Source of the DNA: Candidatus Chromulinivorax destructor
Lineage (GTDB): Bacteria; Babelota; Babeliae; Babelales; Chromulinivoraceae
Assembly: GCF_003366055.1 (NCBI RefSeq)
Contig: NZ_CP025544.1
Span: forward strand, 372,001-436,000
Reading direction: 5' to 3'
DNA length: 64,000 nt
Shown: positions 1 to 64,000 of the stretch, in pieces
How positions within the stretch are numbered: position 1 is the stretch's first letter
How the letters are laid out: every line of letters begins with the position of its first letter
Made by a program: the position numbers and the translations under genes
Notes under the pieces: generated by a model
What the model saw: only the letters and a program-made list of their open reading frames with translations
What the model was told of the DNA's origin: nothing
The model's database searches: none

Positions 1-930
1 TAATTTTACATCCATGCGGCCAACAGTTGTTGTTAAAGCTGCAATATTTGCTTTTACCTCTACCCCATTTGTTTCTAAGTTTTCAACGCCAATTTGTATT
101 CTATCTAAACAAACGCGCTGGTTAACCTGCGCAAGCTGTACTCTACCAATAGCTTTATGAATTCCTAGTGAATTAAATGTTTGACCAATTGTCCCATTTG
201 ATTGTTTAATTGCTTTAATTTTATCAATTAAGATATCACGACTATTTTTATCATACATCCAACTTGTATACAATTGAGATACTGCAATAGCTGTTCCTGC
301 TCCTAAAGCACATACTGCTGCTGTAGTTACTAATTTTTGCTGAGTATTATCACTTAACTGAATTTTATCAACCCCAGCAGGAAGATTAATCGTAACATTC
401 GTCGATGTTTTTGGTAGGAACTGTAATGCAGTAATACCTGTTAAAGCACCTGCTCCAGCATACAACGATGATCTCCAGCTTTGTGGCAGCACAAGATTTT
501 TAATAAATGAAAAGCTGCCTGCAATCATTCCATATTTTTCAATTTGCCATGAAGCATCTATGTTTTTAGATTGCATTAAAACATCTGCTAATTGAGCTAA
601 GTTATCCATCTCAATTTTTGATACTTTAATTAAATCTTGAAATGAACTGTCAGACAATGACGCCTGTTGCTCGAGTGTCAAATCAGTGTACGTATCTAAT
701 AAATGATTATATTTATTAATTTGATTTTGTTGGGTTGAAAGAGCTGATTGCAACTCTTTCATGTGCTGATCATGATCAGCATAACCATCTAACTTATGAC
801 ACAATTGTGAAATAGGTGTAAGATCAATTGGCTGTAATTCATTTTGTAAAGATGGTGTATACAAAGAAGAACATGCTTGGCCTGAGTATAAACTCATCAA
901 AATGATACAATATATATTTTTTAAATTCAT
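1..930 (-). CDS. secreted or membrane-anchored hypothetical protein (3' end outside window)
   Basis: The reading frame is open from an ATG at 930 to the left edge, so the C-terminus is missing. The first about 20 residues (MNLKNIYCIILMSLYSGQAC) look like a Sec signal; the Cys at the end leaves a lipoprotein possible. A helical, probably coiled-coil region follows. Two hydrophobic stretches rich in Gly and Ala appear near the middle, around SSLYAGAGALTGITALQF and KLVTTAAVCALGAGTAIAV. A consensus-like promoter lies 60-88 bases upstream. I do not recognise the family. The topology suggests an envelope protein with a periplasmic helical part and a central membrane hairpin. Confidence 0.75.
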   Translation of the reverse strand, partial: MNLKNIYCIILMSLYSGQACSSLYTPSLQNELQPIDLTPISQLCHKLDGYADHDQHMKELQSALSTQQNQINKYNHLLDTYTDLTLEQQASLSDSSFQDLIKVSKIEMDNLAQLADVLMQSKNIDASWQIEKYGMIAGSFSFIKNLVLPQSWRSSLYAGAGALTGITALQFLPKTSTNVTINLPAGVDKIQLSDNTQQKLVTTAAVCALGAGTAIAVSQLYTSWMYDKNSRDILIDKIKAIKQSNGTIGQTFNSLGIHKAIGRVQLAQVNQRVCLDRIQIGVENLETNGVEVKANIAALTTTVGRMDVKL

Positions 931-989
931 TTTTAAGTCCTTGTTTTTACGCATAAAGTATTTTATATACTTCATTCTATATGCTATTA

Positions 990-1018
990 ACTATAAATAG
1001 TTTGCATGACAAGGTCAA
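990..1018 (-). promoter_or_regulatory. sigma70-type promoter of the secreted protein at 1-930
   Basis: On the minus strand TTGACC (1018-1013) and TATAGT (995-990) are separated by exactly 17 bases and lie upstream of the ATG at 930. The rest of the 391-base gap 931-1321 holds only the hairpin at 1250-1287; I see no gene in it. Confidence 0.6.
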
Positions 1019-1249
1019 AAGCCGAGCCTCATTCTTTGCTTTTTCACATAATAAAAACAACGAATCATGACACTTGTTGCCCATAAATAATCTTGGTATC
1101 ATCATGAATCGTTTGCCATAGTAATTTACATTGCTTGAGCAATTATTCAGTTACGTATGTTGAAATTATACATGTATAAAATGGTTTAGAGAATTTTTCT
1201 ATCCGTTCTTAATATAGTTTAATGTAAGATGTAAATAGCTAAGACGTAA

Positions 1250-1287
1250 CAGAACCTCGTAAGATTTATTGTTCTTGCAAGGTTCTG
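1250..1287 (-). terminator. probable terminator hairpin of trpS
   Basis: A 14-bp imperfect inverted repeat (CAGAACCTCGTAAG with CTTGCAAGGTTCTG, 10-base loop) sits just downstream of the trpS stop on the minus strand. The following T tract is weak, so termination efficiency is uncertain. Confidence 0.45.
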
Positions 1288-1321
1288 TTCGATCAATTAA
1301 AAAATCGTATATAAGTCTTAA

Positions 1322-2335
<1,014 letters not shown>

Positions 2336-2433
2336 TTACTTACTTTAAATTTTTATTTACAATCTTCGTTTCTTGCGCTACGAATGTACAAAGCAGTATG
2401 ATGCAAAGCTTGAAAAATCAAAAAAGGAATATC

Positions 2434-3306
2434 ATGATTTCACTTGAATCAATAGTTCATTTTGCAAACAACTATCTACAGATCTACTCACTTGTTGATA
2501 TTGTAGAAATTACATTTTTCATCATAGCTACATTTAAAATATCATCTTGGCTCAATAAAGACTACACAAAACCACTTCTCTTGTATTTTTATTCTTATTT
2601 TGCAATTTTGTTTTGTTCATTCTTTTTCCAATTAACAACCGTTTACCATCTTATGCTTGTCACAGCTCCAATCTATTTTGTCTTGCTTGTTGTGCACCAT
2701 CAAAAAAATTTACAGAAAAATTTTATTCTCTCAAAAAACAAACCATTAACACCTGCAAAAGTAATTCATAAAGAATGGCTTGAAACTTTAATTCGATCAT
2801 GCCTGATAGCTTCACACCATAAAAAAAATGTAACCTGTGTTATTGAACAATCAGACTCTCTTGAGTCCCTTATTAACAAACCCTTTACTATTGATATTCC
2901 TATTCAAAAACATATTATAGATATGCTTTTGGAAAGCATTTCTTACAATGATACAAAGTTAATTCTTGTTGATCGACATGGCACCATTATGAGTATTAAT
3001 GCTTCATGGTCAGATCTTGTTATCAATGAATGTATTTTCAACCAAGTCAGCGAACAGCAGCTTCCCAAAGAGTATGCTAAAATTATTACTGCAAAAACAG
3101 ATGCAATCTTAATTCATATTAACAGCGAAATTCAACATAATTTCATAGGCCATCAAGGAAGGATTGTTGAAAATATGACGGTTGATCAAGCATTAAAACT
3201 TATGAAAAATTTACTTCACAAAAAAGATACTGAAACATCATTACTTAAAGGAATCAACCTTGATCAAAGCAAATCTGCTTCTTTCAGCTCCTTTTATAAA
3301 GATTAA
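2434..3306 (+). CDS. CdaA-like membrane protein with degenerate diadenylate cyclase domain
   Basis: Architecture and neighbourhood match CdaA, the membrane diadenylate cyclase: three hydrophobic helices in the first about 90 residues, then a cytosolic domain with a DAC-like tail (IGHQGRIVENMT matching the usual TKGGEL region). The catalytic signatures are not kept. DGA reads DTK (residues 173-175), the GTRHR segment reads PKEYAKI (211-217) and SEE reads SEI. It is therefore probably inactive or uses another chemistry. The start was set at the ATG at 2434, which has AAAGGA five bases upstream; an ATG at 2398 would add 12 residues. The cdaR-like gene overlaps its 3' end and glmM follows, the classic cdaA-cdaR-glmM order. 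Family assignment is inference from order and topology. Confidence 0.65.
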   Translation: MISLESIVHFANNYLQIYSLVDIVEITFFIIATFKISSWLNKDYTKPLLLYFYSYFAILFCSFFFQLTTVYHLMLVTAPIYFVLLVVHHQKNLQKNFILSKNKPLTPAKVIHKEWLETLIRSCLIASHHKKNVTCVIEQSDSLESLINKPFTIDIPIQKHIIDMLLESISYNDTKLILVDRHGTIMSINASWSDLVINECIFNQVSEQQLPKEYAKIITAKTDAILIHINSEIQHNFIGHQGRIVENMTVDQALKLMKNLLHKKDTETSLLKGINLDQSKSASFSSFYKD

Positions 3307-3637
3307 TGCTTGTATTATTGGTTATGGAATTTGGATTATTTTTAGTCAATCACAAGTTATTACTCATACCATCCAAGTTCCTGTCTGCTTTTATAAAATA
3401 GCAGAGAATCAAGAAATTATAGCACCTGATATGATTAACATTATCATTTCAGCTCAACGTAAAATATTGCAAAAATTTGATGCTTACAACAGCGCAATTC
3501 ATCTTGATGCATCGATACTTGATCTGGGTAATAATCATATTATGCTTGGAAAAGAAAATCTTTTTTTACCTGATGAAATTAACCTGGTAAACTTAATCCC
3601 GTCACACCTACAAATTCAATTACAAAAAACTGAGTAA
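3260..3637 (+). CDS. CdaR/YbbR-like protein, single YbbR domain
   Basis: A short protein of 125 residues with one N-terminal membrane segment (about residues 12-30) and one beta-rich domain resembling a YbbR repeat, with the P-x-x-V pattern and LFLPDEINLVNLIPSHLQI near the end. CdaR proteins of Firmicutes carry several YbbR domains and modulate CdaA; this one has a single domain. It starts at a TTG with AAAGGA seven bases upstream, overlaps the cdaA-like gene by 47 bases and ends four bases before glmM, so translation is probably coupled. Function is inferred from position and fold. Confidence 0.6.
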   Translation: MIKANLLLSAPFIKINACIIGYGIWIIFSQSQVITHTIQVPVCFYKIAENQEIIAPDMINIIISAQRKILQKFDAYNSAIHLDASILDLGNNHIMLGKENLFLPDEINLVNLIPSHLQIQLQKTE

Positions 3638-3641
3638 TCTT

Positions 3642-4946
3642 ATGAAACATATTTTTGGAACCGATGGTATTCGTGATAAAATTCATCATGGAGCGCTAGC
3701 TCAAGAAAATTTACGTCAACTTGGTCATGCAATTGGACAATGGGCCGCTCATAATTTTGAAAAACGTGTGAAAATTTTAATAGGATCTGACACACGGTCA
3801 TCGTGCAATTCAATCTTGCAAGAATTATCAAAAAGTCTTTTGCAATATAATATAGAACTTTGCAATGGTGATATTATTCCAACGCCAGTTGTTTGCAAGT
3901 TGGTTCGTGAGGAAGATTTTGATTTAGGAATTATTATATCTGCATCACATAATTCTGCAGAATATAATGGTATTAAAATTGTGAAAAAAAATTCAAAATT
4001 ATCAGCTTTTACAGAAGGCGCAATTACGCAACTGTATCATCATGAAATTTTCATTGATCAACCAACTGTAAATACCTTACAACCATATGATCAAGCAAGC
4101 CAATTGTATGAAATTTTCATTACTGCATGGTTTGAATCAGACTTTTTAGAAAATAAAAAAATCGTTATTGATTGTGCTCACGGAGCAACATATAAACTTG
4201 CACCAAAAATATTTGAACATTTTAATGCACAAGTTATTACGATTAATAACAATCCTGATGGATACAATATAAATTTACAATCAGGATCAACACATCCAGA
4301 AACTATTTCTGCTGCAGTATTGCAACACCAAGCTGATTGGGGTATTGCTTTTGATGGTGATGGAGACCGCGTATTGCTTGTGGATAAGGATGGTAATACC
4401 TATGATGGTGATGATATCTTAACGGTGCTTTCTGAACATGCTTTATTTAAAAAATCCTCAGTTGTTGGAACTATCATGAGTAACCAAGCACTTGGTAAGC
4501 ATTTACAACAAAAAAATAAAGTGTTTTTCAGAGCTTCTGTTGGCGATAAACAGGTATACACGATGATGCAGCAATACCATGCTATGATTGGTGGCGAACC
4601 ATCTGGTCATATTATTGTAGAACCTTTTTCATTTGCTGGTGATGGAATATTCACCTCTCTTTTATTTCTTGATACGATCATAAAAGAAAATATAAAATTA
4701 CCGCTGCTACAAAAATTTGCACAAGTTTCAACTCAGATTAAAGTAACTGAAAAACGTGATTTAACAGAATACGTATATGCATCGATTATTAAAAAATATG
4801 AAGAAATGGTACAACCAGGCAGATTGATTATTCGTTATTCAGGAACTGAACCAGTATTAAGAATTATGGTAGAAAGTGATACCCAAGAGAAATCTATGAT
4901 GATTTCATCTCAATTACAAAATGAATTACAAAATCTTCTAGGATAA
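3642..4946 (+). CDS. glmM: phosphoglucosamine mutase
   Basis: Converts glucosamine-6-phosphate to glucosamine-1-phosphate, the route to UDP-GlcNAc and so to peptidoglycan. All signatures are visible in the 434 residues: FGTDGIRD at the N-terminus, the phosphoserine loop SASHN with Ser102, the metal loop DGDGDR at 238-243, the sugar loop GGEPSGH at 317-323 and the phosphate-binding loop RYSGTEP at 398-404. The GEPSGH form favours GlmM over phosphomannomutase. It is third in the cdaA-like operon, the position where GlmM binds and restrains CdaA in Firmicutes. Confidence 0.95.
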   Translation: MKHIFGTDGIRDKIHHGALAQENLRQLGHAIGQWAAHNFEKRVKILIGSDTRSSCNSILQELSKSLLQYNIELCNGDIIPTPVVCKLVREEDFDLGIIISASHNSAEYNGIKIVKKNSKLSAFTEGAITQLYHHEIFIDQPTVNTLQPYDQASQLYEIFITAWFESDFLENKKIVIDCAHGATYKLAPKIFEHFNAQVITINNNPDGYNINLQSGSTHPETISAAVLQHQADWGIAFDGDGDRVLLVDKDGNTYDGDDILTVLSEHALFKKSSVVGTIMSNQALGKHLQQKNKVFFRASVGDKQVYTMMQQYHAMIGGEPSGHIIVEPFSFAGDGIFTSLLFLDTIIKENIKLPLLQKFAQVSTQIKVTEKRDLTEYVYASIIKKYEEMVQPGRLIIRYSGTEPVLRIMVESDTQEKSMMISSQLQNELQNLLG

Positions 4947-4953
4947 AACGATT

Positions 4954-5595
4954 ATGGTCAAATTTTATTACCTAAAAAAGCTCTATAAACAGTTTAAAAA
5001 ATTGTTTATAAAAGGTCTTATTTTCATATTGCCAATCGCAATAACTGTTTCATTGTTCAACTTTTGCTTTAACTTAATTATAAGCTGGTTAGTGCCACTA
5101 CGACGCCTTCATGTACCTATGTTAGAAGCTATTCCTTATTATGAAATATTGGTAGTTGTACTATTTATTGTGGCTGTTGGTCTTTTTTTACAAGCATTTA
5201 TCTTAAAGCCAATTATTCAATTTGTTGAAGATATTTTTGGAAAAATACCTTTAATTCGTACCGTATACTTTGGAACAAAGCAATTAATAGCTGCTTTTTC
5301 AGGACAAGAAAAATCGAGCTTTAAAGATGTTGTGTACGTTGAATTTCCTCGGCCAGGAATTTATAGCCTTGGATTTTTAACAAGTGAAGTGCAGCCAGAA
5401 ATCGCTCCTGACACAAATCAAACCTATTACAATATTTACATTCCAACAACACCAAATCCAACGACTGGTTTTTTTGTTATTTTAACTCGAGACCAATTTA
5501 AACATGCAAATATATCACGACAAGATGCTGTAGCATTAATTATTTCGGGTGGAATTTTACAACCTGGAAAAGCTAAAGAAGTCGATAAAGACTAA
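4954..5595 (+). CDS. DUF502 family membrane protein
   Basis: 213 residues with two strong membrane helices (about residues 18-42 and 62-85) and a soluble beta-rich C-terminal half. The layout and the motifs GKIPLIRTVY, VEFPRPGIYSLGF and PTTPNPTTGF fit the DUF502 family, whose role is unknown. It begins seven bases after glmM and ends before a strong terminator, so it is the last gene of the cdaA-like operon. Membrane location is seen; function is not assigned. Confidence 0.85.
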   Translation: MVKFYYLKKLYKQFKKLFIKGLIFILPIAITVSLFNFCFNLIISWLVPLRRLHVPMLEAIPYYEILVVVLFIVAVGLFLQAFILKPIIQFVEDIFGKIPLIRTVYFGTKQLIAAFSGQEKSSFKDVVYVEFPRPGIYSLGFLTSEVQPEIAPDTNQTYYNIYIPTTPNPTTGFFVILTRDQFKHANISRQDAVALIISGGILQPGKAKEVDKD

Positions 5596-5623
5596 TAAAT
5601 TAAATTACCTAATCTTACAAAAT

Positions 5624-5660
5624 AAAAAGAGCAGTCATCTTACAAGAGCTGCTCTTTTTA
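5624..5660. terminator. bidirectional rho-independent terminator
   Basis: AAAAAGAGCAG pairs with CTGCTCTTTTT around a 14-base loop. The A tract and T tract serve the DUF502 gene on plus and the ankyrin gene on minus, which converge here. Confidence 0.85.
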
Positions 5661-5668
5661 TTTTATAT

Positions 5669-6751
5669 TTAAGGTCTTACTTCTGCGTGAGCTACTGGAT
5701 ATTGAGTTCCACCCAATTCATTATTTGGATATCCAATAGCAGTCGGAATCTCATCTGTAAATGTATTAGATACTATCGAATAAGCATCCACTTCATCTAA
5801 ATAACTTTTGATTGCAAGTCGTTTTTGATTTTCGGGATCTTCTTGTAGTTTAATATTTGCAAATTCAATTGATGATTGGCCACACATATTTTGCTTATTT
5901 ACATCAGCTCCATTAGTTACTAATAGCTTTACCATTGACAAAGATTCATTGGCAATTGCATCATGCAAAGGCGTTGCATTATATCCTAAATCTATATCGG
6001 CGCCAGCATTGAGCAATAATGTAACAATGTCGAATTTATCATCGCCAGCTGCTATTTGTAGCATCCCAAACATGTTAAGATCTAAACATGCTTCTTCATC
6101 TAAATATGCTTCTTGTGGCATCATTAAAATGTTAGGATTTCCACCTTCTTCTACATATGCTTTAAGCGCCCCATTATCATTAAGCAATCTATCAAACTGT
6201 ATTTTAGGTATACTATTCACTGGCCATTTTCCAGTTTGTTGAAAAGATAAATTTTCTAAAATTTTTTTAATTTCAAGCCGATTAAGATCATTTGCATGCA
6301 TACTAGATTGAGTTATTGCCAAATCAATTGCTGTTTGACATTGCAAATCTCCTTTGTAAATATTTGCTCCATGTTCTACTAATAATTTTACCATGTCAAG
6401 AGATTTGCTTTTAATTGCAGCATGTAAAGGACTGCTATAATAACCAATTATTTTTTTAGTTCCATCACCTGGGTACAATGGTTGTGCTAAATTGACATCT
6501 GCGCCAGCAGATATCAGACGAGTGACTATTTCAAAATTGTTTTTATAAACAAAACGTCCTAATAAATTATAAATATTAGGGTTTCCACCGCCATCTAAAT
6601 ATGCTTTAACTACATCATCATCATTAACAAAGCTCTTAAACTGTTCATCAGGCATAAAAATTGGTGTCAATGCTTGAGAAGCGAAAATTAAACTTCCTTT
6701 AATGCACACACAAACGATAATCATTAATTCTAGTTTTTTAATTAATTTCAT
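5669..6751 (-). CDS. secreted ankyrin-repeat protein with internally duplicated halves
   Basis: 360 residues with a Sec signal (hydrophobic core about residues 8-24, LIFASQA cleavage region). Two homologous blocks follow, about residues 36-165 and 190-330. Each begins with a variable pre-repeat containing GGNPNI and continues with ankyrin units such as LHAAIKSKSLDMVKLLVEHG and LHDAIANESLSMVKLLVTNG. Ankyrin repeats are protein-binding surfaces and exported ones are common in host-associated bacteria; a target cannot be read from the sequence. The start has AAGGGAAG upstream. A diverged TIR element lies in its upstream region (6936-7093), and the gene ends on a shared terminator. Confidence 0.85.
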   Translation of the reverse strand: MKLIKKLELMIIVCVCIKGSLIFASQALTPIFMPDEQFKSFVNDDDVVKAYLDGGGNPNIYNLLGRFVYKNNFEIVTRLISAGADVNLAQPLYPGDGTKKIIGYYSSPLHAAIKSKSLDMVKLLVEHGANIYKGDLQCQTAIDLAITQSSMHANDLNRLEIKKILENLSFQQTGKWPVNSIPKIQFDRLLNDNGALKAYVEEGGNPNILMMPQEAYLDEEACLDLNMFGMLQIAAGDDKFDIVTLLLNAGADIDLGYNATPLHDAIANESLSMVKLLVTNGADVNKQNMCGQSSIEFANIKLQEDPENQKRLAIKSYLDEVDAYSIVSNTFTDEIPTAIGYPNNELGGTQYPVAHAEVRP

Positions 6752-6935
6752 TATAAACTTCCCTTATTGTTAAATTTCAATTTAAATTAAGATAATTATA
6801 ATAACAATGCATTTAATTTCATAAAGAAATCGACAGTCGTGATAATAATTACTCAAATTTACCAACAGGAGGATTCCTTCTTGCTTAACTTAAAACAATT
6901 TTAAACAAGCAAATATATTACACCTAGTTGCGTTC

Positions 6936-7093
6936 TATGAACCAAATTTAAAAGTAGTATAAAAACCTATAATTTCGCTGTGCTCATCTCAGGATGCAGT
7001 AGTAGCAAGGATCACTACACGCTTTTTTATTTCAAAAAAGAAGAAGACACAGGAATTTTCATAGAAACCGCAGGGCAAAATTACATAATAAAA
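6936..7093 (+). repeat. TIR element family, copy A (3' end lost)
   Basis: Starts with the family terminus ATGAACCAAATTT and continues through the CCTATAATTTCGCTGTGCTC and ACGCTTTTTT segments to TCATAGAAACC and GGGCAAAATT; the right terminus is missing. It occupies most of the 358-base gap 6752-7109 between the ankyrin gene and the delta-subunit gene. No gene is seen in that gap. Confidence 0.75.
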
Positions 7094-7109
7094 GATCTGC
7101 TCTTTTTAG

Positions 7110-8066
7110 TTACTTAAATTTATTACCAAAGAATTTGATATACAACTTATCTATTTCATAACTATTACCACCATTTTTTAAAGCTATATCAATCTGATAC
7201 ATAGCTTGATGAAAACCTTGTAATTCGCAAGGCTGATACATTTTATATGTCTGCTTTAAAAATGAAAATGGTAACCCAAAGCTAACTTGCTTTGCAGCGG
7301 CATAATTTTCTGAATTTGTGAATCGAATAAAGAAATATGCTCGATAGACTTGATCAGACCAATAAGAAACCCAAAACATATCTGAGTACAATGGTTTAAT
7401 CTGTAGCCACAATTTAAAAAAGTCTTTTTCTTTTTTTTCAAAAAAAAGCTGACTTAACGTAAATAATGACGTGTCAGTTGTTACAAGTCGTGCTACCCAG
7501 GATTGATAAAAAATTCTTGAATCAGTTCCAAGTAAATCTTGATAGTTTTTAAGTAAAAATAATTCATCTAATGAGTAACTATTTTTAAGCTTGTATATTT
7601 GAGTTAAGAAAAATAGTATCTTCTTCGATTGTTCAAGATCAGACGTCGACCATAAGAGCTTTGCATCATCAAAAAAATATCTATCCTTGATTGTGACTAA
7701 AGAAATATGCTTTTGTTGCTCTAACGATGTTTTTGTATCAAAAAAAGCTATAATTGTATGCGGGCCTTGATAGCTCATGCAATATTTAATAATATCATCT
7801 TTTTGTTTTAACTTTAAAGCAGATGCATCAGCAATCCAATACACACAACTCATTCCTAAAAATGATGTTGATAACTGTGATTTAAAGTTAAAATCATTGG
7901 ACTGAATATCAATCATTTTCACATCGCATGATACTTGTGATTTTAATGAATCAAAAAATTGAGTAAAAAAAAGATGCGGATACACAGCGCCTTGAATAAG
8001 GATAACTGATACTTCATCATTTTCTATAAGAGATGGTGCTTTTTTTATAAATTGGGAAAGTTCCAT
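7110..8066 (-). CDS. probable DNA polymerase III subunit delta (clamp loader)
   Basis: 318 residues, close to the usual length of HolA, the clamp-loader subunit that opens the sliding clamp. The N-terminal VSVILIQGAVYPHLFFTQFF resembles the opening strand and helix of delta. The C-terminus (FHQAMYQIDIALKNGG, then a short leucine-rich helix) resembles the characteristic end with LxxxD..LK.G. The protein is very divergent and lacks a diagnostic catalytic motif because delta is not an ATPase. It could be an unrelated helical protein. It ends upstream of copy A and starts next to the pnp terminator. Confidence 0.5.
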   Translation of the reverse strand: MELSQFIKKAPSLIENDEVSVILIQGAVYPHLFFTQFFDSLKSQVSCDVKMIDIQSNDFNFKSQLSTSFLGMSCVYWIADASALKLKQKDDIIKYCMSYQGPHTIIAFFDTKTSLEQQKHISLVTIKDRYFFDDAKLLWSTSDLEQSKKILFFLTQIYKLKNSYSLDELFLLKNYQDLLGTDSRIFYQSWVARLVTTDTSLFTLSQLFFEKKEKDFFKLWLQIKPLYSDMFWVSYWSDQVYRAYFFIRFTNSENYAAAKQVSFGLPFSFLKQTYKMYQPCELQGFHQAMYQIDIALKNGGNSYEIDKLYIKFFGNKFK

Positions 8067-8082
8067 GAGAACCTAGATATAG

Positions 8083-8115
8083 AAAAAGGAGCATAGGTTA
8101 TATGCTCCTTTTTTT
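8083..8115 (-). terminator. terminator of the rpsO-pnp transcript
   Basis: AAAAAGGAGCATA and TATGCTCCTTTTT form a 13-bp stem with a five-base loop, directly after the pnp stop on the minus strand. T tracts exist on both strands. Confidence 0.85.
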
Positions 8116-8120
8116 AGTTT

Positions 8121-10205
8121 TTATGCTGTTAAACCTAAGCGAATTTTGCCGCTTTCTTTTTCATATTCAAGAACAACAACTTTGATTTTGCTTCCGACTG
8201 GATAATATTTATCCATTTCGTTTTGCTTATCGCGAGCTATTTTTGAAATATGTACCAGACCAGCTTTACCTGGAGCAATATCAACAAATAAACCAAATTC
8301 AGCTATACGAGCTATTTCGCCATCAAGAACCATTCCTTGATCAACTTGATCAGCAAGTATTTTAACCCAAAGGATAGCTAAATCGATGCCTTCTTTGTTT
8401 TTGCCATAGATGTTAACATCTGAGCCTTCAATGTCAATTGTTGTGCCAGTTTTTTCAATAATTTCTTTAATTATTTTTCCACCAGAACCAATAACACCAC
8501 CAACTTTATTTGGATCAATCGAGATAGAATAGAAACGCGGAACCAATGGAGACATTTCTTTGCTTGGTTCAGACATAACTTTGCTCATTTCACCAAGAAT
8601 ATGTAAACGAGCTTGCTTTGCCTGTTCTAATGCTTTTGCAAATACAGAACGTGGTAAACCACCTTTATATTTGATATCCATCTGAATCGCATTAATGCCT
8701 TCTGTTGTACCAGCAACTTTAAAATCCATTAAACCTAATGAATCTTCAAATCCAGTAATATCAGTAATAGCTTGGAATATTCCAGGTTGTCCTTCTAAAA
8801 GACCCATGGCAATACCAGCAACCATTCCTTTAATTGGAACACCCGCATTCATTAATGCCATAGTTGTTCCACACACAGTAGCCATTGAACTTGAACCGTT
8901 AGATTCTAAAATATCTGAAATCACTCGTGTTGTATAAGGGAATTCTACTTTAGTTGGCATAACACGTGCAATTGCTGACTGAGCAAGATGTCCATGACCA
9001 ATTTCTCTGCGGCCTGGACCGCGTAAAGGTTTAACTTCACCAGTAGAAAATGGAGGGAAGTTGTAATGAAGCATGAAACTTGATTCAACTGGATCATCAC
9101 TCATAATATCATCAGTTTTTTGAGCATCTTTACCACTACCAAGCGTAACACTCACTAAAGCTTGTGTTTGACCTCGTTGGAATAAAGAAGAACCATGCAC
9201 TGACGATAAGAAACCAACTTCTGTTGAAATTTCACGTACTTTATCAAAAGGTCTTCCATCAACTCGTTTGCCACGACGAACAATTTCAGTTGCAATTTTT
9301 TGCTCTAAAATTGTATCAATAACAAAATTAAGTTCTAATTTACCATGCAACAAAGCAATAGCTTCTGCATGTAAAAGATGGAAATCTTCAAATATCGATT
9401 TAATCGCTGCGCTTAAATCTTCTTTTTTAGGTCCAGCATTAAAAATTCTATCAATAACATCTGCTGTAATAAATTCAGTTGCTCGTGCGCTCCACACATG
9501 CCAATCAATGTGGTTAGATTCAGAAGTAGATTTAACAACTTGCAATTCTTTTGCAATTTCTTGCTGCCATACAACTTGCTTACGAATAACATCATGTGCT
9601 AAAAAGAATGCTTCAATCATTTCATTTTCAGAAATACCTGCAGCCGATCCTTCAACCATGCAAATACCATCATAGGTACCAGCGATAATTAATTTAACAT
9701 CAGATAAAATGTCTTCATCTGCAGTTGGATCCATAATCCATTGGCCATTAATTCGACCAACTTGAACAGCACCTACTGGCTCTAAGAAAGGAACTCGTGA
9801 TATTGTCAATGCAATTGATGTCCCTATAAGCGCCAATACTGCTGATGGAGCATTTCTATCAACTGAATACACTGTTGATAGAGCTTGCACTGAGTTAAAG
9901 AAGTACGTTGGAAATAAAGGACGTATAGAACGGTCAATTAAACGAGCCGTCAAAACTTCTTTATCAGATGATCGACCTTCTCGCTTTAAATATCCACCAG
10001 GAATTTTACCCCCTGCTGAAAACAGTTCGCGATAATCTACCATTAATGGTAAAAATCCAGGAAAATCCTTCGATTCAGCCATAACAACAGTTGTTAAAAT
10101 CGCTGTACCGCCTTTTCTCAACCAAGCAGAACCGTCTGCTTGTTGCGCCATCTTGCCAATTTCTACTTCTAGGCCAAGCTCATCTAATCTAAAAGTTTTT
10201 TTCAT
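8121..10205 (-). CDS. pnp: polyribonucleotide nucleotidyltransferase (PNPase)
   Basis: Phosphorolytic 3'-5' exoribonuclease of mRNA decay. The 694 residues have the full order: two RNase PH domains (first about 1-220, second about 300-530, with the RGQTQAL and GPGRREIGHG signatures), a helical linker, a KH domain with GSGGKIIKEI near 577-586 and an S1 domain beginning GMVLDGEIARIAEFGLFV. Nothing is missing. It lies eight bases after rpsO, the common rpsO-pnp pair, and ends at a strong terminator. Confidence 0.97.
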   Translation of the reverse strand: MKKTFRLDELGLEVEIGKMAQQADGSAWLRKGGTAILTTVVMAESKDFPGFLPLMVDYRELFSAGGKIPGGYLKREGRSSDKEVLTARLIDRSIRPLFPTYFFNSVQALSTVYSVDRNAPSAVLALIGTSIALTISRVPFLEPVGAVQVGRINGQWIMDPTADEDILSDVKLIIAGTYDGICMVEGSAAGISENEMIEAFFLAHDVIRKQVVWQQEIAKELQVVKSTSESNHIDWHVWSARATEFITADVIDRIFNAGPKKEDLSAAIKSIFEDFHLLHAEAIALLHGKLELNFVIDTILEQKIATEIVRRGKRVDGRPFDKVREISTEVGFLSSVHGSSLFQRGQTQALVSVTLGSGKDAQKTDDIMSDDPVESSFMLHYNFPPFSTGEVKPLRGPGRREIGHGHLAQSAIARVMPTKVEFPYTTRVISDILESNGSSSMATVCGTTMALMNAGVPIKGMVAGIAMGLLEGQPGIFQAITDITGFEDSLGLMDFKVAGTTEGINAIQMDIKYKGGLPRSVFAKALEQAKQARLHILGEMSKVMSEPSKEMSPLVPRFYSISIDPNKVGGVIGSGGKIIKEIIEKTGTTIDIEGSDVNIYGKNKEGIDLAILWVKILADQVDQGMVLDGEIARIAEFGLFVDIAPGKAGLVHISKIARDKQNEMDKYYPVGSKIKVVVLEYEKESGKIRLGLTA

Positions 10206-10212
10206 ACGTATC

Positions 10213-10479
10213 TTACTTTCTTAAGTTCAATCTCTTTAATAGATCTTGATATAATTCTTTGTTTGTTTTTTGCAAATATTTCAAATGCGCTTTACGGTAC
10301 GAAACTTTTTGCAAAAGACCACGACGTGATGAGTAATCTTTATGATTTAATTTACAATGTCCTTGTAGATCATTGATTTCTGCAGTTAAAACAGCAACTT
10401 GCACTGCTGAAGAACCTGTATCGTTGCTTGACATTTGGAAGTCTGTAATTATTTTTTTCTTGTCGATCGAAGTTAACAT
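10213..10479 (-). CDS. rpsO: ribosomal protein S15
   Basis: 88 residues, the standard length of uS15, which binds 16S rRNA at the central-domain three-way junction. Visible signatures include DTGSSAVQVAVLTAEI, HCKLNHKDYSSRRGL and the C-terminal RKAHLKYLQKTNKELYQDL. It precedes pnp by seven bases. The 83 bases between it and tRNA-Val are AT-rich and would hold the leader; no clear S15 autoregulatory pseudoknot was identified by eye. Confidence 0.97.
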   Translation of the reverse strand: MLTSIDKKKIITDFQMSSNDTGSSAVQVAVLTAEINDLQGHCKLNHKDYSSRRGLLQKVSYRKAHLKYLQKTNKELYQDLLKRLNLRK

Positions 10480-10562
10480 GTTTTTATAACCTACGTGATA
10501 ACATTATTTATACTTAATTTACTATTCTACTATATAGCTTAACACTATTTTTAATATTATGG

Positions 10563-10634
10563 TAGGCGCGAGCGGAATTGAACCGCTGGCCCTTGCTACG
10601 TCAAAGCAATGCTCTACCCCTGAGCTACGCGCCT
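10563..10634 (-). tRNA. tRNA-Val (anticodon GAC)
   Basis: A complete cloverleaf on the minus strand: acceptor AGGCGCG/CGCGCCT, D arm GCTC...GAGC, anticodon loop TTGACGT (GAC at 34-36), T arm AGCGG TTCAATT CCGCT, discriminator A. CCA is not encoded. It begins 14 bases after the rpoC stop and is probably co-transcribed with it. Confidence 0.95.
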
Positions 10635-10648
10635 ACACCACTTATATT

Positions 10649-13600
10649 CTACTCGTTATTTTTAAGATTGTCAGATTCAATCGCTTCATGAATAGATTGA
10701 TTATTATCTAAGTACCGCTTCCTAAATGAAGCAATCCCAGTACCCGCTGGTATTAATTTACCAATAATAATGTTTTCTTTCAAGCCATATAAATGATCTA
10801 CTAATCCAAAAACAGCAGCTTCAGATAAAATTCTTGTTGTTTCTTGGAATGATGCAGCTGAGAAAACACTTTCTGTTCCAAGTGATGCCATAGTAATACC
10901 CATTAAAATTGGTTTTGCTATAGCCGCACGTTTACCTTCAGCTCTCAACAAAGTATTAACATTTTTGAAATGTACTTTGTCAACACGATCACCAATAAGG
11001 AAATCTGTGTCTCCTGGATCAACAATACGAACTTTACGTAGCATCTGTTTTACGATCAGTTCAATGTGTCTATCATCAATATCTACGCCTTGTAGACGAT
11101 AAATCTCTTGAACTTGATTTACAATGTATGTCTGTAAAACATCTGGCCCTAAGATTCGTAACAAGTCATGCAATATTGGAAGACCAGTTGTTAAAGCATC
11201 ACCAGCTTTAACGCGATCACCATTTGCAACGATTAACTGTTTATCACGAGGGATTAAGTAATCAAATGACTCTTCTCCAACAACAACGCTGATTTTACGA
11301 TATCCTCTATGAAGACCACAGAAAACAACTTCACCATCGATGTCTGATATAACAGCTGAATCTTTCGAAATACGCGCTTCAAAAATTTCAGAAATTCGAG
11401 GTAAACCCCCAGTAATATCTTTAGTTTTTGATGCTTCCTTCGGAATTTTTACTAAAATATCACCTGCTTTAACTTGGAACTTATCTTCAACTAAAAGATA
11501 TGAACTATGAGGTAAATAGTATTGAGCTATCTCTTCACCAGTTGCATCCAAAATCATTACTGCTGGCTGATACTTATCCGATTTATTTTCTAAAATATAT
11601 TTAGTTGTTAACTTCGTTACTTCGTCATGTTTTTCTTGCATTGTAACGTTATTAATCAAATCAATATACTGAATTGTTCCATCTTTTTCAGAAATAATAA
11701 CATCATTCAACGGATCAATATTTAATAATAGTGTATCTGGTTGAACAGCTGCATTATTTGTAACAAAAATTTCTGCACCATATAATACTGCAACTTCACG
11801 TAATTCACGTCCATCTTTTGCAATAATAGCGATTTTACCTTCACGGCTTACCGCGATAGTTTTACCATCTCTATTTGTTACTGTACGTACGTCATGAAAT
11901 TCAGCAATACCTTCGAAATCAGCTGTGTATGAAGCTCTTTCCGTAACACTTGCTGTACCCCCAATATGGAACGTTCTCATGGTTAACTGGGTTCCAGGTT
12001 CACCGATTGATTGCGCTGCAATAATACCAACCGTAACACCAACTTGTACAAGTTGACGAGTTGATAAATCCATACCATAACATTGAGCACATGCGCCACG
12101 TTTAGCTTGACATGACAATACTGAACGAACTTGTACTGATGTAAAATATGACTCTTTTAACTGTTCTAAATGGTAGTTCATAACCATGGTGCCACGAGGC
12201 AACAATAATTTACCAGTTAGTGAATCTTTAAGATCTGCAGCTAAATGCCGTCCATAAATACGTTTTAACAATTGGTATAAAATCTTGCCTGATTCTTTTA
12301 AATTTTCTAAAACAACAAAGCCAAGAGATCCGCAATCTTGCATAGTCACCACAACATCTTGAGCAACGTCAACTAAACGACGTGTTAAATATCCAGAGTT
12401 TGCAGTTTTAAGCGCTGTATCGGCCTGACCTTTACGAGCACCGTGTGTTGAAATAAAGTATTCAAAAACACTCAAACCACTCTTGAAGTTACTCTTAACT
12501 GGAGTTTCCATAATTTCGCCTGACGGCTTAGCCATCAAACCACGCATACCCACAAGCTGTTTAATTTGATCTCTGCTACCACGAGCACCAGAGTCAATTG
12601 ACATAAATATTGGGTTAAACGGTTTCTCTTGTTTATCAGCATTTAAATATGCAAAATGATCAGCATTTTCAAAATCTTGGTACATAGCTTCTGCAACATC
12701 TGCAGTTGTATGGTTCCATAAACTAATGATTTTATTGTATCGTTCACCATTAGTGATAGCGCCATCAATATACATCTGATCAGTTTTAATAACTTGATCT
12801 TCAGCTTTTTTAAGCATTTCTTTTTTCGATGCAGGTTCAACCAAGTCAGTTAGTGGGAATGAAATACCAGCTATAGTAGCATACGTAAAACCAATAACTT
12901 TAATAATGTCTAAGAAATCAATTAATTGGTTTGCACCAAAATTGTCATATACATATTCAACTAACTGAGCAATATCTTTTTTGCGCAATAATTTATTAAC
13001 CCATGCAATATCAGAACCTTTAGGTAGTTTACTATACAGTAAAGCTCTACCAACTGTTGTATCTACAACAGTTTGTCCATCTTCTAGACGAAGTTTGATA
13101 ATAGCATGTAAGTCAACTTGCTTACACAAATGAGCTAAGGTTACTTCTTCTAGAGATGAGAACGTAGTTCCTTCACCTTTTAAGTTGCAACGGATCTTAG
13201 TTAAATAATGTAAACCAATAACCATTTCTTGTGACGGAATACCAAGCGGTTTACCATTTGAAGCAGACAATAAACTGTTTGTTGATAAAACAAGATTTTT
13301 TGTTTCTTTTTGTGCTTTGTCGCTTAAAGGTAAATGCACAGCCATCTGATCACCATCGAAATCGGCGTTAAAACCTGTACAAACTAATGGATGAATTTTA
13401 ATAGCTTTTCCATCAACTAGTACTGGGTAAAAACCTTGAATACCAAGTCTATGCAAAGTCGGGGCACGGTTTAATAGTACAGTTCTACCTTGTACTACAT
13501 AATCTAAAACGTCCCATACAATGTCCACACCTTCTTCAACCATACGTTTAGCAATACGTAAGTTTGAAGCTAATTCTCTTTTTAATAGTTCAGCAAAAAC

Positions 13601-14748
13601 ATGCGCTTTAAATAACTCTAAAGCCATTTTCTTTGGTAAACCACATTGATTCATTTTTAATTTTGGATCAACAACGATAACTGAACGTCCTGAATAATCT
13701 ACTCGTTTACCAAGTAAATTTTGACGGAAACGACCTTGTTTACCACGAAGCATTTCACTCAATGATTTCAATGCACGTTTATTACCACCACGTACAGGCT
13801 GCCCTCTACGACCATTGTCAATCAATGAGTCAACAGATTCTTGCAACATACGTTTTTCGTTTTTGATAATAACTTCAGGAGCTTCGATTTCTATCAATCT
13901 TTGTAAACGAATATTTCTATTCAAAACTCGACGATACAGTTCATTTAAATCTGAACTTGCAAATCTACCACCTTCTAAAGGTACTAATGGACGTAGGTCC
14001 GGTGGTAAAACCGGCAACACTTCCATGATCATCCAATTTGGACGTAAATCCGCTTGCGATAATCCGTTTAATATCTTAATTCTACGCATAATCTTATGAC
14101 GAGCTGCTACTGAAGATGTGTTTTTATACACTTCTTGCAATATAGCTGCTTCTGCATCAAGATCTACCATTTCTAGTACTTGTTTTACCGCTTCAGCACC
14201 AGACAACGCTACGAATTCAATATCATCTGCATGATTATTTACATATTCGTTATATTCGTTATTAGTAATAACTGCTTTACGATTATATGGAGAATCACCT
14301 TGATGAACAACCATGTATGAATCAAAATAAATAACGCGTTCTAATTCTTTTACTGAAAGATCTAAAACTAAGCTTAAATAACTTGGTGTTCCTTTTAAGT
14401 ACCAAATATGGCAAACAGGAGCAACTAATTCAATATGTCCCATACGCTCACGACGTACACGAGACTGAATTACTTCAACGCCACATTTTTCACACGTAAC
14501 ACCACGATGTTTCATACGTTTGTATTTACCGCAATTGCATTCCCAGTCCTTTACAGGACCGAAAATTTTTGCGCAAAACAAACCATCTTTTTCTGGTTTT
14601 AATGTACGATAGTTAATCGTCTCTATTTTTTAACTTCACCGTAAGAAAGAGATTTAATCTTTTCTGGAGATGACAAACGAACACGAACAGCATTAAACTG
14701 CGTCGGTTGAATGTACTCTCTAAATCTCTGTAATATTTGATTACTCAC
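10649..14748 (-). CDS. rpoC: RNA polymerase beta' subunit, frame interrupted after codon 41
   Basis: The catalytic large subunit. Zinc-ribbon Cys residues ([14 protein letters not shown]), the [10 protein letters not shown] magnesium loop, the trigger-loop region [19 protein letters not shown] and [12 protein letters not shown] are all present. The start is a GTG at 14748 with a perfect AGGAGG six bases upstream, overlapping the rpoB stop. The first 41 codons (ending SYGEVKK) then run into TAG at 14625-14623. The expected continuation, [16 protein letters not shown], is in the -1 frame, joined at an A6 run (14631-14626). One extra A restores a 1366-residue protein. This may be a sequencing error, a recent lesion or programmed slippage. 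Internal initiation at a TTG (14581) would lose the conserved N-terminus and lacks a ribosome site. Confidence 0.93.
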
Positions 14749-17700
14749 TTAGTTCCTCCTTACCAGTCTTGAACAAGTCAACTTGCAACCCTAAACTTTG
14801 AAGCTCTTTTACTAACACGTTAAATGACTCTGGTAGTCCTGGATCAGGTATCTCATCCCCACGAACAATTGTTTCATAGACTTTATGTCTACCAGTTACG
14901 TCATCTGATTTGTATGTTAGCATCTCTTGTAATGTATAACTCGCTCCGTACGCTTCAAGAGCCCATACTTCCATCTCACCAAATCGCTGTCCACCAAACT
15001 GTGCTTTACCGCCTAATGGCTGTTGTGTAATAAGTGAATAAGGTCCAACTGAACGAGCATGAAGTTTATCATCAACCATGTGGTTCAATTTCAAAATATA
15101 AATCACACCTACAGTTACCGGTTGGTCAAAATATTCACCAGTTCTACCATCTCTAATTCTTAATGAACCTGATTCTGACAATCCAGCATCTTTTAACAAT
15201 GGCTGAATTTCAGTTTCAAAGTTAGCACCTTGGAAAATAGGAATAGAAAAATGAATTCCTTCTTTCACTGTACGTCGAGCTAATTTTAAAAGACCATCAG
15301 TTCCATGACCTTCTTCAAATGCATTGATAACTTCTTTTCCAAAATGTTTTACTAAGAAGTCTTTTACATAACTGTAACTTTGTTCTTCAATAACTTTTTG
15401 TAAATTTTCACCAAGTTGTTTACCCGCAAACCCAAGAATTGTTTCAAGAATTTGACCTACGTTCATACGAGATGGTACACCAAGTGGGTTTAATATAATA
15501 TCAACAGCAGTTCCATTGTCTAAAAATGGCATATCTTCTATTGGCACGATATTTGAAATAACACCTTTGTTACCATGTCGACCAGCAATTTTATCACCGA
15601 CTGAAATAGTTCTTTTTGAAGCAATATACACTTTTACAACTTTAATAACACCTGAAGATAAATCGTCACCCTTTTTAAGGACAGCTATTTTTTCTTCTTT
15701 AATGCTATCTAAAATACGTAATTTAGTATTAAACGCTTCATCAAGTTCAGCTATAGCCTGTATTTTATCTTTATCTTTTGGTTTTAAAGCAAATAAATCT
15801 TCAAGAGATAACTCTTGTAATTTAGATTTGTCAAAAAGGTTGTCAACTACTAAAGATTTTTTAACAGTTGTTCCAGCTGCAGCGTTGTCTAAAATTTCAA
15901 TAACTTTAGTTTCAACCATGCCACGTAAGAACTTGATTTGTTTTTCTAAATCTGCTTCTAGTTTTTCAACTTTTTTTGCAACTTCTTCTTTATAACGTTG
16001 ATCTTTACGAACACCGCTACGAGAGAATACTTTAACGTCAACCACAGTACCTTCTACACCTGGAGAAACTCGTAATGAAGTATCTTTTACTTCTCGAGAT
16101 TTTTCTCCAAAAATAGCACGTAGTAGTTTTTCTTCAGGTGAAAATTGTACGTCACCTTTTAAGGTAACTTTTCCAACTAAAATATCTCCAGGAATAACAC
16201 GTGTTCCAATTTTAACGATTCCGTAATCATCTAAACTTGAAAGAGCTTTCTCACCAACGTTTGGAATATCTCGTGTAATTTCTTCTGGCCCAAGCTTTGT
16301 ATCACGTGCATCTGAAACGTATTCATCAATACTTACAGAAGTCAAAACGTCGTCAGAAACTAAACGTCTACTTACTGCAATAGCATCCTCAAAGTTATAT
16401 CCGTTCCATGGCATAAATGCTACAACTAAGTTTGTTCCAAGAGCTAATTCGCCATGTTGTATAGCTGAACCATCAGTTAGAATGTCACCTTTAGCAACAA
16501 TGTCGCCAACTTTAACAGTTGGACGTTGATGTATCCATGTACTATAACTTGAACGATTAAATTTTTTCAAAGTATAGACTTTAACACCTTTATCAACCCA
16601 ATCTTCAAGCGTCTTAAATCCATCTTCTTGAGCACGAACAATAATTTTATCTGCTGAAACATATTCAACAACACCATTATGTTCTGCTGTAATCACAGCA
16701 CCTGATGCTTTAGAAACTTCAGCTTCCATACCAGTTCCAACAATTGGAGTTTGGCATCGAATTAAAGGTACAGCTTGACGTTGCATGTTTGCACCCATCA
16801 ATGCTCTACTTGCGTCATCGTGTTCTAAGAAAGGAATTAAAGATGCAGCTACAGAAACAAGTTGTTGCGGAGATAAATCTATACAATCAATGTCTTTGCT
16901 ATCAACGTCAATAAAGTTACCTTCATGACGAGCTAACACTCTATTATCTTTTAATTGTGTCCCTGTTGCGTCTACTGCATCTGCTTGTGCAATAAATCGA
17001 GAACCTTCTTCAAATGCATTTAAGAAAATAATTTCATCAACAATTTTCCCATTTACAACAGGTTTATATGCAGATTCAATAAATCCTAAATCGTTCACCA
17101 TTGCATACGTTGCAAGAGATGAAATCAGACCAATAGTCTGTCCCTCTGGTGTTTCAATAGGACAAATTCTACCATAGTGAGAGGTATGAACGTCACGAAC
17201 TTCATATGTAGCTCGATCTTTCATAACACCGCCTGGCCCAAGAGCTGACAAACGTCGTTTATGAGCTAATTCTGCTAAAGGATTTGTTTGATCCATGAAT
17301 TGCGATAATTGACCAGAACCAAAGAATTCTCTCAATATTGCGCTCAAAGGCTTTACGTTTAAAAAGTCTTGGGGCATTAATGCGCTTTGAACTTCTTGCA
17401 TTCTGAATCGTTCTTTAGCAATACGTTCCATACGAGCTAAGCCTGTATAGATTTGATTACTCAATAATTCGCCAACTAAACGAACACGTCTATTACCAAG
17501 GTGATCGATATCATCAAGTTCGCCAATACCACGCTCTCTTAAAGCAATAATATAACGAATAGTACCTAAGATATCTTCATAGGTTAACGCAGTTTGAGCT
17601 TCGTCGATGTTCAGACCTAGTTTGCTGTTTAAACGAATTCGTCCAACGCGAGTTAAGTCGTAATAACGATTTGAGAAAAATTGACGTTCAAGTCTTTCTT

Positions 17701-19069
17701 TAACTTCAGCTAAAGAAGCACTATCCCCAGGCCATATTTTTGCATGTAAATCATGTAATGCTTCATCTTGCGTAACACAACGATCATGCATTAATGTTAA
17801 TGCCATTGTTGGCTGGAAAATATAACCTTGTAAATCGATAAGATCTACAACAGCATTGTGTTGTTTTTTAATAATAGCACAATGACTTTCTGTAAGAGTA
17901 ACACCCTGCTCTATTAATAATTCACCAGTGTCTTGATCAATAAAATCAGAACGCAATGCTTTATTAAATAAAACAGAATCTTGAATATTCAAACGGTTAA
18001 TTCTTAACGTTTGTAATTCTGAAAGCAAAGCACTTGTTACACGACGTCCTGCAAATTTCGACGCAAACTCTTCTGGCAACATACTTTGTTCAAGACGTTG
18101 ACCAATTAAATTTTCATCTACTTTTTTATACAAAGAACCATTATCAACCCAAACTGAATTAGATGAATAGAATAATGGAAGAATTTGTTCGCGAGGTGTA
18201 CCCATCGCTTGCAAGAAGGTTGAAACAAGTACTTTCTTTTTCTTATCAATTCTTACATAAAGACAGTCATTTGTATCGAACTCAAAATCAATCCATGATC
18301 CTCTCATAGGAATAATTCGAGCTAAATAATAAGGCTTGCCTCGTAAATCTTTGTTTTTCTTACTTTTAGAAAAAACAGCACCTGGAGAACGGTGTAATTG
18401 ACTTACAACTACCCGATCAACACCATTAATAATAAAGGTACCTTGATCACCAACAAAATATTGGCCATCTTGTTCATACAAATCAACCATTATAGGCACA
18501 TCAGCAAAATAAACATTTTGCTCTTTGATATCATGTACATTACGTACACCATTATCATCAACATCCCATGTAATTAACTGTATCTTAACCTTTAAAGGAA
18601 AGGCGTACGTTTCTTCTCCATCTCGACATTCTTGAACAGACAAAGGAACTTTGATGCCTACGCGAGAATGACATGACGGACACATAATGTAACGAGCGCT
18701 TTTCTTTGAACACCCTGTACATTTTTGTCCATCTTCTAAACGAGAACAATCTCGTTTATCACAGCGAGAACACTCCCAAGTATAACGATTTGTAATACCT
18801 GTTAATAACCCACATGTGCAAGCCCAATTACCAAGTTCATAACTTACGAATTCCAAAGAAAGTTTATCACTATGTTCTATAGGAAAAACATCCCTTAGTG
18901 CCTTCTCTAATCCCATGACTACTCGCTCTGATGGCAAATAATCAAGTTGCACAAAATCATTAAATGACTTTGACTGCACCTCAATTAGATTAGGCACTGG
19001 AACAACATTTTTAACTTTTCCAAACGACTTTCGTAAAATTATACTATCAACAGTCGAGCGAGATACCAT
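14741..19069 (-). CDS. rpoB: RNA polymerase beta subunit with Cys-rich insertion
   Basis: 1442 residues. Conserved blocks include the rifampicin region (GSGQLSQFMDQTNPLAEL, HKRRLSALGPGG), MPWNGYNFEDAI, GRHGNKGVIS and the C-terminal FGGQRFGEMEVWALEAYGA. Between SYELG (about residue 80) and the conserved PLSVQEC (about 142) lies an insertion of about 60 residues. It has CTC (84-86), CSRC (100-103), C108, CTGC (117-120) and CPSC (130-133), which looks like one or two zinc ribbons in the lobe region. I do not know this insertion from standard RpoB. rpoC overlaps the 3' end by eight bases. Confidence 0.97.
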   Translation of the reverse strand: MVSRSTVDSIILRKSFGKVKNVVPVPNLIEVQSKSFNDFVQLDYLPSERVVMGLEKALRDVFPIEHSDKLSLEFVSYELGNWACTCGLLTGITNRYTWECSRCDKRDCSRLEDGQKCTGCSKKSARYIMCPSCHSRVGIKVPLSVQECRDGEETYAFPLKVKIQLITWDVDDNGVRNVHDIKEQNVYFADVPIMVDLYEQDGQYFVGDQGTFIINGVDRVVVSQLHRSPGAVFSKSKKNKDLRGKPYYLARIIPMRGSWIDFEFDTNDCLYVRIDKKKKVLVSTFLQAMGTPREQILPLFYSSNSVWVDNGSLYKKVDENLIGQRLEQSMLPEEFASKFAGRRVTSALLSELQTLRINRLNIQDSVLFNKALRSDFIDQDTGELLIEQGVTLTESHCAIIKKQHNAVVDLIDLQGYIFQPTMALTLMHDRCVTQDEALHDLHAKIWPGDSASLAEVKERLERQFFSNRYYDLTRVGRIRLNSKLGLNIDEAQTALTYEDILGTIRYIIALRERGIGELDDIDHLGNRRVRLVGELLSNQIYTGLARMERIAKERFRMQEVQSALMPQDFLNVKPLSAILREFFGSGQLSQFMDQTNPLAELAHKRRLSALGPGGVMKDRATYEVRDVHTSHYGRICPIETPEGQTIGLISSLATYAMVNDLGFIESAYKPVVNGKIVDEIIFLNAFEEGSRFIAQADAVDATGTQLKDNRVLARHEGNFIDVDSKDIDCIDLSPQQLVSVAASLIPFLEHDDASRALMGANMQRQAVPLIRCQTPIVGTGMEAEVSKASGAVITAEHNGVVEYVSADKIIVRAQEDGFKTLEDWVDKGVKVYTLKKFNRSSYSTWIHQRPTVKVGDIVAKGDILTDGSAIQHGELALGTNLVVAFMPWNGYNFEDAIAVSRRLVSDDVLTSVSIDEYVSDARDTKLGPEEITRDIPNVGEKALSSLDDYGIVKIGTRVIPGDILVGKVTLKGDVQFSPEEKLLRAIFGEKSREVKDTSLRVSPGVEGTVVDVKVFSRSGVRKDQRYKEEVAKKVEKLEADLEKQIKFLRGMVETKVIEILDNAAAGTTVKKSLVVDNLFDKSKLQELSLEDLFALKPKDKDKIQAIAELDEAFNTKLRILDSIKEEKIAVLKKGDDLSSGVIKVVKVYIASKRTISVGDKIAGRHGNKGVISNIVPIEDMPFLDNGTAVDIILNPLGVPSRMNVGQILETILGFAGKQLGENLQKVIEEQSYSYVKDFLVKHFGKEVINAFEEGHGTDGLLKLARRTVKEGIHFSIPIFQGANFETEIQPLLKDAGLSESGSLRIRDGRTGEYFDQPVTVGVIYILKLNHMVDDKLHARSVGPYSLITQQPLGGKAQFGGQRFGEMEVWALEAYGASYTLQEMLTYKSDDVTGRHKVYETIVRGDEIPDPGLPESFNVLVKELQSLGLQVDLFKTGKEELSE

Positions 19070-19159
19070 GCTGCTCCTTATAAAAAAAACTCAACAATTA
19101 CTGTTCACAACCCCAATCAAACAACTAATTTATTGCCCAAAAAACTTGTATAAAATTAA

Positions 19160-19534
19160 TTATACAAGTTCAACTGTAGCGCCAGCTTCTTCTAAAGCAG
19201 CTTTCATCTTAGCAGCATCATCTTTAGATGCAGATTCAACTACAGTAACAGGAGCACTTTCTACCATTGTTTTAGCTTCAGCTAAACCAAGAGTAACAAC
19301 AGAACGTAAAGCTTTAATTACTTTAATTTTGTCAGCACCCATGCTTTTTAGAACAACTTTGAAATCTGATTTTTCTTCTTTAGGCGCTTCTACTTCTGTA
19401 GCAGCTGCAGGAGCAGCAGCCATAGACATAGCTGAAACACCAAACGCTTCTTCAATCGCTTTTACAAGTTCAGAAAGTTCTAAAACAGTCATTGCTTGTA
19501 CAGCTGCAATAATATCATTAAATTTATGTGCCAT
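19160..19534 (-). CDS. rplL: ribosomal protein L7/L12
   Basis: 124 residues of the stalk protein bL12, which recruits translation GTPases. The N-terminal dimerisation helix (MTVLELSELVKAIEEAFGV), an Ala/Pro-rich hinge (AAPAAATEVEAPKEE) and the globular C-terminal domain with KIKVIKALRSVVTLGLAEAK are all visible. It follows rplJ by 52 bases and precedes rpoB by 90 bases, the universal order. Confidence 0.97.
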   Translation of the reverse strand: MAHKFNDIIAAVQAMTVLELSELVKAIEEAFGVSAMSMAAAPAAATEVEAPKEEKSDFKVVLKSMGADKIKVIKALRSVVTLGLAEAKTMVESAPVTVVESASKDDAAKMKAALEEAGATVELV

Positions 19535-19586
19535 GTGCGCATCCCCGAAAACAATAATAACGTATATTCTTAATTAACTAACTCAA

Positions 19587-20075
19587 CTACTCGGCTTTTT
19601 TTTCTGCTACAGCTTTAATAGCCATTGCAAATACTATTACCGGCGCGCTTAATACACCACATAATTGTGATAGTAATATTTCGCGAGAAGGCAATAATGC
19701 TATCGATCTAACAGATTTTGCATCATAAACTTTTGCTTCTGAGCAACCTGCTACAATTTTTAGCTTATCATTGTTCTTTGCAAAATCATGTAATACTTTT
19801 GCAACACTTGTCATATCGCTATCAGCGAATACGTATGCAAGCTGACCTACTAGAAGTGTATCTAAACCTTGGCAATCACTTAAGCTTTTAACAGCTAATC
19901 TTGCCAAACGATTTTTAGCTACTTTAAGTGAGCCACCTTTGTCATCAAGTGCAAAACGAAGATTTTTCATTTGAGAAACAGTCATTCCTTGGTAATTTAC
20001 CAAAAAAGCTGCTTTACTTGATGAAAACTTCGATTCTAAATTTTCTATTGTTGCTTGTTTTTGATGTTTTTTCAT
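19587..20075 (-). CDS. rplJ: ribosomal protein L10
   Basis: 162 residues of uL10, the stalk base that binds 23S rRNA and L12 dimers. Typical features are the N-terminal AAFLVNYQGMTVSQMKNLR, KVAKNRLARLA and the C-terminal helix (VFAMAIKAVAEKKAE) that holds L12. It is 22 bases after rplA and is co-transcribed with rplL. No separate leader is resolved. Confidence 0.96.
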   Translation of the reverse strand: MKKHQKQATIENLESKFSSSKAAFLVNYQGMTVSQMKNLRFALDDKGGSLKVAKNRLARLAVKSLSDCQGLDTLLVGQLAYVFADSDMTSVAKVLHDFAKNNDKLKIVAGCSEAKVYDAKSVRSIALLPSREILLSQLCGVLSAPVIVFAMAIKAVAEKKAE

Positions 20076-20097
20076 CTCAGCGACCTTTGCTAGCTAC

Positions 20098-20790
20098 TTA
20101 TGAAACTTGTTCTAAATTAACACCAATTCCAACACCCATAGATGAAGACATTGTTACTTTTCTTATGAACTTGCCTTTTGAAGCAGCAGGCTTAGAAGCC
20201 GCTAATGTTTTCATAAAAGTAACAAAATTTTCTTGTAATTGGCTAACATCAAACGATACTTTTCCTATCGAGAAATGAACTAGACCTTGTTTATCATTTT
20301 TGAAGAAAGCTTTACCTTTTTTCAAATCCGCAACAATAGCACCGACGTTTTGAGTAACTGTTCCCAATTTTTTGTTTGGCAATAAACCCTTAGGACCAAG
20401 AATTCTTGCTAAAACACCAATTGGTGCAACCATGTCTGGCGTTGCAACAGCAAAATCAAAATCTACCCAACCTTGAGAAATTTTTTCAATTAAATCTTCA
20501 GCACCTACAAAATCAGCACCAGCTTTTTCAGCTTGAGTTGCAGCATCACCTTTAGCGAATACAACAATTCTAACTTTTTTGCCTGTGCCATGAGGCAGTA
20601 CAACACCGCCACGAACCACTTGGTCACCTTTTGTAGCATCTATTCCCAAATTTACATCGATATCAATAGATTCATCAAACTTAGCGAATGACAAACTTTT
20701 AACTTTAGCAATTGCATCTTTGTGAGATAATAAATCTAAGTTAGATACTAATTGCAAAGCATTGCGATGTTTTTTACCATGTTTTACCAT
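20098..20790 (-). CDS. rplA: ribosomal protein L1
   Basis: 230 residues, the usual length of uL1, the mobile L1-stalk protein and a translational repressor of its own operon in many bacteria. Diagnostic segments include SFAKFDESIDIDVNLGID, RGGVVLPHGTGK, GILARILGPKGLLPNKKLGT (here GVLARILGPK) and SSSMGVGIGV at the C-terminus. It follows rplK by 15 bases. Confidence 0.97.
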   Translation of the reverse strand: MVKHGKKHRNALQLVSNLDLLSHKDAIAKVKSLSFAKFDESIDIDVNLGIDATKGDQVVRGGVVLPHGTGKKVRIVVFAKGDAATQAEKAGADFVGAEDLIEKISQGWVDFDFAVATPDMVAPIGVLARILGPKGLLPNKKLGTVTQNVGAIVADLKKGKAFFKNDKQGLVHFSIGKVSFDVSQLQENFVTFMKTLAASKPAASKGKFIRKVTMSSSMGVGIGVNLEQVS

Positions 20791-20805
20791 TTAAGGCACT
20801 CCTTA

Positions 20806-21237
20806 CTAAGCATCAACAACATCAACCCCCATACTTCTCGCAGTTCCTGCTACAGATTTTTTAGCTTGATCTAAATCACGAGTATTTAAATCAGGCATTT
20901 TGATCTGTGCAATCTCTTCGATCTCTGTCCAAGTAATCTTACCAACTTTGGTATCATGAGGACGAGCAGATCCCTTCTTCAAGTTAATCTTTTTGCGAAT
21001 AAGTTCAGATGTTGGTGAAGTTTTCAAAACAAAAGTAAAACTTTTATCTTTGTAAATTGTAATAACAACAGGAACAGACTCACCCTTACGTGCCGCTGAT
21101 TGAGCATTAAACTGCTTGCAGAACTCCATCATATTTACGCCATGAGGACCGAGAGCGGAACCAACTGGAGGCGCAGGAGTTGCTCCACCCGCAGGCAGAA
21201 CCATTTTCACAAGAGCTTTTATTTCTTTTTTTGACAT
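20806..21237 (-). CDS. rplK: ribosomal protein L11
   Basis: 143 residues from the ATG at 21237, chosen because an AGGT ribosome site lies seven bases upstream; a GTG at 21243 would add two residues. uL11 binds the GTPase-associated centre. The Pro-rich loop TPAPPVGSALGPHGVN, the central DKSFTFVLKTSPTSELI and the C-terminal GTARSMGVDVV identify it. It lies 18 bases after nusG in the secE-nusG-rplK-rplA operon. Confidence 0.97.
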   Translation of the reverse strand: MSKKEIKALVKMVLPAGGATPAPPVGSALGPHGVNMMEFCKQFNAQSAARKGESVPVVITIYKDKSFTFVLKTSPTSELIRKKINLKKGSARPHDTKVGKITWTEIEEIAQIKMPDLNTRDLDQAKKSVAGTARSMGVDVVDA

Positions 21238-21255
21238 ACGCACTACCTACTAAAT

Positions 21256-21774
21256 TTATTTTTTAACCTGATCAAATCTCAATTCTACAGGAGTCATCCG
21301 ACCAAAAATACTTACCTTAACAATAAGCTTTTTAGTATCTGCATCCACTTTCTCTATAATGCCTACAAAGCCTGTAAACGGTCCATCTTCCACTGTTATT
21401 TCACTATCAACTACAAAATCATCTTTGTCATTTGTTAGAACAACACCGCCTTTAATTTTCTCAAGGACTCTATCCACTTCTTTATTAGATAAAGCTATTG
21501 GATTTTTTCCACCAAGAAAACGTAAAACACGGGGTGTATTTAAGACAAACCTCACAAGCTCAGGAGCCATCTCCAATTCAATTAAAACATAGCCAGGAAA
21601 GAGCTGTTGGTCTTTTTCTTCGACAGCACCGAACATTTGCTTCATTTTTGCAGTTGGAACAAGGACTTCACCAAGACGGCCGCCTTGATCATCATCTTTA
21701 ATCCGACGCTCTAATTCAGCTTTTACCTGCTCTTCATATCCAGCATAGATTTGAAGTACATACCACTGTTTCAT
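21256..21774 (-). CDS. nusG: transcription termination/antitermination factor NusG
   Basis: 172 residues from the ATG at 21774 (an ATG nine bases upstream would abut the AGGG). The NGN domain opens KQWYVLQIYAGYEEQVK and contains QLFPGYVLIEL; the KOW motif is DGPFTGFVGIIEKVD near the C-terminus. It binds the beta' clamp helices and links RNA polymerase to the ribosome or Rho. It follows secE by 37 bases. Confidence 0.97.
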   Translation of the reverse strand: MKQWYVLQIYAGYEEQVKAELERRIKDDDQGGRLGEVLVPTAKMKQMFGAVEEKDQQLFPGYVLIELEMAPELVRFVLNTPRVLRFLGGKNPIALSNKEVDRVLEKIKGGVVLTNDKDDFVVDSEITVEDGPFTGFVGIIEKVDADTKKLIVKVSIFGRMTPVELRFDQVKK

Positions 21775-21811
21775 TAATAACATCCCTAACTAATAGTCCC
21801 CAGAATCAACC

Positions 21812-22015
21812 TTAACGAATATTAAAAACAAGTGCGCTTAATACCTTGAGAGCTCCAATATGGAAAAGATAATTAATAACACTTAAAAACAAAGTAAACG
21901 CCAAAATAACAATTAGCGCAACGACTGTTGCACCTATAAATTCTTCTCTGGATGGCCAAACAATTTTTGACAATTCAACTTTAACTTCTTTAAAAAACGT
22001 TCCAACATTCTTCAT
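21812..22015 (-). CDS. secE: preprotein translocase subunit SecE
   Basis: 67 residues, the short single-helix form of SecE that clamps SecY in the inner membrane. The amphipathic N-terminal part FFKEVKVELSKIVWPSREEF is the family signature; one membrane helix (about residues 29-52) follows. It lies between tRNA-Trp and nusG as in many bacteria. Confidence 0.95.
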   Translation of the reverse strand: MKNVGTFFKEVKVELSKIVWPSREEFIGATVVALIVILAFTLFLSVINYLFHIGALKVLSALVFNIR

Positions 22016-22062
22016 ATTCTAGAGCCTTAATAGATCTATTGTTAGTAAAACCGTAAAAATGG

Positions 22063-22135
22063 CAGGCCAGGAGGGATTCGAACCCCCAACACGCAGATTT
22101 GGAGTCTGCTGCTCTACCGTTGGAGCTACTGACCT
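22063..22135 (-). tRNA. tRNA-Trp (anticodon CCA)
   Basis: Cloverleaf on the minus strand: acceptor AGGTCAG/CTGGCCT with one G-U pair, anticodon loop CTCCAAA (CCA), T arm GGGGG TTCGAAT CCCTC, discriminator G as required for TrpRS. It lies directly upstream of secE, the ancestral location. Confidence 0.95.
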
Positions 22136-22190
22136 ACACTCACTTTTTAATCAAATTTAGCGATTAACCCACGGGCCATATTTTAGATGG

Positions 22191-22262
<72 letters not shown>

Positions 22263-22277
22263 ATACCCAAAAAAGCT

Positions 22278-22283
22278 ATTATA
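22278..22283 (-). promoter_or_regulatory. possible -10 box upstream of tRNA-Thr(GGT)
   Basis: A consensus TATAAT on minus lies 16 bases upstream of the tRNA 5' end, a sensible distance. No -35 hexamer with normal spacing is seen; a TTGACA lies only six bases upstream and cannot pair with it. Confidence 0.3.
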
Positions 22284-22376
22284 CGGTTTTGTCAAACATT
22301 TGGTATAATTTTACCTCTTACTATAAGAGTTTAGAGAAAAAACAGAAAAAGACAACTTAGATTTTTAAAAAAATGG

Positions 22377-22449
22377 AGCTGGTGACTGGACTTGAACCGG
22401 CAACCTACTGATTACAAATCAGTTGCTCTACCAATTGAGCTACACCAGC
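22377..22449 (-). tRNA. tRNA-Thr (anticodon TGT), copy 1
   Basis: Cloverleaf with acceptor GCTGGTG/CACCAGC, anticodon loop TTTGTAA (TGT) and discriminator T. The T stem GCCGG/CCAGT has a central C-A mismatch and a terminal G-T pair. It is identical over the whole tRNA to the copy at 22691-22763. Confidence 0.92.
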
Positions 22450-22657
22450 AACACATTATTATTGCAAATCTGAGTCAAATTTTAATTTTTCTTCAAAATC
22501 TTATCGACATCTGACTTACAATATATCTTATTATTAACCAATTCACAAATGCCTTGCCCTTGTCTGAAGCTCCAATATTCGTTTGCATCAACGATGGACA
22601 CGCAGGCGAACAGACTTTGCTGAATAGTAACAATTTTAATTTCAAACATTTTATATA

Positions 22658-22666
22658 AGTATACCA
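22658..22666 (-). promoter_or_regulatory. possible extended -10 between the two tRNA-Thr(TGT) genes
   Basis: TGGTATACT on the minus strand matches an extended -10 element. It could start a transcript towards copy 1 and the secE operon. No -35 is evident. Confidence 0.3.
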
Positions 22667-22690
22667 TAATTTTGCATTACAAAAAAATGG

Positions 22691-22763
22691 AGCTGGTGAC
22701 TGGACTTGAACCGGCAACCTACTGATTACAAATCAGTTGCTCTACCAATTGAGCTACACCAGC
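22691..22763 (-). tRNA. tRNA-Thr (anticodon TGT), copy 2
   Basis: Identical in sequence to copy 1, including the unusual C-A mismatch in the T stem. The identity extends only a few bases into the flanks, so a short segment of about 85 bases was duplicated or homogenised. Confidence 0.92.
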
Positions 22764-22784
22764 AACTTATTTAATTTCAAATGG

Positions 22785-22858
22785 AGCGGGAAACGGGACT
22801 CGAACCCGCAACCTACAGCTTGGAAGGCTGTCGCTCTAGCCAATTGAGCTATTCCCGC
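22785..22858 (-). tRNA. tRNA-Gly (anticodon TCC)
   Basis: Cloverleaf on minus: acceptor GCGGGAA/TTCCCGC, anticodon loop CTTCCAA (TCC), T arm GCGGG TTCGAGT CCCGT, discriminator T. Confidence 0.95.
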
Positions 22859-22978
22859 ATATTTCTAATTTTTATCTATATTATATTTTTTATGATTAAA
22901 TTTCAACATAGTATGATAACTGTGAATTCGGTAGTTAGCTATACTATTATTTTTATTTTGCGAACAGAATAAAAATGG

Positions 22979-23060
22979 TGACGAGGGAAGGATTCGAACC
23001 TTCGAAGGCGGAGCCAACGGATTTACAGTCCGTCCCCTTTGACCGCTCGGGAACCTCGCC
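22979..23060 (-). tRNA. tRNA-Tyr (anticodon GTA)
   Basis: Class II tRNA with a long variable arm: acceptor GGCGAGG/CCTCGTC (one G-T pair), anticodon GTA in CTGTAAA, T arm GAAGG TTCGAAT CCTTC, discriminator A. It is the first gene of the tRNA-secE-nusG-rpl-rpo island on the minus strand. Confidence 0.95.
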
Positions 23061-23203
23061 AACTTGAATCATATATTTCAATATAACTTAGAGTAATTTA
23101 TTTTATTACTTTTTAAGATGAATATCAACTACAAATTAATAAATATGTAAAAATAAATTATTTACTATAACTTTTATAGCAATAATTCGATGAAAAAGCA
23201 ACC

Positions 23204-23422
23204 TCAGCTTTTATTTTTTTTACATTTTAAAATATCGTTCACTTCTGACACACAACTCGAGCACCCTGTACCTACCTCTAATTTTTGCTGAAGCTTATCA
23301 AAAGTATCTGCTCCATGGTCAATAGCCTGGCACACATCTGAATTCATAACACCCATACAAACACAAACTAAATGGTCATTTGTACAACAATCAATTAAGT
23401 CTTTTTTCTTACAGCAAGCCAT
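23204..23422 (-). CDS. BFD-like [2Fe-2S]-binding protein
   Basis: 72 residues that match the BFD-like [2Fe-2S] domain: CVC (Cys20, Cys22) and CSSC (Cys54, Cys57), separated by 31 residues, with GADTFDKLQQKLEVGTGC between. The family includes bacterioferritin-associated ferredoxin and small domains of larger enzymes. An extra pair of CC motifs (Cys3-4 and Cys12-13) precedes the domain and might bind another metal. It lies 11 bases after tsaE and could be in the same transcript. Confidence 0.8.
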   Translation of the reverse strand: MACCKKKDLIDCCTNDHLVCVCMGVMNSDVCQAIDHGADTFDKLQQKLEVGTGCSSCVSEVNDILKCKKNKS

Positions 23423-23433
23423 ATTTTTTCACC

Positions 23434-23895
23434 CTATTTATAATACCATTTTATTGTTCTTGTCATTTCATCATGATATCCAAGTTCAATTGAACACACA
23501 TTTTGTTCAAGTAAAGATTCAGCTATCTCTGGCCACTCTATAATGACTAATGAATTTGGCTGATATAAAAATTCATCAAAACCTGCAAATAAAAATGCAT
23601 TTTTATCTTCCAGCCTATATAAATCAAAGTGATAAAAAGTTTTACCGTCACTGTTTTTATAAGCCTGTAAATACGTGTATGTTGGACTCTGAGTTTCTCC
23701 TATCACACCTGATTGGCGTAAAAGTTCAATTGCTAAGGTTGTTTTACCAGCACCAAGAGTTCCTTGTAACGTAATTACTTGCACATCGGGATGTGTATGT
23801 AAAATTTGTGATGCAATATTTGCTATGTCAGATTTTTGAAATATTTTTTCATGCTCATCATGAACAGCCAGATGATTATGTTTTTTTGTAGTCAT
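23434..23895 (-). CDS. tsaE: tRNA threonylcarbamoyladenosine biosynthesis ATPase TsaE
   Basis: 153 residues with a Walker A loop GTLGAGKTT (45-53), SPTYTYLQAY and the family signature YHFDLYRLED. TsaE works with TsaB and TsaD to make the t6A modification next to the anticodon of tRNAs decoding ANN codons. It is flanked by a NYN-domain gene two bases upstream and the BFD-like gene downstream. Confidence 0.92.
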   Translation of the reverse strand: MTTKKHNHLAVHDEHEKIFQKSDIANIASQILHTHPDVQVITLQGTLGAGKTTLAIELLRQSGVIGETQSPTYTYLQAYKNSDGKTFYHFDLYRLEDKNAFLFAGFDEFLYQPNSLVIIEWPEIAESLLEQNVCSIELGYHDEMTRTIKWYYK

Positions 23896-23897
23896 AG

Positions 23898-24488
23898 TTA
23901 AATTTTTATAATTTTTTTCAAAAGTTTTTTGTCTTTTTTTGAACCGTTTTGTTCATCGGTATAACGAAGTGAAAGTTTAACATCTTTGTCTTGGTCTTTG
24001 GTTATAAGATATCGACTTCCATACTCCATTAAAGTATCTAAACTTTTATTCTCTTCTTGAGTTGTTTTATGAATCGTTTGCGCAATTATTAACTCTTTTT
24101 GATCTTGAACTTTCATAACTTCTTGTAATATTCTATAAAACTCCATCGAACCAAGCGACTCGATCTGATATTGCTTTGCATAATTACGTAATTCACGATC
24201 AGATGTTACTAATAAAATATCAAACGCTTTATACGTTGTTAATTTTTTTTTAATAATATCATCTGCTGATTGCATAAAGCCAGAATAAAACAGTGTAAGA
24301 TATTTATAATTTTCTTCTACTTCATACGGATCTTGCCCACCATCAAAGACAAGAATCACCTCATTAGAATTTCTTCGTTGTGCATATTTTTCGAATAATT
24401 GAAGAAATTTTGTCCGTTGAGCATCTTGAACAAATTGTGTGTGCAATACAGTTTTTAATAGATTGTATGCATCTATAATAATAATCAT
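23898..24488 (-). CDS. NYN-domain (YacP-like) putative ribonuclease
   Basis: 196 residues beginning MIIIIDAYNLLKTVL, the typical first strand of the PIN-like NYN domain with its catalytic Asp. Further acidic blocks fit (FDGGQDPYE, SADDIIKKKL, LVTSDRELRNYA). YacP/Rae1 of Bacillus cleaves ribosome-bound mRNA; that activity here is inference. The C-terminus is Lys-rich. The stop is two bases from the tsaE start. Confidence 0.75.
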   Translation of the reverse strand: MIIIIDAYNLLKTVLHTQFVQDAQRTKFLQLFEKYAQRRNSNEVILVFDGGQDPYEVEENYKYLTLFYSGFMQSADDIIKKKLTTYKAFDILLVTSDRELRNYAKQYQIESLGSMEFYRILQEVMKVQDQKELIIAQTIHKTTQEENKSLDTLMEYGSRYLITKDQDKDVKLSLRYTDEQNGSKKDKKLLKKIIKI

Positions 24489-24658
24489 GCTTCACAATCC
24501 ATTCATTACGTAAGTCTGTTATTAATATATATAGTTTACATTTACAAGTCGTTATATCTTATAGTAGAATAAAACAAGTCAATTCGACTCAGCAGCTTTT
24601 ATGTTGAAACTATAGTATACAAGAATAGCTATGACAGACAAGTAAGGAATAAGGTGCT

Positions 24659-25495
24659 ATGTCTCAATTAATACAATTAAAGCAGAGAATCAAAGCTATT
24701 GAAGTTATTAAAAAGATTACGCATGCAATGCGCTTAATTTCAATGTCTTCTCGTTTAAAAATGATAAAGCTCTCAGAAAATTTACATTTTTTCAGAGATG
24801 AAATCACGCCATTATTATGCTCTTTAGAAAGTGCGCACTCAAAAGCAGACCAAAATCAATCAATACAAAAAAACCTCATTATTTTGATTGCATCTGAAAA
24901 AGGTTTATGCGGTAACTTTAATAGTATTATTTTACATCATTTCGAAAATTATCTTAAAAAGATTGATCTAGAAAACTATGATTTTATTACCGTTGGTAAA
25001 CATGCAGGCGACTATCTAGCAAAAAAAGATATTTCTATTGTTGCTCGACATGATAAATTATCACCACATCATCTTGATAAAACAGCTAATAGCTTGTATG
25101 AATTTTTAATGAAACATAAAAATGAGTATGCGACGGTAACCTGCTTATACAATAAATCAAAAAGTTTTTTCATTCAACAGCCTTGCGAGTTTCAACTGCT
25201 ACCAGTTCAACCTCAAACAAGCTGTAATGTCCAAAAAAATATCGATGTCGAAGATTATCATTGGATTCAAAAACCTGAAGATGTTATCGTCTGTATTTTT
25301 CAATCTTTTATTAAATTAAACGTTTTAGCTATACTTTCTGAATCGATTATATCTGAACAATCTTCACGATTTTTATCAATGGATAGCTCAACACGCAACG
25401 CAGAGAATTTATTAAAAAAAATGAATCTTGAATATAATAAAATTCGACAAACAAAAATCACTAAAGAGCTGACTGAACTTATTAGCAGTTTCTAA
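24659..25495 (+). CDS. atpG: ATP synthase gamma subunit
   Basis: 278 residues, the F1 rotor shaft. The N-terminal helix is KQRIKAIEVIKKITHAMRLI, the central motif is KGLCGNFNSII, and the C-terminal helix contains STRNAENLLKKMNLEYNKIR. It stands alone: no alpha, beta or epsilon gene is adjacent, and it is followed by its own terminator. The a and c genes lie far away at 53.3-55 kb, so the operon is split. The ATG has an AAGGAATAAGG upstream. Confidence 0.95.
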   Translation: MSQLIQLKQRIKAIEVIKKITHAMRLISMSSRLKMIKLSENLHFFRDEITPLLCSLESAHSKADQNQSIQKNLIILIASEKGLCGNFNSIILHHFENYLKKIDLENYDFITVGKHAGDYLAKKDISIVARHDKLSPHHLDKTANSLYEFLMKHKNEYATVTCLYNKSKSFFIQQPCEFQLLPVQPQTSCNVQKNIDVEDYHWIQKPEDVIVCIFQSFIKLNVLAILSESIISEQSSRFLSMDSSTRNAENLLKKMNLEYNKIRQTKITKELTELISSF

Positions 25496-25500
25496 AATTT

Positions 25501-25542
25501 AAAACCCAGCAATTTTCGTTCAAAAATTCGCTGGGTTTTTTA
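25501..25542 (+). terminator. terminator of atpG
   Basis: AAAACCCAGC and GCTGGGTTTTTT form a GC-containing stem with a T tract right after the atpG stop; inner bases AATTTT/AAAATT extend it. Confidence 0.85.
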
Positions 25543-25567
25543 TAATCTAAAGTAATAGACCTCTTTG

Positions 25568-25789
25568 TCATTTCTTTTGTGTCACGTCTTGATTTAATAC
25601 ATTTCTACTTCTCAACATTAACTTTCCAGCATCATGAGGTGTCATACAATCCATAACTAATTCATATTGATTATGAAATGCCATATCTCTATGTATACAA
25701 TGATAAAGAGCTATTGATAATGCTACTTTATAAGCATCATTATCAATAGCTGATATTTGAATAATATGAGATAAGAGAAGCCTATTTTC
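25568..25789 (-). pseudogene. truncated paralogue of the secreted protein at 26052-26453
   Basis: An open minus-strand frame after an in-frame stop at 25792-25790 lacks a start and signal sequence. Its KVALSIALYHCIHRDMAFHN matches TVAIGIALYHQAHRNVVFNN of the intact protein. TIR element copy B lies between the two. The N-terminal half was probably lost by the rearrangement that brought in the element. The rest of the interval 25543-25838 shows no gene. Confidence 0.7.
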
Positions 25790-25838
25790 TTACATCTTCA
25801 TGTAAAAAATTATACTTTTTAAAAAAATAACTAGGTTT

Positions 25839-26031
25839 TGTGAACCAAATTTTTACTATAGAATTTTGCCCTACGTTTTTTACAAAAACTCCGGGGATCT
25901 GTAGGCCGGTGGGCCTGATGCACTCTTTTTTGAACTAAAAAAGCGCACAGTGGCACCGGCCACCAATGTTTCCGTAGATGAGCGCAGCGATATCGTAGGC
26001 TTATATCGTTATTTTAAATTTGGTTTACACA
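25839..26031 (-). repeat. TIR element family, copy B (complete, inverted)
   Basis: A 193-bp copy bounded by TGTGAACCAAATTT at the left and AAATTTGGTTTACACA at the right. It lies in reverse orientation relative to copies A, C, D and E. The interior can form a strong hairpin: GGCCGGTGG (from 25911) pairs with CACCGGCC (to 25967) around complementary TTTTTT and AAAAAA tracts. Confidence 0.85.
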
Positions 26032-26051
26032 GCCCAAGAACTTATCTCATC

Positions 26052-26453
26052 CTAAATAGGTCTATTTGTAAAGATTATTTGTCTTCCCATATAAAGACCA
26101 AATCTATATTGATTATTAAATACAACATTTCTATGCGCCTGATGATAAAGAGCTATTCCTATTGCTACCGTATGTTGATAATTATAAAAATTTGAATCAT
26201 AATGACGGCGATCAAAAGGTTCTTGAAGAAAAAGTGGCAGACCACACCAATTTTCTGGGTGTTGATCAAAATTTTCGATAGCTTCTGCTATTTTTTTATG
26301 TATTTTTTTATCTTCATCACAAATTCTTTCTTGGTCAATATCTATATAAATATAACTTTCAATTAATTCATTAAATCTATTATCGAACTGAGACGTCAAT
26401 ACCAATTCATGATAGCTTACAAGCATCATGCATAAAAATAATTTCATCTTCAT
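26052..26453 (-). CDS. small secreted hypothetical protein
   Basis: 133 residues with a Sec signal (MKMKLFLCMMLVSYHELVL) and a polar mature part rich in His, Asp and aromatic residues. No known family is recognised. A truncated paralogue lies at 25568-25789 beyond element copy B. It begins 15 bases after the murA stop on the same strand and may be read through from murA. Confidence 0.65.
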   Translation of the reverse strand: MKMKLFLCMMLVSYHELVLTSQFDNRFNELIESYIYIDIDQERICDEDKKIHKKIAEAIENFDQHPENWCGLPLFLQEPFDRRHYDSNFYNYQHTVAIGIALYHQAHRNVVFNNQYRFGLYMGRQIIFTNRPI

Positions 26454-26468
26454 ATTAAAAACCTTTAT

Positions 26469-27743
26469 TTAAAGATGCTTTACAAACTCAATATGTGCAC
26501 CTAACGAACGTAGCTTTTCATCTAGGTCTTCATAGCCACGACGCCAATGTGAAACGCCATACACCATTGTCGATCCTTCTGCTACTAATCCTGCTAAGAC
26601 TAATGCACAAGAAGCACGAATATCAGTAGCAACGACAACTGCTCCTTGCAATTTTTTGACCCCTGTTACAACAGCTTTATGACTGCCAAGTACCTGCATC
26701 TGTGCACCCATTAATTGCAAATATGGCACGTGTAAAAATCTATTTTCAAAGACTGTCTCAATTGCTTCACATTTGCCCTGCGATACAGCTTGAGCAATCA
26801 TTAACAATGGTTGCAAATCGGTTGCAATTCCAGGATATGGTGCTGTTTTAAATGAAACTGCTTGCGGATTTTTTGATGCAATCAAACGAATTCCACCGGC
26901 TGCTTCATGAATAATCTGATGGCCCATTTCTTCCAATTTCATTAAAAAAAGTTCCATATCATCAGCACAAGCATTTGGTAAATACACATTTCCACCGGTA
27001 ATAGCTGCTGCAATCAATAACGAGCCAACTTCTAAACGATCCGTCATAATTGAATATTCAACCGGTTGCAATTTTTCAACACCAACAATTTTTAATGCTG
27101 CTGGATACTCAAGCGATATCTGCGCACCCATTTTTGTTAAAATACCAATTAAATCCATAACTTCAGGTTCAATTGCTGCGTTGACAATATAGGATGTCCC
27201 AGGAATTAAAACTGCTGCCATTAAAATATTTTGAGTTGCTCCAACACTTGGATAATCAAGTACAAATCGCTGAGCAGTTAATTTTTGCGCATGCAGGCAA
27301 ATTACATTGCCTTGCTCAGTAATTTCTGCTCCCATTTTTTTAAAATTCTTTAAGTGATAATCAATTGGACGAGCTCCAATCATATCGCCACCCGGAAAAG
27401 CTACATCAGCTTTTTGAAATCGTGCCATTAAAGGCCCAAGAATAACAATCGATGCCCTGGTTTTTTGCATCATCTCTTCAGATATCTTCCAACGATGAAT
27501 GTTCGTCGTATCAACTACTAAAATTCCAGCCGCATAATCTTTGGTAATAACTGCACCTAATGATTCTAACAAACCAACCATAGACTCAATATCAGTCAGA
27601 TGTGGAACATTTTTTAAAACTGAAACTCCTGAAGTTAAAACTAACGATGCTAAAATTGGTAATGCTGCATTTTTTGCGCCAGAGACTGTTACTTGTCCTT
27701 GTAACGGTCCTGATTTTTTTACTAAAATATATTCATGTTGCAT
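26469..27743 (-). CDS. murA: UDP-N-acetylglucosamine 1-carboxyvinyltransferase
   Basis: First committed step of peptidoglycan synthesis: transfers enolpyruvate from PEP to UDP-GlcNAc. The 424 residues contain SGAKNAALPIL (Lys-Asn pair at 24-25) and the active loop FPGGDMIGARPIDYH. The residue at the catalytic Cys position (Cys115 in E. coli) is Asp120. Cys-to-Asp MurA enzymes are known in Chlamydia and Mycobacterium and are not alkylated by fosfomycin; resistance here is inferred. The C-terminal RASCALVLAGLVAEG is typical. Confidence 0.96.
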   Translation of the reverse strand: MQHEYILVKKSGPLQGQVTVSGAKNAALPILASLVLTSGVSVLKNVPHLTDIESMVGLLESLGAVITKDYAAGILVVDTTNIHRWKISEEMMQKTRASIVILGPLMARFQKADVAFPGGDMIGARPIDYHLKNFKKMGAEITEQGNVICLHAQKLTAQRFVLDYPSVGATQNILMAAVLIPGTSYIVNAAIEPEVMDLIGILTKMGAQISLEYPAALKIVGVEKLQPVEYSIMTDRLEVGSLLIAAAITGGNVYLPNACADDMELFLMKLEEMGHQIIHEAAGGIRLIASKNPQAVSFKTAPYPGIATDLQPLLMIAQAVSQGKCEAIETVFENRFLHVPYLQLMGAQMQVLGSHKAVVTGVKKLQGAVVVATDIRASCALVLAGLVAEGSTMVYGVSHWRRGYEDLDEKLRSLGAHIEFVKHL

Positions 27744-27985
27744 ATAAAATTTCCACTATAAAAATTTGTCATAAAAATATGATGATGAATATTAAGTATA
27801 CTCTGCACTATTTTTTTTTGTAGTCAGGAAAATCAACTTGTTCAAATGCCTTTGCTAATCAAGAAACAGATACGAGCTACCATAATAAAAGTTAAAATGT
27901 AAGACTAGAAAACAACTTTTTTATAACTTACACTCAAATAAAGTCATCTTTACAATATAAAAAAATTATTCTACAAAGGTTTTTC

Positions 27986-28663
27986 ATGGTAAACTTTCAT
28001 AAAGTAACCTTACTTGCGTCAATTATATTTTTATTACCCTTCAACTTAATTCAAGCTCGTAACATGAATCAAAACTGTTCTCTTACTGTCATCGTCGGCT
28101 CAATGTGTAGCGGAAAAACTGAAGCTCTGATTGCTGCAGCAAGTAAATTTGTGATTGCAAACCCAGATCTTATTGGTATTTTTAAGCCATGTCTTGATAA
28201 TCGCGTACTTGCAAATAACGAAAAAGATCCTTCAATTTATATCACCTCACGCAATGGTAGTTCAATTAAATGCATTGCAGTCAATGATGTCGCTGAAATG
28301 AAAAAAATTGTTCTTGAAAAAAACTATGCTGTCGTTGCAATTGATGAAGCACAATTTTTTAACAAAGAAGAACTGATTTTATTTGTTCACGACATGCTGG
28401 CTCTTCATAAAAAAATTATCGTATCAGGGCTTGATCTTGATTTTCGATCAGAAACATTTGGTGCTATGGGCGATCTTTTAGCATTAGCTGATGAAGTTAT
28501 TAAATTAACTGCTATCTGCACAGAATGTGGATCAGATACCTATTGCATTACGCAACGCGTTATCGATGGCAAACCTGCTCATTACAACGATCCAATTATT
28601 ATGGTTGGTGACATTGAATACAAACCTCGTTGCAGAAATTGTCATATCATAAGAAAAGATTAA
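27986..28663 (+). CDS. tdk: thymidine kinase with N-terminal signal-like extension
   Basis: 225 residues of the type II thymidine kinase family, which phosphorylates thymidine for salvage. The P-loop is GSMCSGKT (38-45), the Walker B-like AIDEAQFF is present, the lasso region contains DLDFRSETFG, and the zinc Cys pairs are CTEC and CRNC. Unusually, the first 25 residues (MVNFHKVTLLASIIFLLPFN then LIQA) look like a Sec signal. The ATG at 27986 has AAAGG upstream; the internal Met27 has no ribosome site. Export would be odd for an ATP-dependent enzyme. Confidence 0.92.
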   Translation: MVNFHKVTLLASIIFLLPFNLIQARNMNQNCSLTVIVGSMCSGKTEALIAAASKFVIANPDLIGIFKPCLDNRVLANNEKDPSIYITSRNGSSIKCIAVNDVAEMKKIVLEKNYAVVAIDEAQFFNKEELILFVHDMLALHKKIIVSGLDLDFRSETFGAMGDLLALADEVIKLTAICTECGSDTYCITQRVIDGKPAHYNDPIIMVGDIEYKPRCRNCHIIRKD

Positions 28664-28672
28664 ATATAGTTC

Positions 28673-28692
28673 ATGAGGCCTTCGGGCCTCAT
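28673..28692 (+). terminator. UUCG hairpin after thymidine kinase
   Basis: ATGAGGCC TTCG GGCCTCAT is a perfect eight-bp stem with a stable tetraloop nine bases after the stop. The T tract is poor, so it may be a processing or weak termination structure. Confidence 0.55.
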
Positions 28693-28764
28693 ACTGTTTA
28701 CAAGCTATTTTTAAAAATAAAAATGACTGTCCCTCTAAACTCTATTACTGTATAAGGTTTATTA

Positions 28765-30111
28765 ATGGCAAAAGTATCAAACTATTTTCAATGTCAAAAC
28801 TGTGAATACCAAACTCCAAAGTGGCAAGGCTGTTGTCCTGAATGCCGCAAATGGAATACCTTAGAAGAAGTCTCACAATCACCTGCACAACCAAAAAATT
28901 CTGCGCCCGGCAAAACAGCTGCAATGACATCACTTGATAATATTTCAACAGATGAAGCTCCTCGATTTATCACCGGAATATCAGAATGGGATCGTGTTAC
29001 CGGAAACGGTATTGTTCCAGGATCTTTTTCTATTGTTACTGGCGATCCTGGTATTGGTAAATCAACACTCTTACTACAAGTGAGCGCTCAATTATCTGCA
29101 AAATATAAAGTATTTTATTTTTCTACCGAAGAGTCACTTGCTCAAGTAAAAATGCGATTTCAACGACTCAACCATCCATCGCAAACTTTGCTATTTTCTA
29201 CACAAGCAACGCTTGAAATTATTGTAGAAACTTGCAAACAAGAAAAACCTGATCTTGTTATTATCGATTCGATTCAAAATATTTACAGTTCAGAGAATTT
29301 TAGCCTTCCAGGGACTATTACACAACTTCGTGAAACAGCATTTTATTTAATGAAATTAGCAAAAGATAATAACATTGCCATTATCGTAACAGGCCATATC
29401 ACCAAAGAAGGCCAAATGGCTGGACCAAAAATATTAGAACATATTGTTGACGCAGTTTTTTACCTACAAAAAGAAGATAAATGGCAAACTCGAATTTTAC
29501 GATCAGAAAAAAATAGATTTGGGTCAGTTAATGAAATCGGTTTTTTTCAAATGACAAGCACCGGCATGATTGCTATAGAAAATATTAATCAACATTTAAT
29601 CAATGACACAAAACACACCCCAGGTTCAGTATTAATTAGCTGTCTTGAAGGAACGCGACCATTATTTTTAGAACTTCAAGCTTTAACTATACAGACTCAA
29701 TTTAGCGTTGCTCAACGAGTTGCAACCGGCATTGACCATAAACAGATCGTTTTAATTGCTGCAATTTTAGAAAAATATCTGCACATTAAGTTTAGTGGAT
29801 GTGACATATTCTTTAAATTAAGTGGCGGAATCAAAATCAAAGATAACTCTGCTGATTTAGGCATAGCTTTAACCTTACTTTCTAGCTACTTTCAAAAACC
29901 TGTACCTGCGCAAACAATTGCATTAGGTGAAGTATCTTTAACTGGATTAATTAAACCAATTCAAAATATCGATATCCATGCAAAAGAAGCTGCTAAATTT
30001 GGTTTTGATAATTTGCTGATTGCTTATGATCAAAAATTAGAAACTAAAATAAATAAACATGTTCGTCGGTTTAAGTCCGTCTACGATCTTTTAGAACTAT
30101 TTCCTGAATAA
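28765..30111 (+). CDS. radA: DNA repair protein RadA
   Basis: 448 residues with all RadA domains: an N-terminal C4 zinc finger (Cys10, Cys13, Cys24, Cys27), a RecA-like ATPase with Walker A GDPGIGKST (93-101), the RadA-specific KNRFGS (249-254) and a Lon-protease-like C-terminal domain with GEVSLTGLIKPI. RadA is a hexameric helicase for branch migration in recombination. No residue of the main motifs is missing. Confidence 0.97.
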   Translation: MAKVSNYFQCQNCEYQTPKWQGCCPECRKWNTLEEVSQSPAQPKNSAPGKTAAMTSLDNISTDEAPRFITGISEWDRVTGNGIVPGSFSIVTGDPGIGKSTLLLQVSAQLSAKYKVFYFSTEESLAQVKMRFQRLNHPSQTLLFSTQATLEIIVETCKQEKPDLVIIDSIQNIYSSENFSLPGTITQLRETAFYLMKLAKDNNIAIIVTGHITKEGQMAGPKILEHIVDAVFYLQKEDKWQTRILRSEKNRFGSVNEIGFFQMTSTGMIAIENINQHLINDTKHTPGSVLISCLEGTRPLFLELQALTIQTQFSVAQRVATGIDHKQIVLIAAILEKYLHIKFSGCDIFFKLSGGIKIKDNSADLGIALTLLSSYFQKPVPAQTIALGEVSLTGLIKPIQNIDIHAKEAAKFGFDNLLIAYDQKLETKINKHVRRFKSVYDLLELFPE

Positions 30112-30133
30112 AAAATCGATAAAATCATGCCAT

Positions 30134-30175
30134 GTAAAGAAGCTTTATAATCCAACAATAAAGCTTCTTTATGTC
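30134..30175 (+). terminator. terminator of radA
   Basis: TAAAGAAGCTTTA and TAAAGCTTCTTTA form a 13-bp stem with an 11-base loop just after radA. The T tract is short. Confidence 0.6.
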
Positions 30176-30290
30176 TTATCAAATTAAATAATAGTGGTTG
30201 ATCTATCACAATTGACTAAAGCAATAAATCATTTATCTTGTATCTATACAATTATTTTTTCTTATTTATTCATGGCATAAAGGTTAGAAC

Positions 30291-31055
30291 ATGTCATCAG
30301 ATATCTTATTATCTATACAGAATGTTACAAAAACATTTGTAACAAATACTAAAACAATTAGAGCTTTAAAAGGCGTTTCTCTTGATATTTATCAAGGTGA
30401 AATTTTAAGTTTGCTTGGTGTTAATGGTGCTGGTAAAACAACTCTGTCGTCAATTATATCATCCCTTAACCCCCCAACATCTGGTGATATTTTATATCAA
30501 GGCACATCAATCTATAAAGACTTAATTAACTACCGTAGAATTATTGGATTTTGCCCTCAAAAACCTAATATTGATACCATGCTAACCATCGAAGAAAATC
30601 TCTACTTTGCAGGCAGATATTTTAATGTTCCAAGCAATGAAATTAAACAGCGCGCGCAACTTTTAATGCAAAAATTTAGCTTAACTCAATACGCTCAATC
30701 AAAGGGATCTATTCTTTCTGGTGGCTACAAACAAAGATTTTTACTTGCCAGAACTTTAATGCATCAACCTAAAATTGTTATTTTAGATGAACCAACTGTA
30801 GGACTTGATCCACACATTCGACGTAACTTATGGGATGTGATCAAAGAACTTAAAAAAGAAGGCGTCACCGTTCTGTTAACAACTCACTATCTTGATGAAG
30901 CGGAGTATTTATCTGATCGCGTCTGTATTTTAGATAAAGGTGTTATTAAGCTCATCGATACCCCAGATAATTTAAAAAGAATGTATAATCAAACCAACCT
31001 TGAAAATGTATTCATCGAAATCATTAAAGAGGATGCAAACATTGATGCTGAATAA
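30291..31055 (+). CDS. ABC transporter ATP-binding protein (ABC-2 exporter type)
   Basis: 254 residues with Walker A LGVNGAGKTTL, Q-loop CPQKPN, signature LSGGYKQR, Walker B IVILDEPTVGLDP and the switch His in TTHYLDEA. It resembles the ATPases of drug, polysaccharide or nodulation-type (NodI/CcmA) exporters. It is the only ATPase of a four-gene operon with three ABC-2 permeases. The last three bases overlap the first permease. The substrate is unknown. Confidence 0.92.
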   Translation: MSSDILLSIQNVTKTFVTNTKTIRALKGVSLDIYQGEILSLLGVNGAGKTTLSSIISSLNPPTSGDILYQGTSIYKDLINYRRIIGFCPQKPNIDTMLTIEENLYFAGRYFNVPSNEIKQRAQLLMQKFSLTQYAQSKGSILSGGYKQRFLLARTLMHQPKIVILDEPTVGLDPHIRRNLWDVIKELKKEGVTVLLTTHYLDEAEYLSDRVCILDKGVIKLIDTPDNLKRMYNQTNLENVFIEIIKEDANIDAE

Positions 31056-31833
31056 AAAAATTCTACAAACTTTTTATGCTCTTTTATCTAAAGACATAGA
31101 AATTTATAATAAAAAGTTGCTCCCAAGAACCATTGACGCTTTTGTCTGGGCTGGAAGTAACCTTATTATAGCTCACAATATTATGCCTTTATTTGGTATA
31201 CAAGATCCACAATATGGAACATTCATTCTTATTGGCAACCTTGCAATTTGGGGTCTTTTTGAAATGCTCACGACAATTGCAATATTTCTTGGTGATATCG
31301 AAGGCGATCGAACAATCAGTTATTACATATCGTTGCCAATACCAACATCTTTATTTTTTGTAGAGCAAGCTTTGGCAAGTGCTTATCGATCAATGGCAAG
31401 CTCTATACTTATATTTCCTTTAGGAAAATTAATTCTTGGAGATGCTTTACTATTCTCTTCAATTAACTGGCCTTGCTTTCTGATTGCTTTTGCTATGATC
31501 AATGTTTTTTATGGATTCTTAACTCTTTTAGTTGCAAGTTATGTATCTGACTTACCTTCTTTGACCATGGTGCGAAGCAGAATTATGTTTCCTTTATGGT
31601 TTTTAGGTGGTTTTCAATTTCCTTGGAAAATGTTACACGGCGTTGCTCCAACCTTTGCTTACATGAATCTTTGTAATCCAATTACCTACATTATGGAAGG
31701 AATTCGGTCAACAGCTTTACCTACTCAAAATTATCTACCATTTTGGAACTGTATGGCGATGCTTGTATTCTTTTCTATGCTATGTGGATACATTGGCATA
31801 CGAAATCTAAAAAAACGACTTGATTGCCTTTAG
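31045..31833 (+). CDS. ABC-2 type permease, first of three tandem paralogues
   Basis: 262 residues, six predicted membrane helices, with LWFLGGFQFPWKMLHG and NPITYIMEGIRSTAL near the C-terminus, hallmarks of the NodJ-like ABC-2 permeases. The ATG at 31045 was chosen over a TTG at 31000 because it gives exactly the 262-codon length of both paralogues and a good AAAGAGG upstream. It ends with a Lys/Arg-rich tail (LKKRLDCL) like the other two. It partners the ATPase before it. Confidence 0.85.
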   Translation: MLNKKILQTFYALLSKDIEIYNKKLLPRTIDAFVWAGSNLIIAHNIMPLFGIQDPQYGTFILIGNLAIWGLFEMLTTIAIFLGDIEGDRTISYYISLPIPTSLFFVEQALASAYRSMASSILIFPLGKLILGDALLFSSINWPCFLIAFAMINVFYGFLTLLVASYVSDLPSLTMVRSRIMFPLWFLGGFQFPWKMLHGVAPTFAYMNLCNPITYIMEGIRSTALPTQNYLPFWNCMAMLVFFSMLCGYIGIRNLKKRLDCL

Positions 31834-31841
31834 GAATTTTT

Positions 31842-32630
31842 ATGCTTACAACTTTTTATATTCAGCTGCACGTTTTCACACAACTTTTGAAACGAGACTT
31901 TGGTATTTTTTTACAAAATGCAGTTAATAATGCAATTAATATACTCTGTTGGGTTATTTTGTCGTTAGTTGTGTATCAATTTATTATGCCTGAACTTGGA
32001 TGTACCTATAAGGGTGACTTCTTACTGGTCAGCTGCGTTATATCTCGAGCTTTTTTTGGTGTTATGGATGGAGTCTGTAGAATGGTTGCAGACCTTGATG
32101 GTGATAAAGCAATTACTTACGATATGACATTGCCAATTTCCCATACCCTGCTGTTTATTAAAATTGCAATATCAAATGGCATGCATGCAGGATTATTATC
32201 ACTGTTAATTATTCCTGCTGGTAAAATTATTTTGTGGAGCTATCTGAGCTTTCCATTTTTTTGCCTACCAAAATTATTACTCATTATTTTTTTAAGCTCA
32301 TTTTTTGCAGGATTCTTTTCATTGTTCATTATTGGAATCACAAAAAATCTTATGCAAATTGAAGATATTTGGAGTGGCATACTTTTTCCATTATTTGCTC
32401 TTGGTGGTTTTCAGTTTACTTGGAAAGTTATGCATGAAGTATCTCCAGTCATGAGTTACATCAATCTTTTCAATCCAGTCATGTACATGTTTGAAGGTAT
32501 TCGTGGAGCTACGCTTGATCCAGCATTATCGATATCATTTTGGATCTGCTGCATGATGCTTATGATATTTACTATTCCTATGGGATATATTGGAATTCAT
32601 CTTTTAAAACGACGCCTTGATGCGATTTAG
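31842..32630 (+). CDS. ABC-2 type permease, second tandem paralogue
   Basis: 262 residues from the ATG at 31842, which has TAGGAA upstream; the TAG is the stop of the previous gene. Conserved features with its neighbours are ALGGFQFTWKVMHEVSP, NPVMYMFEGIRGATL and the C-terminal LLKRRLDAI. Divergence among the three is substantial, so the duplication is old and the copies probably form heteromeric pairs or alternative exporters. Confidence 0.85.
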   Translation: MLTTFYIQLHVFTQLLKRDFGIFLQNAVNNAINILCWVILSLVVYQFIMPELGCTYKGDFLLVSCVISRAFFGVMDGVCRMVADLDGDKAITYDMTLPISHTLLFIKIAISNGMHAGLLSLLIIPAGKIILWSYLSFPFFCLPKLLLIIFLSSFFAGFFSLFIIGITKNLMQIEDIWSGILFPLFALGGFQFTWKVMHEVSPVMSYINLFNPVMYMFEGIRGATLDPALSISFWICCMMLMIFTIPMGYIGIHLLKRRLDAI

Positions 32631-32639
32631 GAATTCATT

Positions 32640-33428
32640 ATGACTGATAGTTTTTACCAACAAGCTGGTGTAATTTTGCAACTATTACATCGAGATTTTT
32701 ATATATTTAAACGAAATTTTTTACATCGTTTACGGATGGCTTTGTATTGGGTTGTAATTTCAGTTGCTATTGCTCGAATGTTTTTACCTTCTATGGGTTT
32801 AGATAATTTTGCACCATTTATTTTGATCAGCTCTGCTGTCAGTTATGGTCTTTTTATTGTCATGCAAAATGCAATGAGTCTGGTTGAAGATATTACAGAA
32901 AATCATGCGATTGCTTATGAGCTCACTTTACCAGTTGCACAGTGGCTTATATTTTTAAAAATTATGATAAGTAATGCACTACAATCATTTGTTATATCTC
33001 TTTCAATTGTACCTTGTGGCTTACTTCTTCTTATGAATAGTCATGCTTTTCCTGATTTTTCATGGTGGAAATTTATACTTATTTTTATCTGTGCATCAAT
33101 ATTTTATGGAGCATTTTCTTTAATTTTAGCAATATCGCTTAAAGATATGTCTCAAGTTGATAATGTATGGCTAAGAATATTGTTTCCCATCTGGTACTTA
33201 GGTTGTTTTCAATTTCCATGGAGCGTTTTATACAAAGTCTCTCCAGCACTTGCATATCTTGATTTATGCAACCCGATGACCTACATTTTAGAAGGTGGGC
33301 GATCTGCTACAATTAACAGCGCTGGATCACTTCCTTTTATTCCCTGTTGCGCCATGATTCTATTTTTTGCAGCAATTTGCTCAATAATAGGCATACATTT
33401 CATGAAAAAACGTTTAAACTGTATATAA
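32640..33428 (+). CDS. ABC-2 type permease, third tandem paralogue
   Basis: 262 residues, same length as the other two, with YLGCFQFPWSVLYKVSP, NPMTYILEGGRSATI and the tail MKKRLNCI. A TAGGAATTCATT sequence holds the previous stop and the ribosome site. An ABC-2 exporter normally needs two permease subunits, so three copies for one ATPase is notable. Confidence 0.85.
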   Translation: MTDSFYQQAGVILQLLHRDFYIFKRNFLHRLRMALYWVVISVAIARMFLPSMGLDNFAPFILISSAVSYGLFIVMQNAMSLVEDITENHAIAYELTLPVAQWLIFLKIMISNALQSFVISLSIVPCGLLLLMNSHAFPDFSWWKFILIFICASIFYGAFSLILAISLKDMSQVDNVWLRILFPIWYLGCFQFPWSVLYKVSPALAYLDLCNPMTYILEGGRSATINSAGSLPFIPCCAMILFFAAICSIIGIHFMKKRLNCI

Positions 33429-33462
33429 AAGCACATTAATCATCTCAAATAAAAATTTACTT

Positions 33463-34248
33463 ATGACCACAAATTCTGAAATTGCGTTAAATAAATATAT
33501 TGCTCATGCAGGTTATTGCTCACGTCGAGTAGCAACAGATCTTATTAAAAATGGTAAGGTTCGCATCAATGGCATACAAGTTAAAACTCCTTTTACTCTC
33601 GTAAAAGCAACTGATCTTGTTACGGTAGAAAACAATCCAATTACACCAGAAAAAAAAATCTACATTCTTTTAAATAAACCTAAAAATGTTATTTGTACTG
33701 TTGCTGATGAAAACAACAGAAAAACAATTACTGATTTATTTGCTGGTGTATTTAAAGAACGCTTGTACCCAATTGGAAGACTTGATCGTAGTACAACTGG
33801 CTTAATTATCATGACCAATGACGGTGATCTAACGCAACGCCTTGCTCATCCAAAATATGAAGTTCCAAAGATGTATCAAGTAACAAGCGAAACATCAATT
33901 GCTAAAAGTGTTATAGAAACACTTTTACAAGGTGTTCCACTGGAAGATGGTTTCATGAAAGTTGATGAAGCAGGTTACCCAACATCTTCAAAAAAAATCG
34001 TAAATGTTACAATTCACAGTGGCAAAAATCACATTGTAAGAAGACTATTTGAAGAACTTGGCCATCCAGATATTAAGTTAGATAGATTTTCATATGCTGG
34101 TCTTACCAAAGAAAAATTACGTACCGGTGAATGGAGACATTTAACAACTCAAGAAGTTGCAGCACTTTACCAATACGAAGAAAAAGAATTAGTAAAAGAA
34201 CCTAAAAAAATAAATCGCGCGAAAAAATATTACGCACGACTTGGATAA
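33463..34248 (+). CDS. RsuA/RluB-family rRNA pseudouridine synthase
   Basis: 261 residues: an N-terminal S4 RNA-binding domain (NKYIAHAGYCSRRVATDLI) and a catalytic domain with GRLDRSTTGLIIMTNDG, which contains the catalytic Asp. The HIVRRLFEELGHP motif is typical of the RsuA/RluB/RluE/RluF group. RluB of 23S rRNA is the likeliest; the exact target base cannot be read. It ends at a strong terminator. Confidence 0.9.
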   Translation: MTTNSEIALNKYIAHAGYCSRRVATDLIKNGKVRINGIQVKTPFTLVKATDLVTVENNPITPEKKIYILLNKPKNVICTVADENNRKTITDLFAGVFKERLYPIGRLDRSTTGLIIMTNDGDLTQRLAHPKYEVPKMYQVTSETSIAKSVIETLLQGVPLEDGFMKVDEAGYPTSSKKIVNVTIHSGKNHIVRRLFEELGHPDIKLDRFSYAGLTKEKLRTGEWRHLTTQEVAALYQYEEKELVKEPKKINRAKKYYARLG

Positions 34249-34250
34249 AT

Positions 34251-34283
34251 AAAAAAGCCCATCAAAATTGATGGGCTTTTTTT
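34251..34283 (+). terminator. terminator of the pseudouridine synthase gene
   Basis: AAAAAAGCCCATCAA and TTGATGGGCTTTTTTT form a nearly perfect stem with a long T tract three bases after the stop. It may also serve the minus gene at 34289. Confidence 0.9.
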
Positions 34284-34288
34284 ATGTA

Positions 34289-34642
34289 CTATCGATGTGA
34301 TGGATTTTTCGATATCTTTTTTTGTATCATGCTATTTTTAATACGAGCTGTTTTTTTCATCTGATGTTGATACACATATGCACTTAATGGCGTAACATTA
34401 TTTTGTGCCGGAACTTGCAGAAGGTCAATAGGATGCATAACTGGCTGAATCATAATAACAGGACCACATATCAATGCCAAAGCAACTGTATAAACAAAAG
34501 AACGTTGACTGCATGACAGTGGCATATACTGGCGTTGCCAAGTTGCTTGCTCTTGATTATTGTTTTCTTTTTTAGATGCTTGAGGCATAGAAGTTATGAC
34601 AACAGGTACACATAAAAAAAGCAGCAGCATCAAACGTTTCAT
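34289..34642 (-). CDS. small secreted or membrane hypothetical protein
   Basis: 117 residues with a signal-like N-terminus (MKRLMLLLFLCVPVVITSM), a second hydrophobic segment (FVYTVALALICGPVIMI) and a basic tail. No family is recognised. It begins two bases after the AGCS symporter stop, so the two are probably co-transcribed. Confidence 0.6.
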   Translation of the reverse strand: MKRLMLLLFLCVPVVITSMPQASKKENNNQEQATWQRQYMPLSCSQRSFVYTVALALICGPVIMIQPVMHPIDLLQVPAQNNVTPLSAYVYQHQMKKTARIKNSMIQKKISKNPSHR

Positions 34643-34644
34643 AG

Positions 34645-35967
34645 TTACTCTTTTGTTTTTAAATTAAATTTAATTTTATCAGACAACATCACAATTCCAT
34701 ACATATTCAAAATCAATAATAACATACCCGTAATTGCCATAAACATCATCGCATGATCATTTTCACCAACATACGAAAATAGTAAGAAAGCAGACCCTGC
34801 AAAAATAGGGTATATTTTATTACCTTTTTCACCCCATAAAAACACAGCTGCATTTTTACCAACAGTGTAAAATGAAATTAACGAACTATAACCAAGCAAG
34901 AAAATAAACATTGGCCAGAAAAGATTAATATACGGAAAGTAAAGTTGTAAAGCTTGCGCTACTAATACTGTTTGATGAATACCATCTTTCCATGTTCCTG
35001 TTACTAAAATAAGAAGAAGGCTTAAGGTACAGATAATAAATGTATCCATAAATATGCCCATAATCCCCATAGAAGCTTCTCTGCTTGGACTTACTTCAGA
35101 TGTTTGGCTATGAATTGTTGATGCATAACCAATACCAATGTCGCCTGAATAACAAGCTCTTTTAATTCCGTATGTCATCGTCGTCATCATCGTCGAACCT
35201 GCAAAAGCTCCAATTGCAGCATGAGGTGTCCAGGCTGAAATGAAAATAAGTTTAAGTATTCCTGGAAGCATGGTTATGTTGATAGCGAGAATATAAAGGC
35301 TCATTGATACAAAAATAACTAAAAATAGTGGTACCACAACAGAGCTTACTTTGCCTACTAACTGCAATCCGCCTTGACCAATGATTAAAACTAAAAACAT
35401 TAAAAGTAGGACAACAATAATTTTTTCAAAGCCCCATCCTGCAATAATTGTATGAGTTATCGTTTTAAAAATAAAAATTTCAGTCCCATAAATACAAAAT
35501 AAAAATGCAACTAATGATGATAAAAATTTACCCCCTTGCAGTTGTTGCAGATAAATCATAGGACCACCAGTGTAGCTATTATCTTTATCTTTAATTCGAT
35601 ATATCATGCCTAAATAAATCTCTGCATATTTTACTAACATGCCAAAAAAACCAGCAATCCACATCCAAAAAACAGCACCAGGTCCACCTAATTGAACAGC
35701 TGTACATACGCCAACAACATTTCCAATACCTATGCACCCACCAATTGAAGCAAAAAACACATACAATGGCTTAACACCACGAACATGCTCAGATTTTTGA
35801 TAGATATAACTATGAAAAATCTTAAAGATTTCAGGCATATGCATAATTTGAAAAAAATTTGATTTATAAGTAAAATAAATGCCAACTAACATCAATGCTG
35901 GGACGCCGCCATAAGTCCAAACGAAGTCTTCAATATATTCAAGGTGCGATAAAAAATAATTCAGCAT
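34645..35967 (-). CDS. AGCS-family sodium/alanine (glycine) symporter
   Basis: 440 residues, about ten membrane helices. The AGCS signatures are visible: FFASIGGCIGIGNVVGVC near the start, YTGGPMIYLQ and GSTMMTTMTYGIKRACYSGD further on. Relatives import alanine or glycine with Na+ or H+. For a bacterium with few biosynthetic genes in view this would be an amino-acid uptake route. Substrate is inferred from the family. Confidence 0.92.
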   Translation of the reverse strand: MLNYFLSHLEYIEDFVWTYGGVPALMLVGIYFTYKSNFFQIMHMPEIFKIFHSYIYQKSEHVRGVKPLYVFFASIGGCIGIGNVVGVCTAVQLGGPGAVFWMWIAGFFGMLVKYAEIYLGMIYRIKDKDNSYTGGPMIYLQQLQGGKFLSSLVAFLFCIYGTEIFIFKTITHTIIAGWGFEKIIVVLLLMFLVLIIGQGGLQLVGKVSSVVVPLFLVIFVSMSLYILAINITMLPGILKLIFISAWTPHAAIGAFAGSTMMTTMTYGIKRACYSGDIGIGYASTIHSQTSEVSPSREASMGIMGIFMDTFIICTLSLLLILVTGTWKDGIHQTVLVAQALQLYFPYINLFWPMFIFLLGYSSLISFYTVGKNAAVFLWGEKGNKIYPIFAGSAFLLFSYVGENDHAMMFMAITGMLLLILNMYGIVMLSDKIKFNLKTKE

Positions 35968-36119
35968 TAAAATCCCTATATAAACTATGATTAATTACAA
36001 ATTTTAATAGTAAAGGAGCAATGATACTTTGTCAAAACAATAAGTAGATAAAGAGGCTGATTCGATATGTTTTTCGTTTTATGATAAACTATTTCAATAC
36101 ATATAAAAAAGGATTCTGT

Positions 36120-36650
36120 ATGAAAAAAAGTATATTAGTTCTATCAACGCTGTTTTTCTTGTCAGCTTTATCGCCTGTTCTTGTGCAATCAGGACGTGAA
36201 GCTAAACTTACAAAAAATGACAATAAACAACCATTTACAACTGGCGATAAATTGAATTTAAATTCAGCAACTGAATTTACACAAACCAATGATGGAATTT
36301 ATTATAAAACAATAAAATCTGGTACAGGAAAATTACCTTGCAAAGGTGAAGTCTTAACCGTTCATTACACCGGCTATTTTCTTGTTAAAAAAATGAATGA
36401 TAAAAAACAAATCGAGTATTCTATTGGTGAAGTATTTGACAGCAGCGTTCAGCGCCAAAAACCATTTAGTTTTAGACTTGGCATGCGTCAAGTGATTTCT
36501 GGATGGGATAAAATGCTTGCAACTATGAAACCGGGTGAAAAACGTATTGTTGTTCTTCCTTCAAAAGAAGCGTATGGCAATCGAGCTCAAGGGCATATTC
36601 CAGCTGATGCATCATTAATATTTATAATCGAATTTATTTCAGCAGCATAA
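36120..36650 (+). CDS. exported FKBP-type peptidyl-prolyl isomerase
   Basis: 176 residues from the ATG at 36120, which has AAAAAAGGA upstream; an ATG at 36081 gives a less typical signal. The Sec signal (MKKSILVLSTLFFLSALSPV) is followed by an FKBP domain with EVLTVHYTGYF, VISGWDKMLATMKPGEKR and PSKEAYGNRA. It probably folds periplasmic or outer-membrane proteins. A second, signal-less FKBP follows 23 bases later. Confidence 0.9.
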   Translation: MKKSILVLSTLFFLSALSPVLVQSGREAKLTKNDNKQPFTTGDKLNLNSATEFTQTNDGIYYKTIKSGTGKLPCKGEVLTVHYTGYFLVKKMNDKKQIEYSIGEVFDSSVQRQKPFSFRLGMRQVISGWDKMLATMKPGEKRIVVLPSKEAYGNRAQGHIPADASLIFIIEFISAA

Positions 36651-36673
36651 TTCAAAAACGAAAGATACTTTGT

Positions 36674-37069
36674 ATGAAAAGCAATATTACATCAGGTGAG
36701 ATGTTACATTTAGAAGATTTTACAACATCAAAGCATGGTATTGTCTATAAAATAGTTAAAGAATCTGATCAAGAAAAACCTGAAGTTGGTGATATTGTTA
36801 CCGTTCATTATACAGGATGCCTTTTAAAAGGTAGTCATGAAGTTGGCAAGAAATTTGATAGCAGTCTTGATCGCGGTGAACCGTTTCAATTCACTTTAGG
36901 ATTTGGACAAGTTATTAAAGGCTGGGATCTTTCACTTGCAGATATGAAAATTGGCGAAGAACGCATTGTTCTTTTACCTGCTCATTTGGCATACGGTGAC
37001 AGATCTGTTTCAGTTATTCCTGCAAACTCTACTTTAATATTCGATATTAAATTACTTGGTACAGAATAA
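36674..37069 (+). CDS. FKBP-type peptidyl-prolyl isomerase without signal
   Basis: 131 residues, one FKBP domain: DIVTVHYTGCLL, KKFDSSLDRGEPFQFTLGFG, VIKGWDLSLADMKIGEER and PAHLAYGDRS. No signal peptide is seen, so it is cytoplasmic if the ATG at 36674 is right. It is a paralogue of the preceding gene and in the same transcript. Confidence 0.9.
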   Translation: MKSNITSGEMLHLEDFTTSKHGIVYKIVKESDQEKPEVGDIVTVHYTGCLLKGSHEVGKKFDSSLDRGEPFQFTLGFGQVIKGWDLSLADMKIGEERIVLLPAHLAYGDRSVSVIPANSTLIFDIKLLGTE

Positions 37070-37086
37070 ACTTTAAATAAAAATAG

Positions 37087-37124
37087 AAAAGCCCTGAAGA
37101 TCTTATAAGATCTTCAGGGCTTTT
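37087..37124. terminator. bidirectional terminator after the FKBP pair
   Basis: AAAAGCCCTGAAGATC and GATCTTCAGGGCTTTT form a perfect 16-bp stem with a six-base loop, between the plus FKBP gene and the minus hydrolase gene. Confidence 0.92.
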
Positions 37125-37132
37125 CTATTAAA

Positions 37133-37951
37133 CTATTTTTTAAAATCAACCGTAATCATACCATTCTCCATATCTCCGGCTTGACTATCTACAGCTTGCT
37201 TTATTTTAGGAAAAAGCTGAAACAGCTGATTGTAATAATCGTGTGCAATGCCTTTGCCATTGACAAGAATCTCGACTTGAATACATGGGGCATTTTCTTC
37301 AAATGTTCGACCTGACCAAAAATTAGCATTTTTATTTTTTATTCCTTGAGGATCTACAACCTGAATCCAATCTTTTTTTGAATATACCGAATAAATTTTC
37401 TTAAAGCAGTGTGTGTACACTTGGTTGTGATTAACTTGCTGCACTGGCGTACCAAAAAGCCATACTTCCATTTCAATATCGGGATAATAAGGTAAATGGT
37501 TTGCCATATTTAAAACTACATTTCCACCATGTGAATAGCCAAGTAGTCGAACCTTAGGAATAACTTGATGCTCTGTATAATAATCAGTCACAACTTTGTA
37601 AAGCTGGTCTACAAGATCCCGTGCTGAGTTGTTACGAGTGTAATCATTGACATGCTCAGACTTCCAGCCAAAAACATAAAATTGATCCATGTTGTATGAT
37701 TTACAATCACAATGCATGCATCCTTTTGCCATTTTATTAAAGTGGTAATAATCAGGAAGATCTTTTGCAAGGGAAAGTCCTTGAGGGCAATACATTAAAG
37801 GTCGATAATGAGAATATTGAAAAAGCTTGCGCATTAAATAGGTCCCATGAACAAAAATTGTAATAGAATGATCTTCCGTCGGCTGTCCAACTGAAATCAA
37901 TGGTAATTCATAACCAACCAACAACAGCATCATCCAGATCTTTTTGTTCAT
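37133..37951 (-). CDS. secreted alpha/beta-hydrolase-like protein, paralogue 1
   Basis: 272 residues with a Sec signal (KKIWMMLLLVGYELPLISV). It has a nucleophile elbow LLGYSHGGNVV with the G-x-S-x-G pattern of lipases and esterases, and ITIFVHGT, the usual oxyanion-hole strand. Candidate Asp and His partners lie in KKDWIQVVDPQG and GKGIAHDYY. It shares many segments with the gene at 38333-39178. The substrate is unknown; lipid or ester hydrolysis outside the cell is inference. Confidence 0.75.
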   Translation of the reverse strand: MNKKIWMMLLLVGYELPLISVGQPTEDHSITIFVHGTYLMRKLFQYSHYRPLMYCPQGLSLAKDLPDYYHFNKMAKGCMHCDCKSYNMDQFYVFGWKSEHVNDYTRNNSARDLVDQLYKVVTDYYTEHQVIPKVRLLGYSHGGNVVLNMANHLPYYPDIEMEVWLFGTPVQQVNHNQVYTHCFKKIYSVYSKKDWIQVVDPQGIKNKNANFWSGRTFEENAPCIQVEILVNGKGIAHDYYNQLFQLFPKIKQAVDSQAGDMENGMITVDFKK

Positions 37952-38304
37952 ACAAAAACCTTTATATCAAATAACCCTCACTTCATGCCAGACGTTGTAA
38001 AAACCTTAAAATTATTACAATATATCTGATATGTTTTGCATATATATTTATATTCTTTTTTGTATAATCTATTCATATTTTTATGTATAAACAATAAAAA
38101 CTGTTTTTTAAAGAGAAAATAGTATTTGTTATCAACAAAAAATAATTGAGATCTGGTATTGCTCAACCGCTTTTTACAAAATTTGAAAAATATAGATGTC
38201 TATAGCTCTCATTACATTTTTATTATTTATAATATCCAACCGCAAAAATGCAAACTATGCTGTTACAAGTCAATAAAAAAATATGCTGATTATTATACTA
38301 TTTT

Positions 38305-38321
38305 AAAATTTGGCTCACACA
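38305..38321 (-). repeat. TIR element family, isolated terminus F
   Basis: AAAATTTGGCTCACACA matches the element terminus with one change. The adjacent sequence does not match the element interior, so it is a remnant or chance. The 381-base gap 37952-38332 otherwise holds nothing recognisable. Confidence 0.45.
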
Positions 38322-38332
38322 GCGTAGATATA

Positions 38333-39178
38333 TTACAATGTAAAATCAACTTCTACCATACATGTATCTAATCCTTGAGCAGCTTGTTCAATTAACTTTT
38401 GAATAGAAGGAAAATATTTAAAGATTGAACGATACGATGTGTGACGAATCGATTGAGAGTTGACTGTAAATTTGACTTGAACGCAACGTGCATCTGCATC
38501 AAATACTCTGTCTGACCAAAAATGTGCTTTTCTTGCTTTTTTATTAACAATTCCCTGTGGATCAATTCTTTGTAACCAATCTTTCTTTGAATACACAGAA
38601 TACACTTTTTGAAAATGTGAATGATTGACACAATCATGATTAATTCTTTGAATAGGTGTACCTAATAACCAAGCTTCAATATTGATAGTCTGATCAGATA
38701 TTTTAAGAGGCGCGTAATAAGCAGTGTCTAAAACAACATTGCCTCCATGAGAAAAGCCAATTAGTCGAATATCAGGAATAATAGAATGTTTTTCATAATA
38801 CTTCGCAGCAAGATGCTCTAATGATTTCATTAATTTTTTTGCAGATTTCATTCGATTTTTATGACTAAATGATTCAGAACGCCATCCAAAAAGATAAAAC
38901 CTATCAACTGAATACAATTCATTATGTAAGTCTGCACAGCTTTGTGCCATTTGATGATAATGATAATTTTTCGGTAAATCTATAGCAAGAGTTAAGCCTT
39001 GAGGACAATAGACCCGAGGCCGTAATGGGCTCATATTAATCATTCTGCGAGCAACAGATGTTCCATGAACAAAAACAGTAATTGTATGATCTCTTTGATT
39101 TTCTGTTTGAGTGTGACAACAAACATTCATAAAAGAACATAATAACAGTACTAAAAAAGATCCTCTTGTTTTATACAT
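38333..39178 (-). CDS. secreted alpha/beta-hydrolase-like protein, paralogue 2
   Basis: 281 residues with a signal (SFLVLLLCSFMNVCCH; the Cys pair leaves a lipoprotein possible). The oxyanion strand ITVFVHGT and nucleophile elbow LIGFSHGGNVV are present. Segments shared with paralogue 1 include YCPQGLTLAIDLP, VYSVYSKKDWLQRIDPQG and IRLIGFSHGGNVVLD. The two arose by tandem duplication and differ in the N-terminal and C-terminal parts. Confidence 0.75.
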   Translation of the reverse strand: MYKTRGSFLVLLLCSFMNVCCHTQTENQRDHTITVFVHGTSVARRMINMSPLRPRVYCPQGLTLAIDLPKNYHYHQMAQSCADLHNELYSVDRFYLFGWRSESFSHKNRMKSAKKLMKSLEHLAAKYYEKHSIIPDIRLIGFSHGGNVVLDTAYYAPLKISDQTINIEAWLLGTPIQRINHDCVNHSHFQKVYSVYSKKDWLQRIDPQGIVNKKARKAHFWSDRVFDADARCVQVKFTVNSQSIRHTSYRSIFKYFPSIQKLIEQAAQGLDTCMVEVDFTL

Positions 39179-39309
39179 AGTGCCTAAGTTGCAAGAAGGT
39201 TATTATGATACAATCTGCATGATAGTATCATATTTTGATATGAGACTCAAGAAGGAGCAGCCCACTATACTGTGAAAAGAATAGGGACTGCTTACCAAGT
39301 AAACTAAAA

Positions 39310-39573
39310 CTATGCTGATAACAACTTGCATAAAAAATCAATATGCTTATCAGATTGATTTTTAAACTGACGCAAAAGAGCTCTTTCAAGATGTTCTTGC
39401 ACAAAACTTATGGTCATGCCTTCAACTTTTAATTCTGGATAATTTGGATGAGTAAATGTAAAAGTACCGTGCTCATCTTCTTGCACTGTTTCCATTAATA
39501 CAGGTAAAAGTTCTGTAACTTTCGTCTGTAAATATGACTTAGTTTTTTGCTTATATTGTTTGTTTTGCTTCAT
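39310..39573 (-). CDS. small hypothetical protein
   Basis: 87 residues from the ATG at 39573; a longer frame from 39639 would overlap bamA and has no better ribosome site. The N-terminus is Lys/Gln-rich (MKQNKQYKQKTKSYLQTKV), the middle has EHGTFTFTHPNYPELKVEGM, and the end is helical. No family is recognised. It follows bamA on the same strand. Confidence 0.55.
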   Translation of the reverse strand: MKQNKQYKQKTKSYLQTKVTELLPVLMETVQEDEHGTFTFTHPNYPELKVEGMTISFVQEHLERALLRQFKNQSDKHIDFLCKLLSA

Positions 39574-39622
39574 GCATAATCTTTCGTCTATTATATCTAC
39601 TATTTTTATACGTAATATTTTA

Positions 39623-42523
39623 CTAAAATGCCTGACCAAGGGTTAAGTACCATGCGTAAGGACTTTCAAAATCAGGATATTTTTTATCAAGTTTACATGC
39701 AATATCAAATCGTAGTGGTCCAATCGGTGTATTATATCGCAAACCAAAACCAACGCCTCCAAGTAAGTTGTCTGGGACATCTTGAATACTATCTTTAATT
39801 AAAACTCCAGCATCAAAAAAAGTAGCTCCCTCTAACTGTAAGTAAATAGGAAATCTTGCTTCAAAATTTACGTTAAACATCGTTCTGCCGCCTTGGTTAA
39901 CATAATGCCATAAATCATTTGCAGCAGCTGGTAATCCAGTATTTGGTGCAGGAACTGGCTTTGTTAATAGCCCAAGAGGTGGACAGTAATCCCTGTCATA
40001 CCCTCGAATTGTGTTAGCTCCACCAAGATAAAATCTATCAATTGGCATGATATCTCTATACTCACGATTAAAAACATGCCCTGCACGAGTTCTAATAGCA
40101 AACACTGACCGAGAAGTGAATGGTAAGTATACAGCATATTCACCAACAACTTTAAATAAACTTGTTTGATTAACCATATCGGCCATCCCAAGGCATGATA
40201 CAAAAGCATTCCATCCATTTTTTGGATTAAGAATATTATCAACATAACTCCACATCAACGAGGGTTCAACAAAGCCAAAAGCAAACTGTGTATGCATAAG
40301 CTTTGGATTATAATCAATACTCAATGCAATATCTTCAATATTAGCTGGCACAATTCCCTTAAATTCAACTCCAAGCGTTACCCCCATATTCAGATGATCG
40401 TGTTTTTCTTGCATTCCAAATAAAACCCCTTTTTGATAGGCAGAATAAATGGAAACATCACTACCAATATATAATGGCTGGCGATAACTATTATCATATA
40501 TTTTTATGCGAGAACGAATTGGACGATTAAATAACCACGGCATAAGATATTGAACTGATAAATTTCCATAAAATTTAGTAAAATCTCCTTCAGCTACAAG
40601 TCTATCTCCAAATTTAAATGGATTATTATAGATAAATGTTCCCCCAAATTTATAAGAAAAACCTTGCTGCAAAGAGAAATCTTTACCAACCTGTTGTCCC
40701 CCAAGTCGAGTTCTAATTTCATAGGTATCAGCCGCAATTAACTTTACCCCAACTGGAACCTGCCCTTGATCATCAACTTCTTTGTGCGAGTAAATATAGA
40801 CCGTATCAAAAAGTTCTAAATTTCTCAGATTATCTATCGATTTTTCAATATTTTTTTTATCCCAAACATGGCCTTGCTTAATTGTAAGTTCACGTTGTAA
40901 GTATTTAAATGGAATGCGAGAATTACCTGAAACAACAAATTTACCAAAATAGACTTGCCGTTCATCAACCTGAACATTCCAAACCAGCTTGTTGTTATGA
41001 TATTCATAATCAACCATAACCTTTGTATGACCAAAATCTTTAAAATAGTTAATTAACCAATTTCTTTGAAGAGCTATCCAGCTATGATTAAACGGAACTG
41101 GTTCTTTAAGATTATTAAATTGAGCAAATGGACCATATTCTAATAATTCATCATACCCTTTAATTTCAACAGACTGAAGATACTGCGCAGGACCTTCATC
41201 AAGGGTTAATACAATTTTATAATCAATAAACTTATTATGAGCTGTTTGCTTCATAGGTACAAATTCTTCTTTAACAACTTTTATATCCCAATATCCATGC
41301 TGCATGTACAGTTGTTTAAGTGCATGAACTGCTTGAGAAAAAGTCTCTTTATCAAAAGAATTATTATGTAAATTTTTAAAACAACTTAATTGCAACTGCT
41401 GTTGACTAAGTTGAAAATTATCCTTACATTCAACATGCCGAATCATGGCACGTTTACCTTCATGAATAATACAAAAAACTTTGCCTTTCTCTTCTTTTAC
41501 GGAAAGATTGAGATCCCAAAATCCTTTTGATTTATACATGTTTTCTATTTCATCAGATAAAATAGCGCTTGGAAAATGCCACGAAGATTTTCCATACATC
41601 AAAAAATTTTCTAAAAAATTTTCTTGCGTAAAAAAATGATTTCCCCAAAATACAAACTCTTTTTTTTCATCAAATGAAAAGGTAAAATTAAGATTAATTT
41701 GCCGATTTTGATAATCGATACTTTCTTCATAGCTCATCACGGCCTGACTAAAACCTTTTTTATCAAGATAGTGCTTAAAATGGGCCATCGATTTTTCTAC
41801 AACATTTTTTGTATATCGATGAGCATAAAATCGTTTTAAAAATATACGACCTAATTGCATCTTTATAAGATGAATTTCTTTTTCATCAATTGCATCAACC
41901 GATTCAATTTCAAAACGACAGTCCCCTATTGAAAATTGAGGCCCTTTAGATAAATACAAATCACCTTTTACTGTTTTAAGCAAAGGATCAAATACAAGCT
42001 CATCTTTGACAACGCAATTAAAAAAACCTTCTTGAAAAAACTTATCTTTTATTTTTTTTAAAGAATAATCATGTTTTTTTCGGTCAAAAGATTCGCCTTC
42101 TTCCATAATATAACAGCTTCTATACTTTTCTTTGCCGATCATTGAACCATGCAACCGTAAGGATGCAAGCGTAAAAACACCCTCAAGCTTAAATATAAGT
42201 TTGAGTTCCTCAGGAATAAAAACGATTTCTATCTTTGAAAAAGCTTCTTTTTTCTTTAAGTAAAAAACTGTTTGCACAAGATCGTGCAGAGTGATATGTG
42301 ACATAGGAACAATGTCGATAAGATATAATAGTTCATCTTTATCAACTTGAAAATCAGCCTGAATATCAATCGATTGAACAAAGATTTTTGAAGGCAAAAC
42401 TCTTTCTAATTCAATACAATCAAAACTACAATCAACAGATATTTCTTCTGCGTGCAGTACTGGAAGCTGAAATAGAAACAAAAACCAAAGACAATAAAAA
42501 GTAACTATTTTTTTTAAAGACAT
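39623..42523 (-). CDS. bamA: outer-membrane assembly factor BamA (Omp85 family)
   Basis: 966 residues from the ATG at 42523 (a TTG at 42538 adds five residues). Order: Sec signal ending VLHA, several POTRA domains (about residues 45-570), then the 16-strand barrel (about 600 to the end) with RFYLGGANTIRGYD, the conserved lid-loop type motif, and a C-terminal Phe (TLGQAF) typical of barrel proteins. BamA folds barrels into the outer membrane, so this fixes a diderm envelope. It is longer than E. coli BamA (810), mainly in the POTRA part. TamA is a less likely alternative. Confidence 0.88.
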   Translation of the reverse strand: MSLKKIVTFYCLWFLFLFQLPVLHAEEISVDCSFDCIELERVLPSKIFVQSIDIQADFQVDKDELLYLIDIVPMSHITLHDLVQTVFYLKKKEAFSKIEIVFIPEELKLIFKLEGVFTLASLRLHGSMIGKEKYRSCYIMEEGESFDRKKHDYSLKKIKDKFFQEGFFNCVVKDELVFDPLLKTVKGDLYLSKGPQFSIGDCRFEIESVDAIDEKEIHLIKMQLGRIFLKRFYAHRYTKNVVEKSMAHFKHYLDKKGFSQAVMSYEESIDYQNRQINLNFTFSFDEKKEFVFWGNHFFTQENFLENFLMYGKSSWHFPSAILSDEIENMYKSKGFWDLNLSVKEEKGKVFCIIHEGKRAMIRHVECKDNFQLSQQQLQLSCFKNLHNNSFDKETFSQAVHALKQLYMQHGYWDIKVVKEEFVPMKQTAHNKFIDYKIVLTLDEGPAQYLQSVEIKGYDELLEYGPFAQFNNLKEPVPFNHSWIALQRNWLINYFKDFGHTKVMVDYEYHNNKLVWNVQVDERQVYFGKFVVSGNSRIPFKYLQRELTIKQGHVWDKKNIEKSIDNLRNLELFDTVYIYSHKEVDDQGQVPVGVKLIAADTYEIRTRLGGQQVGKDFSLQQGFSYKFGGTFIYNNPFKFGDRLVAEGDFTKFYGNLSVQYLMPWLFNRPIRSRIKIYDNSYRQPLYIGSDVSIYSAYQKGVLFGMQEKHDHLNMGVTLGVEFKGIVPANIEDIALSIDYNPKLMHTQFAFGFVEPSLMWSYVDNILNPKNGWNAFVSCLGMADMVNQTSLFKVVGEYAVYLPFTSRSVFAIRTRAGHVFNREYRDIMPIDRFYLGGANTIRGYDRDYCPPLGLLTKPVPAPNTGLPAAANDLWHYVNQGGRTMFNVNFEARFPIYLQLEGATFFDAGVLIKDSIQDVPDNLLGGVGFGLRYNTPIGPLRFDIACKLDKKYPDFESPYAWYLTLGQAF

Positions 42524-42618
42524 GTATACGATAGACAAAAGATCTGGCTAGACCACAGACAATCTATGCTCTTCATCTAAAATCGTACCATATATATAAA
42601 ATTTGTCTTTTAAAAAAA

Positions 42619-42897
42619 TTACTCAACTATGCGAAAAACTCCTCGATATGATCTATCTGTCGAACAAGTCTCTATCTTAATATTTTTTAATTGGATAGAT
42701 TCTTTTCCTACATACATTGCATCAATAAAATCATCAACTTGCTCTTCTTGCCCACAAATAAAAAGCTGAATTGAATCTTTATGCATTTCTTGACCAATAC
42801 CTTCTATTTTAAATAAAGCTGCTTGATCAGCAATAAAAGATTCAAGAATTTTTTGACCATCTTGAACTTCAAATAACAATTTAACACACTTTTTCAT
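42619..42897 (-). CDS. acylphosphatase-like protein without the usual catalytic Arg
   Basis: 92 residues with the alternating pattern of the acylphosphatase fold: VKLLFEVQDGQKILESFIADQA, then GIGQEM, SIQLFICGQEEQVDDFI. The catalytic loop of active enzymes, GVxFR, is replaced by DGQKI and the Arg is missing. It may bind a ligand or be a pseudoenzyme. Family membership is inferred from the spacing and length only. Confidence 0.5.
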   Translation of the reverse strand: MKKCVKLLFEVQDGQKILESFIADQAALFKIEGIGQEMHKDSIQLFICGQEEQVDDFIDAMYVGKESIQLKNIKIETCSTDRSYRGVFRIVE

Positions 42898-43062
42898 ACT
42901 AAACTCCTTTTGCTCTCCGTTTCTTATTGCATAAGACTGTATCAGAATCTAATTTTTATTGTCAAAAGTTTCTTAATATTATTTTTGCTGGACCAAAAAT
43001 AATATCTCTATAAAATAAAATAATTAAGCTTAAAATTCTAAAATAAGAGTAAAGATCTCCTT

Positions 43063-44481
43063 ATGAATAAAAACAGAGTTCGCTTTGCGCCATCACCTAC
43101 AGGCACTATGCATATTGGTAATGTGCGAACATCACTTTTAAACTATATATTCGCATTAAAAACTCATGGAACTTTTATTCTTCGTATTGAAGACACTGAT
43201 ACTCAACGAAATGTTGACCCACAAGCTCAACAAATTATGCATCACCTTGCATGGCTTGGTATGTCATACCAAGAAGGTCCTATCATTGGCGGCCCATACG
43301 CACCATACTATCAATCTGAACGTCATGATATTTATCAAAAAAATTTAGAAATTCTACAAGCAACCAATTCAGTGTATCGATGTTTTTGCACACAAGAAGA
43401 ATTAGAAATTAAACGCAATCGCCAAATTGCGCTTAAAAATCCACCTCGTTATGACCGCACCTGCACAAAATTATCAGCAGCTGATATACAAAAAAAACTT
43501 GATGCAGCAGTTCCATTTGTGTGGCGTATGAAAGTTGATGAAACAAAAACAATTCAATTTCAAGACCTTGGTTGTGGCACCTTAACATTTGATCTTAAGA
43601 ATTTTTCTGACTTTGCTTTAACTCGTGCTGACGGAACCTTCACTTTTATGTTTGCAAACTGTATTGATGACATAGAAATGAAAATAACTCATATTTTACG
43701 AGGACAAGATCACCAAACAAATAGCGTTGGTCAAATTGCAATTATGCTTGCAATGGGACATCCAATTCCAGTTTTTTGGCATTTACCTATTTTATTTAAC
43801 GTAACTGGTAAAAAATTATCAAAAAGAGACCAAGGTTTTTCTTTAGAAGATCTCAAAAATGAAGGCTTTTTACCTCAAGCAATTGTTAACTACTTAGGTA
43901 TTATTGGCGCTTCGTTTGAACAAGAAATTTTATCAATGGAGCAATTAGCAGATGCTTATAATTTTGATAACATGCATACCTCAAATCAGATTAAATATGA
44001 TATTGAGAAATTACGCTGGGTTAATCACAAATGGATAGCTCGCACAGCACTTGCAGATCTTGTACAGCTATGCAAACCTTTCTTAGCTAAAAAATATGAT
44101 ATTTCAACTATGTCAGATGAAAAATTATCAATCTTAATTCAATCGGTGCAAACTGATATTATTATTTTAGAAGATATTACAACACTTCTTGGATTTTATT
44201 TTACACCTCCAGTCGTTACTCCAGAACAAATGAATAACGCAATAGTTGATCTTGCTACACAAGCTAAACTTCAAATTATTTTTAATGATCTCAAGAACAG
44301 CATCACATTTGAGGCATTTTTAAATACAGCAAAACAACAAGCTCAAGCTGAACAAATCGCTATGAAAGATTTCTTTTCTTTTGTTCGATTAAAAATCACG
44401 GGAAGTCCAAAAGGTCTTGGTATTGCTGAACTTGAAAAATGTTTAGGCTTTGAAGAAATCAAAAAAAGAATTTGTTCATAA
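43063..44481 (+). CDS. gltX: glutamyl-tRNA synthetase
   Basis: 472 residues of a class I synthetase. The HIGH motif is HIGN (17-20) in FAPSPTGTMHIGNVRTSLLN, KLSKR is at 251-255 and RGQDHQTNS is the bacterial signature. CFC at 108-110 may be part of a zinc site. In genomes without GlnRS the enzyme can also charge tRNA-Gln; that cannot be judged here. It ends at a terminator. Confidence 0.96.
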   Translation: MNKNRVRFAPSPTGTMHIGNVRTSLLNYIFALKTHGTFILRIEDTDTQRNVDPQAQQIMHHLAWLGMSYQEGPIIGGPYAPYYQSERHDIYQKNLEILQATNSVYRCFCTQEELEIKRNRQIALKNPPRYDRTCTKLSAADIQKKLDAAVPFVWRMKVDETKTIQFQDLGCGTLTFDLKNFSDFALTRADGTFTFMFANCIDDIEMKITHILRGQDHQTNSVGQIAIMLAMGHPIPVFWHLPILFNVTGKKLSKRDQGFSLEDLKNEGFLPQAIVNYLGIIGASFEQEILSMEQLADAYNFDNMHTSNQIKYDIEKLRWVNHKWIARTALADLVQLCKPFLAKKYDISTMSDEKLSILIQSVQTDIIILEDITTLLGFYFTPPVVTPEQMNNAIVDLATQAKLQIIFNDLKNSITFEAFLNTAKQQAQAEQIAMKDFFSFVRLKITGSPKGLGIAELEKCLGFEEIKKRICS

Positions 44482-44506
44482 CACATAAGTAATTCACCCA
44501 GAAAAT

Positions 44507-44550
44507 AAAAGTTCGCATTGTTTTAAAATAAAAGACAATGTGAACTTTTT
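44507..44550 (+). terminator. terminator of gltX
   Basis: AAAGTTCGCATTG and CAATGTGAACTTTTT form a 13-bp stem (one mismatch) with a T tract, 26 bases after the gltX stop. Confidence 0.8.
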
Positions 44551-44607
44551 ATGATATACTGTATATAACTATTATAAAAAAATAAGAATACAGGGGGTAA
44601 AAATCTT

Positions 44608-44967
44608 ATGAAAAATAATATAAAAACAACTTCAATTATTCTATCTGTTTTGTTTATGTGCTCATACAATTCAAAGCTGTTGAGTAGTGAAAAAAACACA
44701 TCAGAGCAAAAATCAGATGATAACCGTTTAACTCCGTTGCATGTTGCAACAACAGAAAATCAAGTTAACGCAGTTCTTAATAATTATCCTGAATATTTAA
44801 ATGCTCCAGATCGTAATGGTTTAACACCAATACAATATATGATAAAAAATGGTAACATTTCAGCCGCTATAGCAATTAAAGAACGCGGTGCAAATATGAA
44901 CCGCCAAGATCAAATTACATATATTAATATGTTAAAAAAAGAATGTATTTATAAAACACGTAAATAA
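44608..44967 (+). CDS. small exported ankyrin-repeat protein
   Basis: 119 residues with a Sec signal (IIL SVLFMCSYNSKLLSSE region) and two ankyrin-type units: RLTPLHVATTENQVNAVLNN and NGLTPIQYMIKNGNISAAI, followed by ERGANMN. The start has AGGGGG upstream. Like the larger ankyrin protein at 5.7-6.8 kb it is probably a binding protein acting outside the cytoplasm; target unknown. Confidence 0.75.
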   Translation: MKNNIKTTSIILSVLFMCSYNSKLLSSEKNTSEQKSDDNRLTPLHVATTENQVNAVLNNYPEYLNAPDRNGLTPIQYMIKNGNISAAIAIKERGANMNRQDQITYINMLKKECIYKTRK

Positions 44968-44989
44968 ATTTCATTATAAAAACAAAAAC

Positions 44990-45027
44990 AAAACGAGCAA
45001 GTTTATCTCATTAAACTTGCTCGTTTT
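44990..45027. terminator. bidirectional terminator
   Basis: AAAACGAGCAAGTTTA and TAAACTTGCTCGTTTT form a strong stem between the converging ankyrin gene and the minus gene at 45011; its minus-strand side overlaps that gene's last codons. Confidence 0.85.
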
Positions 45028-45265
45028 CATCTAAAAGACGATTTGGTAAAAATTGAAGTTGAGAAACTATGCCATGTTTTTCAAAAGTTGCCATGATAGA
45101 AACAAAAACATCTTGTAAATCAGGTGCTACAAAAAACTCAAAAATACTCTGCTCTTTGTCATAGCATCGATCAAATACAAGATACTCTGAATACCGCAAT
45201 GTGGACGTCACAATCCAACATAATTCTTTTTCTATTTTCGCTCGATAATAAAGACAATATTTCAT
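45011..45265 (-). CDS. small hypothetical protein
   Basis: 84 residues, starting MKYCLYYRAKIEKELCWIV, alternating strands and helices, with no signal or membrane segment. No family is recognised with confidence. Codon use resembles the neighbours and it has no overlapping better frame, which supports a real gene. It converges on the ankyrin gene and shares its terminator. Confidence 0.55.
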   Translation of the reverse strand: MKYCLYYRAKIEKELCWIVTSTLRYSEYLVFDRCYDKEQSIFEFFVAPDLQDVFVSIMATFEKHGIVSQLQFLPNRLLDENEQV

Positions 45266-45380
45266 GAATTGTACTTTTTCAAAAATTCGTTATATTAAAC
45301 TAAGATTTTCTCTTGTATAGAATAACAAAAAATAGATTTTTATTCTATTTTAAAACACCCTGATACGTTTAAGGAATCAA

Positions 45381-46586
45381 TTGTCACTAGAAAAATCAAA
45401 TAAAATAGGCGTTGGAACAGCAACAATTATTGGTATGAACGCTATGATTGGTGCAGGTATTTTTGGCATTACCTCATTGTTAGCATCAAAAGTTGGTGCT
45501 GCTGGCATTTTAACCTATTTATTTGCATTTTTTGCCGTTTGGTTTATAGCCCAGTCCATTGCTCGTGCAGCTTATTTATGGCCAGAGCAAGGATCTTTTT
45601 ATACCTATACACGTCAATGGGGTGGCCACACCATGGGACTGATTGCAGCAAGTGCATACCTTTTAGGATTTTTATTTGCCATGACGCTGCTATGCAGAAT
45701 TATAGGTGAATATCTCCATAATCTTATTCCATCTGTATCAGCAGAAGTTTTAGGTACGATTACGTTAACAGTACTTATTGGATTAAATATGATGGGTGCA
45801 GTCTTATCACAAATTGGACAATATATTTTAATTGCGTGCACCCTTTTTCCATTGATTGCAACAACATTTTTATGTTTCACCAAAATGAGTCCAGTCAACT
45901 TAAACCCTTTTATGCCGTATGGTATTATCAGTGTTATTGAAGGTACTCGCGTAGCAATTTTTGGTTTATTTGGTTTTGAATCAGTCACTGCACTTTTTAA
46001 CATCGTTGAAAAACCAGAAAAAAATGTGCCAAAAGCATTATTATATGCTCTGTGCATTGTTGGCATTATCTACTTCTTTTTCATATCTTCTATTATTTTA
46101 GCTGTTCCTTTAACCGTTTTCACGTCAAATCCAGATGCAACAATTCCACAAGCTCTTCAATTTTTATTTCCCGACTATACTTTCATAGTTCACCTTATTA
46201 ATTTTGCTATTATTTCAGCAATGCTTGGAACGGTTCATTCTATGATTTGGGCTGGTAGTGAACTATTATTATCATTTTGCACAATTACTCGATCACCTCG
46301 TTTGCAAAAACTGGTAAAAAATGGAACAATTACACAAAAAACAACCGTATTAGCTTGCGGCCTGATCATATTTATATGCTTTAAAAATATTCATAATAAA
46401 GATCTCTTTTTTACATTAACTGACATTGGATTAATTTTTCCTTATATTACAACGATGATTGCTCTTTTATTTCAGCAAGCTGAATGGAAATCTGGACAAA
46501 ATATTAAAACTATACTTGGCTTAACAACAGCATGTATTATTTTTGGGATATCGATACACAAACTTATTGAACCAATGATTCTTTAG
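45381..46586 (+). CDS. APC-family amino-acid permease
   Basis: 401 residues, about 11-12 membrane helices. The helix 1 signature GMNAMIGAGIFGI is the substrate-binding unwound segment of the APC superfamily, and GLFGFESVTALFNIVEKPEKNVPKAL is the helix 6 region. It starts at a TTG with AAGGAA upstream. It probably imports or exchanges amino acids; specificity unknown. Together with the AGCS symporter it points to amino-acid uptake. Confidence 0.88.
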   Translation: MSLEKSNKIGVGTATIIGMNAMIGAGIFGITSLLASKVGAAGILTYLFAFFAVWFIAQSIARAAYLWPEQGSFYTYTRQWGGHTMGLIAASAYLLGFLFAMTLLCRIIGEYLHNLIPSVSAEVLGTITLTVLIGLNMMGAVLSQIGQYILIACTLFPLIATTFLCFTKMSPVNLNPFMPYGIISVIEGTRVAIFGLFGFESVTALFNIVEKPEKNVPKALLYALCIVGIIYFFFISSIILAVPLTVFTSNPDATIPQALQFLFPDYTFIVHLINFAIISAMLGTVHSMIWAGSELLLSFCTITRSPRLQKLVKNGTITQKTTVLACGLIIFICFKNIHNKDLFFTLTDIGLIFPYITTMIALLFQQAEWKSGQNIKTILGLTTACIIFGISIHKLIEPMIL

Positions 46587-46655
46587 ACATATAAGAAATG
46601 ATAATAAGGGCATGTATAAACAACAATGCTCCTTTGTAGAAAAAGGAAGAGAATA

Positions 46656-48326
46656 ATGATATTTAAAAGCAAAAAGCTTCTCTACAGTGCGCTCTTTTTG
46701 TGCCTGCCATCAATTTTATCTGCTGATCTCAGTAGTTTGCAATCATGGGATCCATATCCTATATTTAACGCTGCTAACTTAAATATGCCACCCGATACTC
46801 AATTTGTTACGTTAGTTAAACGACAAATTATTGATAATACCCCAGGCAAACGTCGTAAAATTGGTATCAACTTCTCTCCATATATTCAACGTGCTATAAA
46901 AGCTCAGGGTACCAAACCAAATCAATTTTTTGGTGACTATTCAACAGGAATTGATGAATCAGGCAATCCTATTGCAAAACAACCTGGTACAGAAATGTCA
47001 GATTATCAAGGTACGCCCTTTCCTCTTGGCCTTCTTTTAGGACCTGATGAAAACGGTAATAGCATTTGGGAAAATAATCTTGATACTGGTATAACACTAG
47101 ACATTACAACAGGTACAGTTGGAGCAACAAGTTTACCTTTAAATTTACAAAATGCTGTTTTAAACCTCAATGGACTTGGCACCGATCAAACAGCTGGTGA
47201 TGCAATTATTTTTAACAGAGCAACAAATGATACTTTTACATCTCCAAGCATACTGTCCCAATCAGTGCTTGACCAAGATCCAATTCTTTTTGGTGCAATA
47301 TCAATCCCACTTATTTATCAAAAAACTGGTTTACGCTTTGAAGCTAACTTTGATATTTCTGACAACTTTGGAGTCATTGTTAAAGGTGGTATCTGTCAAA
47401 TATCACAAACAGCAGGAAATCCAATTACACTTTCAACAGTAACTCCTCCAACAATTACTTCATCAGGTTCAATTACAACTCAAGAAACTATTTATAGTCT
47501 ATTAAATACAGTTTCTAACGATGCAGCTCAAGGCCAAATTCCACTTCCATTAGCTCAATCAACATTTAATAATTGGATCACCAATAATACTGATGACCTT
47601 CTCTCTGCTAACGGTGGTGCTGATTACGATATTTCAAGCTTTACAGCCGCTGGCGTTGAAGATTTACGCTTGTCATTTTTCGCTCGTCATACGTTTGCTA
47701 TGGTTCCAAAAGAAGATGAAGAAAAATATGCTTCTATGCTTATTACTCCATACGGTGAAATTGGCTGCACGGTTCCATTATCAAGTCACAGAAATTATTC
47801 TGAAGTATACTCATTACCTTTTGGAAACAATGGGCATTTTTCAGCTGGTGGTACTATTGGGATTACATTTGATTTTGTTGACAGTATTGAAATTGGATTT
47901 GAAGGCGGTGCTACCTTATTTGCATCACAAGATATTTACGCAATGCCATGCCCTAACCATGAACTCCAACGTGTTTTATATCCATACCGTAGAGATTTTA
48001 ACGTTGCTCCTGGTTTCAACTGGCATTTTGGAGCAAATATGAACGCAATCGAATTTATTAAAAATATTAGCTTTCTATTCAAATATAACTATATTCAACA
48101 TTCACGTGATGTGCTGACGCCACTTGCAGGATCAGTAGGAAATCAATATTTTATCCCAAACATGCTCGAAGACCTTTCTCCATGGTCTTCACAAATGTTT
48201 ACAGCAGCTCTTGATTTTAAACTACAACCTGGGATATATTTAAGTGTCGCTTGGCAAGGAGCACTATCTCAATCGAATGCTTATTGCTCTAATACCATAT
48301 TAGGAAGTTTAAACTTCTTGTTTTAA
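46656..48326 (+). CDS. putative outer-membrane beta-barrel protein
   Basis: 556 residues from the ATG at 46656 (AAGGAAGAG upstream); a longer frame from 46626 is less likely. The signal is KLLYSALFLCLPSILSA. The mature part is rich in alternating strands and aromatic residues, with TGLRFEANFDISDNFGVIVK and DSIEIGFEGGATLF, and ends LGSLNFLF with a C-terminal Phe. This fits a porin or barrel protein assembled by BamA. No specific family is recognised. Confidence 0.7.
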   Translation: MIFKSKKLLYSALFLCLPSILSADLSSLQSWDPYPIFNAANLNMPPDTQFVTLVKRQIIDNTPGKRRKIGINFSPYIQRAIKAQGTKPNQFFGDYSTGIDESGNPIAKQPGTEMSDYQGTPFPLGLLLGPDENGNSIWENNLDTGITLDITTGTVGATSLPLNLQNAVLNLNGLGTDQTAGDAIIFNRATNDTFTSPSILSQSVLDQDPILFGAISIPLIYQKTGLRFEANFDISDNFGVIVKGGICQISQTAGNPITLSTVTPPTITSSGSITTQETIYSLLNTVSNDAAQGQIPLPLAQSTFNNWITNNTDDLLSANGGADYDISSFTAAGVEDLRLSFFARHTFAMVPKEDEEKYASMLITPYGEIGCTVPLSSHRNYSEVYSLPFGNNGHFSAGGTIGITFDFVDSIEIGFEGGATLFASQDIYAMPCPNHELQRVLYPYRRDFNVAPGFNWHFGANMNAIEFIKNISFLFKYNYIQHSRDVLTPLAGSVGNQYFIPNMLEDLSPWSSQMFTAALDFKLQPGIYLSVAWQGALSQSNAYCSNTILGSLNFLF

Positions 48327-48417
48327 TGCAATCTAGACATTTGATTGAAAAATGCGTAAAATTAAAAAGATATTATAGATAATTGTTATTAATTTTTTCA
48401 AAGGTGGTTGATTTAAC

Positions 48418-48642
48418 ATGTCGAAAAAACAAGCAAACGTTAAAGTTTTCGTCACAGCAAATGTGGACAAAGCTCTTCGTCAATTAAAAAAGAAAATTGA
48501 ACGTGAAGGTATTGTAAGGGACATGAAACGTGTTGTTTACTTCGAATCACCAACTCAAAAAAAGAGAAAACGTCTTATTCGCGCTATTAAACAAAATCTC
48601 ATGAGATTAGCTACTCGTGGCGAACTTTATACTAAGCAATAA
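48418..48642 (+). CDS. rpsU: ribosomal protein S21
   Basis: 74 residues of bS21, a small basic protein near the 16S anti-Shine-Dalgarno. NVDKALRQLKKKIEREGIV and a long basic tail (KKRKRLIRAIK) identify it. A GGTGG lies upstream. Its stop overlaps the rbfA start. Confidence 0.92.
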   Translation: MSKKQANVKVFVTANVDKALRQLKKKIEREGIVRDMKRVVYFESPTQKKRKRLIRAIKQNLMRLATRGELYTKQ

Positions 48643-49031
48643 TGATTAATTCTTCTGCAGTTTCAGAAATCAAACGAGCTCAAAAAGAGTCTCAACTATT
48701 ACGTGAAATATCTTCGATGTTTCATACCGTAGCTATGGATGATAATCGTCTATCAGGTTTATTCGTAAATCGTGTAGAACTGTCTTCGGACAAAGGTTGG
48801 TGCACGATTTACTTTTATACAAATGAAGGTTATGAAAAATATGCTGAACAGCTTGAAGTTTTGAAGCTTTATAAGCCTTCAATGCGTAAAAGCTTGTCAT
48901 CAGAAATTAAAGCTCGTTATGTTCCTAATCTTAAATTTGAATATGATTCAAAGTTTGAAAAGCAACAACGACTTGAATTAGCGATGGCTTTAGCAGCTCA
49001 AGACGTTAGAAAACATCAGGATGGTGGTTGA
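48642..49031 (+). CDS. rbfA: ribosome-binding factor A
   Basis: 129 residues of the KH-type 30S maturation factor. The N-terminal helix ESQLLREISSMFHTV, then DNRLSGLFVNRVELSSDKGWCTIYF with the RbfA strand order, supports the call. The ATG overlaps the rpsU stop (TAATG) and the end overlaps the prepilin peptidase start, so the three genes are translationally coupled. Confidence 0.85.
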   Translation: MINSSAVSEIKRAQKESQLLREISSMFHTVAMDDNRLSGLFVNRVELSSDKGWCTIYFYTNEGYEKYAEQLEVLKLYKPSMRKSLSSEIKARYVPNLKFEYDSKFEKQQRLELAMALAAQDVRKHQDGG

Positions 49032-49771
49032 TACTATCCATCCTGATGTTTCTTGCCTGGGGTTCATATCTTAATTCATTAGGATACCGATTACTTCATC
49101 TTAACTCATTCTTTCAGCGCAGATCTTTTTGCCCTTCGTGCAAAAAGATTATTGCCTGGTACGATAATCTACCTATCGTATCTTGGTTTAATTTACGTGG
49201 TCAATGTAGATCATGCAAACAACCAATTTCTTGGTTGTACCCTTTCATAGAAATTATATCAACATTGCTCTTTGCTCTATTATATAATTATACTGAGGCT
49301 CACTACTTTCCAGCCTATTTTATATTTTTTTCAGCACTTATCGTAACTATACGAACTGACCTTGATCAGATGCTTATATCACGTTATGTCACCCTCTATC
49401 TTGTACCAATTGCGTATCTTGCAACAGTGTATAATCAATTACCATTGTCATGTTCTATGGCAATTATTGGATCTCTTTTTGGATATTTTTTATTATGGTG
49501 TGCAAAGACAATAAGCAAAGCTTTATTAGGGCAAGATGGCATGGGTCAAGGCGACCTAGAACTACTTGCAATGATTGGAGCCTTTACCGGTCCACTTGGA
49601 TGTTGGGTTGCTCTTACCATTGGTTCATTTCTTGGCACAATTATCACACTTATAATTATGGCAATACGACAACAACGTATTGTAAAGATTCCTTTTGGCC
49701 CTTACTTAGCAGCAGGTGCAATATTTTTTGTTCTCTTGCAACCTGCATGCATTTCTTATTTTTCGATCTAA
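49028..49771 (+). CDS. type IV prepilin peptidase (A24 family)
   Basis: 247 residues, about six membrane helices. It has two CxxC zinc motifs (FCPSCKK and CRSCKQ), the first catalytic Asp in RTDLDQMLIS and the second in GMGQGDLELLAMIGAFTG, the G-x-GD motif. PilD cleaves and methylates prepilin-like signals in type IV pili or type II secretion. It starts at a TTG overlapping the rbfA stop; Met7 is an alternative. No pilin gene is in the window. Confidence 0.93.
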   Translation: MILSILMFLAWGSYLNSLGYRLLHLNSFFQRRSFCPSCKKIIAWYDNLPIVSWFNLRGQCRSCKQPISWLYPFIEIISTLLFALLYNYTEAHYFPAYFIFFSALIVTIRTDLDQMLISRYVTLYLVPIAYLATVYNQLPLSCSMAIIGSLFGYFLLWCAKTISKALLGQDGMGQGDLELLAMIGAFTGPLGCWVALTIGSFLGTIITLIIMAIRQQRIVKIPFGPYLAAGAIFFVLLQPACISYFSI

Positions 49772-49781
49772 ATTTTAATTT

Positions 49782-49823
49782 TTGACGAGAAAAGAAAGAT
49801 AGCTATACTTGTCTGACAAGTAT
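49782..49823 (+). promoter_or_regulatory. promoter with a palindromic operator-like site
   Basis: TTGACG (49782-49787) and TATACT (49804-49809) are 16 bases apart, upstream of the secreted-protein gene at 49880. A perfect palindrome, ATACTTGTC T GACAAGTAT (49805-49823), covers the -10 box and the start site. Such a site could bind a dimeric repressor; it could also be a short RNA hairpin. Confidence 0.5.
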
Positions 49824-49879
49824 GATTGACAGAAAGCTTTCATCAAAAAATATATTAATTTATTTTCTAAGGTCTGAGT

Positions 49880-50212
49880 ATGAAATTCAATACAACAATT
49901 TCTTTTTGTGCATTACTTTTAACATCAAGTATCATGTCTGCAGGCCCAATGAACAAATTCGTTACAGCAGGTCTAGCTGCATTCATTCATCAAAACATTA
50001 TGACCAAGCAAGATCTTACAAAAATACCTACAATCACGCAAGAAGATGTTACTGAATATTACAATAAATTTACGACAACAATACTACATACTAAAAAATC
50101 TTTAGAACCAATCTTTGCAGGAATGCAACAAGCTATCAATGATGCTATTGCTGAAGTAGAAGCAAATAAGAAGAAAGAATTAGAAGAAGAAGCTAAAAGA
50201 TCAAAGAAATAA
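49880..50212 (+). CDS. small secreted hypothetical protein
   Basis: 110 residues, Sec signal MKFNTTISFCALLLTSSIMS, then a helical, charged mature part ending with a Lys/Glu-rich stretch (KKKELEEEAKRSKK). The start has AAGG upstream. A promoter with an operator-like palindrome precedes it. No family recognised; TIR element copy D lies just downstream. Confidence 0.65.
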   Translation: MKFNTTISFCALLLTSSIMSAGPMNKFVTAGLAAFIHQNIMTKQDLTKIPTITQEDVTEYYNKFTTTILHTKKSLEPIFAGMQQAINDAIAEVEANKKKELEEEAKRSKK

Positions 50213-50239
50213 CTTTGATTTTTATAACTTAATTAAGGC

Positions 50240-50429
50240 TGTGTGAACTAATTATAAAAATTAAGATACAAGCCTGCGATATCCTTGAGATCATCTGGAG
50301 AAATATGGTTGGCAAAAGCAATTTTACATTTTGGATGTAAAAAAATTCATCAGGCACACACACCCCGCCAATGCCCAAAGTTTTGATAGAAAACCAAGGG
50401 AAAAAACCTATCGTAAAAAATTGGTTCAA
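50240..50429 (+). repeat. TIR element family, copy D (diverged, near full length)
   Basis: Starts TGTGTGAACTAATT and ends AATTGGTTCAA. Internal matches to the family include AGCCTGCGATAT, TCATCAGGC and GTTTTGATAGAAAACC, with more substitutions than copies B and C. It fills most of the gap between the two convergent secreted-protein genes. A frame within it (50229-50429, minus) is not a gene. Confidence 0.7.
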
Positions 50430-50440
50430 TCAATCAAGAA

Positions 50441-50483
50441 AGAAGAGAGCTTGTTATGCGCAACAAGCTCTCTTCTTGTTTTA
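50441..50483. terminator. terminator hairpin before the minus secreted-protein gene
   Basis: AGAAGAGAGCTTGTT and AACAAGCTCTCTTCT form a perfect 15-bp stem with a six-base loop, next to the stop of the minus gene at 50481. Confidence 0.85.
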
Positions 50484-51131
50484 AGCTAACGTAATAATTT
50501 TTCCATCTTGGCAAAAACCACCTTGCCCAACAAAACTTTGAACATGAGGAACAATGCCTTTATTCTTTTTTTGCTCAATATGAATATCTAAAAATAGTCT
50601 TGAAAACAGACCTTCAGAATAATTAATCATACAAGAATGAAAATTTTTATTATTTTGAATAATAGTCATTTCTTCATTTGATAAATAACCAAAAAATTCT
50701 ACATGATTATGAATGACTCCTATATCACCACACAACCATTGATCAAACCAAATATCAATGCCTTTTTTATAGACACCATAATTTTTTTGCCATGCATCAA
50801 AAGCTTTTTGTAGAGATGCTCTATCAATTGAGCCTTGATCATTGAGAAATGAATAATAGATTTTTGATTTTTTATCATAATAACCAACTGGTTGCAAAAC
50901 AAGCCCAGGTTTTTCTGATCCTAATAAAAAAGGATATTCATACAAACTGTGGGCATTAATTTGCACATTCTTACCTTGATTAAAATCTGAACAACCTGAC
51001 ATATCATTATGATGAACAACTTGATACGCAATATCAGTATTATTTTTAATAGAGCGAATCATAACATGAGCATCTAAAATAGTAATACTTAATAAAAATA
51101 TTAACCCAATGTAAATATTATACAGTCTCAT
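50481..51131 (-). CDS. secreted hypothetical protein
   Basis: 216 residues from the ATG at 51131, chosen because GGGGGAGG precedes it; a frame from 51188 would add 19 residues of implausible sequence. The signal is NIYIGLIFLLSITILDA. The mature part begins HVMIRSIKNNTDIAYQVVH, which resembles the beta-rich adhesion or inclusion-type envelope proteins only loosely. No family is recognised. Confidence 0.65.
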   Translation of the reverse strand: MRLYNIYIGLIFLLSITILDAHVMIRSIKNNTDIAYQVVHHNDMSGCSDFNQGKNVQINAHSLYEYPFLLGSEKPGLVLQPVGYYDKKSKIYYSFLNDQGSIDRASLQKAFDAWQKNYGVYKKGIDIWFDQWLCGDIGVIHNHVEFFGYLSNEEMTIIQNNKNFHSCMINYSEGLFSRLFLDIHIEQKKNKGIVPHVQSFVGQGGFCQDGKIITLA

Positions 51132-51283
51132 AACACCTCCCCCTGGTATAGTATGAATTCTTACGTGAATATCATTTCTGTATAACAATTTACAATAAGG
51201 CGATATTACAAATCAACTGTTTTGCAATTATATTCAAATTGAATCTAATATAATAGTTCATTGATGAATAATGTAGATGAAGC

Positions 51284-51477
51284 TGCGTGAACCAAATTTA
51301 AAATAAGTATGTGCACCTACGATATTGCTTCGCTCATCTCCGGAAATATCGGTGGCAGCGGCCACGTTACGCTTTTTTCATGTAAAGAAATAGTGTATGA
51401 TGCCCACCAGCAAGCAAATTCCCCGAGTTTTCATAGAAAATAGAGAGCAAAACTCTATAGTAATAATTTGAATTACA
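51284..51477 (+). repeat. TIR element family, copy C (complete)
   Basis: Left end TGCGTGAACCAAATTT, right end AATTTGAATTACA (degenerate). The interior includes CCTACGATATTGCTTCGCTC, ATCTCCGGAAATAT and CCCCGAGTTTTCATAGAAAA. It lies in the 529-base gap between divergent genes (51132-51660), upstream of the FolC/ATP synthase promoter. No gene is seen in the gap. Confidence 0.85.
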
Positions 51478-51551
51478 GAGCTCGCAAGCTTCTTTCAATT
51501 TGAAATTATTTAAAATAAAAAACAAGTTAAAGATTTATAATTTGCCATTAT

Positions 51552-51579
51552 TTGACATTTTACTTGTATGCACTATAAT
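51552..51579 (+). promoter_or_regulatory. consensus sigma70-type promoter of the FolC-like/atp operon
   Basis: Perfect TTGACA (51552-51557) and TATAAT (51574-51579) with a 16-base spacer, 82 bases upstream of the ATG at 51661. It probably drives the FolC-like, AtpR/AtpI-like, atpB, atpE and cysK-like genes, which overlap or lie within 13 bases of each other. Confidence 0.75.
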
Positions 51580-51660
51580 TTTTTTTAGTCGCAAATCATG
51601 GTAAAAAATAAAAATATAGTCTCATCTTTTTAGTCATATTTTGTTCAAAGTGGGGAAGTT

Positions 51661-53070
51661 ATGGTTCAAGTTGATACAAAGATCCAAAATAAAAAAAACC
51701 CAATAATTAACTCCCATCGTACGTACAATGAAATTGTTCAGTATTTGGATGAGAATTGGGGTCAAACAAAAAATTTCATGGCAATCAGCCAACTTGATGA
51801 AATCTTTGGAAACTTGTCTAAAAAATTAAACATCGCTATCGTTTCAGGTACAAGCGGAAAAAGTACAACAATTCACTTTACATGCAAACTATTTAAAGAA
51901 GAAAATTTAAAAGCTGGTGCATTTTACACTCCTCACATAACTTTATACAATGAACGCTTTTCTATAAATGAAAATTATATATCAAATACAAGCTTTACTG
52001 ATATAGCAAATAAAGTTATTCAAACTGCACAAGATAACAAAATAGCTGCAACTTCAAAAGATATATTGACTATGATGGCATTAATTTTCTTTCATGAAAA
52101 TAATGTTGATGTAGCTATTTTTGAAAATAGCTCTATGTATGGTTTAGATCCTGTGATGTATTGCAATCCAAAAATATCTGCTGTAACAAGAATTGTTGCA
52201 AACTCTCAAGATGAAGATACTCATGCTGGCATAACAAATATTATGACCATGATCACTCCAAACTCTCACTTTGTATCTGCAGATCAAAATAAACTTAATT
52301 TGCAAATCATGGCACAACTTGCTGAAAGCAAAGGTAGTATCTGGTCAATGCCTATACGAAAATTAGCTCCATTACAGTACCCATTTGAACAGCTCCATGG
52401 TCGTTGTGCTGCGTTGGCAGAAAGAATTACTCGAATCTACATCGATAATTTTTCAACATCACATGGCAAAGTCCAAGTAGCAGATAGCTTACTGAATAAA
52501 CCAAAAGGTTTAAGAGGCAGACCTACGCTTGAAGCTAAAAAAGTTGCAGAAATGACTCCGCAAAGAACTATTGAACAATTTTGGAGCGAAGTTGTCACAA
52601 CATTACCATCACGTTTCCAACTTATTCAAACTAAAAAATCGAATATTTTGCTCGATAATGCTGACAATTTAGACGCGTTAAGTAATTTATTTCTTGGTGC
52701 AAGACTTCTTTGCTATCAACAAGATTATAAAGAAACATCACTTATTATCGCTTGTCATGAAGGACAATTTGATAATGAAGAATTTATAAAACAAGCTCGT
52801 TATTTCTTTAAAAAATCATCTGGATCTATTGCATTTTGTCCTACAATACCAACAACAGTTGGTGAAAAAACAAAAGCAAGTTGGGATGTTGTAAAAATAA
52901 CAAATGCTGCTAAAACTGCTAAAATAAAAGCGAAAGCTTATGCAAACTTTGCTGATGCTTTCAACGCAATTAAAACAGCTCACAACAATGCTGAGTCTTT
53001 AATTGTTATTACCGGCAGTAAATCTATCATTTCAGAATATGAAAAATATAAAGAAACGATAGCTGAATAA
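51661..53070 (+). CDS. FolC-like Mur-ligase family protein
   Basis: 469 residues. The P-loop is GTSGKSTT (63-70), and YTPHITLYNERFSINENYI matches the SPHL..ER..ING region of folylpolyglutamate synthase/dihydrofolate synthase. The usual FolC loop is GTNGKGS, and the central part contains a basic insertion (KPKGLRGRPTLEAKK), so it is divergent. It may add glutamate to a folate-like substrate, or it may be another Mur-type ligase. It is first in the operon; its stop overlaps the next start (TAATG). Confidence 0.7.
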   Translation: MVQVDTKIQNKKNPIINSHRTYNEIVQYLDENWGQTKNFMAISQLDEIFGNLSKKLNIAIVSGTSGKSTTIHFTCKLFKEENLKAGAFYTPHITLYNERFSINENYISNTSFTDIANKVIQTAQDNKIAATSKDILTMMALIFFHENNVDVAIFENSSMYGLDPVMYCNPKISAVTRIVANSQDEDTHAGITNIMTMITPNSHFVSADQNKLNLQIMAQLAESKGSIWSMPIRKLAPLQYPFEQLHGRCAALAERITRIYIDNFSTSHGKVQVADSLLNKPKGLRGRPTLEAKKVAEMTPQRTIEQFWSEVVTTLPSRFQLIQTKKSNILLDNADNLDALSNLFLGARLLCYQQDYKETSLIIACHEGQFDNEEFIKQARYFFKKSSGSIAFCPTIPTTVGEKTKASWDVVKITNAAKTAKIKAKAYANFADAFNAIKTAHNNAESLIVITGSKSIISEYEKYKETIAE

Positions 53071-53333
53071 TGTTGCAAGCTATTTGCATAACTTTTTTTG
53101 GTGGTTTATTATTTGGACTTTCTCTGTTACATACACAGAAAGTCCTATTTTTATCAAAAAATCCACTCCTTGCAGCAGTCATATCAACGATACGGCTCCT
53201 TGTCATCTCTGTTTTTTTCTATATTATGTTGAAATCAACTCAGATACATCCTATAATTTTAGTAACTTCATTTTTAGTAGCATATTGGCTAATTATTTTA
53301 AAATTCAAAGAGCTCCTGCATGGAAAACAATAA
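53070..53333 (+). CDS. AtpR/AtpI-like small membrane protein
   Basis: 87 residues with three membrane helices. TM2 contains a conserved-type Arg (VISTIRLLVISVFF, Arg42), as in AtpR of N-type ATPases and loosely AtpI. These small proteins help assemble the c ring. The context, directly before atpB and the c-subunit gene and overlapping both neighbours, supports this. The sequence alone would not be decisive. Confidence 0.6.
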   Translation: MLQAICITFFGGLLFGLSLLHTQKVLFLSKNPLLAAVISTIRLLVISVFFYIMLKSTQIHPIILVTSFLVAYWLIILKFKELLHGKQ

Positions 53334-54057
53334 TATCCTGACCGGTCATCAATGGCAGCCACTTGCTCACTATGGGTTTACTCATCCATTTTGGACAATT
53401 CATACCGATACACTTTTGGGGACAATTGTCGCTACCCTGATGATTATCGCAGTATCACTGTATGCGCATCGCATACTGAAAAGAAAACAATCCGTTACTA
53501 AATTTATTATTTTAAAATATGTCGATGGTTTTAAGGATCTTTTGCAACAAACGCTGCATAGTGCTCCTCTTGAACATTTAGCTTTTATTGGATCTCTTTT
53601 TACCTTTATTGTCTTCTGTAACGCTATGGCATTTATTCCCTACATTGAAGAACCAACACGAGATTTAAATACAACACTAGGACTTGGACTCATCTCATTT
53701 TGCTACGTTCAAGGTTATGCTATCTATCATAAAGGTTTTTTTGAATACCTATCAGATTTTACAAAACCATTTTTTTTAATGCTTCCTCTTAATATCATTG
53801 GAACATTAACTTCAATTATATCTCTTTCATTTCGACTTTTTGGAAATATATTTGGTGGCTATGTAATTGCTCACCTATCTTTACAAGCGCTTGAAAGTTC
53901 CTGGATTATGCAAACTATTGGTTTAATGACAGGCTTTAACCTTGCTATTTCTATAATTTTTGGGCTATTTGAAGGAATTATTCAAGCTTTCGTTTTTGCT
54001 ATGCTTACCCTAACTTATCTATCAATGGAAATCGTATCTGACGAGGAGTCTGAATAA
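53320..54057 (+). CDS. atpB: ATP synthase subunit a
   Basis: 245 residues, five to six membrane helices. The essential Arg is Arg172 in SLSFRLFGNIFGG; FGLFEGIIQAFVFAMLTLTYLS is the C-terminal helix with its conserved Glu and Gln. It forms the ion half-channels against the c ring. It overlaps the AtpR-like gene by 14 bases and is followed two bases later by the fused c-subunit gene. Confidence 0.95.
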   Translation: MENNNILTGHQWQPLAHYGFTHPFWTIHTDTLLGTIVATLMIIAVSLYAHRILKRKQSVTKFIILKYVDGFKDLLQQTLHSAPLEHLAFIGSLFTFIVFCNAMAFIPYIEEPTRDLNTTLGLGLISFCYVQGYAIYHKGFFEYLSDFTKPFFLMLPLNIIGTLTSIISLSFRLFGNIFGGYVIAHLSLQALESSWIMQTIGLMTGFNLAISIIFGLFEGIIQAFVFAMLTLTYLSMEIVSDEESE

Positions 54058-54059
54058 TT

Positions 54060-55013
54060 ATGATTGAAATAATGCATATACTTTCGATTTCTATACCGGT
54101 AACCATGTCAGCTTTAGGTGCAGGCATCGGGCAAGGTCTTATCGGATTAAAATCTTTACAAGCTGTTACCATTCAACCAAGCGCATCATCAGAAATTAAT
54201 AAAATATCGACCGTTGGTTTATCACTAACCGAAACTGCTGCTATTTTAGGTCTTGTTATATCAATCGTTTTAAACATTGACACCGCAGTGCCTTTAAACT
54301 ACGAAAGCGCAGCTCTTGGTAGAATTGGCATTGGAATAGCAATCGGCTTATCAGGATTTATTGCAGGTATTGCATCATCTCTACCAGCACAGGCTGCATG
54401 CTTATCAGTTGCACGACAACCATTTTTTGCTAATAAAATATTACAACTCATGCTTCTGACACAAACCGTAATCATGACTCCTAACGTTTTTGGATTCATT
54501 ATTGCTTTGCTTATCAATGCAAAAGTAGCAACCGTAAACAGTTTAAATGAAGGCTTACAACTTCTTGCAGCAGGTTTATCAATTGGTCTTGGAAGCATTG
54601 GACCATGTCTTGGATTAAGTCTTTTTGCCTATTCAGCATGTAAAGCTGTTGGGATTAACAGAAAATCATACACAAAAATATTACCTTTTACGTTTATTGC
54701 AGAAGCAATTATCGAAACTCCCGTGATTTTTTCGCTTTTGGTATCACTTTTAATCTTAAATGTTAAAATTTCACCAACAGCACCAATTATTCAAGGCATT
54801 TGTTTTATTGCTGCAGCTTTTTGTATGGGTATGAGTACCCTTGGAACTGGCATCAGTGCAGGTGCAACAGGTTCTGCTGCATGCGATCAAATTGGTGAAA
54901 ATCCTGAACATTATTCGATTATTTCAAAAGTCGGCTTGTTAGCATTAGCCATGATCGATACTTTTGCAATTTATGGTTTTATCGTCTCAATAATGTTAAT
55001 CTACACAATCTAA
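54060..55013 (+). CDS. atpE: ATP synthase c subunit, four fused hairpins
   Basis: 317 residues, eight membrane helices in four c-type hairpins of about 80 residues. The positions of the ion-binding carboxylate are Glu58 (LTETAAILG), Met139 (IMTPNVFG), Glu219 (IETPVIFS) and Asp300 (MIDTFAIYG), spaced 81, 80 and 81 residues, so hairpin 2 has lost it. Loop motifs such as VARQP (118-121) remain. Hairpin 1 also has GIGQG (Gln25), a feature of Na+-type c subunits; the neighbouring T-A does not fully fit, so H+ or Na+ is open. A ring of such subunits would carry three sites per four hairpins. Confidence 0.9.
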   Translation: MIEIMHILSISIPVTMSALGAGIGQGLIGLKSLQAVTIQPSASSEINKISTVGLSLTETAAILGLVISIVLNIDTAVPLNYESAALGRIGIGIAIGLSGFIAGIASSLPAQAACLSVARQPFFANKILQLMLLTQTVIMTPNVFGFIIALLINAKVATVNSLNEGLQLLAAGLSIGLGSIGPCLGLSLFAYSACKAVGINRKSYTKILPFTFIAEAIIETPVIFSLLVSLLILNVKISPTAPIIQGICFIAAAFCMGMSTLGTGISAGATGSAACDQIGENPEHYSIISKVGLLALAMIDTFAIYGFIVSIMLIYTI

Positions 55014-55026
55014 ACAAGGGCTGATC

Positions 55027-55938
55027 ATGATGCATAACAACCTTTTGCAAGCAATTGGAAACACACCTTTGGTGCAAGTTGACTTACAAACTCCATGCCA
55101 ATTGTACGCAAAATTAGAATATCTTAATCCTGGTGGAAGCGTTAAAGATAGATCATCACTCTTTATGATTGAAGACGCTGAGCAACGTGGCATACTGCAA
55201 CCAGGTGGCACGATTATTGATGCATCATCTGGTAATCAGGGAATCGCAACTGCAATGATAGGCGCGATAAAAGGATACAAAGTAATTATCGCCGTATCTG
55301 AAAAAGTCAGTAAAGAAAAATTAGAAACATTAAAAGCTTATGGTGCACAAGTTGTTATGTGCCCTGCAACAAGTTTTTTGCAAGATCCTAACAGCTACCA
55401 TTCACAAGCAATGCGCATTCATAAAGAAACTCCAAACTCATTTATGCCAGACCAGTATTTTAATTTGGCAAATGCTATGGCACATTACAAATCACTCGGG
55501 CCAGAAATTTGGAGACAAACTGAAGGCAAAATCACCCATTTTATTGCAGCTGCGGGAACAGGTGGAACCATTAGTGGTGCTGGCAGATTCTTAAAAGAAC
55601 AAAATCCAAATATTAAAATTATCGCTGTCGATTCAAACGTTTCGTACCGATCAACAAAAGGTCATCCACAACCGTACGCAATTGAAGGCATGGGTGTTGA
55701 TTTTGACTCTCCTGTTTTAAATTATGATATTGTTGATGAATTTTTTGAAGCACCAGATGCACAATCACTTGCAATGCTGCAACACCTTGCACGAAACAAA
55801 GGCATCTTAGCTGGGCCAAGCAGTGGTGCTGTTGCCTACGCTGCAGAGCAATATTGCAAGCAACTCAAACCAACTGACCTTGCCGTCATGATTATGGGCG
55901 ACTCAGGTCGAGCATATTTAACCAAGAATTTCTACTAA
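55027..55938 (+). CDS. cysteine synthase-like PLP enzyme
   Basis: 303 residues of the O-acetylserine sulfhydrylase/cystathionine beta-synthase fold type II family. The start is GNTPLVQVD; the PLP lysine is in GGSVKDRSS; the substrate loop is SSGNQG (usual TSGNTG); the phosphate loop is GTGGTISGAG; the C-terminal Ser is in PSSGAVAY. CysK, CysM and CBS cannot be separated by eye. It ends the operon after atpE (13 bases). Its last about 35 codons are copied twice downstream (56713 and 57558). Confidence 0.88.
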   Translation: MMHNNLLQAIGNTPLVQVDLQTPCQLYAKLEYLNPGGSVKDRSSLFMIEDAEQRGILQPGGTIIDASSGNQGIATAMIGAIKGYKVIIAVSEKVSKEKLETLKAYGAQVVMCPATSFLQDPNSYHSQAMRIHKETPNSFMPDQYFNLANAMAHYKSLGPEIWRQTEGKITHFIAAAGTGGTISGAGRFLKEQNPNIKIIAVDSNVSYRSTKGHPQPYAIEGMGVDFDSPVLNYDIVDEFFEAPDAQSLAMLQHLARNKGILAGPSSGAVAYAAEQYCKQLKPTDLAVMIMGDSGRAYLTKNFY

Positions 55939-55946
55939 CAATTACA

Positions 55947-55971
55947 GGGGCTTATCACAAGCCCCTTTTTT
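55947..55971 (+). terminator. terminator of the atp/cysK operon
   Basis: GGGGCTT ATCAC AAGCCCC followed by TTTTTT, eight bases after the stop. Copies stand at 56829 and 57663. Confidence 0.92.
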
Positions 55972-56067
55972 ATGCATTCTGCATACCAATCTCCTTTTTC
56001 TGAGGTAACCTTACCTGCTATTTGCAAACCTGCAAAATCTCACAGTGAAAACTTTACTCACAAACTG

Positions 56068-56098
56068 TTGACCTATAAGGGGTGGGGTTTGCTACAAT
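56068..56098 (+). promoter_or_regulatory. promoter of cassette unit 1
   Basis: TTGACC and TACAAT 19 bases apart; TGCTACAAT is an extended -10. The spacer is unusually G-rich (AAGGGGTGGGG). The same layout recurs at 56950 and 57784. Confidence 0.6.
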
Positions 56099-56155
56099 AA
56101 TTTCACAATGAATTATTTATGGTGAATAATATCAAAAACAAAAAAGGAGAACATT

Positions 56156-56581
56156 ATGAAGAAGTTATCTATATTAATAGCTTTTAGTTTTATGGCAATA
56201 GCTGCTGAAAATATATATGCCGGTAAAGGCAAAACTATTCATATCCATAATACTGGTACCCAACGAGTTGAGTTATGGCAACAAAAAAAAGATGGTTACC
56301 CAAAAAAACCCACATATGGAGATACAACATGTTGTAATGGTAAACCTGCTTATGGACTTAATAATTTTGAGTGGGGTAAAGAAACTCTGGTTGGAACAAT
56401 TAATCCAAAAGAAACTACACAATTTACACTAGTAGATGATGTTGATTACGATGGCTTCTGCTCGTGCACCAAAATTCGATATCTCATTAAAAACTTTAAT
56501 AAACAGCCTGTAGATACTCAATACAGACCTGCAAGTGATGAATATTTTGATGGGCATAAAAAAGACACTATGCAATTTTAA
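56156..56581 (+). CDS. small secreted protein of cassette unit 1
   Basis: 141 residues. Sec signal MKKLSILIAFSFMAIAAENIY, then IHIHNTGTQRVELWQQ, a Cys-containing middle and the tail EYFDGHKKDTMQF. AAAAAGGAGAAC precedes the ATG. It is a paralogue of the gene at 57038: the signal and the C-terminal region agree and the middle differs. No known family; a strand-rich, IHNTG-type small domain suggests a binding protein. Confidence 0.75.
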   Translation: MKKLSILIAFSFMAIAAENIYAGKGKTIHIHNTGTQRVELWQQKKDGYPKKPTYGDTTCCNGKPAYGLNNFEWGKETLVGTINPKETTQFTLVDDVDYDGFCSCTKIRYLIKNFNKQPVDTQYRPASDEYFDGHKKDTMQF

Positions 56582-56606
56582 TAATCAAAATATATTTTGA
56601 ATTTTT

Positions 56607-56653
56607 ATGAGTCGATGAGAAAGAATCAATTTTCTCGTCGACTCATATTTTTT
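56607..56653 (+). terminator. terminator after cassette gene 1
   Basis: ATGAGTCGATGAGAAA and TTTCTCGTCGACTCAT form a long stem (one mismatch) followed by TTTTTT. An identical copy follows gene 2. Confidence 0.9.
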
Positions 56654-56712
56654 ATAAAATTTTCTTATACATGTATCTAGTAAACATACAATATTAACAA
56701 GCTAGTTATCCT

Positions 56713-56820
56713 GTTGCCTACTCTGCAGAGCAATATTGCAAGCAACTCAAGCCAACTGACCTTGCCGTCATGATTATGGGCGACTCAGGTCGAGCATATT
56801 TAACCAAGAATTTCTACTAA
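56713..56820 (+). pseudogene. duplicated 3' fragment of the cysK-like gene, unit 2
   Basis: The last about 35 codons of the cysK-like gene (AEQYCKQLKPTDLAVMIMGD onward to KNFY and stop), nearly unchanged and in frame but without the rest of the gene. It has no start of its own and marks the left end of unit 2. Confidence 0.9.
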
Positions 56821-56828
56821 ACTTTTAA

Positions 56829-56853
56829 GGGGCTTATCACAAGCCCCTTTTTT
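56829..56853 (+). terminator. terminator copy in unit 2
   Basis: GGGGCTT ATCAC AAGCCCC TTTTTT, same as after the cysK-like gene. Confidence 0.9.
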
Positions 56854-56949
56854 ATGTATTCTGCATTCCAATCTACTTTTTTTGAGATAACCTGACCTGC
56901 TATTTGCAAACCTGCAAAATCTCACAATGAAAACTTTACTCACAAACTG

Positions 56950-56980
56950 TTGACCTATAAGGGGTGGGATTTGCTACAAT
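56950..56980 (+). promoter_or_regulatory. promoter of cassette unit 2
   Basis: TTGACC and TACAAT 19 bases apart, the same as unit 1 except for one G to A change in the spacer. Confidence 0.6.
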
Positions 56981-57037
56981 AATTTCACAATGAATTATTT
57001 ATGGTGAATAATATCAAAAACAAAAAAGGAGAACGTT

Positions 57038-57415
57038 ATGAAAAAGTTATTAAAATTTATAGCTTTTAGCTGTATCGTAGCAATAACTGCTGAAAATATA
57101 TATGCTAAAAATATTCGCATCCATAATAGCGGTCCACAAACAGTTGAGGTCTGGCAAAAAGTAAAAAATCATTTTGTAGACGCGACTTCAGCTAATAATT
57201 ATTTTTATGGACCTGTTTGGGGTGCAGAAACTAAACTTGGAACAATTACTGCAGGCGAAACTCAACCATTTACACTCGCAGATAGTGTTGGTAAAGATAA
57301 ATATGAAATTCAATATCTTATTAAAGACTTTAATAAACCAGCTGTAGATACTACATACAGACCTGCAATTGATAAATATTTTGATGGGCATAAAAAAGAT
57401 ACTATGCAATTTTAA
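57038..57415 (+). CDS. small secreted protein of cassette unit 2
   Basis: 125 residues. Signal KLLKFIAFSCIVAITAENIY, then IRIHNSGPQTVEVWQ and the tail KYFDGHKKDTMQF. The Cys-rich middle of the unit 1 protein (TTCCNGKPAYG, FCSCTKI) is missing here, so disulfide content differs. Flanking DNA is almost identical to unit 1 but the coding part is clearly diverged. Confidence 0.75.
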   Translation: MKKLLKFIAFSCIVAITAENIYAKNIRIHNSGPQTVEVWQKVKNHFVDATSANNYFYGPVWGAETKLGTITAGETQPFTLADSVGKDKYEIQYLIKDFNKPAVDTTYRPAIDKYFDGHKKDTMQF

Positions 57416-57440
57416 TAATCAAAATATATTTTGAATTTTT

Positions 57441-57487
57441 ATGAGTCGATGAGAAAGAATCAATTTTCTCGTCGACTCATATTTTTT
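57441..57487 (+). terminator. terminator after cassette gene 2
   Basis: Same stem and T tract as at 56607-56653. Confidence 0.9.
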
Positions 57488-57557
57488 ATAAAATTTTCTT
57501 ATACATGTATCTAGTAAACATACAATATTAACAAGCTAGTTATCCTGTTTGATACCC

Positions 57558-57654
57558 TGCAGAGCAATATTGCAAGCAACTCAAGCCAACTGACCTTGCC
57601 GTCATGATTATGGTCGAATCAGGTCGAGCATATTTAACCAAGAATTTCTACTAA
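57558..57654 (+). pseudogene. duplicated 3' fragment of the cysK-like gene, unit 3
   Basis: Starts at CTGCAGAGCA and runs to the stop. Two substitutions turn MGDSGRA into VESGRA, and the bases before it no longer match, so unit 3 has decayed at its left edge. Confidence 0.85.
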
Positions 57655-57662
57655 CAATTACA

Positions 57663-57687
57663 GGGGCTTATCACAAGCCCCTTTTTT
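57663..57687 (+). terminator. terminator copy in unit 3
   Basis: GGGGCTT ATCAC AAGCCCC TTTTTT. Confidence 0.9.
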
Positions 57688-57783
57688 ATGTATTCTGCAT
57701 TCCAATCTACTTTTTTTGAGATAACCTGACCTGCTATTTGCAAACCTGCAAAATCTCATAATGAAAATTTTACTCACAAACTG

Positions 57784-57814
57784 TTGATTTTGTGGGGGTG
57801 GGATTTGCTACAAT
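57784..57814 (+). promoter_or_regulatory. promoter of cassette unit 3
   Basis: TTGATT and TACAAT 19 bases apart, extended -10 kept. The -35 and the first part of the spacer differ from units 1 and 2. Confidence 0.55.
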
Positions 57815-57871
57815 AATTTCACAATGAATTATTCATGGTGAATAATATCAAAAACAAAAAAGGAGAACGTT

Positions 57872-58282
57872 ATGAAAATGTCATTTAAAAAATTATCAAT
57901 GATGGTAATGCTTGGATTTATTTTAAATCCCACAGCTACACAAGCTAATAAAAAACACAAGGATAAACCTGCTGAGCAAGTTTATACTACTCAAGTAAAA
58001 GTGATTAATCTAGGTGCTAATCAATATATTGGGCAATTTAATGATCCTAATTACATTCAGCAAAATCCTATCGATAAAGAGAATCATTATAATTTTTCTT
58101 CAGATCATGGTTATTATCTAATGGTATATCATAAAGCTAATACAGATTGTGCCCCTGCATATATGGGACCATCAACTTGTCCTGCGTATCATACGCCTTC
58201 ACAAAGTGTAAGACGCGCAGGTAGTGAATTCAAAAAAGATGGAACTGGGATTTGGGATGTTTCTAATAATAGTATTAGCTAA
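57872..58282 (+). CDS. small secreted protein of cassette unit 3, unrelated sequence
   Basis: 136 residues. Signal LSMMVMLGFILNPTATQA, then a Lys-rich stretch and VYTTQVKVINLGANQYIGQF. Apart from a loose VKVIN-like strand after the signal it does not resemble the proteins of units 1 and 2, although promoter, leader and GGAGAACGTTATG start region are almost identical. The mature part has two Cys (CAPAYM, TCPAYH). No family recognised. Confidence 0.7.
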   Translation: MKMSFKKLSMMVMLGFILNPTATQANKKHKDKPAEQVYTTQVKVINLGANQYIGQFNDPNYIQQNPIDKENHYNFSSDHGYYLMVYHKANTDCAPAYMGPSTCPAYHTPSQSVRRAGSEFKKDGTGIWDVSNNSIS

Positions 58283-58305
58283 TAACTTAATTTTTTAAAA
58301 ACAAA

Positions 58306-58344
58306 AGAGCCCATACAATCATTAAAAATTGCATGGGCTCTTTC
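58306..58344. terminator. bidirectional terminator
   Basis: AGAGCCCA and TGGGCTCT with CAAT/ATTG inner pairs form a stem between the unit 3 gene and the converging protease gene. Confidence 0.8.
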
Positions 58345-58347
58345 TAG

Positions 58348-61300
58348 TTACTCAATATGCGATTGCTTATAAAAAAATAACGATACTATCAGCAACATCC
58401 CTATTGCTAGCAATGCATGCATTGCAGATCCTGCATACGATGGATACATAATTTCTGGAATGCAATAATTCATAATGCATGTTAACACCATAGCAATTGG
58501 TAATAAAGTCATATCATACTGTAAAATGAGTCTATAAATTATATATAAAGCAATTGCCATGGCTATGCCTTGCAATGCCATGCCAGATACAGACTGACTT
58601 ACAAAAAGAGCTTGAAATGAGCAACTAAACAGAATCATAACGACAAGTTGCATCCAGCTTTTTGACAATTGCTTTACCAATAAAAACATTACTATTACTA
58701 AGGAGGTAAACAAACAATATTGCGTCAGCATTGCTCCACAAAATGATAATGCTGGCAACCATGCCCCAGCATAAGTTGTATTGCATGATTGTGGCTGCAA
58801 TGTTATTTGATACTGATCTACATACGAAAAGATACCTGATAAAAACAGTCCAATTGCGCCTGCAATACCCCATGACTGCAGATATTTTTTTGTTTTACTT
58901 TTAATAAAGCCAACAGCTGCAATAGTTAAAAACACCGAAAAGAAAAATATCTGCCAAATGTTGCCTAAAATAATTTGTAAGAGAACCCGACTTGATTGTT
59001 CATAAAAAGGCTCTGCAGTATTAAATGTTCCCACATAGATACAAAAGTTATTAATACTCATAATGGTAACAAGCGTGCAAACAAATAGAGCTTTATTTCG
59101 TAAAATTTTTGTGCCATATAACGAGGTTAATAATTTATTAATCCCAACGATACATGCGATTAAAACAAATAAAATTAAAATAAAATATAAAGCTATTTTA
59201 TACATACTCAGATTAATTAAAAATGCTTGATCTGCACGGCTCCAATCTTCTGGAACAAAAATAAATCGACTGTACTCAGTTACCACATCACCAGAAATAG
59301 TAATTTGTATACGAGCTTGCCCTTCTTGATTAAAATCAAAAAATTCAAGGTCTTGCACAACAATAGTCCAATCTCGACGATGCTCTAATTTTTTACTTAC
59401 CACAGAAATCAACTCAACATTTTGTTTATCAAGTAAAAATCGATCTTGAATGTAAGCATACGCAATATCCAATGCTTTTTCTTCTGAAATATCAGCACCA
59501 GTATGATGCTCGGGGATATAATGTTGCAAGCCAATAACTTCTGGGCAAATTTCATCAATTTCTACATCTTGTGTGCAATAAGCATTTGCAACATAAGCTC
59601 TTAATTCTTGGCAACGTTCTTCAACAGGACGACTAAATTGAACAAAACGAACAAGCCATGTCACCCCTTGCAAATATGAACATTGCATATCTTGGCACAC
59701 TTCCTTACCATACACCTGCCATATAAAACGATGCTGACTATTCATCGTCTGATCTTGAACTGTTGCAATAGCATTAAAATTAGATAGAACATCGATATGA
59801 TACTCTTTTTCTAATGCTTTTGCTGCACATGCTATAGCTTGTGCTTTGGTAACCTGTAATACACCTACATCTGATCGATTATGATCAGTCATAAACCACA
59901 AACAACTCCCAATCACACCCAAAAATAATGCTATAATAAGATTTCTTGCTGGGATTTTAGATCCAATTTTGCGAGGCTCTGGTTGCACCGGAATATATTC
60001 TGCTGTATGAAATGCCTCATTATACAATTCAACAGGAGCTGTCTGTAATTTTTTGTTATACAAAAACAGCGCACAGACAGTCCACAGGGGAAGCCCAATT
60101 AAAAAGACAACCATGACTTTTGAAAACAGAAGCGTTGATGAAAATACCGGCAGAGCAAAAAGAATTGCATCATATACAAAATGACACAACGCTCCTGGAA
60201 TCAAACCAAATTTGCAGTATAAAAAACCAAAACCAAATGAAGGAATTATCAATTCTACAAGACGAGCAAAAAATGGTTGGTTTGGATAATTTGCATGGCA
60301 AGCTCCAAAAACTAATGCTTGCAGCATAAACATAACCGCAAACCATACTTTTTTATGCTTACTTTTTTGTATTACAAGAGCAATCATCGCAAGTGGCAAT
60401 GCACGAAATAAAACTTCTTCGGTAAAGCCAGCTCGAATCGAGATGCTAATCGGTCCAAACCATGGTAAATATGAAGCTACAACATTTGGGTCTGCCATAC
60501 TTGATGCTGGCGACCACCATGCTAAATAATGATCTGTCAGATAGCTATACAATATTTCATAGCCAAACATACATGGAGTACACAAGTATGCAATCAAAAC
60601 TTGATTAAAAAGTTCTTGTGATGTTATAACGGGCCACTGCAATGATGAGAAAAATTGAATATGATGCTTGTAAATAAGTCTGCCTGCAGCTTCAGCAACA
60701 ACAAGCCCTACAAAAACAAAGCTGAGTAAAACAAAAAATTCTAAAAAAATACCAAAACATTTCATCATGATAAATGTTGATGTTGCTTGAATGGTGTTAT
60801 AAGAGTTCCACCAGAGCTGATATTCATTCAAGCCGCTAAAAAATTCAAGAATTGCGACACAAAAAGAAGTTAAAAAAGCTGCTTTTGCAAACAAGTAATT
60901 ACGACGATATAAATATATCATCCCAAAAAGAGCTAATATAAAGAGATATACTAACTTAAAAATAAAAGTTCCAAAATGTGCTAATAGTTCATTTGCTGAA
61001 CGCATTTCTTTATAACGACGTAAGAATTCATCTGGAATTTTTACACTTGGTTCACATTGAGTTAGCACGTCACCACAAACAACTGCTGTAAATCGATATA
61101 ATCCTTTCCCAATGGTCAAATCAGTACGCTCATATACAAAAGAATGATCAACTCTTCCCGTATCTTGTTTTTCAGAATTGTATTCAACTAAAGCATACCT
61201 ATCAAATTTTGGACACCACAATGATATATTTTTTTCAACAAGAGCCATCGCTTGCTCTTTTGATAGCGTATTTCCTTGAGATTTTTCTGATATTTTTTGA

Positions 61301-61752
61301 TAAAATCCTATTTTTTCACCTTCAGGACTAAATAAGACTTTCATTTCAACAATTTCATGTTCTTTAAAAAATCTTACTTGCCATTGATATGGATAATATG
61401 CCCCAGATTGAAACATTTGAATAAAAGCATCTTTTCCACCAGCTTCAAGCTCTATAAAACTTTGTAAATTTGCATCAGATGCAAACTGTACTGATGTTTG
61501 ATATCCTGTCATATTCCAGTCTAAATCAGATGCAATCTTATGAGCGCTTGCAACAACCTGATCTTTATCAGCAGTAATTGAAAGCTGTACAATAGGCGCC
61601 ACGACATCAAAATATTTATATGACAATGCAGCCGATAACGCTGATAAAAAAACAAAACAAAACCAAAAAACATGTCGTCTATTTATTACCATTCCACAAC
61701 CTTTTTTAATGAAAAATACTATGTCAGATAGGGTAACAAATTCAACGAGCAT
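58348..61752 (-). CDS. very large CPBP-family intramembrane protease
   Basis: 1134 residues, many helices. The CPBP (Rce1/Abi) motifs are visible: EEVLFR (Glu445, Glu446, Arg450), FGACH (His486) and HFVYD (His524, Asp528). Most CPBP proteins have 200-300 residues. Here the core is embedded between two soluble regions of PepSY-like alpha/beta type (about 55-240 and 640-850) and a second membrane region. The start may be Met21 (at 61692), giving a cleaner first helix. Substrate unknown; eukaryotic relatives process prenylated proteins. Confidence 0.8.
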   Translation of the reverse strand: MLVEFVTLSDIVFFIKKGCGMVINRRHVFWFCFVFLSALSAALSYKYFDVVAPIVQLSITADKDQVVASAHKIASDLDWNMTGYQTSVQFASDANLQSFIELEAGGKDAFIQMFQSGAYYPYQWQVRFFKEHEIVEMKVLFSPEGEKIGFYQKISEKSQGNTLSKEQAMALVEKNISLWCPKFDRYALVEYNSEKQDTGRVDHSFVYERTDLTIGKGLYRFTAVVCGDVLTQCEPSVKIPDEFLRRYKEMRSANELLAHFGTFIFKLVYLFILALFGMIYLYRRNYLFAKAAFLTSFCVAILEFFSGLNEYQLWWNSYNTIQATSTFIMMKCFGIFLEFFVLLSFVFVGLVVAEAAGRLIYKHHIQFFSSLQWPVITSQELFNQVLIAYLCTPCMFGYEILYSYLTDHYLAWWSPASSMADPNVVASYLPWFGPISISIRAGFTEEVLFRALPLAMIALVIQKSKHKKVWFAVMFMLQALVFGACHANYPNQPFFARLVELIIPSFGFGFLYCKFGLIPGALCHFVYDAILFALPVFSSTLLFSKVMVVFLIGLPLWTVCALFLYNKKLQTAPVELYNEAFHTAEYIPVQPEPRKIGSKIPARNLIIALFLGVIGSCLWFMTDHNRSDVGVLQVTKAQAIACAAKALEKEYHIDVLSNFNAIATVQDQTMNSQHRFIWQVYGKEVCQDMQCSYLQGVTWLVRFVQFSRPVEERCQELRAYVANAYCTQDVEIDEICPEVIGLQHYIPEHHTGADISEEKALDIAYAYIQDRFLLDKQNVELISVVSKKLEHRRDWTIVVQDLEFFDFNQEGQARIQITISGDVVTEYSRFIFVPEDWSRADQAFLINLSMYKIALYFILILFVLIACIVGINKLLTSLYGTKILRNKALFVCTLVTIMSINNFCIYVGTFNTAEPFYEQSSRVLLQIILGNIWQIFFFSVFLTIAAVGFIKSKTKKYLQSWGIAGAIGLFLSGIFSYVDQYQITLQPQSCNTTYAGAWLPALSFCGAMLTQYCLFTSLVIVMFLLVKQLSKSWMQLVVMILFSCSFQALFVSQSVSGMALQGIAMAIALYIIYRLILQYDMTLLPIAMVLTCIMNYCIPEIMYPSYAGSAMHALLAIGMLLIVSLFFYKQSHIE

Positions 61753-61796
61753 TTCAATCTATTGAACAAATGATTCATAGAGTTAGCAGGCTAAGC

Positions 61797-61870
61797 TGTA
61801 TGAACCAAATTTACATGTGGATACAAACCTACGATGTCGCTTCGCTTACCTCCGGAAATATTTGTGGCGA
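61797..61870 (+). repeat. TIR element family, copy E (left half only)
   Basis: TGTATGAACCAAATTT, then AAACCTACGATGTCGCTTCG, ACCTCCGGAAATATT and TGTGGCGA; then it stops. It lies between the protease gene and the terminator of the secreted gene at 61946. Confidence 0.75.
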
Positions 61871-61887
61871 ATGTTTAAAAAACATAA

Positions 61888-61923
61888 AAAAATAAGCTGA
61901 CATGAAAATCAGCTTATTTTTTA
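61888..61923 (-). terminator. terminator of the secreted-protein gene at 61946
   Basis: AATAAGCTGA and TCAGCTTATT form a perfect ten-bp stem with T tracts on both sides. Confidence 0.85.
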
Positions 61924-61945
61924 CAAATCATATAAAATAAAAATT

Positions 61946-63163
61946 TTATTTTAAAATTTTAGAAACTTTTTGAGAAACTCCGTATATTTGCGCAGGAAAA
62001 GAAGTTCTTCCTAATTTTTGCAAATCATCTTTAAAATAATTATCTAATTGCTCGGTAAGTTCAACAAAGATAATTTTATTTTCATCTGATAGAAATTTTT
62101 TCCCCATGAGCATAGCGTCATTAAAAATATCTACCGGAATATTAAATTGTTTTTGATGTTTAAATCTTTTATCAGCAGTACCATCTTGTTTTAATTGAGC
62201 AAAAGCGCCAAGATAAATTTCATTATTTTCATCTATTATTTTATCATCAACTACTAGTAGTGGAAACTGTGTTAAATATAGTAAAGGATTTGCAGGATCT
62301 TGGTATGATCCACAATACCTATTTTCACCAACTTTACTAATTTTAAAACGTCTATCATCTGGACTTTTTGCAACAGTTACTCCATGTTTTAAATCATCTA
62401 AAATAGATAACTCCGTGATATCTGCTCGCAAAGTTTTTGAAATTTTTCCTGAAACAGATACACCTACTGTTTCATTGTCTTGGCCGACAAAAACCATTTC
62501 ATCTTCTTCTATCAAATTTTCAGAATAATAATTAAATAAAACATGCCCACCACTAATACTTTTTAATGATTTGTCTTCATCATAAGAACATGTAGGATTC
62601 ATAATATGGTGAAGATCAATAGCTGCACATCCTTTGACTTCAGGAGAAGAAAGAACCGACGCACATTTTGAAGCAATTTGCGCTACTACTGAAGATGATT
62701 TCATTTCAGAAGCAACTATATTATTTTTTTCAACTATTGTGCTATTTTGATTCTCTTGTTTTTCTAAAATTATTTCATCGCATGCTCTTTCAATGCTATT
62801 GCGTGCCAATGTTCGTTTTTTTTTCTCAGGAGTATATATCTTCATATAATCAAATGTGCGTTCAAAAAGCTTCATCTCAACTTTATTTACAGAGTTCAAT
62901 AGTCTTTTTTTAAATAAATTTTCAATTATTTCAGCACTTTCTAAATTATTTTCATGATCTTTTTTTTCTTTATAAAGCTTTGTCATTGCATCTTTTTCAG
63001 CAGAACTCTTTGCGCGTTTTCTATTTTTAAATTCAGGAGTAATAAAATCTACAGGTGCATAAGATTCTATGTCAGGTAAATCAGATGCAAGAGCAAAAGG
63101 TGCACGAACAAAACTTACTATTAAAAAAGCATAGAAAAAAGATTGCTTGTTAAAAAAAATCAT
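61946..63163 (-). CDS. secreted hypothetical protein
   Basis: 405 residues from the ATG at 63163; a TTG at 63178 would add five residues. The signal is QSFFYAFLIVSFVRAPFALA. The N-terminal third is helical and very charged (RKRAKSSAEKDAMTKLYKEK); the C-terminal half is beta-rich, with YYSENLIEEDEMVFVGQD and VGENRYCGSYQDPANPLLYL. No family is recognised. It stands alone, divergent from the DciA-like gene. Confidence 0.7.
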   Translation of the reverse strand: MIFFNKQSFFYAFLIVSFVRAPFALASDLPDIESYAPVDFITPEFKNRKRAKSSAEKDAMTKLYKEKKDHENNLESAEIIENLFKKRLLNSVNKVEMKLFERTFDYMKIYTPEKKKRTLARNSIERACDEIILEKQENQNSTIVEKNNIVASEMKSSSVVAQIASKCASVLSSPEVKGCAAIDLHHIMNPTCSYDEDKSLKSISGGHVLFNYYSENLIEEDEMVFVGQDNETVGVSVSGKISKTLRADITELSILDDLKHGVTVAKSPDDRRFKISKVGENRYCGSYQDPANPLLYLTQFPLLVVDDKIIDENNEIYLGAFAQLKQDGTADKRFKHQKQFNIPVDIFNDAMLMGKKFLSDENKIIFVELTEQLDNYFKDDLQKLGRTSFPAQIYGVSQKVSKILK

Positions 63164-63375
63164 ATAATTACATACCAATTATTAAAACGACAAATAGAAT
63201 TATCTCTAAAATTATAGCTCTTTACACAAAAGACTCAAGATCTTGATACAAAATTCATTATGAAATTGATACAATTCACTCATGAAAATATTTTTGAAGT
63301 CTATTTCAAAAATAAAATAGATCTTTTTTATAAAATAACTCAAACTAAAAGAGTAACTCTTAAAAAAGGTATCAA

Positions 63376-63804
63376 GTGGAAAACGTTAAAAATATTTTAG
63401 ATTCATTACTGCAACCAAGCATTCATAACGAAGCTTGGAAACTTAATTTAATCAAAAACTGGCCGACAATCATCGGATCTCTTCACGAAAAAGTATCATT
63501 ACAAAAAATACATGCAACGTCAGTTGTCCTTGGAGTACATGATTCAAGCTGGATACAAGAACTCTATTTGCTTTCAAAAATTATTTTAAAAAAAATAAAC
63601 AGCAATCTGGACTCACCACGAATTGTAACCCTTCGGTTTCAATGTATAGAAAAAAAAGAGACAATTGTTAAAAAAAAGCCTGTAATTTTTTCTATTAAAA
63701 AGAAAAGAGACTTACAACCTCAAGAATCAAAAGCTTTATCAAAAATCAATGATCCGCAATTGTCTTCTGCTTTACAAGGATTTTTACAACGATGCCTTCA
63801 ATAA
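63376..63804 (+). CDS. DUF721 / DciA-like protein
   Basis: 142 residues starting at a GTG with AAAGG upstream. The N-terminal part WPTIIGSLHEKVSLQKI and VVLGVHDSSWIQELYLL match the DUF721 fold, which in many bacteria (DciA) loads or assists the replicative helicase. The C-terminal third is Lys-rich and unstructured. It overlaps the next gene by 13 bases. Helicase loading is inferred from the family. Confidence 0.8.
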   Translation: MENVKNILDSLLQPSIHNEAWKLNLIKNWPTIIGSLHEKVSLQKIHATSVVLGVHDSSWIQELYLLSKIILKKINSNLDSPRIVTLRFQCIEKKETIVKKKPVIFSIKKKRDLQPQESKALSKINDPQLSSALQGFLQRCLQ

Positions 63805-64000
63805 CAACTGCTTTGTTAACACTCTGTTTTGTTGCAGGAAAATCTGGTGGACACATGCTTCCTTGCATAACTCAAGCAGAAAAAATACTTTACGCGCAGC
63901 CTACAAGTAAAATCTATCTTTTTTCATCAGGAACAGATCTTGATAGTAAAATTATGGATAAACATCAAAAAATAGAACACTATATACCAGCATGTTTAGA
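63792..64000 (+). CDS. murG: N-terminus of MurG-like glycosyltransferase (3' end outside window)
   Basis: The ATG at 63792 opens a frame to the right edge: LLTLCFVAGKSGGHMLPCIT. This resembles the MurG donor-loop signature GGGTGGHxxP, here GKSGGHMLP, followed by helix AEKIL and strand KIYLFSSGTDLDSK. MurG transfers GlcNAc to lipid I. Only 69 residues are visible, so the call is tentative. Confidence 0.6.
   Translation, partial: MPSITTALLTLCFVAGKSGGHMLPCITQAEKILYAQPTSKIYLFSSGTDLDSKIMDKHQKIEHYIPACL

Follow-up and report, generated by a model that had tools for sequence, protein, structure and literature searches.

The short repeats scattered through the genome of Chromulinavorax destructans are quite probably copies of a non-autonomous, MITE-type transposon whose core and terminal repeats are separable, whose ends have repeatedly been exchanged and whose transposase has changed with them. 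High copy number, identity of the ends, TA flanks, 8-bp duplications, a core shared by elements with different ends and hairpins that covary between families were all observed. C. destructans is a Dependentiae parasite of a protist (PMC6561590). The window analysed is a 64-kb stretch (372001-436000) of its 1,174,272-bp single-contig genome.

Copies in the window and in the genome

Six places in the window had been assigned to one family by the initial annotation and proved to be real, as the similarity among copies A to E is well beyond chance and F represents one terminus. In blastn comparisons within the window, copy B matched C at 76% (E 9e-35), D at 69% (E 1e-14), A at 75% (E 4e-14) and E at 78% (E 7e-11), and F, consisting of a terminus only, was matched by copy A (E 6e-4). 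The elements had been correctly located and only their boundaries needed correction, the terminal repeat reaching about 5 bp further out on each side. Copy B is full length and occupies 25834..26034 on the minus strand, on which the CCTACGATATCGCT half comes first; its right-type end GGTTTTGTGAACCAAATTT begins at 25834 and is preceded by CTA, and its left-type end GGCTGTGTAAACCAAATTT begins at 26034 on the minus strand. Copies C (51281..51482, plus strand) and D (50237..50435, plus strand) are also full length, the former with a decayed right terminal repeat and the latter with a strongly decayed core. Copy A (6931..7093, plus strand) kept the left end, lost the right terminal repeat and carries a deletion around hairpin 2', copy E (61794..61869, plus strand) retains the left half only, and terminus F (38290..38324, minus strand) comprises the left-type end CGCTGTGTGAGCCAAATTT, itself at 38306-38324, with about 15 bp of subterminal sequence.

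Genome-wide, the family amounts to 112 pieces in at least 96 loci, a lower bound obtained by reading only the neighbourhoods of known matches, and the further copies on which the initial annotation had staked its reading are thus present in numbers. Of these pieces, 64 are full length, 54 measuring about 202 bp and 10 about 264 bp; they are non-coding, have paired ends and lie 33 on one strand and 31 on the other. The description of the copies as all intergenic largely stands, with just 2 of 56 inside a mechanical ORF and nearly all others intergenic, and no clear preference was displayed in the orientation of the neighbouring genes. The remark that several copies flank secreted-protein genes carries little weight, because signal sequences are predicted in 44% of the proteins of this organism (PMC6561590). 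The different degrees of decay were borne out by identities of 77–92% to the consensus. Full short copies share a mean pairwise identity of 75% with a maximum of 96%, C-to-T and G-to-A changes are two- to three-fold commoner than the reverse among the Chromulinavorax copies, and the family is old and decaying in this genome. A term search of the main text of the published genome description revealed no mention of the element family (PMC6561590), and the core and end patterns gave no match in viral contigs.

About 15 copies of approximately 264 bp (L045, L036, L040, L054 and others) have an additional 69 bp inserted at the palindrome apex. The median identity of this insert is 94%, against 82–85% for the arms of the same copies, as if it had been acquired or converted more recently than the arms.

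Terminal repeats and insertion sites

The full left terminal repeat is the 19-base GGCTGTGTGAACCAAATTT, and the right end starts with GGTT. With up to 3 mismatches allowed, GGCTGTGTGAACCAAATTT gave 138 matches in the 1.17-Mb genome and the reversed control 0; the 14-base end alone, at 3 mismatches, gave 28 matches where 23 were expected, which is not above chance. Base 3 separates the two ends, GGC being found in 33 of 35 left ends and GGT in 29 of 32 right ends (GGCT on the left and GGTT on the right). TA precedes 72 of 101 ends (background 8.5%) and CTA 48 of 101 (background 1.3%), the Chromulinavorax elements thus being flanked by (Y)TA. One single TA is common to two adjacent elements, and the dinucleotide might belong to a fixed target sequence instead of having been duplicated.

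IS5-family elements with matching ends

The proposal of the initial annotation that a MITE was mobilised by a transposase encoded elsewhere is supported by copies that are dispersed, present in both orientations, intergenic and TA-flanked, with ends common to IS5 elements of relatives. In the Chromulinavorax genome itself, the profiles DDE_3 (PF13358), DDE_Tnp_1 and DDE_Tnp_1_2 gave no match, and the Tc1/IS630 transposase (PF13358) suggested by the TA flanks is absent. The sole IS5 match there (NF033580, G000:C1:282658-283116, L223) is a decayed gene with in-frame stops, whose apparent end GAGTCTGTCTGAAAATTC is unlike the ends of the family. No transposase matching the family ends was found in this genome, and with this lone decayed gene, apparently of a different IS5 type, the family is probably orphaned.

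Several contigs of the congener G001 break inside IS5-family elements. Both ends of one of these are seen, GGCTCTGTGAACCAATTTT, with CTA outside; its final 33 residues fit the end of the NF033580 IS5 transposase model, and this C-terminus also resembles transposases annotated as IS427-family. The DDE_Tnp_1 transposases of G001 and of a second congener, G002, were considered as movers and dismissed for their different ends. G007, a genome from another genus of the same family, contains an intact 858-bp IS5 (261 bits to NF033580) with GGCTCTGTGAACAAAATTT at the gene-start end, GGTTCTGTGAAC at the other end and TA outside both, and this IS5 carries GGCT on the left and GGTT on the right, the same asymmetry as the Chromulinavorax MITE. 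The left ends of the two are similar over 23 bp and the right ends over 16 bp, and comparison of the MITE core with the G007 IS5 gave nothing significant. Since the similarity stops at these points, the core did not arise from this IS5 through an internal deletion.

Other ends around the shared core

Among 101 Dependentiae genomes searched with the core profile, matches were confined to this genus, and a weak match in G020 lies in coding-like sequence and was taken as chance. G001, which is 94% complete, gave six core matches only, so most of the Chromulinavorax sites cannot be orthologous; copies all at orthologous sites in distant relatives had been named in the initial annotation as the sign of a structured RNA or regulatory element. 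The E-values for G001 and for family I of G002 are partly built into the model, and both were first found by plain blastn, while two further G002 families lie outside the core model, which makes the E-values of these families (about 1e-9 to 6e-6) independent.

In G002 (assembly 85% complete), the body of family I is 79% identical to copy B by blastn with the similarity running up to the ends, and the core is about 80% identical over 146 bp to the Chromulinavorax core. Family I is bounded by GTAACTAnTCAGC, unlike the Chromulinavorax ends. Directly outside these terminal repeats lies an 8-bp duplication, with a mean of 6.06 of 8 positions matching against 3.17 in shuffled pairs (sd 0.35) and a peak at a length of 8 bp only. 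GTAA ends and an 8-bp duplication are features of IS66, and family I displays both features of an IS66-type MITE. No transposase for the ends with 8-bp duplications was found with the IS66 transposase profile PF03050, which is absent from the three genomes, including the 85%-complete G002.

Further end types accompany the core in both congeners. One G002 family combines the core with GGGATCACATTTTGA ends and another, family II, with weaker AGACTTATTTCA ends, whose repeat pair is weak (about 9/13). G001 contains one core copy with Chromulinavorax-type ends beside a tRNA-like gene and one with the ends GGTTCTGTTGAGTTTT, which are those of a second co-resident IS5, this re-ended core being a single copy. 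Homology between Chromulinavorax and its congeners does not end with the core but reaches the terminal repeats, and no core-less version of these MITEs was present among the loci fetched. One chimera in G002 (L145) joins halves of two families, and a mixed-subfamily element (L086) is flanked by a perfect 8-bp duplication. A test for left/right subterminal mosaicism left 38 of 64 copies unassigned.

Proposed pathway of end exchange

The terminal repeats in Chromulinavorax are those of an IS5-family, IS427-like insertion sequence, the transposase of which would recognise the element at either end and insert it at (Y)TA. Movement of the family by an IS5 transposase is suggested by its ends, flanks and spread. 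The core of about 130 bp bears no relation to the inner part of the IS5 elements that were found and would have been re-equipped repeatedly within the genus; four of the resulting end types are well supported and a fifth is weaker, and they are accompanied by either TA flanks or 8-bp duplications. The simplest route to new ends would be recombination between homologous cores and subsequent transposition, and each exchange would switch the transposase that moves the core. The chimera L145 and the mixed-subfamily element L086 point to such recombination in the core.

Hairpins of the core and alternative explanations

The core is quasi-palindromic and comprises three small hairpins, defined on alignments and with positions in copy B read from the sequence, namely hairpin 1' at 25875..25889 (GTTTTTGTAAAAAAC), hairpin 2' at 25903..25916 (AGGCCCACCGGCCT) and hairpin 2 at 25950..25963 (GTGGCCGGTGCCAC), all on the minus strand. 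Across families, 93% of the cells in the three hairpins are paired, against 29–49% when the partner was slid. Covariation of the hairpins between families reached 0.431 against 0.134 in shuffled data, a value that stems from a handful of family-level events and a comparison in which replacement of a whole hairpin is indistinguishable from compensatory mutation. The same hairpins in 38 Chromulinavorax copies gave 0.106 against 0.100 when shuffled, with no excess. Single copies have strong predicted folding, and the RNAalifold consensus of the 38 Chromulinavorax copies amounts to only -2.7 kcal/mol. These results fit a division between an active lineage, in which the structure is kept, and dispersed copies, in which it is lost, and the hairpins presumably matter for the element itself. 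The core has short inverted ends of its own (CCTACG/CGTAGG), and in every family of the alignment CGTAGG lies 3' of the hairpins, on their outer side. An extra hairpin module occurs at the same core junction in Chromulinavorax (L055:3900-3950) and in G001 (L091:620-660), suggesting that hairpins are gained and lost as modules.

Compensatory hairpin changes between families and the strong predicted folding of single copies might also be expected of a structured RNA or regulatory element that spread near genes and was kept for the benefit of the host, but covariation within the genome does not exceed that of shuffles, the consensus of the 38 copies folds at just -2.7 kcal/mol, decay is biased to A+T, Rfam returned no family match and adjacent genes have no clear preference of orientation, making this origin highly improbable. 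The conserved hairpins also bear on the idea that the core is the mobile unit itself, moved for example by an HUH-type enzyme acting on a hairpin and inserted into several pre-existing MITE families, in line with its own CCTACG/CGTAGG ends and with a core lacking recognisable ends in G001 (L091). The 8-bp duplication of G002, however, lies directly outside the terminal repeats, therefore the whole unit moved; between-species homology runs past the core to the terminal repeats, and none of the loci fetched held a core-less MITE of these types, so that insertion of the core alone is considered very unlikely. An ordinary MITE, an internally deleted IS5 derivative that was amplified and abandoned and whose likeness to the cores of congeners is incidental, would have the size, the ends, the TA flanks and the intergenic spread seen here. 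Such a history is nevertheless unlikely, since the match to the IS is limited to the terminal 16–23 bp, the core does not derive from it, and a G002 core about 80% identical over 146 bp, up to unrelated ends, cannot be due to chance.

Exchange of ends around a shared core remains the preferred reading. A more far-reaching version, put forward tentatively and with somewhat less than even confidence, regards the core as a selfish DNA passenger whose hairpin module is under selection in the replicating lineage, and which might outlive transposon families by switching ends, the module promoting capture of, or transposition by, any available transposase.

Relation to known elements

Like IS5-family MITEs with IS427-like ends, the Chromulinavorax elements are short, non-coding and multi-copy, have TA beside their ends and bear terminal repeats near-identical to those of an IS5 transposon, left/right asymmetry included. 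Unlike in such MITEs, their interior does not derive from the IS, their core recurs in congeners with unrelated ends, and no matching transposase was found in the same genome. The family works like an IS5-family MITE, yet fails the derivation test for one. Coxiella QMITE2 is described as combining direct repeats and terminal repeats with a core of 113-145 bp for which strong folding is predicted (PMC10969869), and on this description it shares the terminal repeats and a core of this kind with the present elements. The words chimeric, mosaic and modular are absent from that MITE review, and the passages found in it contain no case of one core with different ends. TIMEs, the Tn3-derived inverted-repeat miniature elements, are reported to be likewise non-autonomous and to generate mosaic elements (PMC4133298); in contrast to these Tn3-type mosaics as described there, the present core changes both its type of terminal repeat and its duplication length. 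The GTAG-tagged REP/REPIN palindromes (PMC3733652) resemble the family in their many copies, paired inverted hairpin units and the CGTAGG motifs, but the GTAG tag is located 5' of each hairpin and CGTAGG here on the outer 3' side, and the present elements are bounded by terminal repeats next to which TA or an 8-bp duplication is found. A literature search, outside which most subscription journals lay, found no report on the exchange of MITE ends or on one core with several end types.

A MITE is generally assumed to rely on a single parental transposon and to disappear along with it. The presence of one core with several unrelated types of ends in three close relatives suggests that non-autonomous elements are able to switch from one transposase to another, and the genus offers a compact natural system for studying the exchange of ends and a possible help of internal hairpins in MITE movement.

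Other features were observed beside the element copies. A left half and a right part of the element enclose tandem duplicated ankyrin-repeat genes at L055 (G000:C1:52500-57100), so that copies, by recombining, may contribute to gene duplication. The corresponding 3.7-kb interval (52939-56642) was considered as an autonomous copy and discarded, as it comprises two element pieces flanking the tandem ankyrin genes with no transposase. Contig ends of G001 (L152-L167) carry another contig-breaking hairpin repeat (CCACGGCTTTTAAGCCGTG) that looks like an IS200/IS605-type element. In the window, a cluster of six tRNA genes (22063-23060) is located upstream of the nusG-rplK-rplA-rplJ-rplL-rpoB-rpoC run.

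What the first reader, a model, noticed from the sequence alone, without database searches (positions are those of the whole stretch)
54060..55013. ATP synthase c subunit made of four fused hairpins with the carboxylate lost in one
Seen: eight membrane helices with about 80-residue internal periodicity; carboxylate positions Glu58, Met139, Glu219 and Asp300 are spaced 81, 80 and 81. Known: F-type c subunits have one hairpin; fusions are known mainly in V/A-type and some Na+ enzymes, often with losses of carboxylates. Inferred: the ring would have three ion sites per four hairpins, lowering the ion/ATP ratio and favouring pumping. Gln25 in hairpin 1 (GIGQG) hints at Na+, but the TA after Glu58 leaves this open.
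Basis: partly seen in the sequence, partly recalled or inferred. Interest (0 to 1): 0.88.

Follow-up and report, generated by a model that had tools for sequence, protein, structure and literature searches.

The report
Four-in-one rotor subunit of ATP synthase
A whole phylum of bacteria that live inside protists (Babelota, also called Dependentiae or TM6) carries a rotor subunit of ATP synthase made of four fused copies alongside the ordinary one-copy subunit, and the pattern of lost ion-binding residues suggests that both kinds share one mixed ring that burns host ATP to pump ions.

Summary
ORF 54060-55013 (317 aa) has four ATP-synt_C hairpins, and AlphaFold2 predicts eight membrane helices (pLDDT 96). 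Positions E58/M139/E219/D300 are as stated. It is not an artefact: an intact gene of this kind is in 96 of 101 Babelota genomes, always directly after the only subunit a, and is under purifying selection. A ring of four-hairpin subunits only is therefore not supported. E/M/E/D is peculiar to this family: hairpin 2 is usually Gln, and Glu in 24 of 96. The best reading is one F-type enzyme with a mixed ring, an enlarged relative of the Acetobacterium woodii c1/c2 rotor. Sodium ligands support this: Gln/Glu-32 is kept mainly in the first hairpin and Tyr-70 only in the last, so complete Na+ sites form across junctions between polypeptides and never inside the four-hairpin protein (0 of 62 genomes at each internal interface). 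The same polarity occurs in 2-4-hairpin c proteins outside the phylum and in A. woodii c1. With ATP/ADP translocases near-universal and no oxidase or complex I, the enzyme probably runs as an ATP-driven pump, likely for Na+.

The parts
54060..55013 (+). four-hairpin subunit c (c4), 317 aa
   Evidence: PF00137 x4; AF2 eight TM helices; 96/101 phylum genomes
54063..54278 (+). hairpin 1 (res. 2-73): Q25, E58, T59, L63 (keeps Gln-32/Glu-65 half of the Na+ site, lacks Tyr-70)
54300..54527 (+). hairpin 2 (res. 81-156): S at position 32, M139 in place of the carboxylate, T140, F144 (dead site)
54543..54761 (+). hairpin 3 (res. 162-234): L186, E219, T220, F224 (carboxylate only)
54786..55007 (+). hairpin 4 (res. 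243-316): no Gln-32, D300, T301, Y305 (keeps the Thr-66/Tyr-70 half of the Na+ site)
53320..54057 (+). subunit a (atpB), 245 aa, the only one in the genome; essential Arg in SFRLFGN
   Evidence: PF00119 E 1e-37; one hit in genome; Arg present in all 94 aligned phylum sequences with that column filled
53070..53333 (+). 87-aa small membrane protein upstream of a, detectable in about half of the phylum loci; possibly AtpI/AtpR-like (inferred, no family match)
24659..25495 (+). subunit gamma, orphan gene, the only one in the genome
   Evidence: PF00231 E 1e-54; ORF
51661..53070 (+). FolC-like ligase, conserved upstream neighbour (neighbourhood marker, not part of the enzyme)
   Evidence: TIGR01499 E 2e-31, below its cut-off

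Best explanation
The gene encodes a rotor subunit of the cell's single F-type ATPase. It does not form the ring alone: one or a few copies of the four-hairpin protein sit in the ring among copies of the ordinary single-hairpin c encoded elsewhere in the genome, a larger version of the c1/c2 mixed ring of Acetobacterium woodii. Complete ion sites (Gln-32 and Glu-65 of one hairpin, Ser/Thr-66 and Tyr-70 of the preceding one) are kept where two polypeptides meet and lost inside the four-hairpin protein, so each such protein inserts a sector with fewer usable sites and lowers the ion/ATP ratio. The bacterium imports host ATP, has no respiratory chain, and runs the enzyme backwards as an ATP-driven ion pump, probably of Na+. 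Shown by sequence: gene content, conservation, site polarity. Inferred: co-assembly, stoichiometry, ion, direction.
For: Genome has one a, alpha, beta, gamma, delta and epsilon, one single c and one four-hairpin c. Both c kinds in 92 of 96 genomes; a-c4 adjacent in all 96, c1 with b/delta/alpha in nearly all fetched loci. Ligand polarity: Q/E/D-32 in H1 73/96, H2 0, H3 27, H4 0; Tyr-70 in H1-H3 0/96, H4 91/96; complete sets at single-to-H1 37/62, H4-to-single 52/62, single-single 49/62, at each internal interface 0/62. Pairing rule from I. tartaricus/E. hirae (PMC2359735). Outside the phylum, F-type operons a-c_multi-c_single with 2-4 hairpins show the same polarity (Tyr-70 last vs others, Fisher p 2e-7, sequences not independent), even where the first hairpin lost its carboxylate (G199, G344, G328), which points to the single c as the following partner. 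A. woodii c1, solved together with c2, is the best PDB match by profile (1.3e-23) and fold, and its printed sequence reads Q/E/T/F in hairpin 1 and Q/Q/T/Y in hairpin 2. TLC ATP/ADP translocase in 68/68 high-quality genomes; COX1 and NuoH hits in 1/101 each, both doubtful. Reverse operation already proposed for a member of the phylum (PMC6561590).
Against: No biochemical or structural data; co-assembly is inferred. The H4-to-H1 junction also has a complete set in 43/62, so a ring of four-hairpin proteins only is not excluded by the ligands alone. No single c was detected in 4 genomes with c4 (G051, G053, G058, G060; G053 is 94% complete). In Babelota c4 and c1 are encoded far apart. H3 and H4 keep carboxylates (91 and 95 of 96), so they may still carry H+; about a fifth of single c sequences (13/64) lack one Na+ ligand, so the ion may differ between lineages. 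Other pumps that could drive ATP synthesis (for example Rnf) were not searched.
Confidence: 0.68

Rival explanations
1. The ring is made only of four-hairpin proteins (for example three copies, 12 hairpins), and the single-hairpin c serves another purpose or an alternative ring; this is the first reader's model.
For: c4 always lies next to the only a subunit; the H4-to-H1 junction has a complete ligand set in 43/62 genomes.
Against: The single c is conserved in 92 genomes inside the c-b-b'-delta-alpha cluster, with a Na+ motif in 51/64. Outside the phylum the last hairpin keeps Ser-66/Tyr-70 although the first hairpin has lost its carboxylate, and a c4-only ring would have no ion sites at all in G199.
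Confidence: 0.12
2. Two interchangeable rings share one a and one F1: a single-c ring for one condition and a c4-containing ring for another (a gear change).
For: The two genes are in separate clusters in Babelota and so could be regulated apart.
Against: Outside the phylum both genes lie side by side in one operon, and the outward-facing half-sites are those expected for mixed rings.
Confidence: 0.1
3. c4 is not a rotor part but an assembly or regulatory relative of c kept next to a, for example a seed for the ring.
For: Lost and degenerate internal ion sites; c4 proteins outside the phylum may have no carboxylate at all (G199).
Against: Strong conservation of ligands at the outer half-sites (H1 carboxylate 96/96, H4 Tyr 91/96), and the closest solved relative, A. 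woodii c1, was solved with c2 as a c-ring.
Confidence: 0.07
4. The enzyme works forward as an ATP synthase and the mixed ring is tuned for synthesis.
For: All F1 subunits are intact; A. woodii, with a similar mixed ring, makes ATP (title of Fritz and Muller 2007, cited in PMC7793690).
Against: No terminal oxidase or complex I in the phylum and near-universal ATP/ADP translocases.
Confidence: 0.12

Closest known systems
Acetobacterium woodii / Clostridium aceticum Na+ F1Fo ATP synthase with c1 (two hairpins) and c2/c3 (one hairpin); PDB 4BEM, PMC7911925
   Same: F-type enzyme, single c plus fused multi-hairpin c, carboxylate lost (to Gln, as in most Babelota) in hairpin 2, same ligand polarity (H1 Q/E/T/F, H2 Q/Q/T/Y)
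   Different: Two hairpins instead of four; there the genes lie in one operon and the organism conserves energy itself; in Babelota hairpins 3 and 4 keep carboxylates and the genes are split between clusters
V/A-type c/K subunits: E. hirae NtpK (2 hairpins), M. jannaschii (3), Methanopyrus kandleri (13); PMC2359735
   Same: Tandem fusion of c hairpins, often with loss of ligands in one hairpin
   Different: Those belong to V/A-type enzymes; here all surrounding subunits are F-type and no V/A catalytic subunit was found in the genome
Eukaryotic V-ATPase c, c' and c'' mixed ring (own knowledge; fold matches)
   Same: Mixed ring of unlike proteolipids with fewer ion sites than hairpins, in an ATP-driven pump
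   Different: Not an F-type enzyme; two hairpins (four or five helices) per subunit; separate origin
Ilyobacter tartaricus and Fusobacterium nucleatum Na+ c-rings (PDB 1YCE, 3ZK1; PMC3692424)
   Same: Na+ ligand set found in the single c; Glu at position 32 (two-carboxylate motif) in the first hairpin of many family f19 genomes and in single c outside the phylum
   Different: Homomeric rings of single hairpins

Membership tests
ATP synthase subunit c (PF00137) | two-helix hairpin with Gly-rich first helix, polar loop and carboxylate in helix 2 | tested here: met
   four stretches above cut-off; carboxylate in three of four hairpins
F-type ATP synthase | a (PF00119), alpha/beta, gamma, delta and epsilon present, with no V/A-type catalytic subunits | tested here: met
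   the three PF00006 hits are alpha, beta and a third read as Rho
V/A-type ATPase subunit K | encoded with V/A subunits A/B | tested here: not met
   no V/A A or B subunit in the genome
F/V-hybrid rotor (A. woodii type) | fused multi-hairpin c plus single-hairpin c in one genome with one F1 and one a | tested here: met
   92 of 96 genomes have both c kinds
F/V-hybrid rotor (A. woodii type) | second hairpin of the fused subunit lacks the carboxylate | tested here: met
   M139 here; absent in 72/96, present as Glu in 24/96
F/V-hybrid rotor (A. woodii type) | ligand polarity: Gln/Glu-32 + Glu-65 in first hairpin, Thr/Ser-66 + Tyr-70 in last | tested here: met
   A. woodii c1 sequence
F/V-hybrid rotor (A. 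woodii type) | two hairpins in the fused subunit | tested here: not met
   four hairpins; hence a variant, not a plain member
F/V-hybrid rotor (A. woodii type) | both proteins in one ring | not testable with these tools
   needs purification; only ligand polarity speaks to it
Na+-translocating c-ring | Gln/Glu-32, Glu-65, Ser/Thr-66, Tyr-70 | tested here: met
   complete in the window genome's single c and in 51/64 phylum single c
Na+-translocating c-ring | Na+-dependent activity or Na+ protection from DCCD | not testable with these tools
   bench test needed

The most novel reading that the evidence does not exclude
The phylum Babelota runs a mixed F-type rotor in which a four-hairpin subunit forms a sector with one dead site and two non-sodium carboxylate sites, a built-in gear that lowers the Na+/ATP ratio for an ATP-burning pump. 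It is one case of a wider, undescribed class of F-type rotors with 2-, 3- or 4-hairpin partner subunits, some with no carboxylate at all, so that the ring must turn through several empty positions in a row.
Probability: 0.4. Interest if true: 0.82.

Novelty: new variant of a known kind. Interest (0 to 1): 0.66.

Why it matters
The number of ion sites in the rotor sets how many ions move per ATP. Mixed rings were known from V-ATPases and, in F-type enzymes, from a few acetogens. Here a four-hairpin version is fixed across a whole phylum of intracellular bacteria, and comparable 2-4 hairpin versions occur in F-type operons of unrelated families. The junction rule (complete sites only between polypeptides) gives a way to predict from sequence which hairpins meet in a ring, and it makes the question of how many consecutive empty sites a rotary motor can tolerate directly testable.

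Tried and rejected
Pseudogene, sequencing or assembly artefact: rejected (intact in 96 genomes, single-contig genomes, dN/dS about 0.15). V/A-type enzyme: rejected. Four-hairpin-only ring: disfavoured (see rivals). Conserved E/M/E/D: rejected. A profile of 35 sequences was too diverse for the contig scan; a closer set worked (A2) and found only the phylum, partly because its patterns were narrow. The hairpin tree has few columns: BH1, BH2 and BH3 each stay one clade with or without the ligand columns, BH4 does so only with them; hairpin 2 joins the middle hairpins of other phyla, while the origin of hairpins 3 and 4 shifts when ligand columns are dropped, so whether their carboxylates were kept or regained is open. 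Matthies et al. 2014 was not held. Searches of the held library for Dependentiae with ATP synthase found no description of this subunit; the library lacks most subscription journals.

Full report
What is there. Window 54060-55013 (+) is an intact ORF of 317 aa. Pfam finds four ATP-synt_C hairpins in it, and an AlphaFold2 model from 35 homologues has mean pLDDT 96.3 and eight membrane-length helices. Upstream are a subunit a (53320-54057) and an 87-aa membrane protein. Subunit gamma lies alone at 24659-25495.

The rest of the enzyme. The window lies in a 1.17 Mb single-contig genome. That genome has one a, one gamma, a c-b-b'-delta-alpha cluster about 44 kb away (the two b subunits are assigned by position only) and a beta-epsilon pair. 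The third PF00006 hit reads as Rho. The c of the cluster is an ordinary 87-aa single-hairpin protein with Gln-32, Glu-65, Thr-66 and Tyr-70 (I. tartaricus numbering).

How general it is. Named relatives place the genome in Babelota/Dependentiae/TM6. Of 101 genomes in the phylum, 96 carry a complete four-hairpin ORF; the five others are under 80% complete. All 68 high-quality genomes have it. 92 of the 96 also have a detected single c. One a per genome lies directly upstream of c4 in all 96 loci, while the single c lies with b, delta and alpha. The essential Arg of a is intact. dN/dS of c4 is about 0.14-0.16 against the nearest relatives. Carboxylate patterns are EQED 44, EEEE 21, EQEE 13, EMED 7 and a few others, so hairpin 2 lost its carboxylate in most families but kept it in f4, f5, f14, f15, f18 and f16. 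Met is peculiar to the window's family.

The junction rule. In Na+ rings one site uses Gln-32 and Glu-65 of one hairpin and Ser/Thr-66 and Tyr-70 of its neighbour; in the fused E. hirae subunit the neighbour is the preceding hairpin (PMC2359735). On a common alignment, Q/E/D-32 is kept in H1 (73/96), sometimes in H3 (27/96), never in H2 or H4. Tyr-70 is kept only in H4 (91/96). In 62 genomes with both proteins to hand, complete sets occur single-to-single in 49, single-to-H1 in 37, H4-to-single in 52, and at internal interfaces in none. A fused protein sitting between single subunits would show this. For the window protein: the single-H1 and H4-single sites are complete; H1/H2 is dead (M139, no Gln); H2/H3 and H3/H4 have a carboxylate only.

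Independent cases. A search that included 273 genomes outside the phylum found 16 with multi-hairpin c. Of these, 14 loci show an adjacent single c and F-type subunits; the two others are cut by contig ends. Hairpin number is 2, 3 or 4. Middle hairpins have no carboxylate (0/13), last hairpins keep Tyr-70 (13/15) but seldom the carboxylate (2/15), and first hairpins keep it in 12/16. In G199 all four carboxylates are gone. Where the first hairpin is dead (G199, G344, G328) the last still keeps Ser-66/Tyr-70, which points to the single c as its partner. A. woodii c1, the best solved match by profile and fold, shows the same pattern in its printed sequence, and it was solved together with c2 as the A. 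woodii c-ring.

Ancestry. In the hairpin tree each of the four Babelota hairpins is one clade, so c4 most likely arose once before the phylum radiated. Hairpin 2 groups with middle hairpins of other phyla even without the ligand columns. Without those columns BH4 is no longer strictly one clade, and hairpins 3 and 4 lean towards the Babelota single c, with moderate support. The alignment is short, so this part is tentative.

Physiology. ATP/ADP translocases occur in 98 of 101 genomes and all 68 high-quality ones. Cytochrome oxidase and complex I are absent except for one short fragment and one hit with in-frame TGA codons, both likely contaminants. [quoted passage not shown] The ligands found here suggest Na+ for most of the phylum. 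The window genome's epsilon is 81 aa and matches only the beta-sandwich domain; loss of the C-terminal helices, which restrain hydrolysis in other bacteria (own knowledge), would fit that direction.

Limits. Co-assembly, copy number, ion and direction are inferred. The literature library is partial, so novelty is judged against what is held and own knowledge.

Noticed in passing
L218-L233 (G199, G183, G196, G344, G207, G244, G335, G279, G133, G328, G214, G360, G352, G222, G239, G232): F-type atp operons outside the phylum with a 2-, 3- or 4-hairpin c directly before a single-hairpin c; some multi-hairpin proteins lack every carboxylate.
   Followed up: partly
L012:5649-5894 (+): Subunit epsilon is only 81 aa and lacks the C-terminal helical domain that restrains hydrolysis in other bacteria.
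   Followed up: no
L006:5912-6762 (-): Two unlike short proteins in the place of b subunits (123 and 160 aa), neither recognised as subunit b by Pfam.
   Followed up: no
tetra-c hairpin 1, mostly family f19 genomes: Position 32 is Glu instead of Gln in 17 genomes, giving a two-carboxylate site like that of Fusobacterium nucleatum.
   Followed up: no
G081:C29:253-1158 and G023:C10:3-206: A NuoH hit with four in-frame TGA codons and a 204-base COX1 fragment, probably mitochondrial or other contamination in MAGs.
   Followed up: no
window 56156-56581 and 57038-57415: Two similar small secreted-looking proteins in tandem (MKKL...ENIYA... and a shared C-terminus YFDGHKKDTMQF), probable recent duplicates.
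   Followed up: no
window 58348-61752 (-): Large 1134-aa multi-membrane-span protein that looks internally duplicated; not examined.
   Followed up: no
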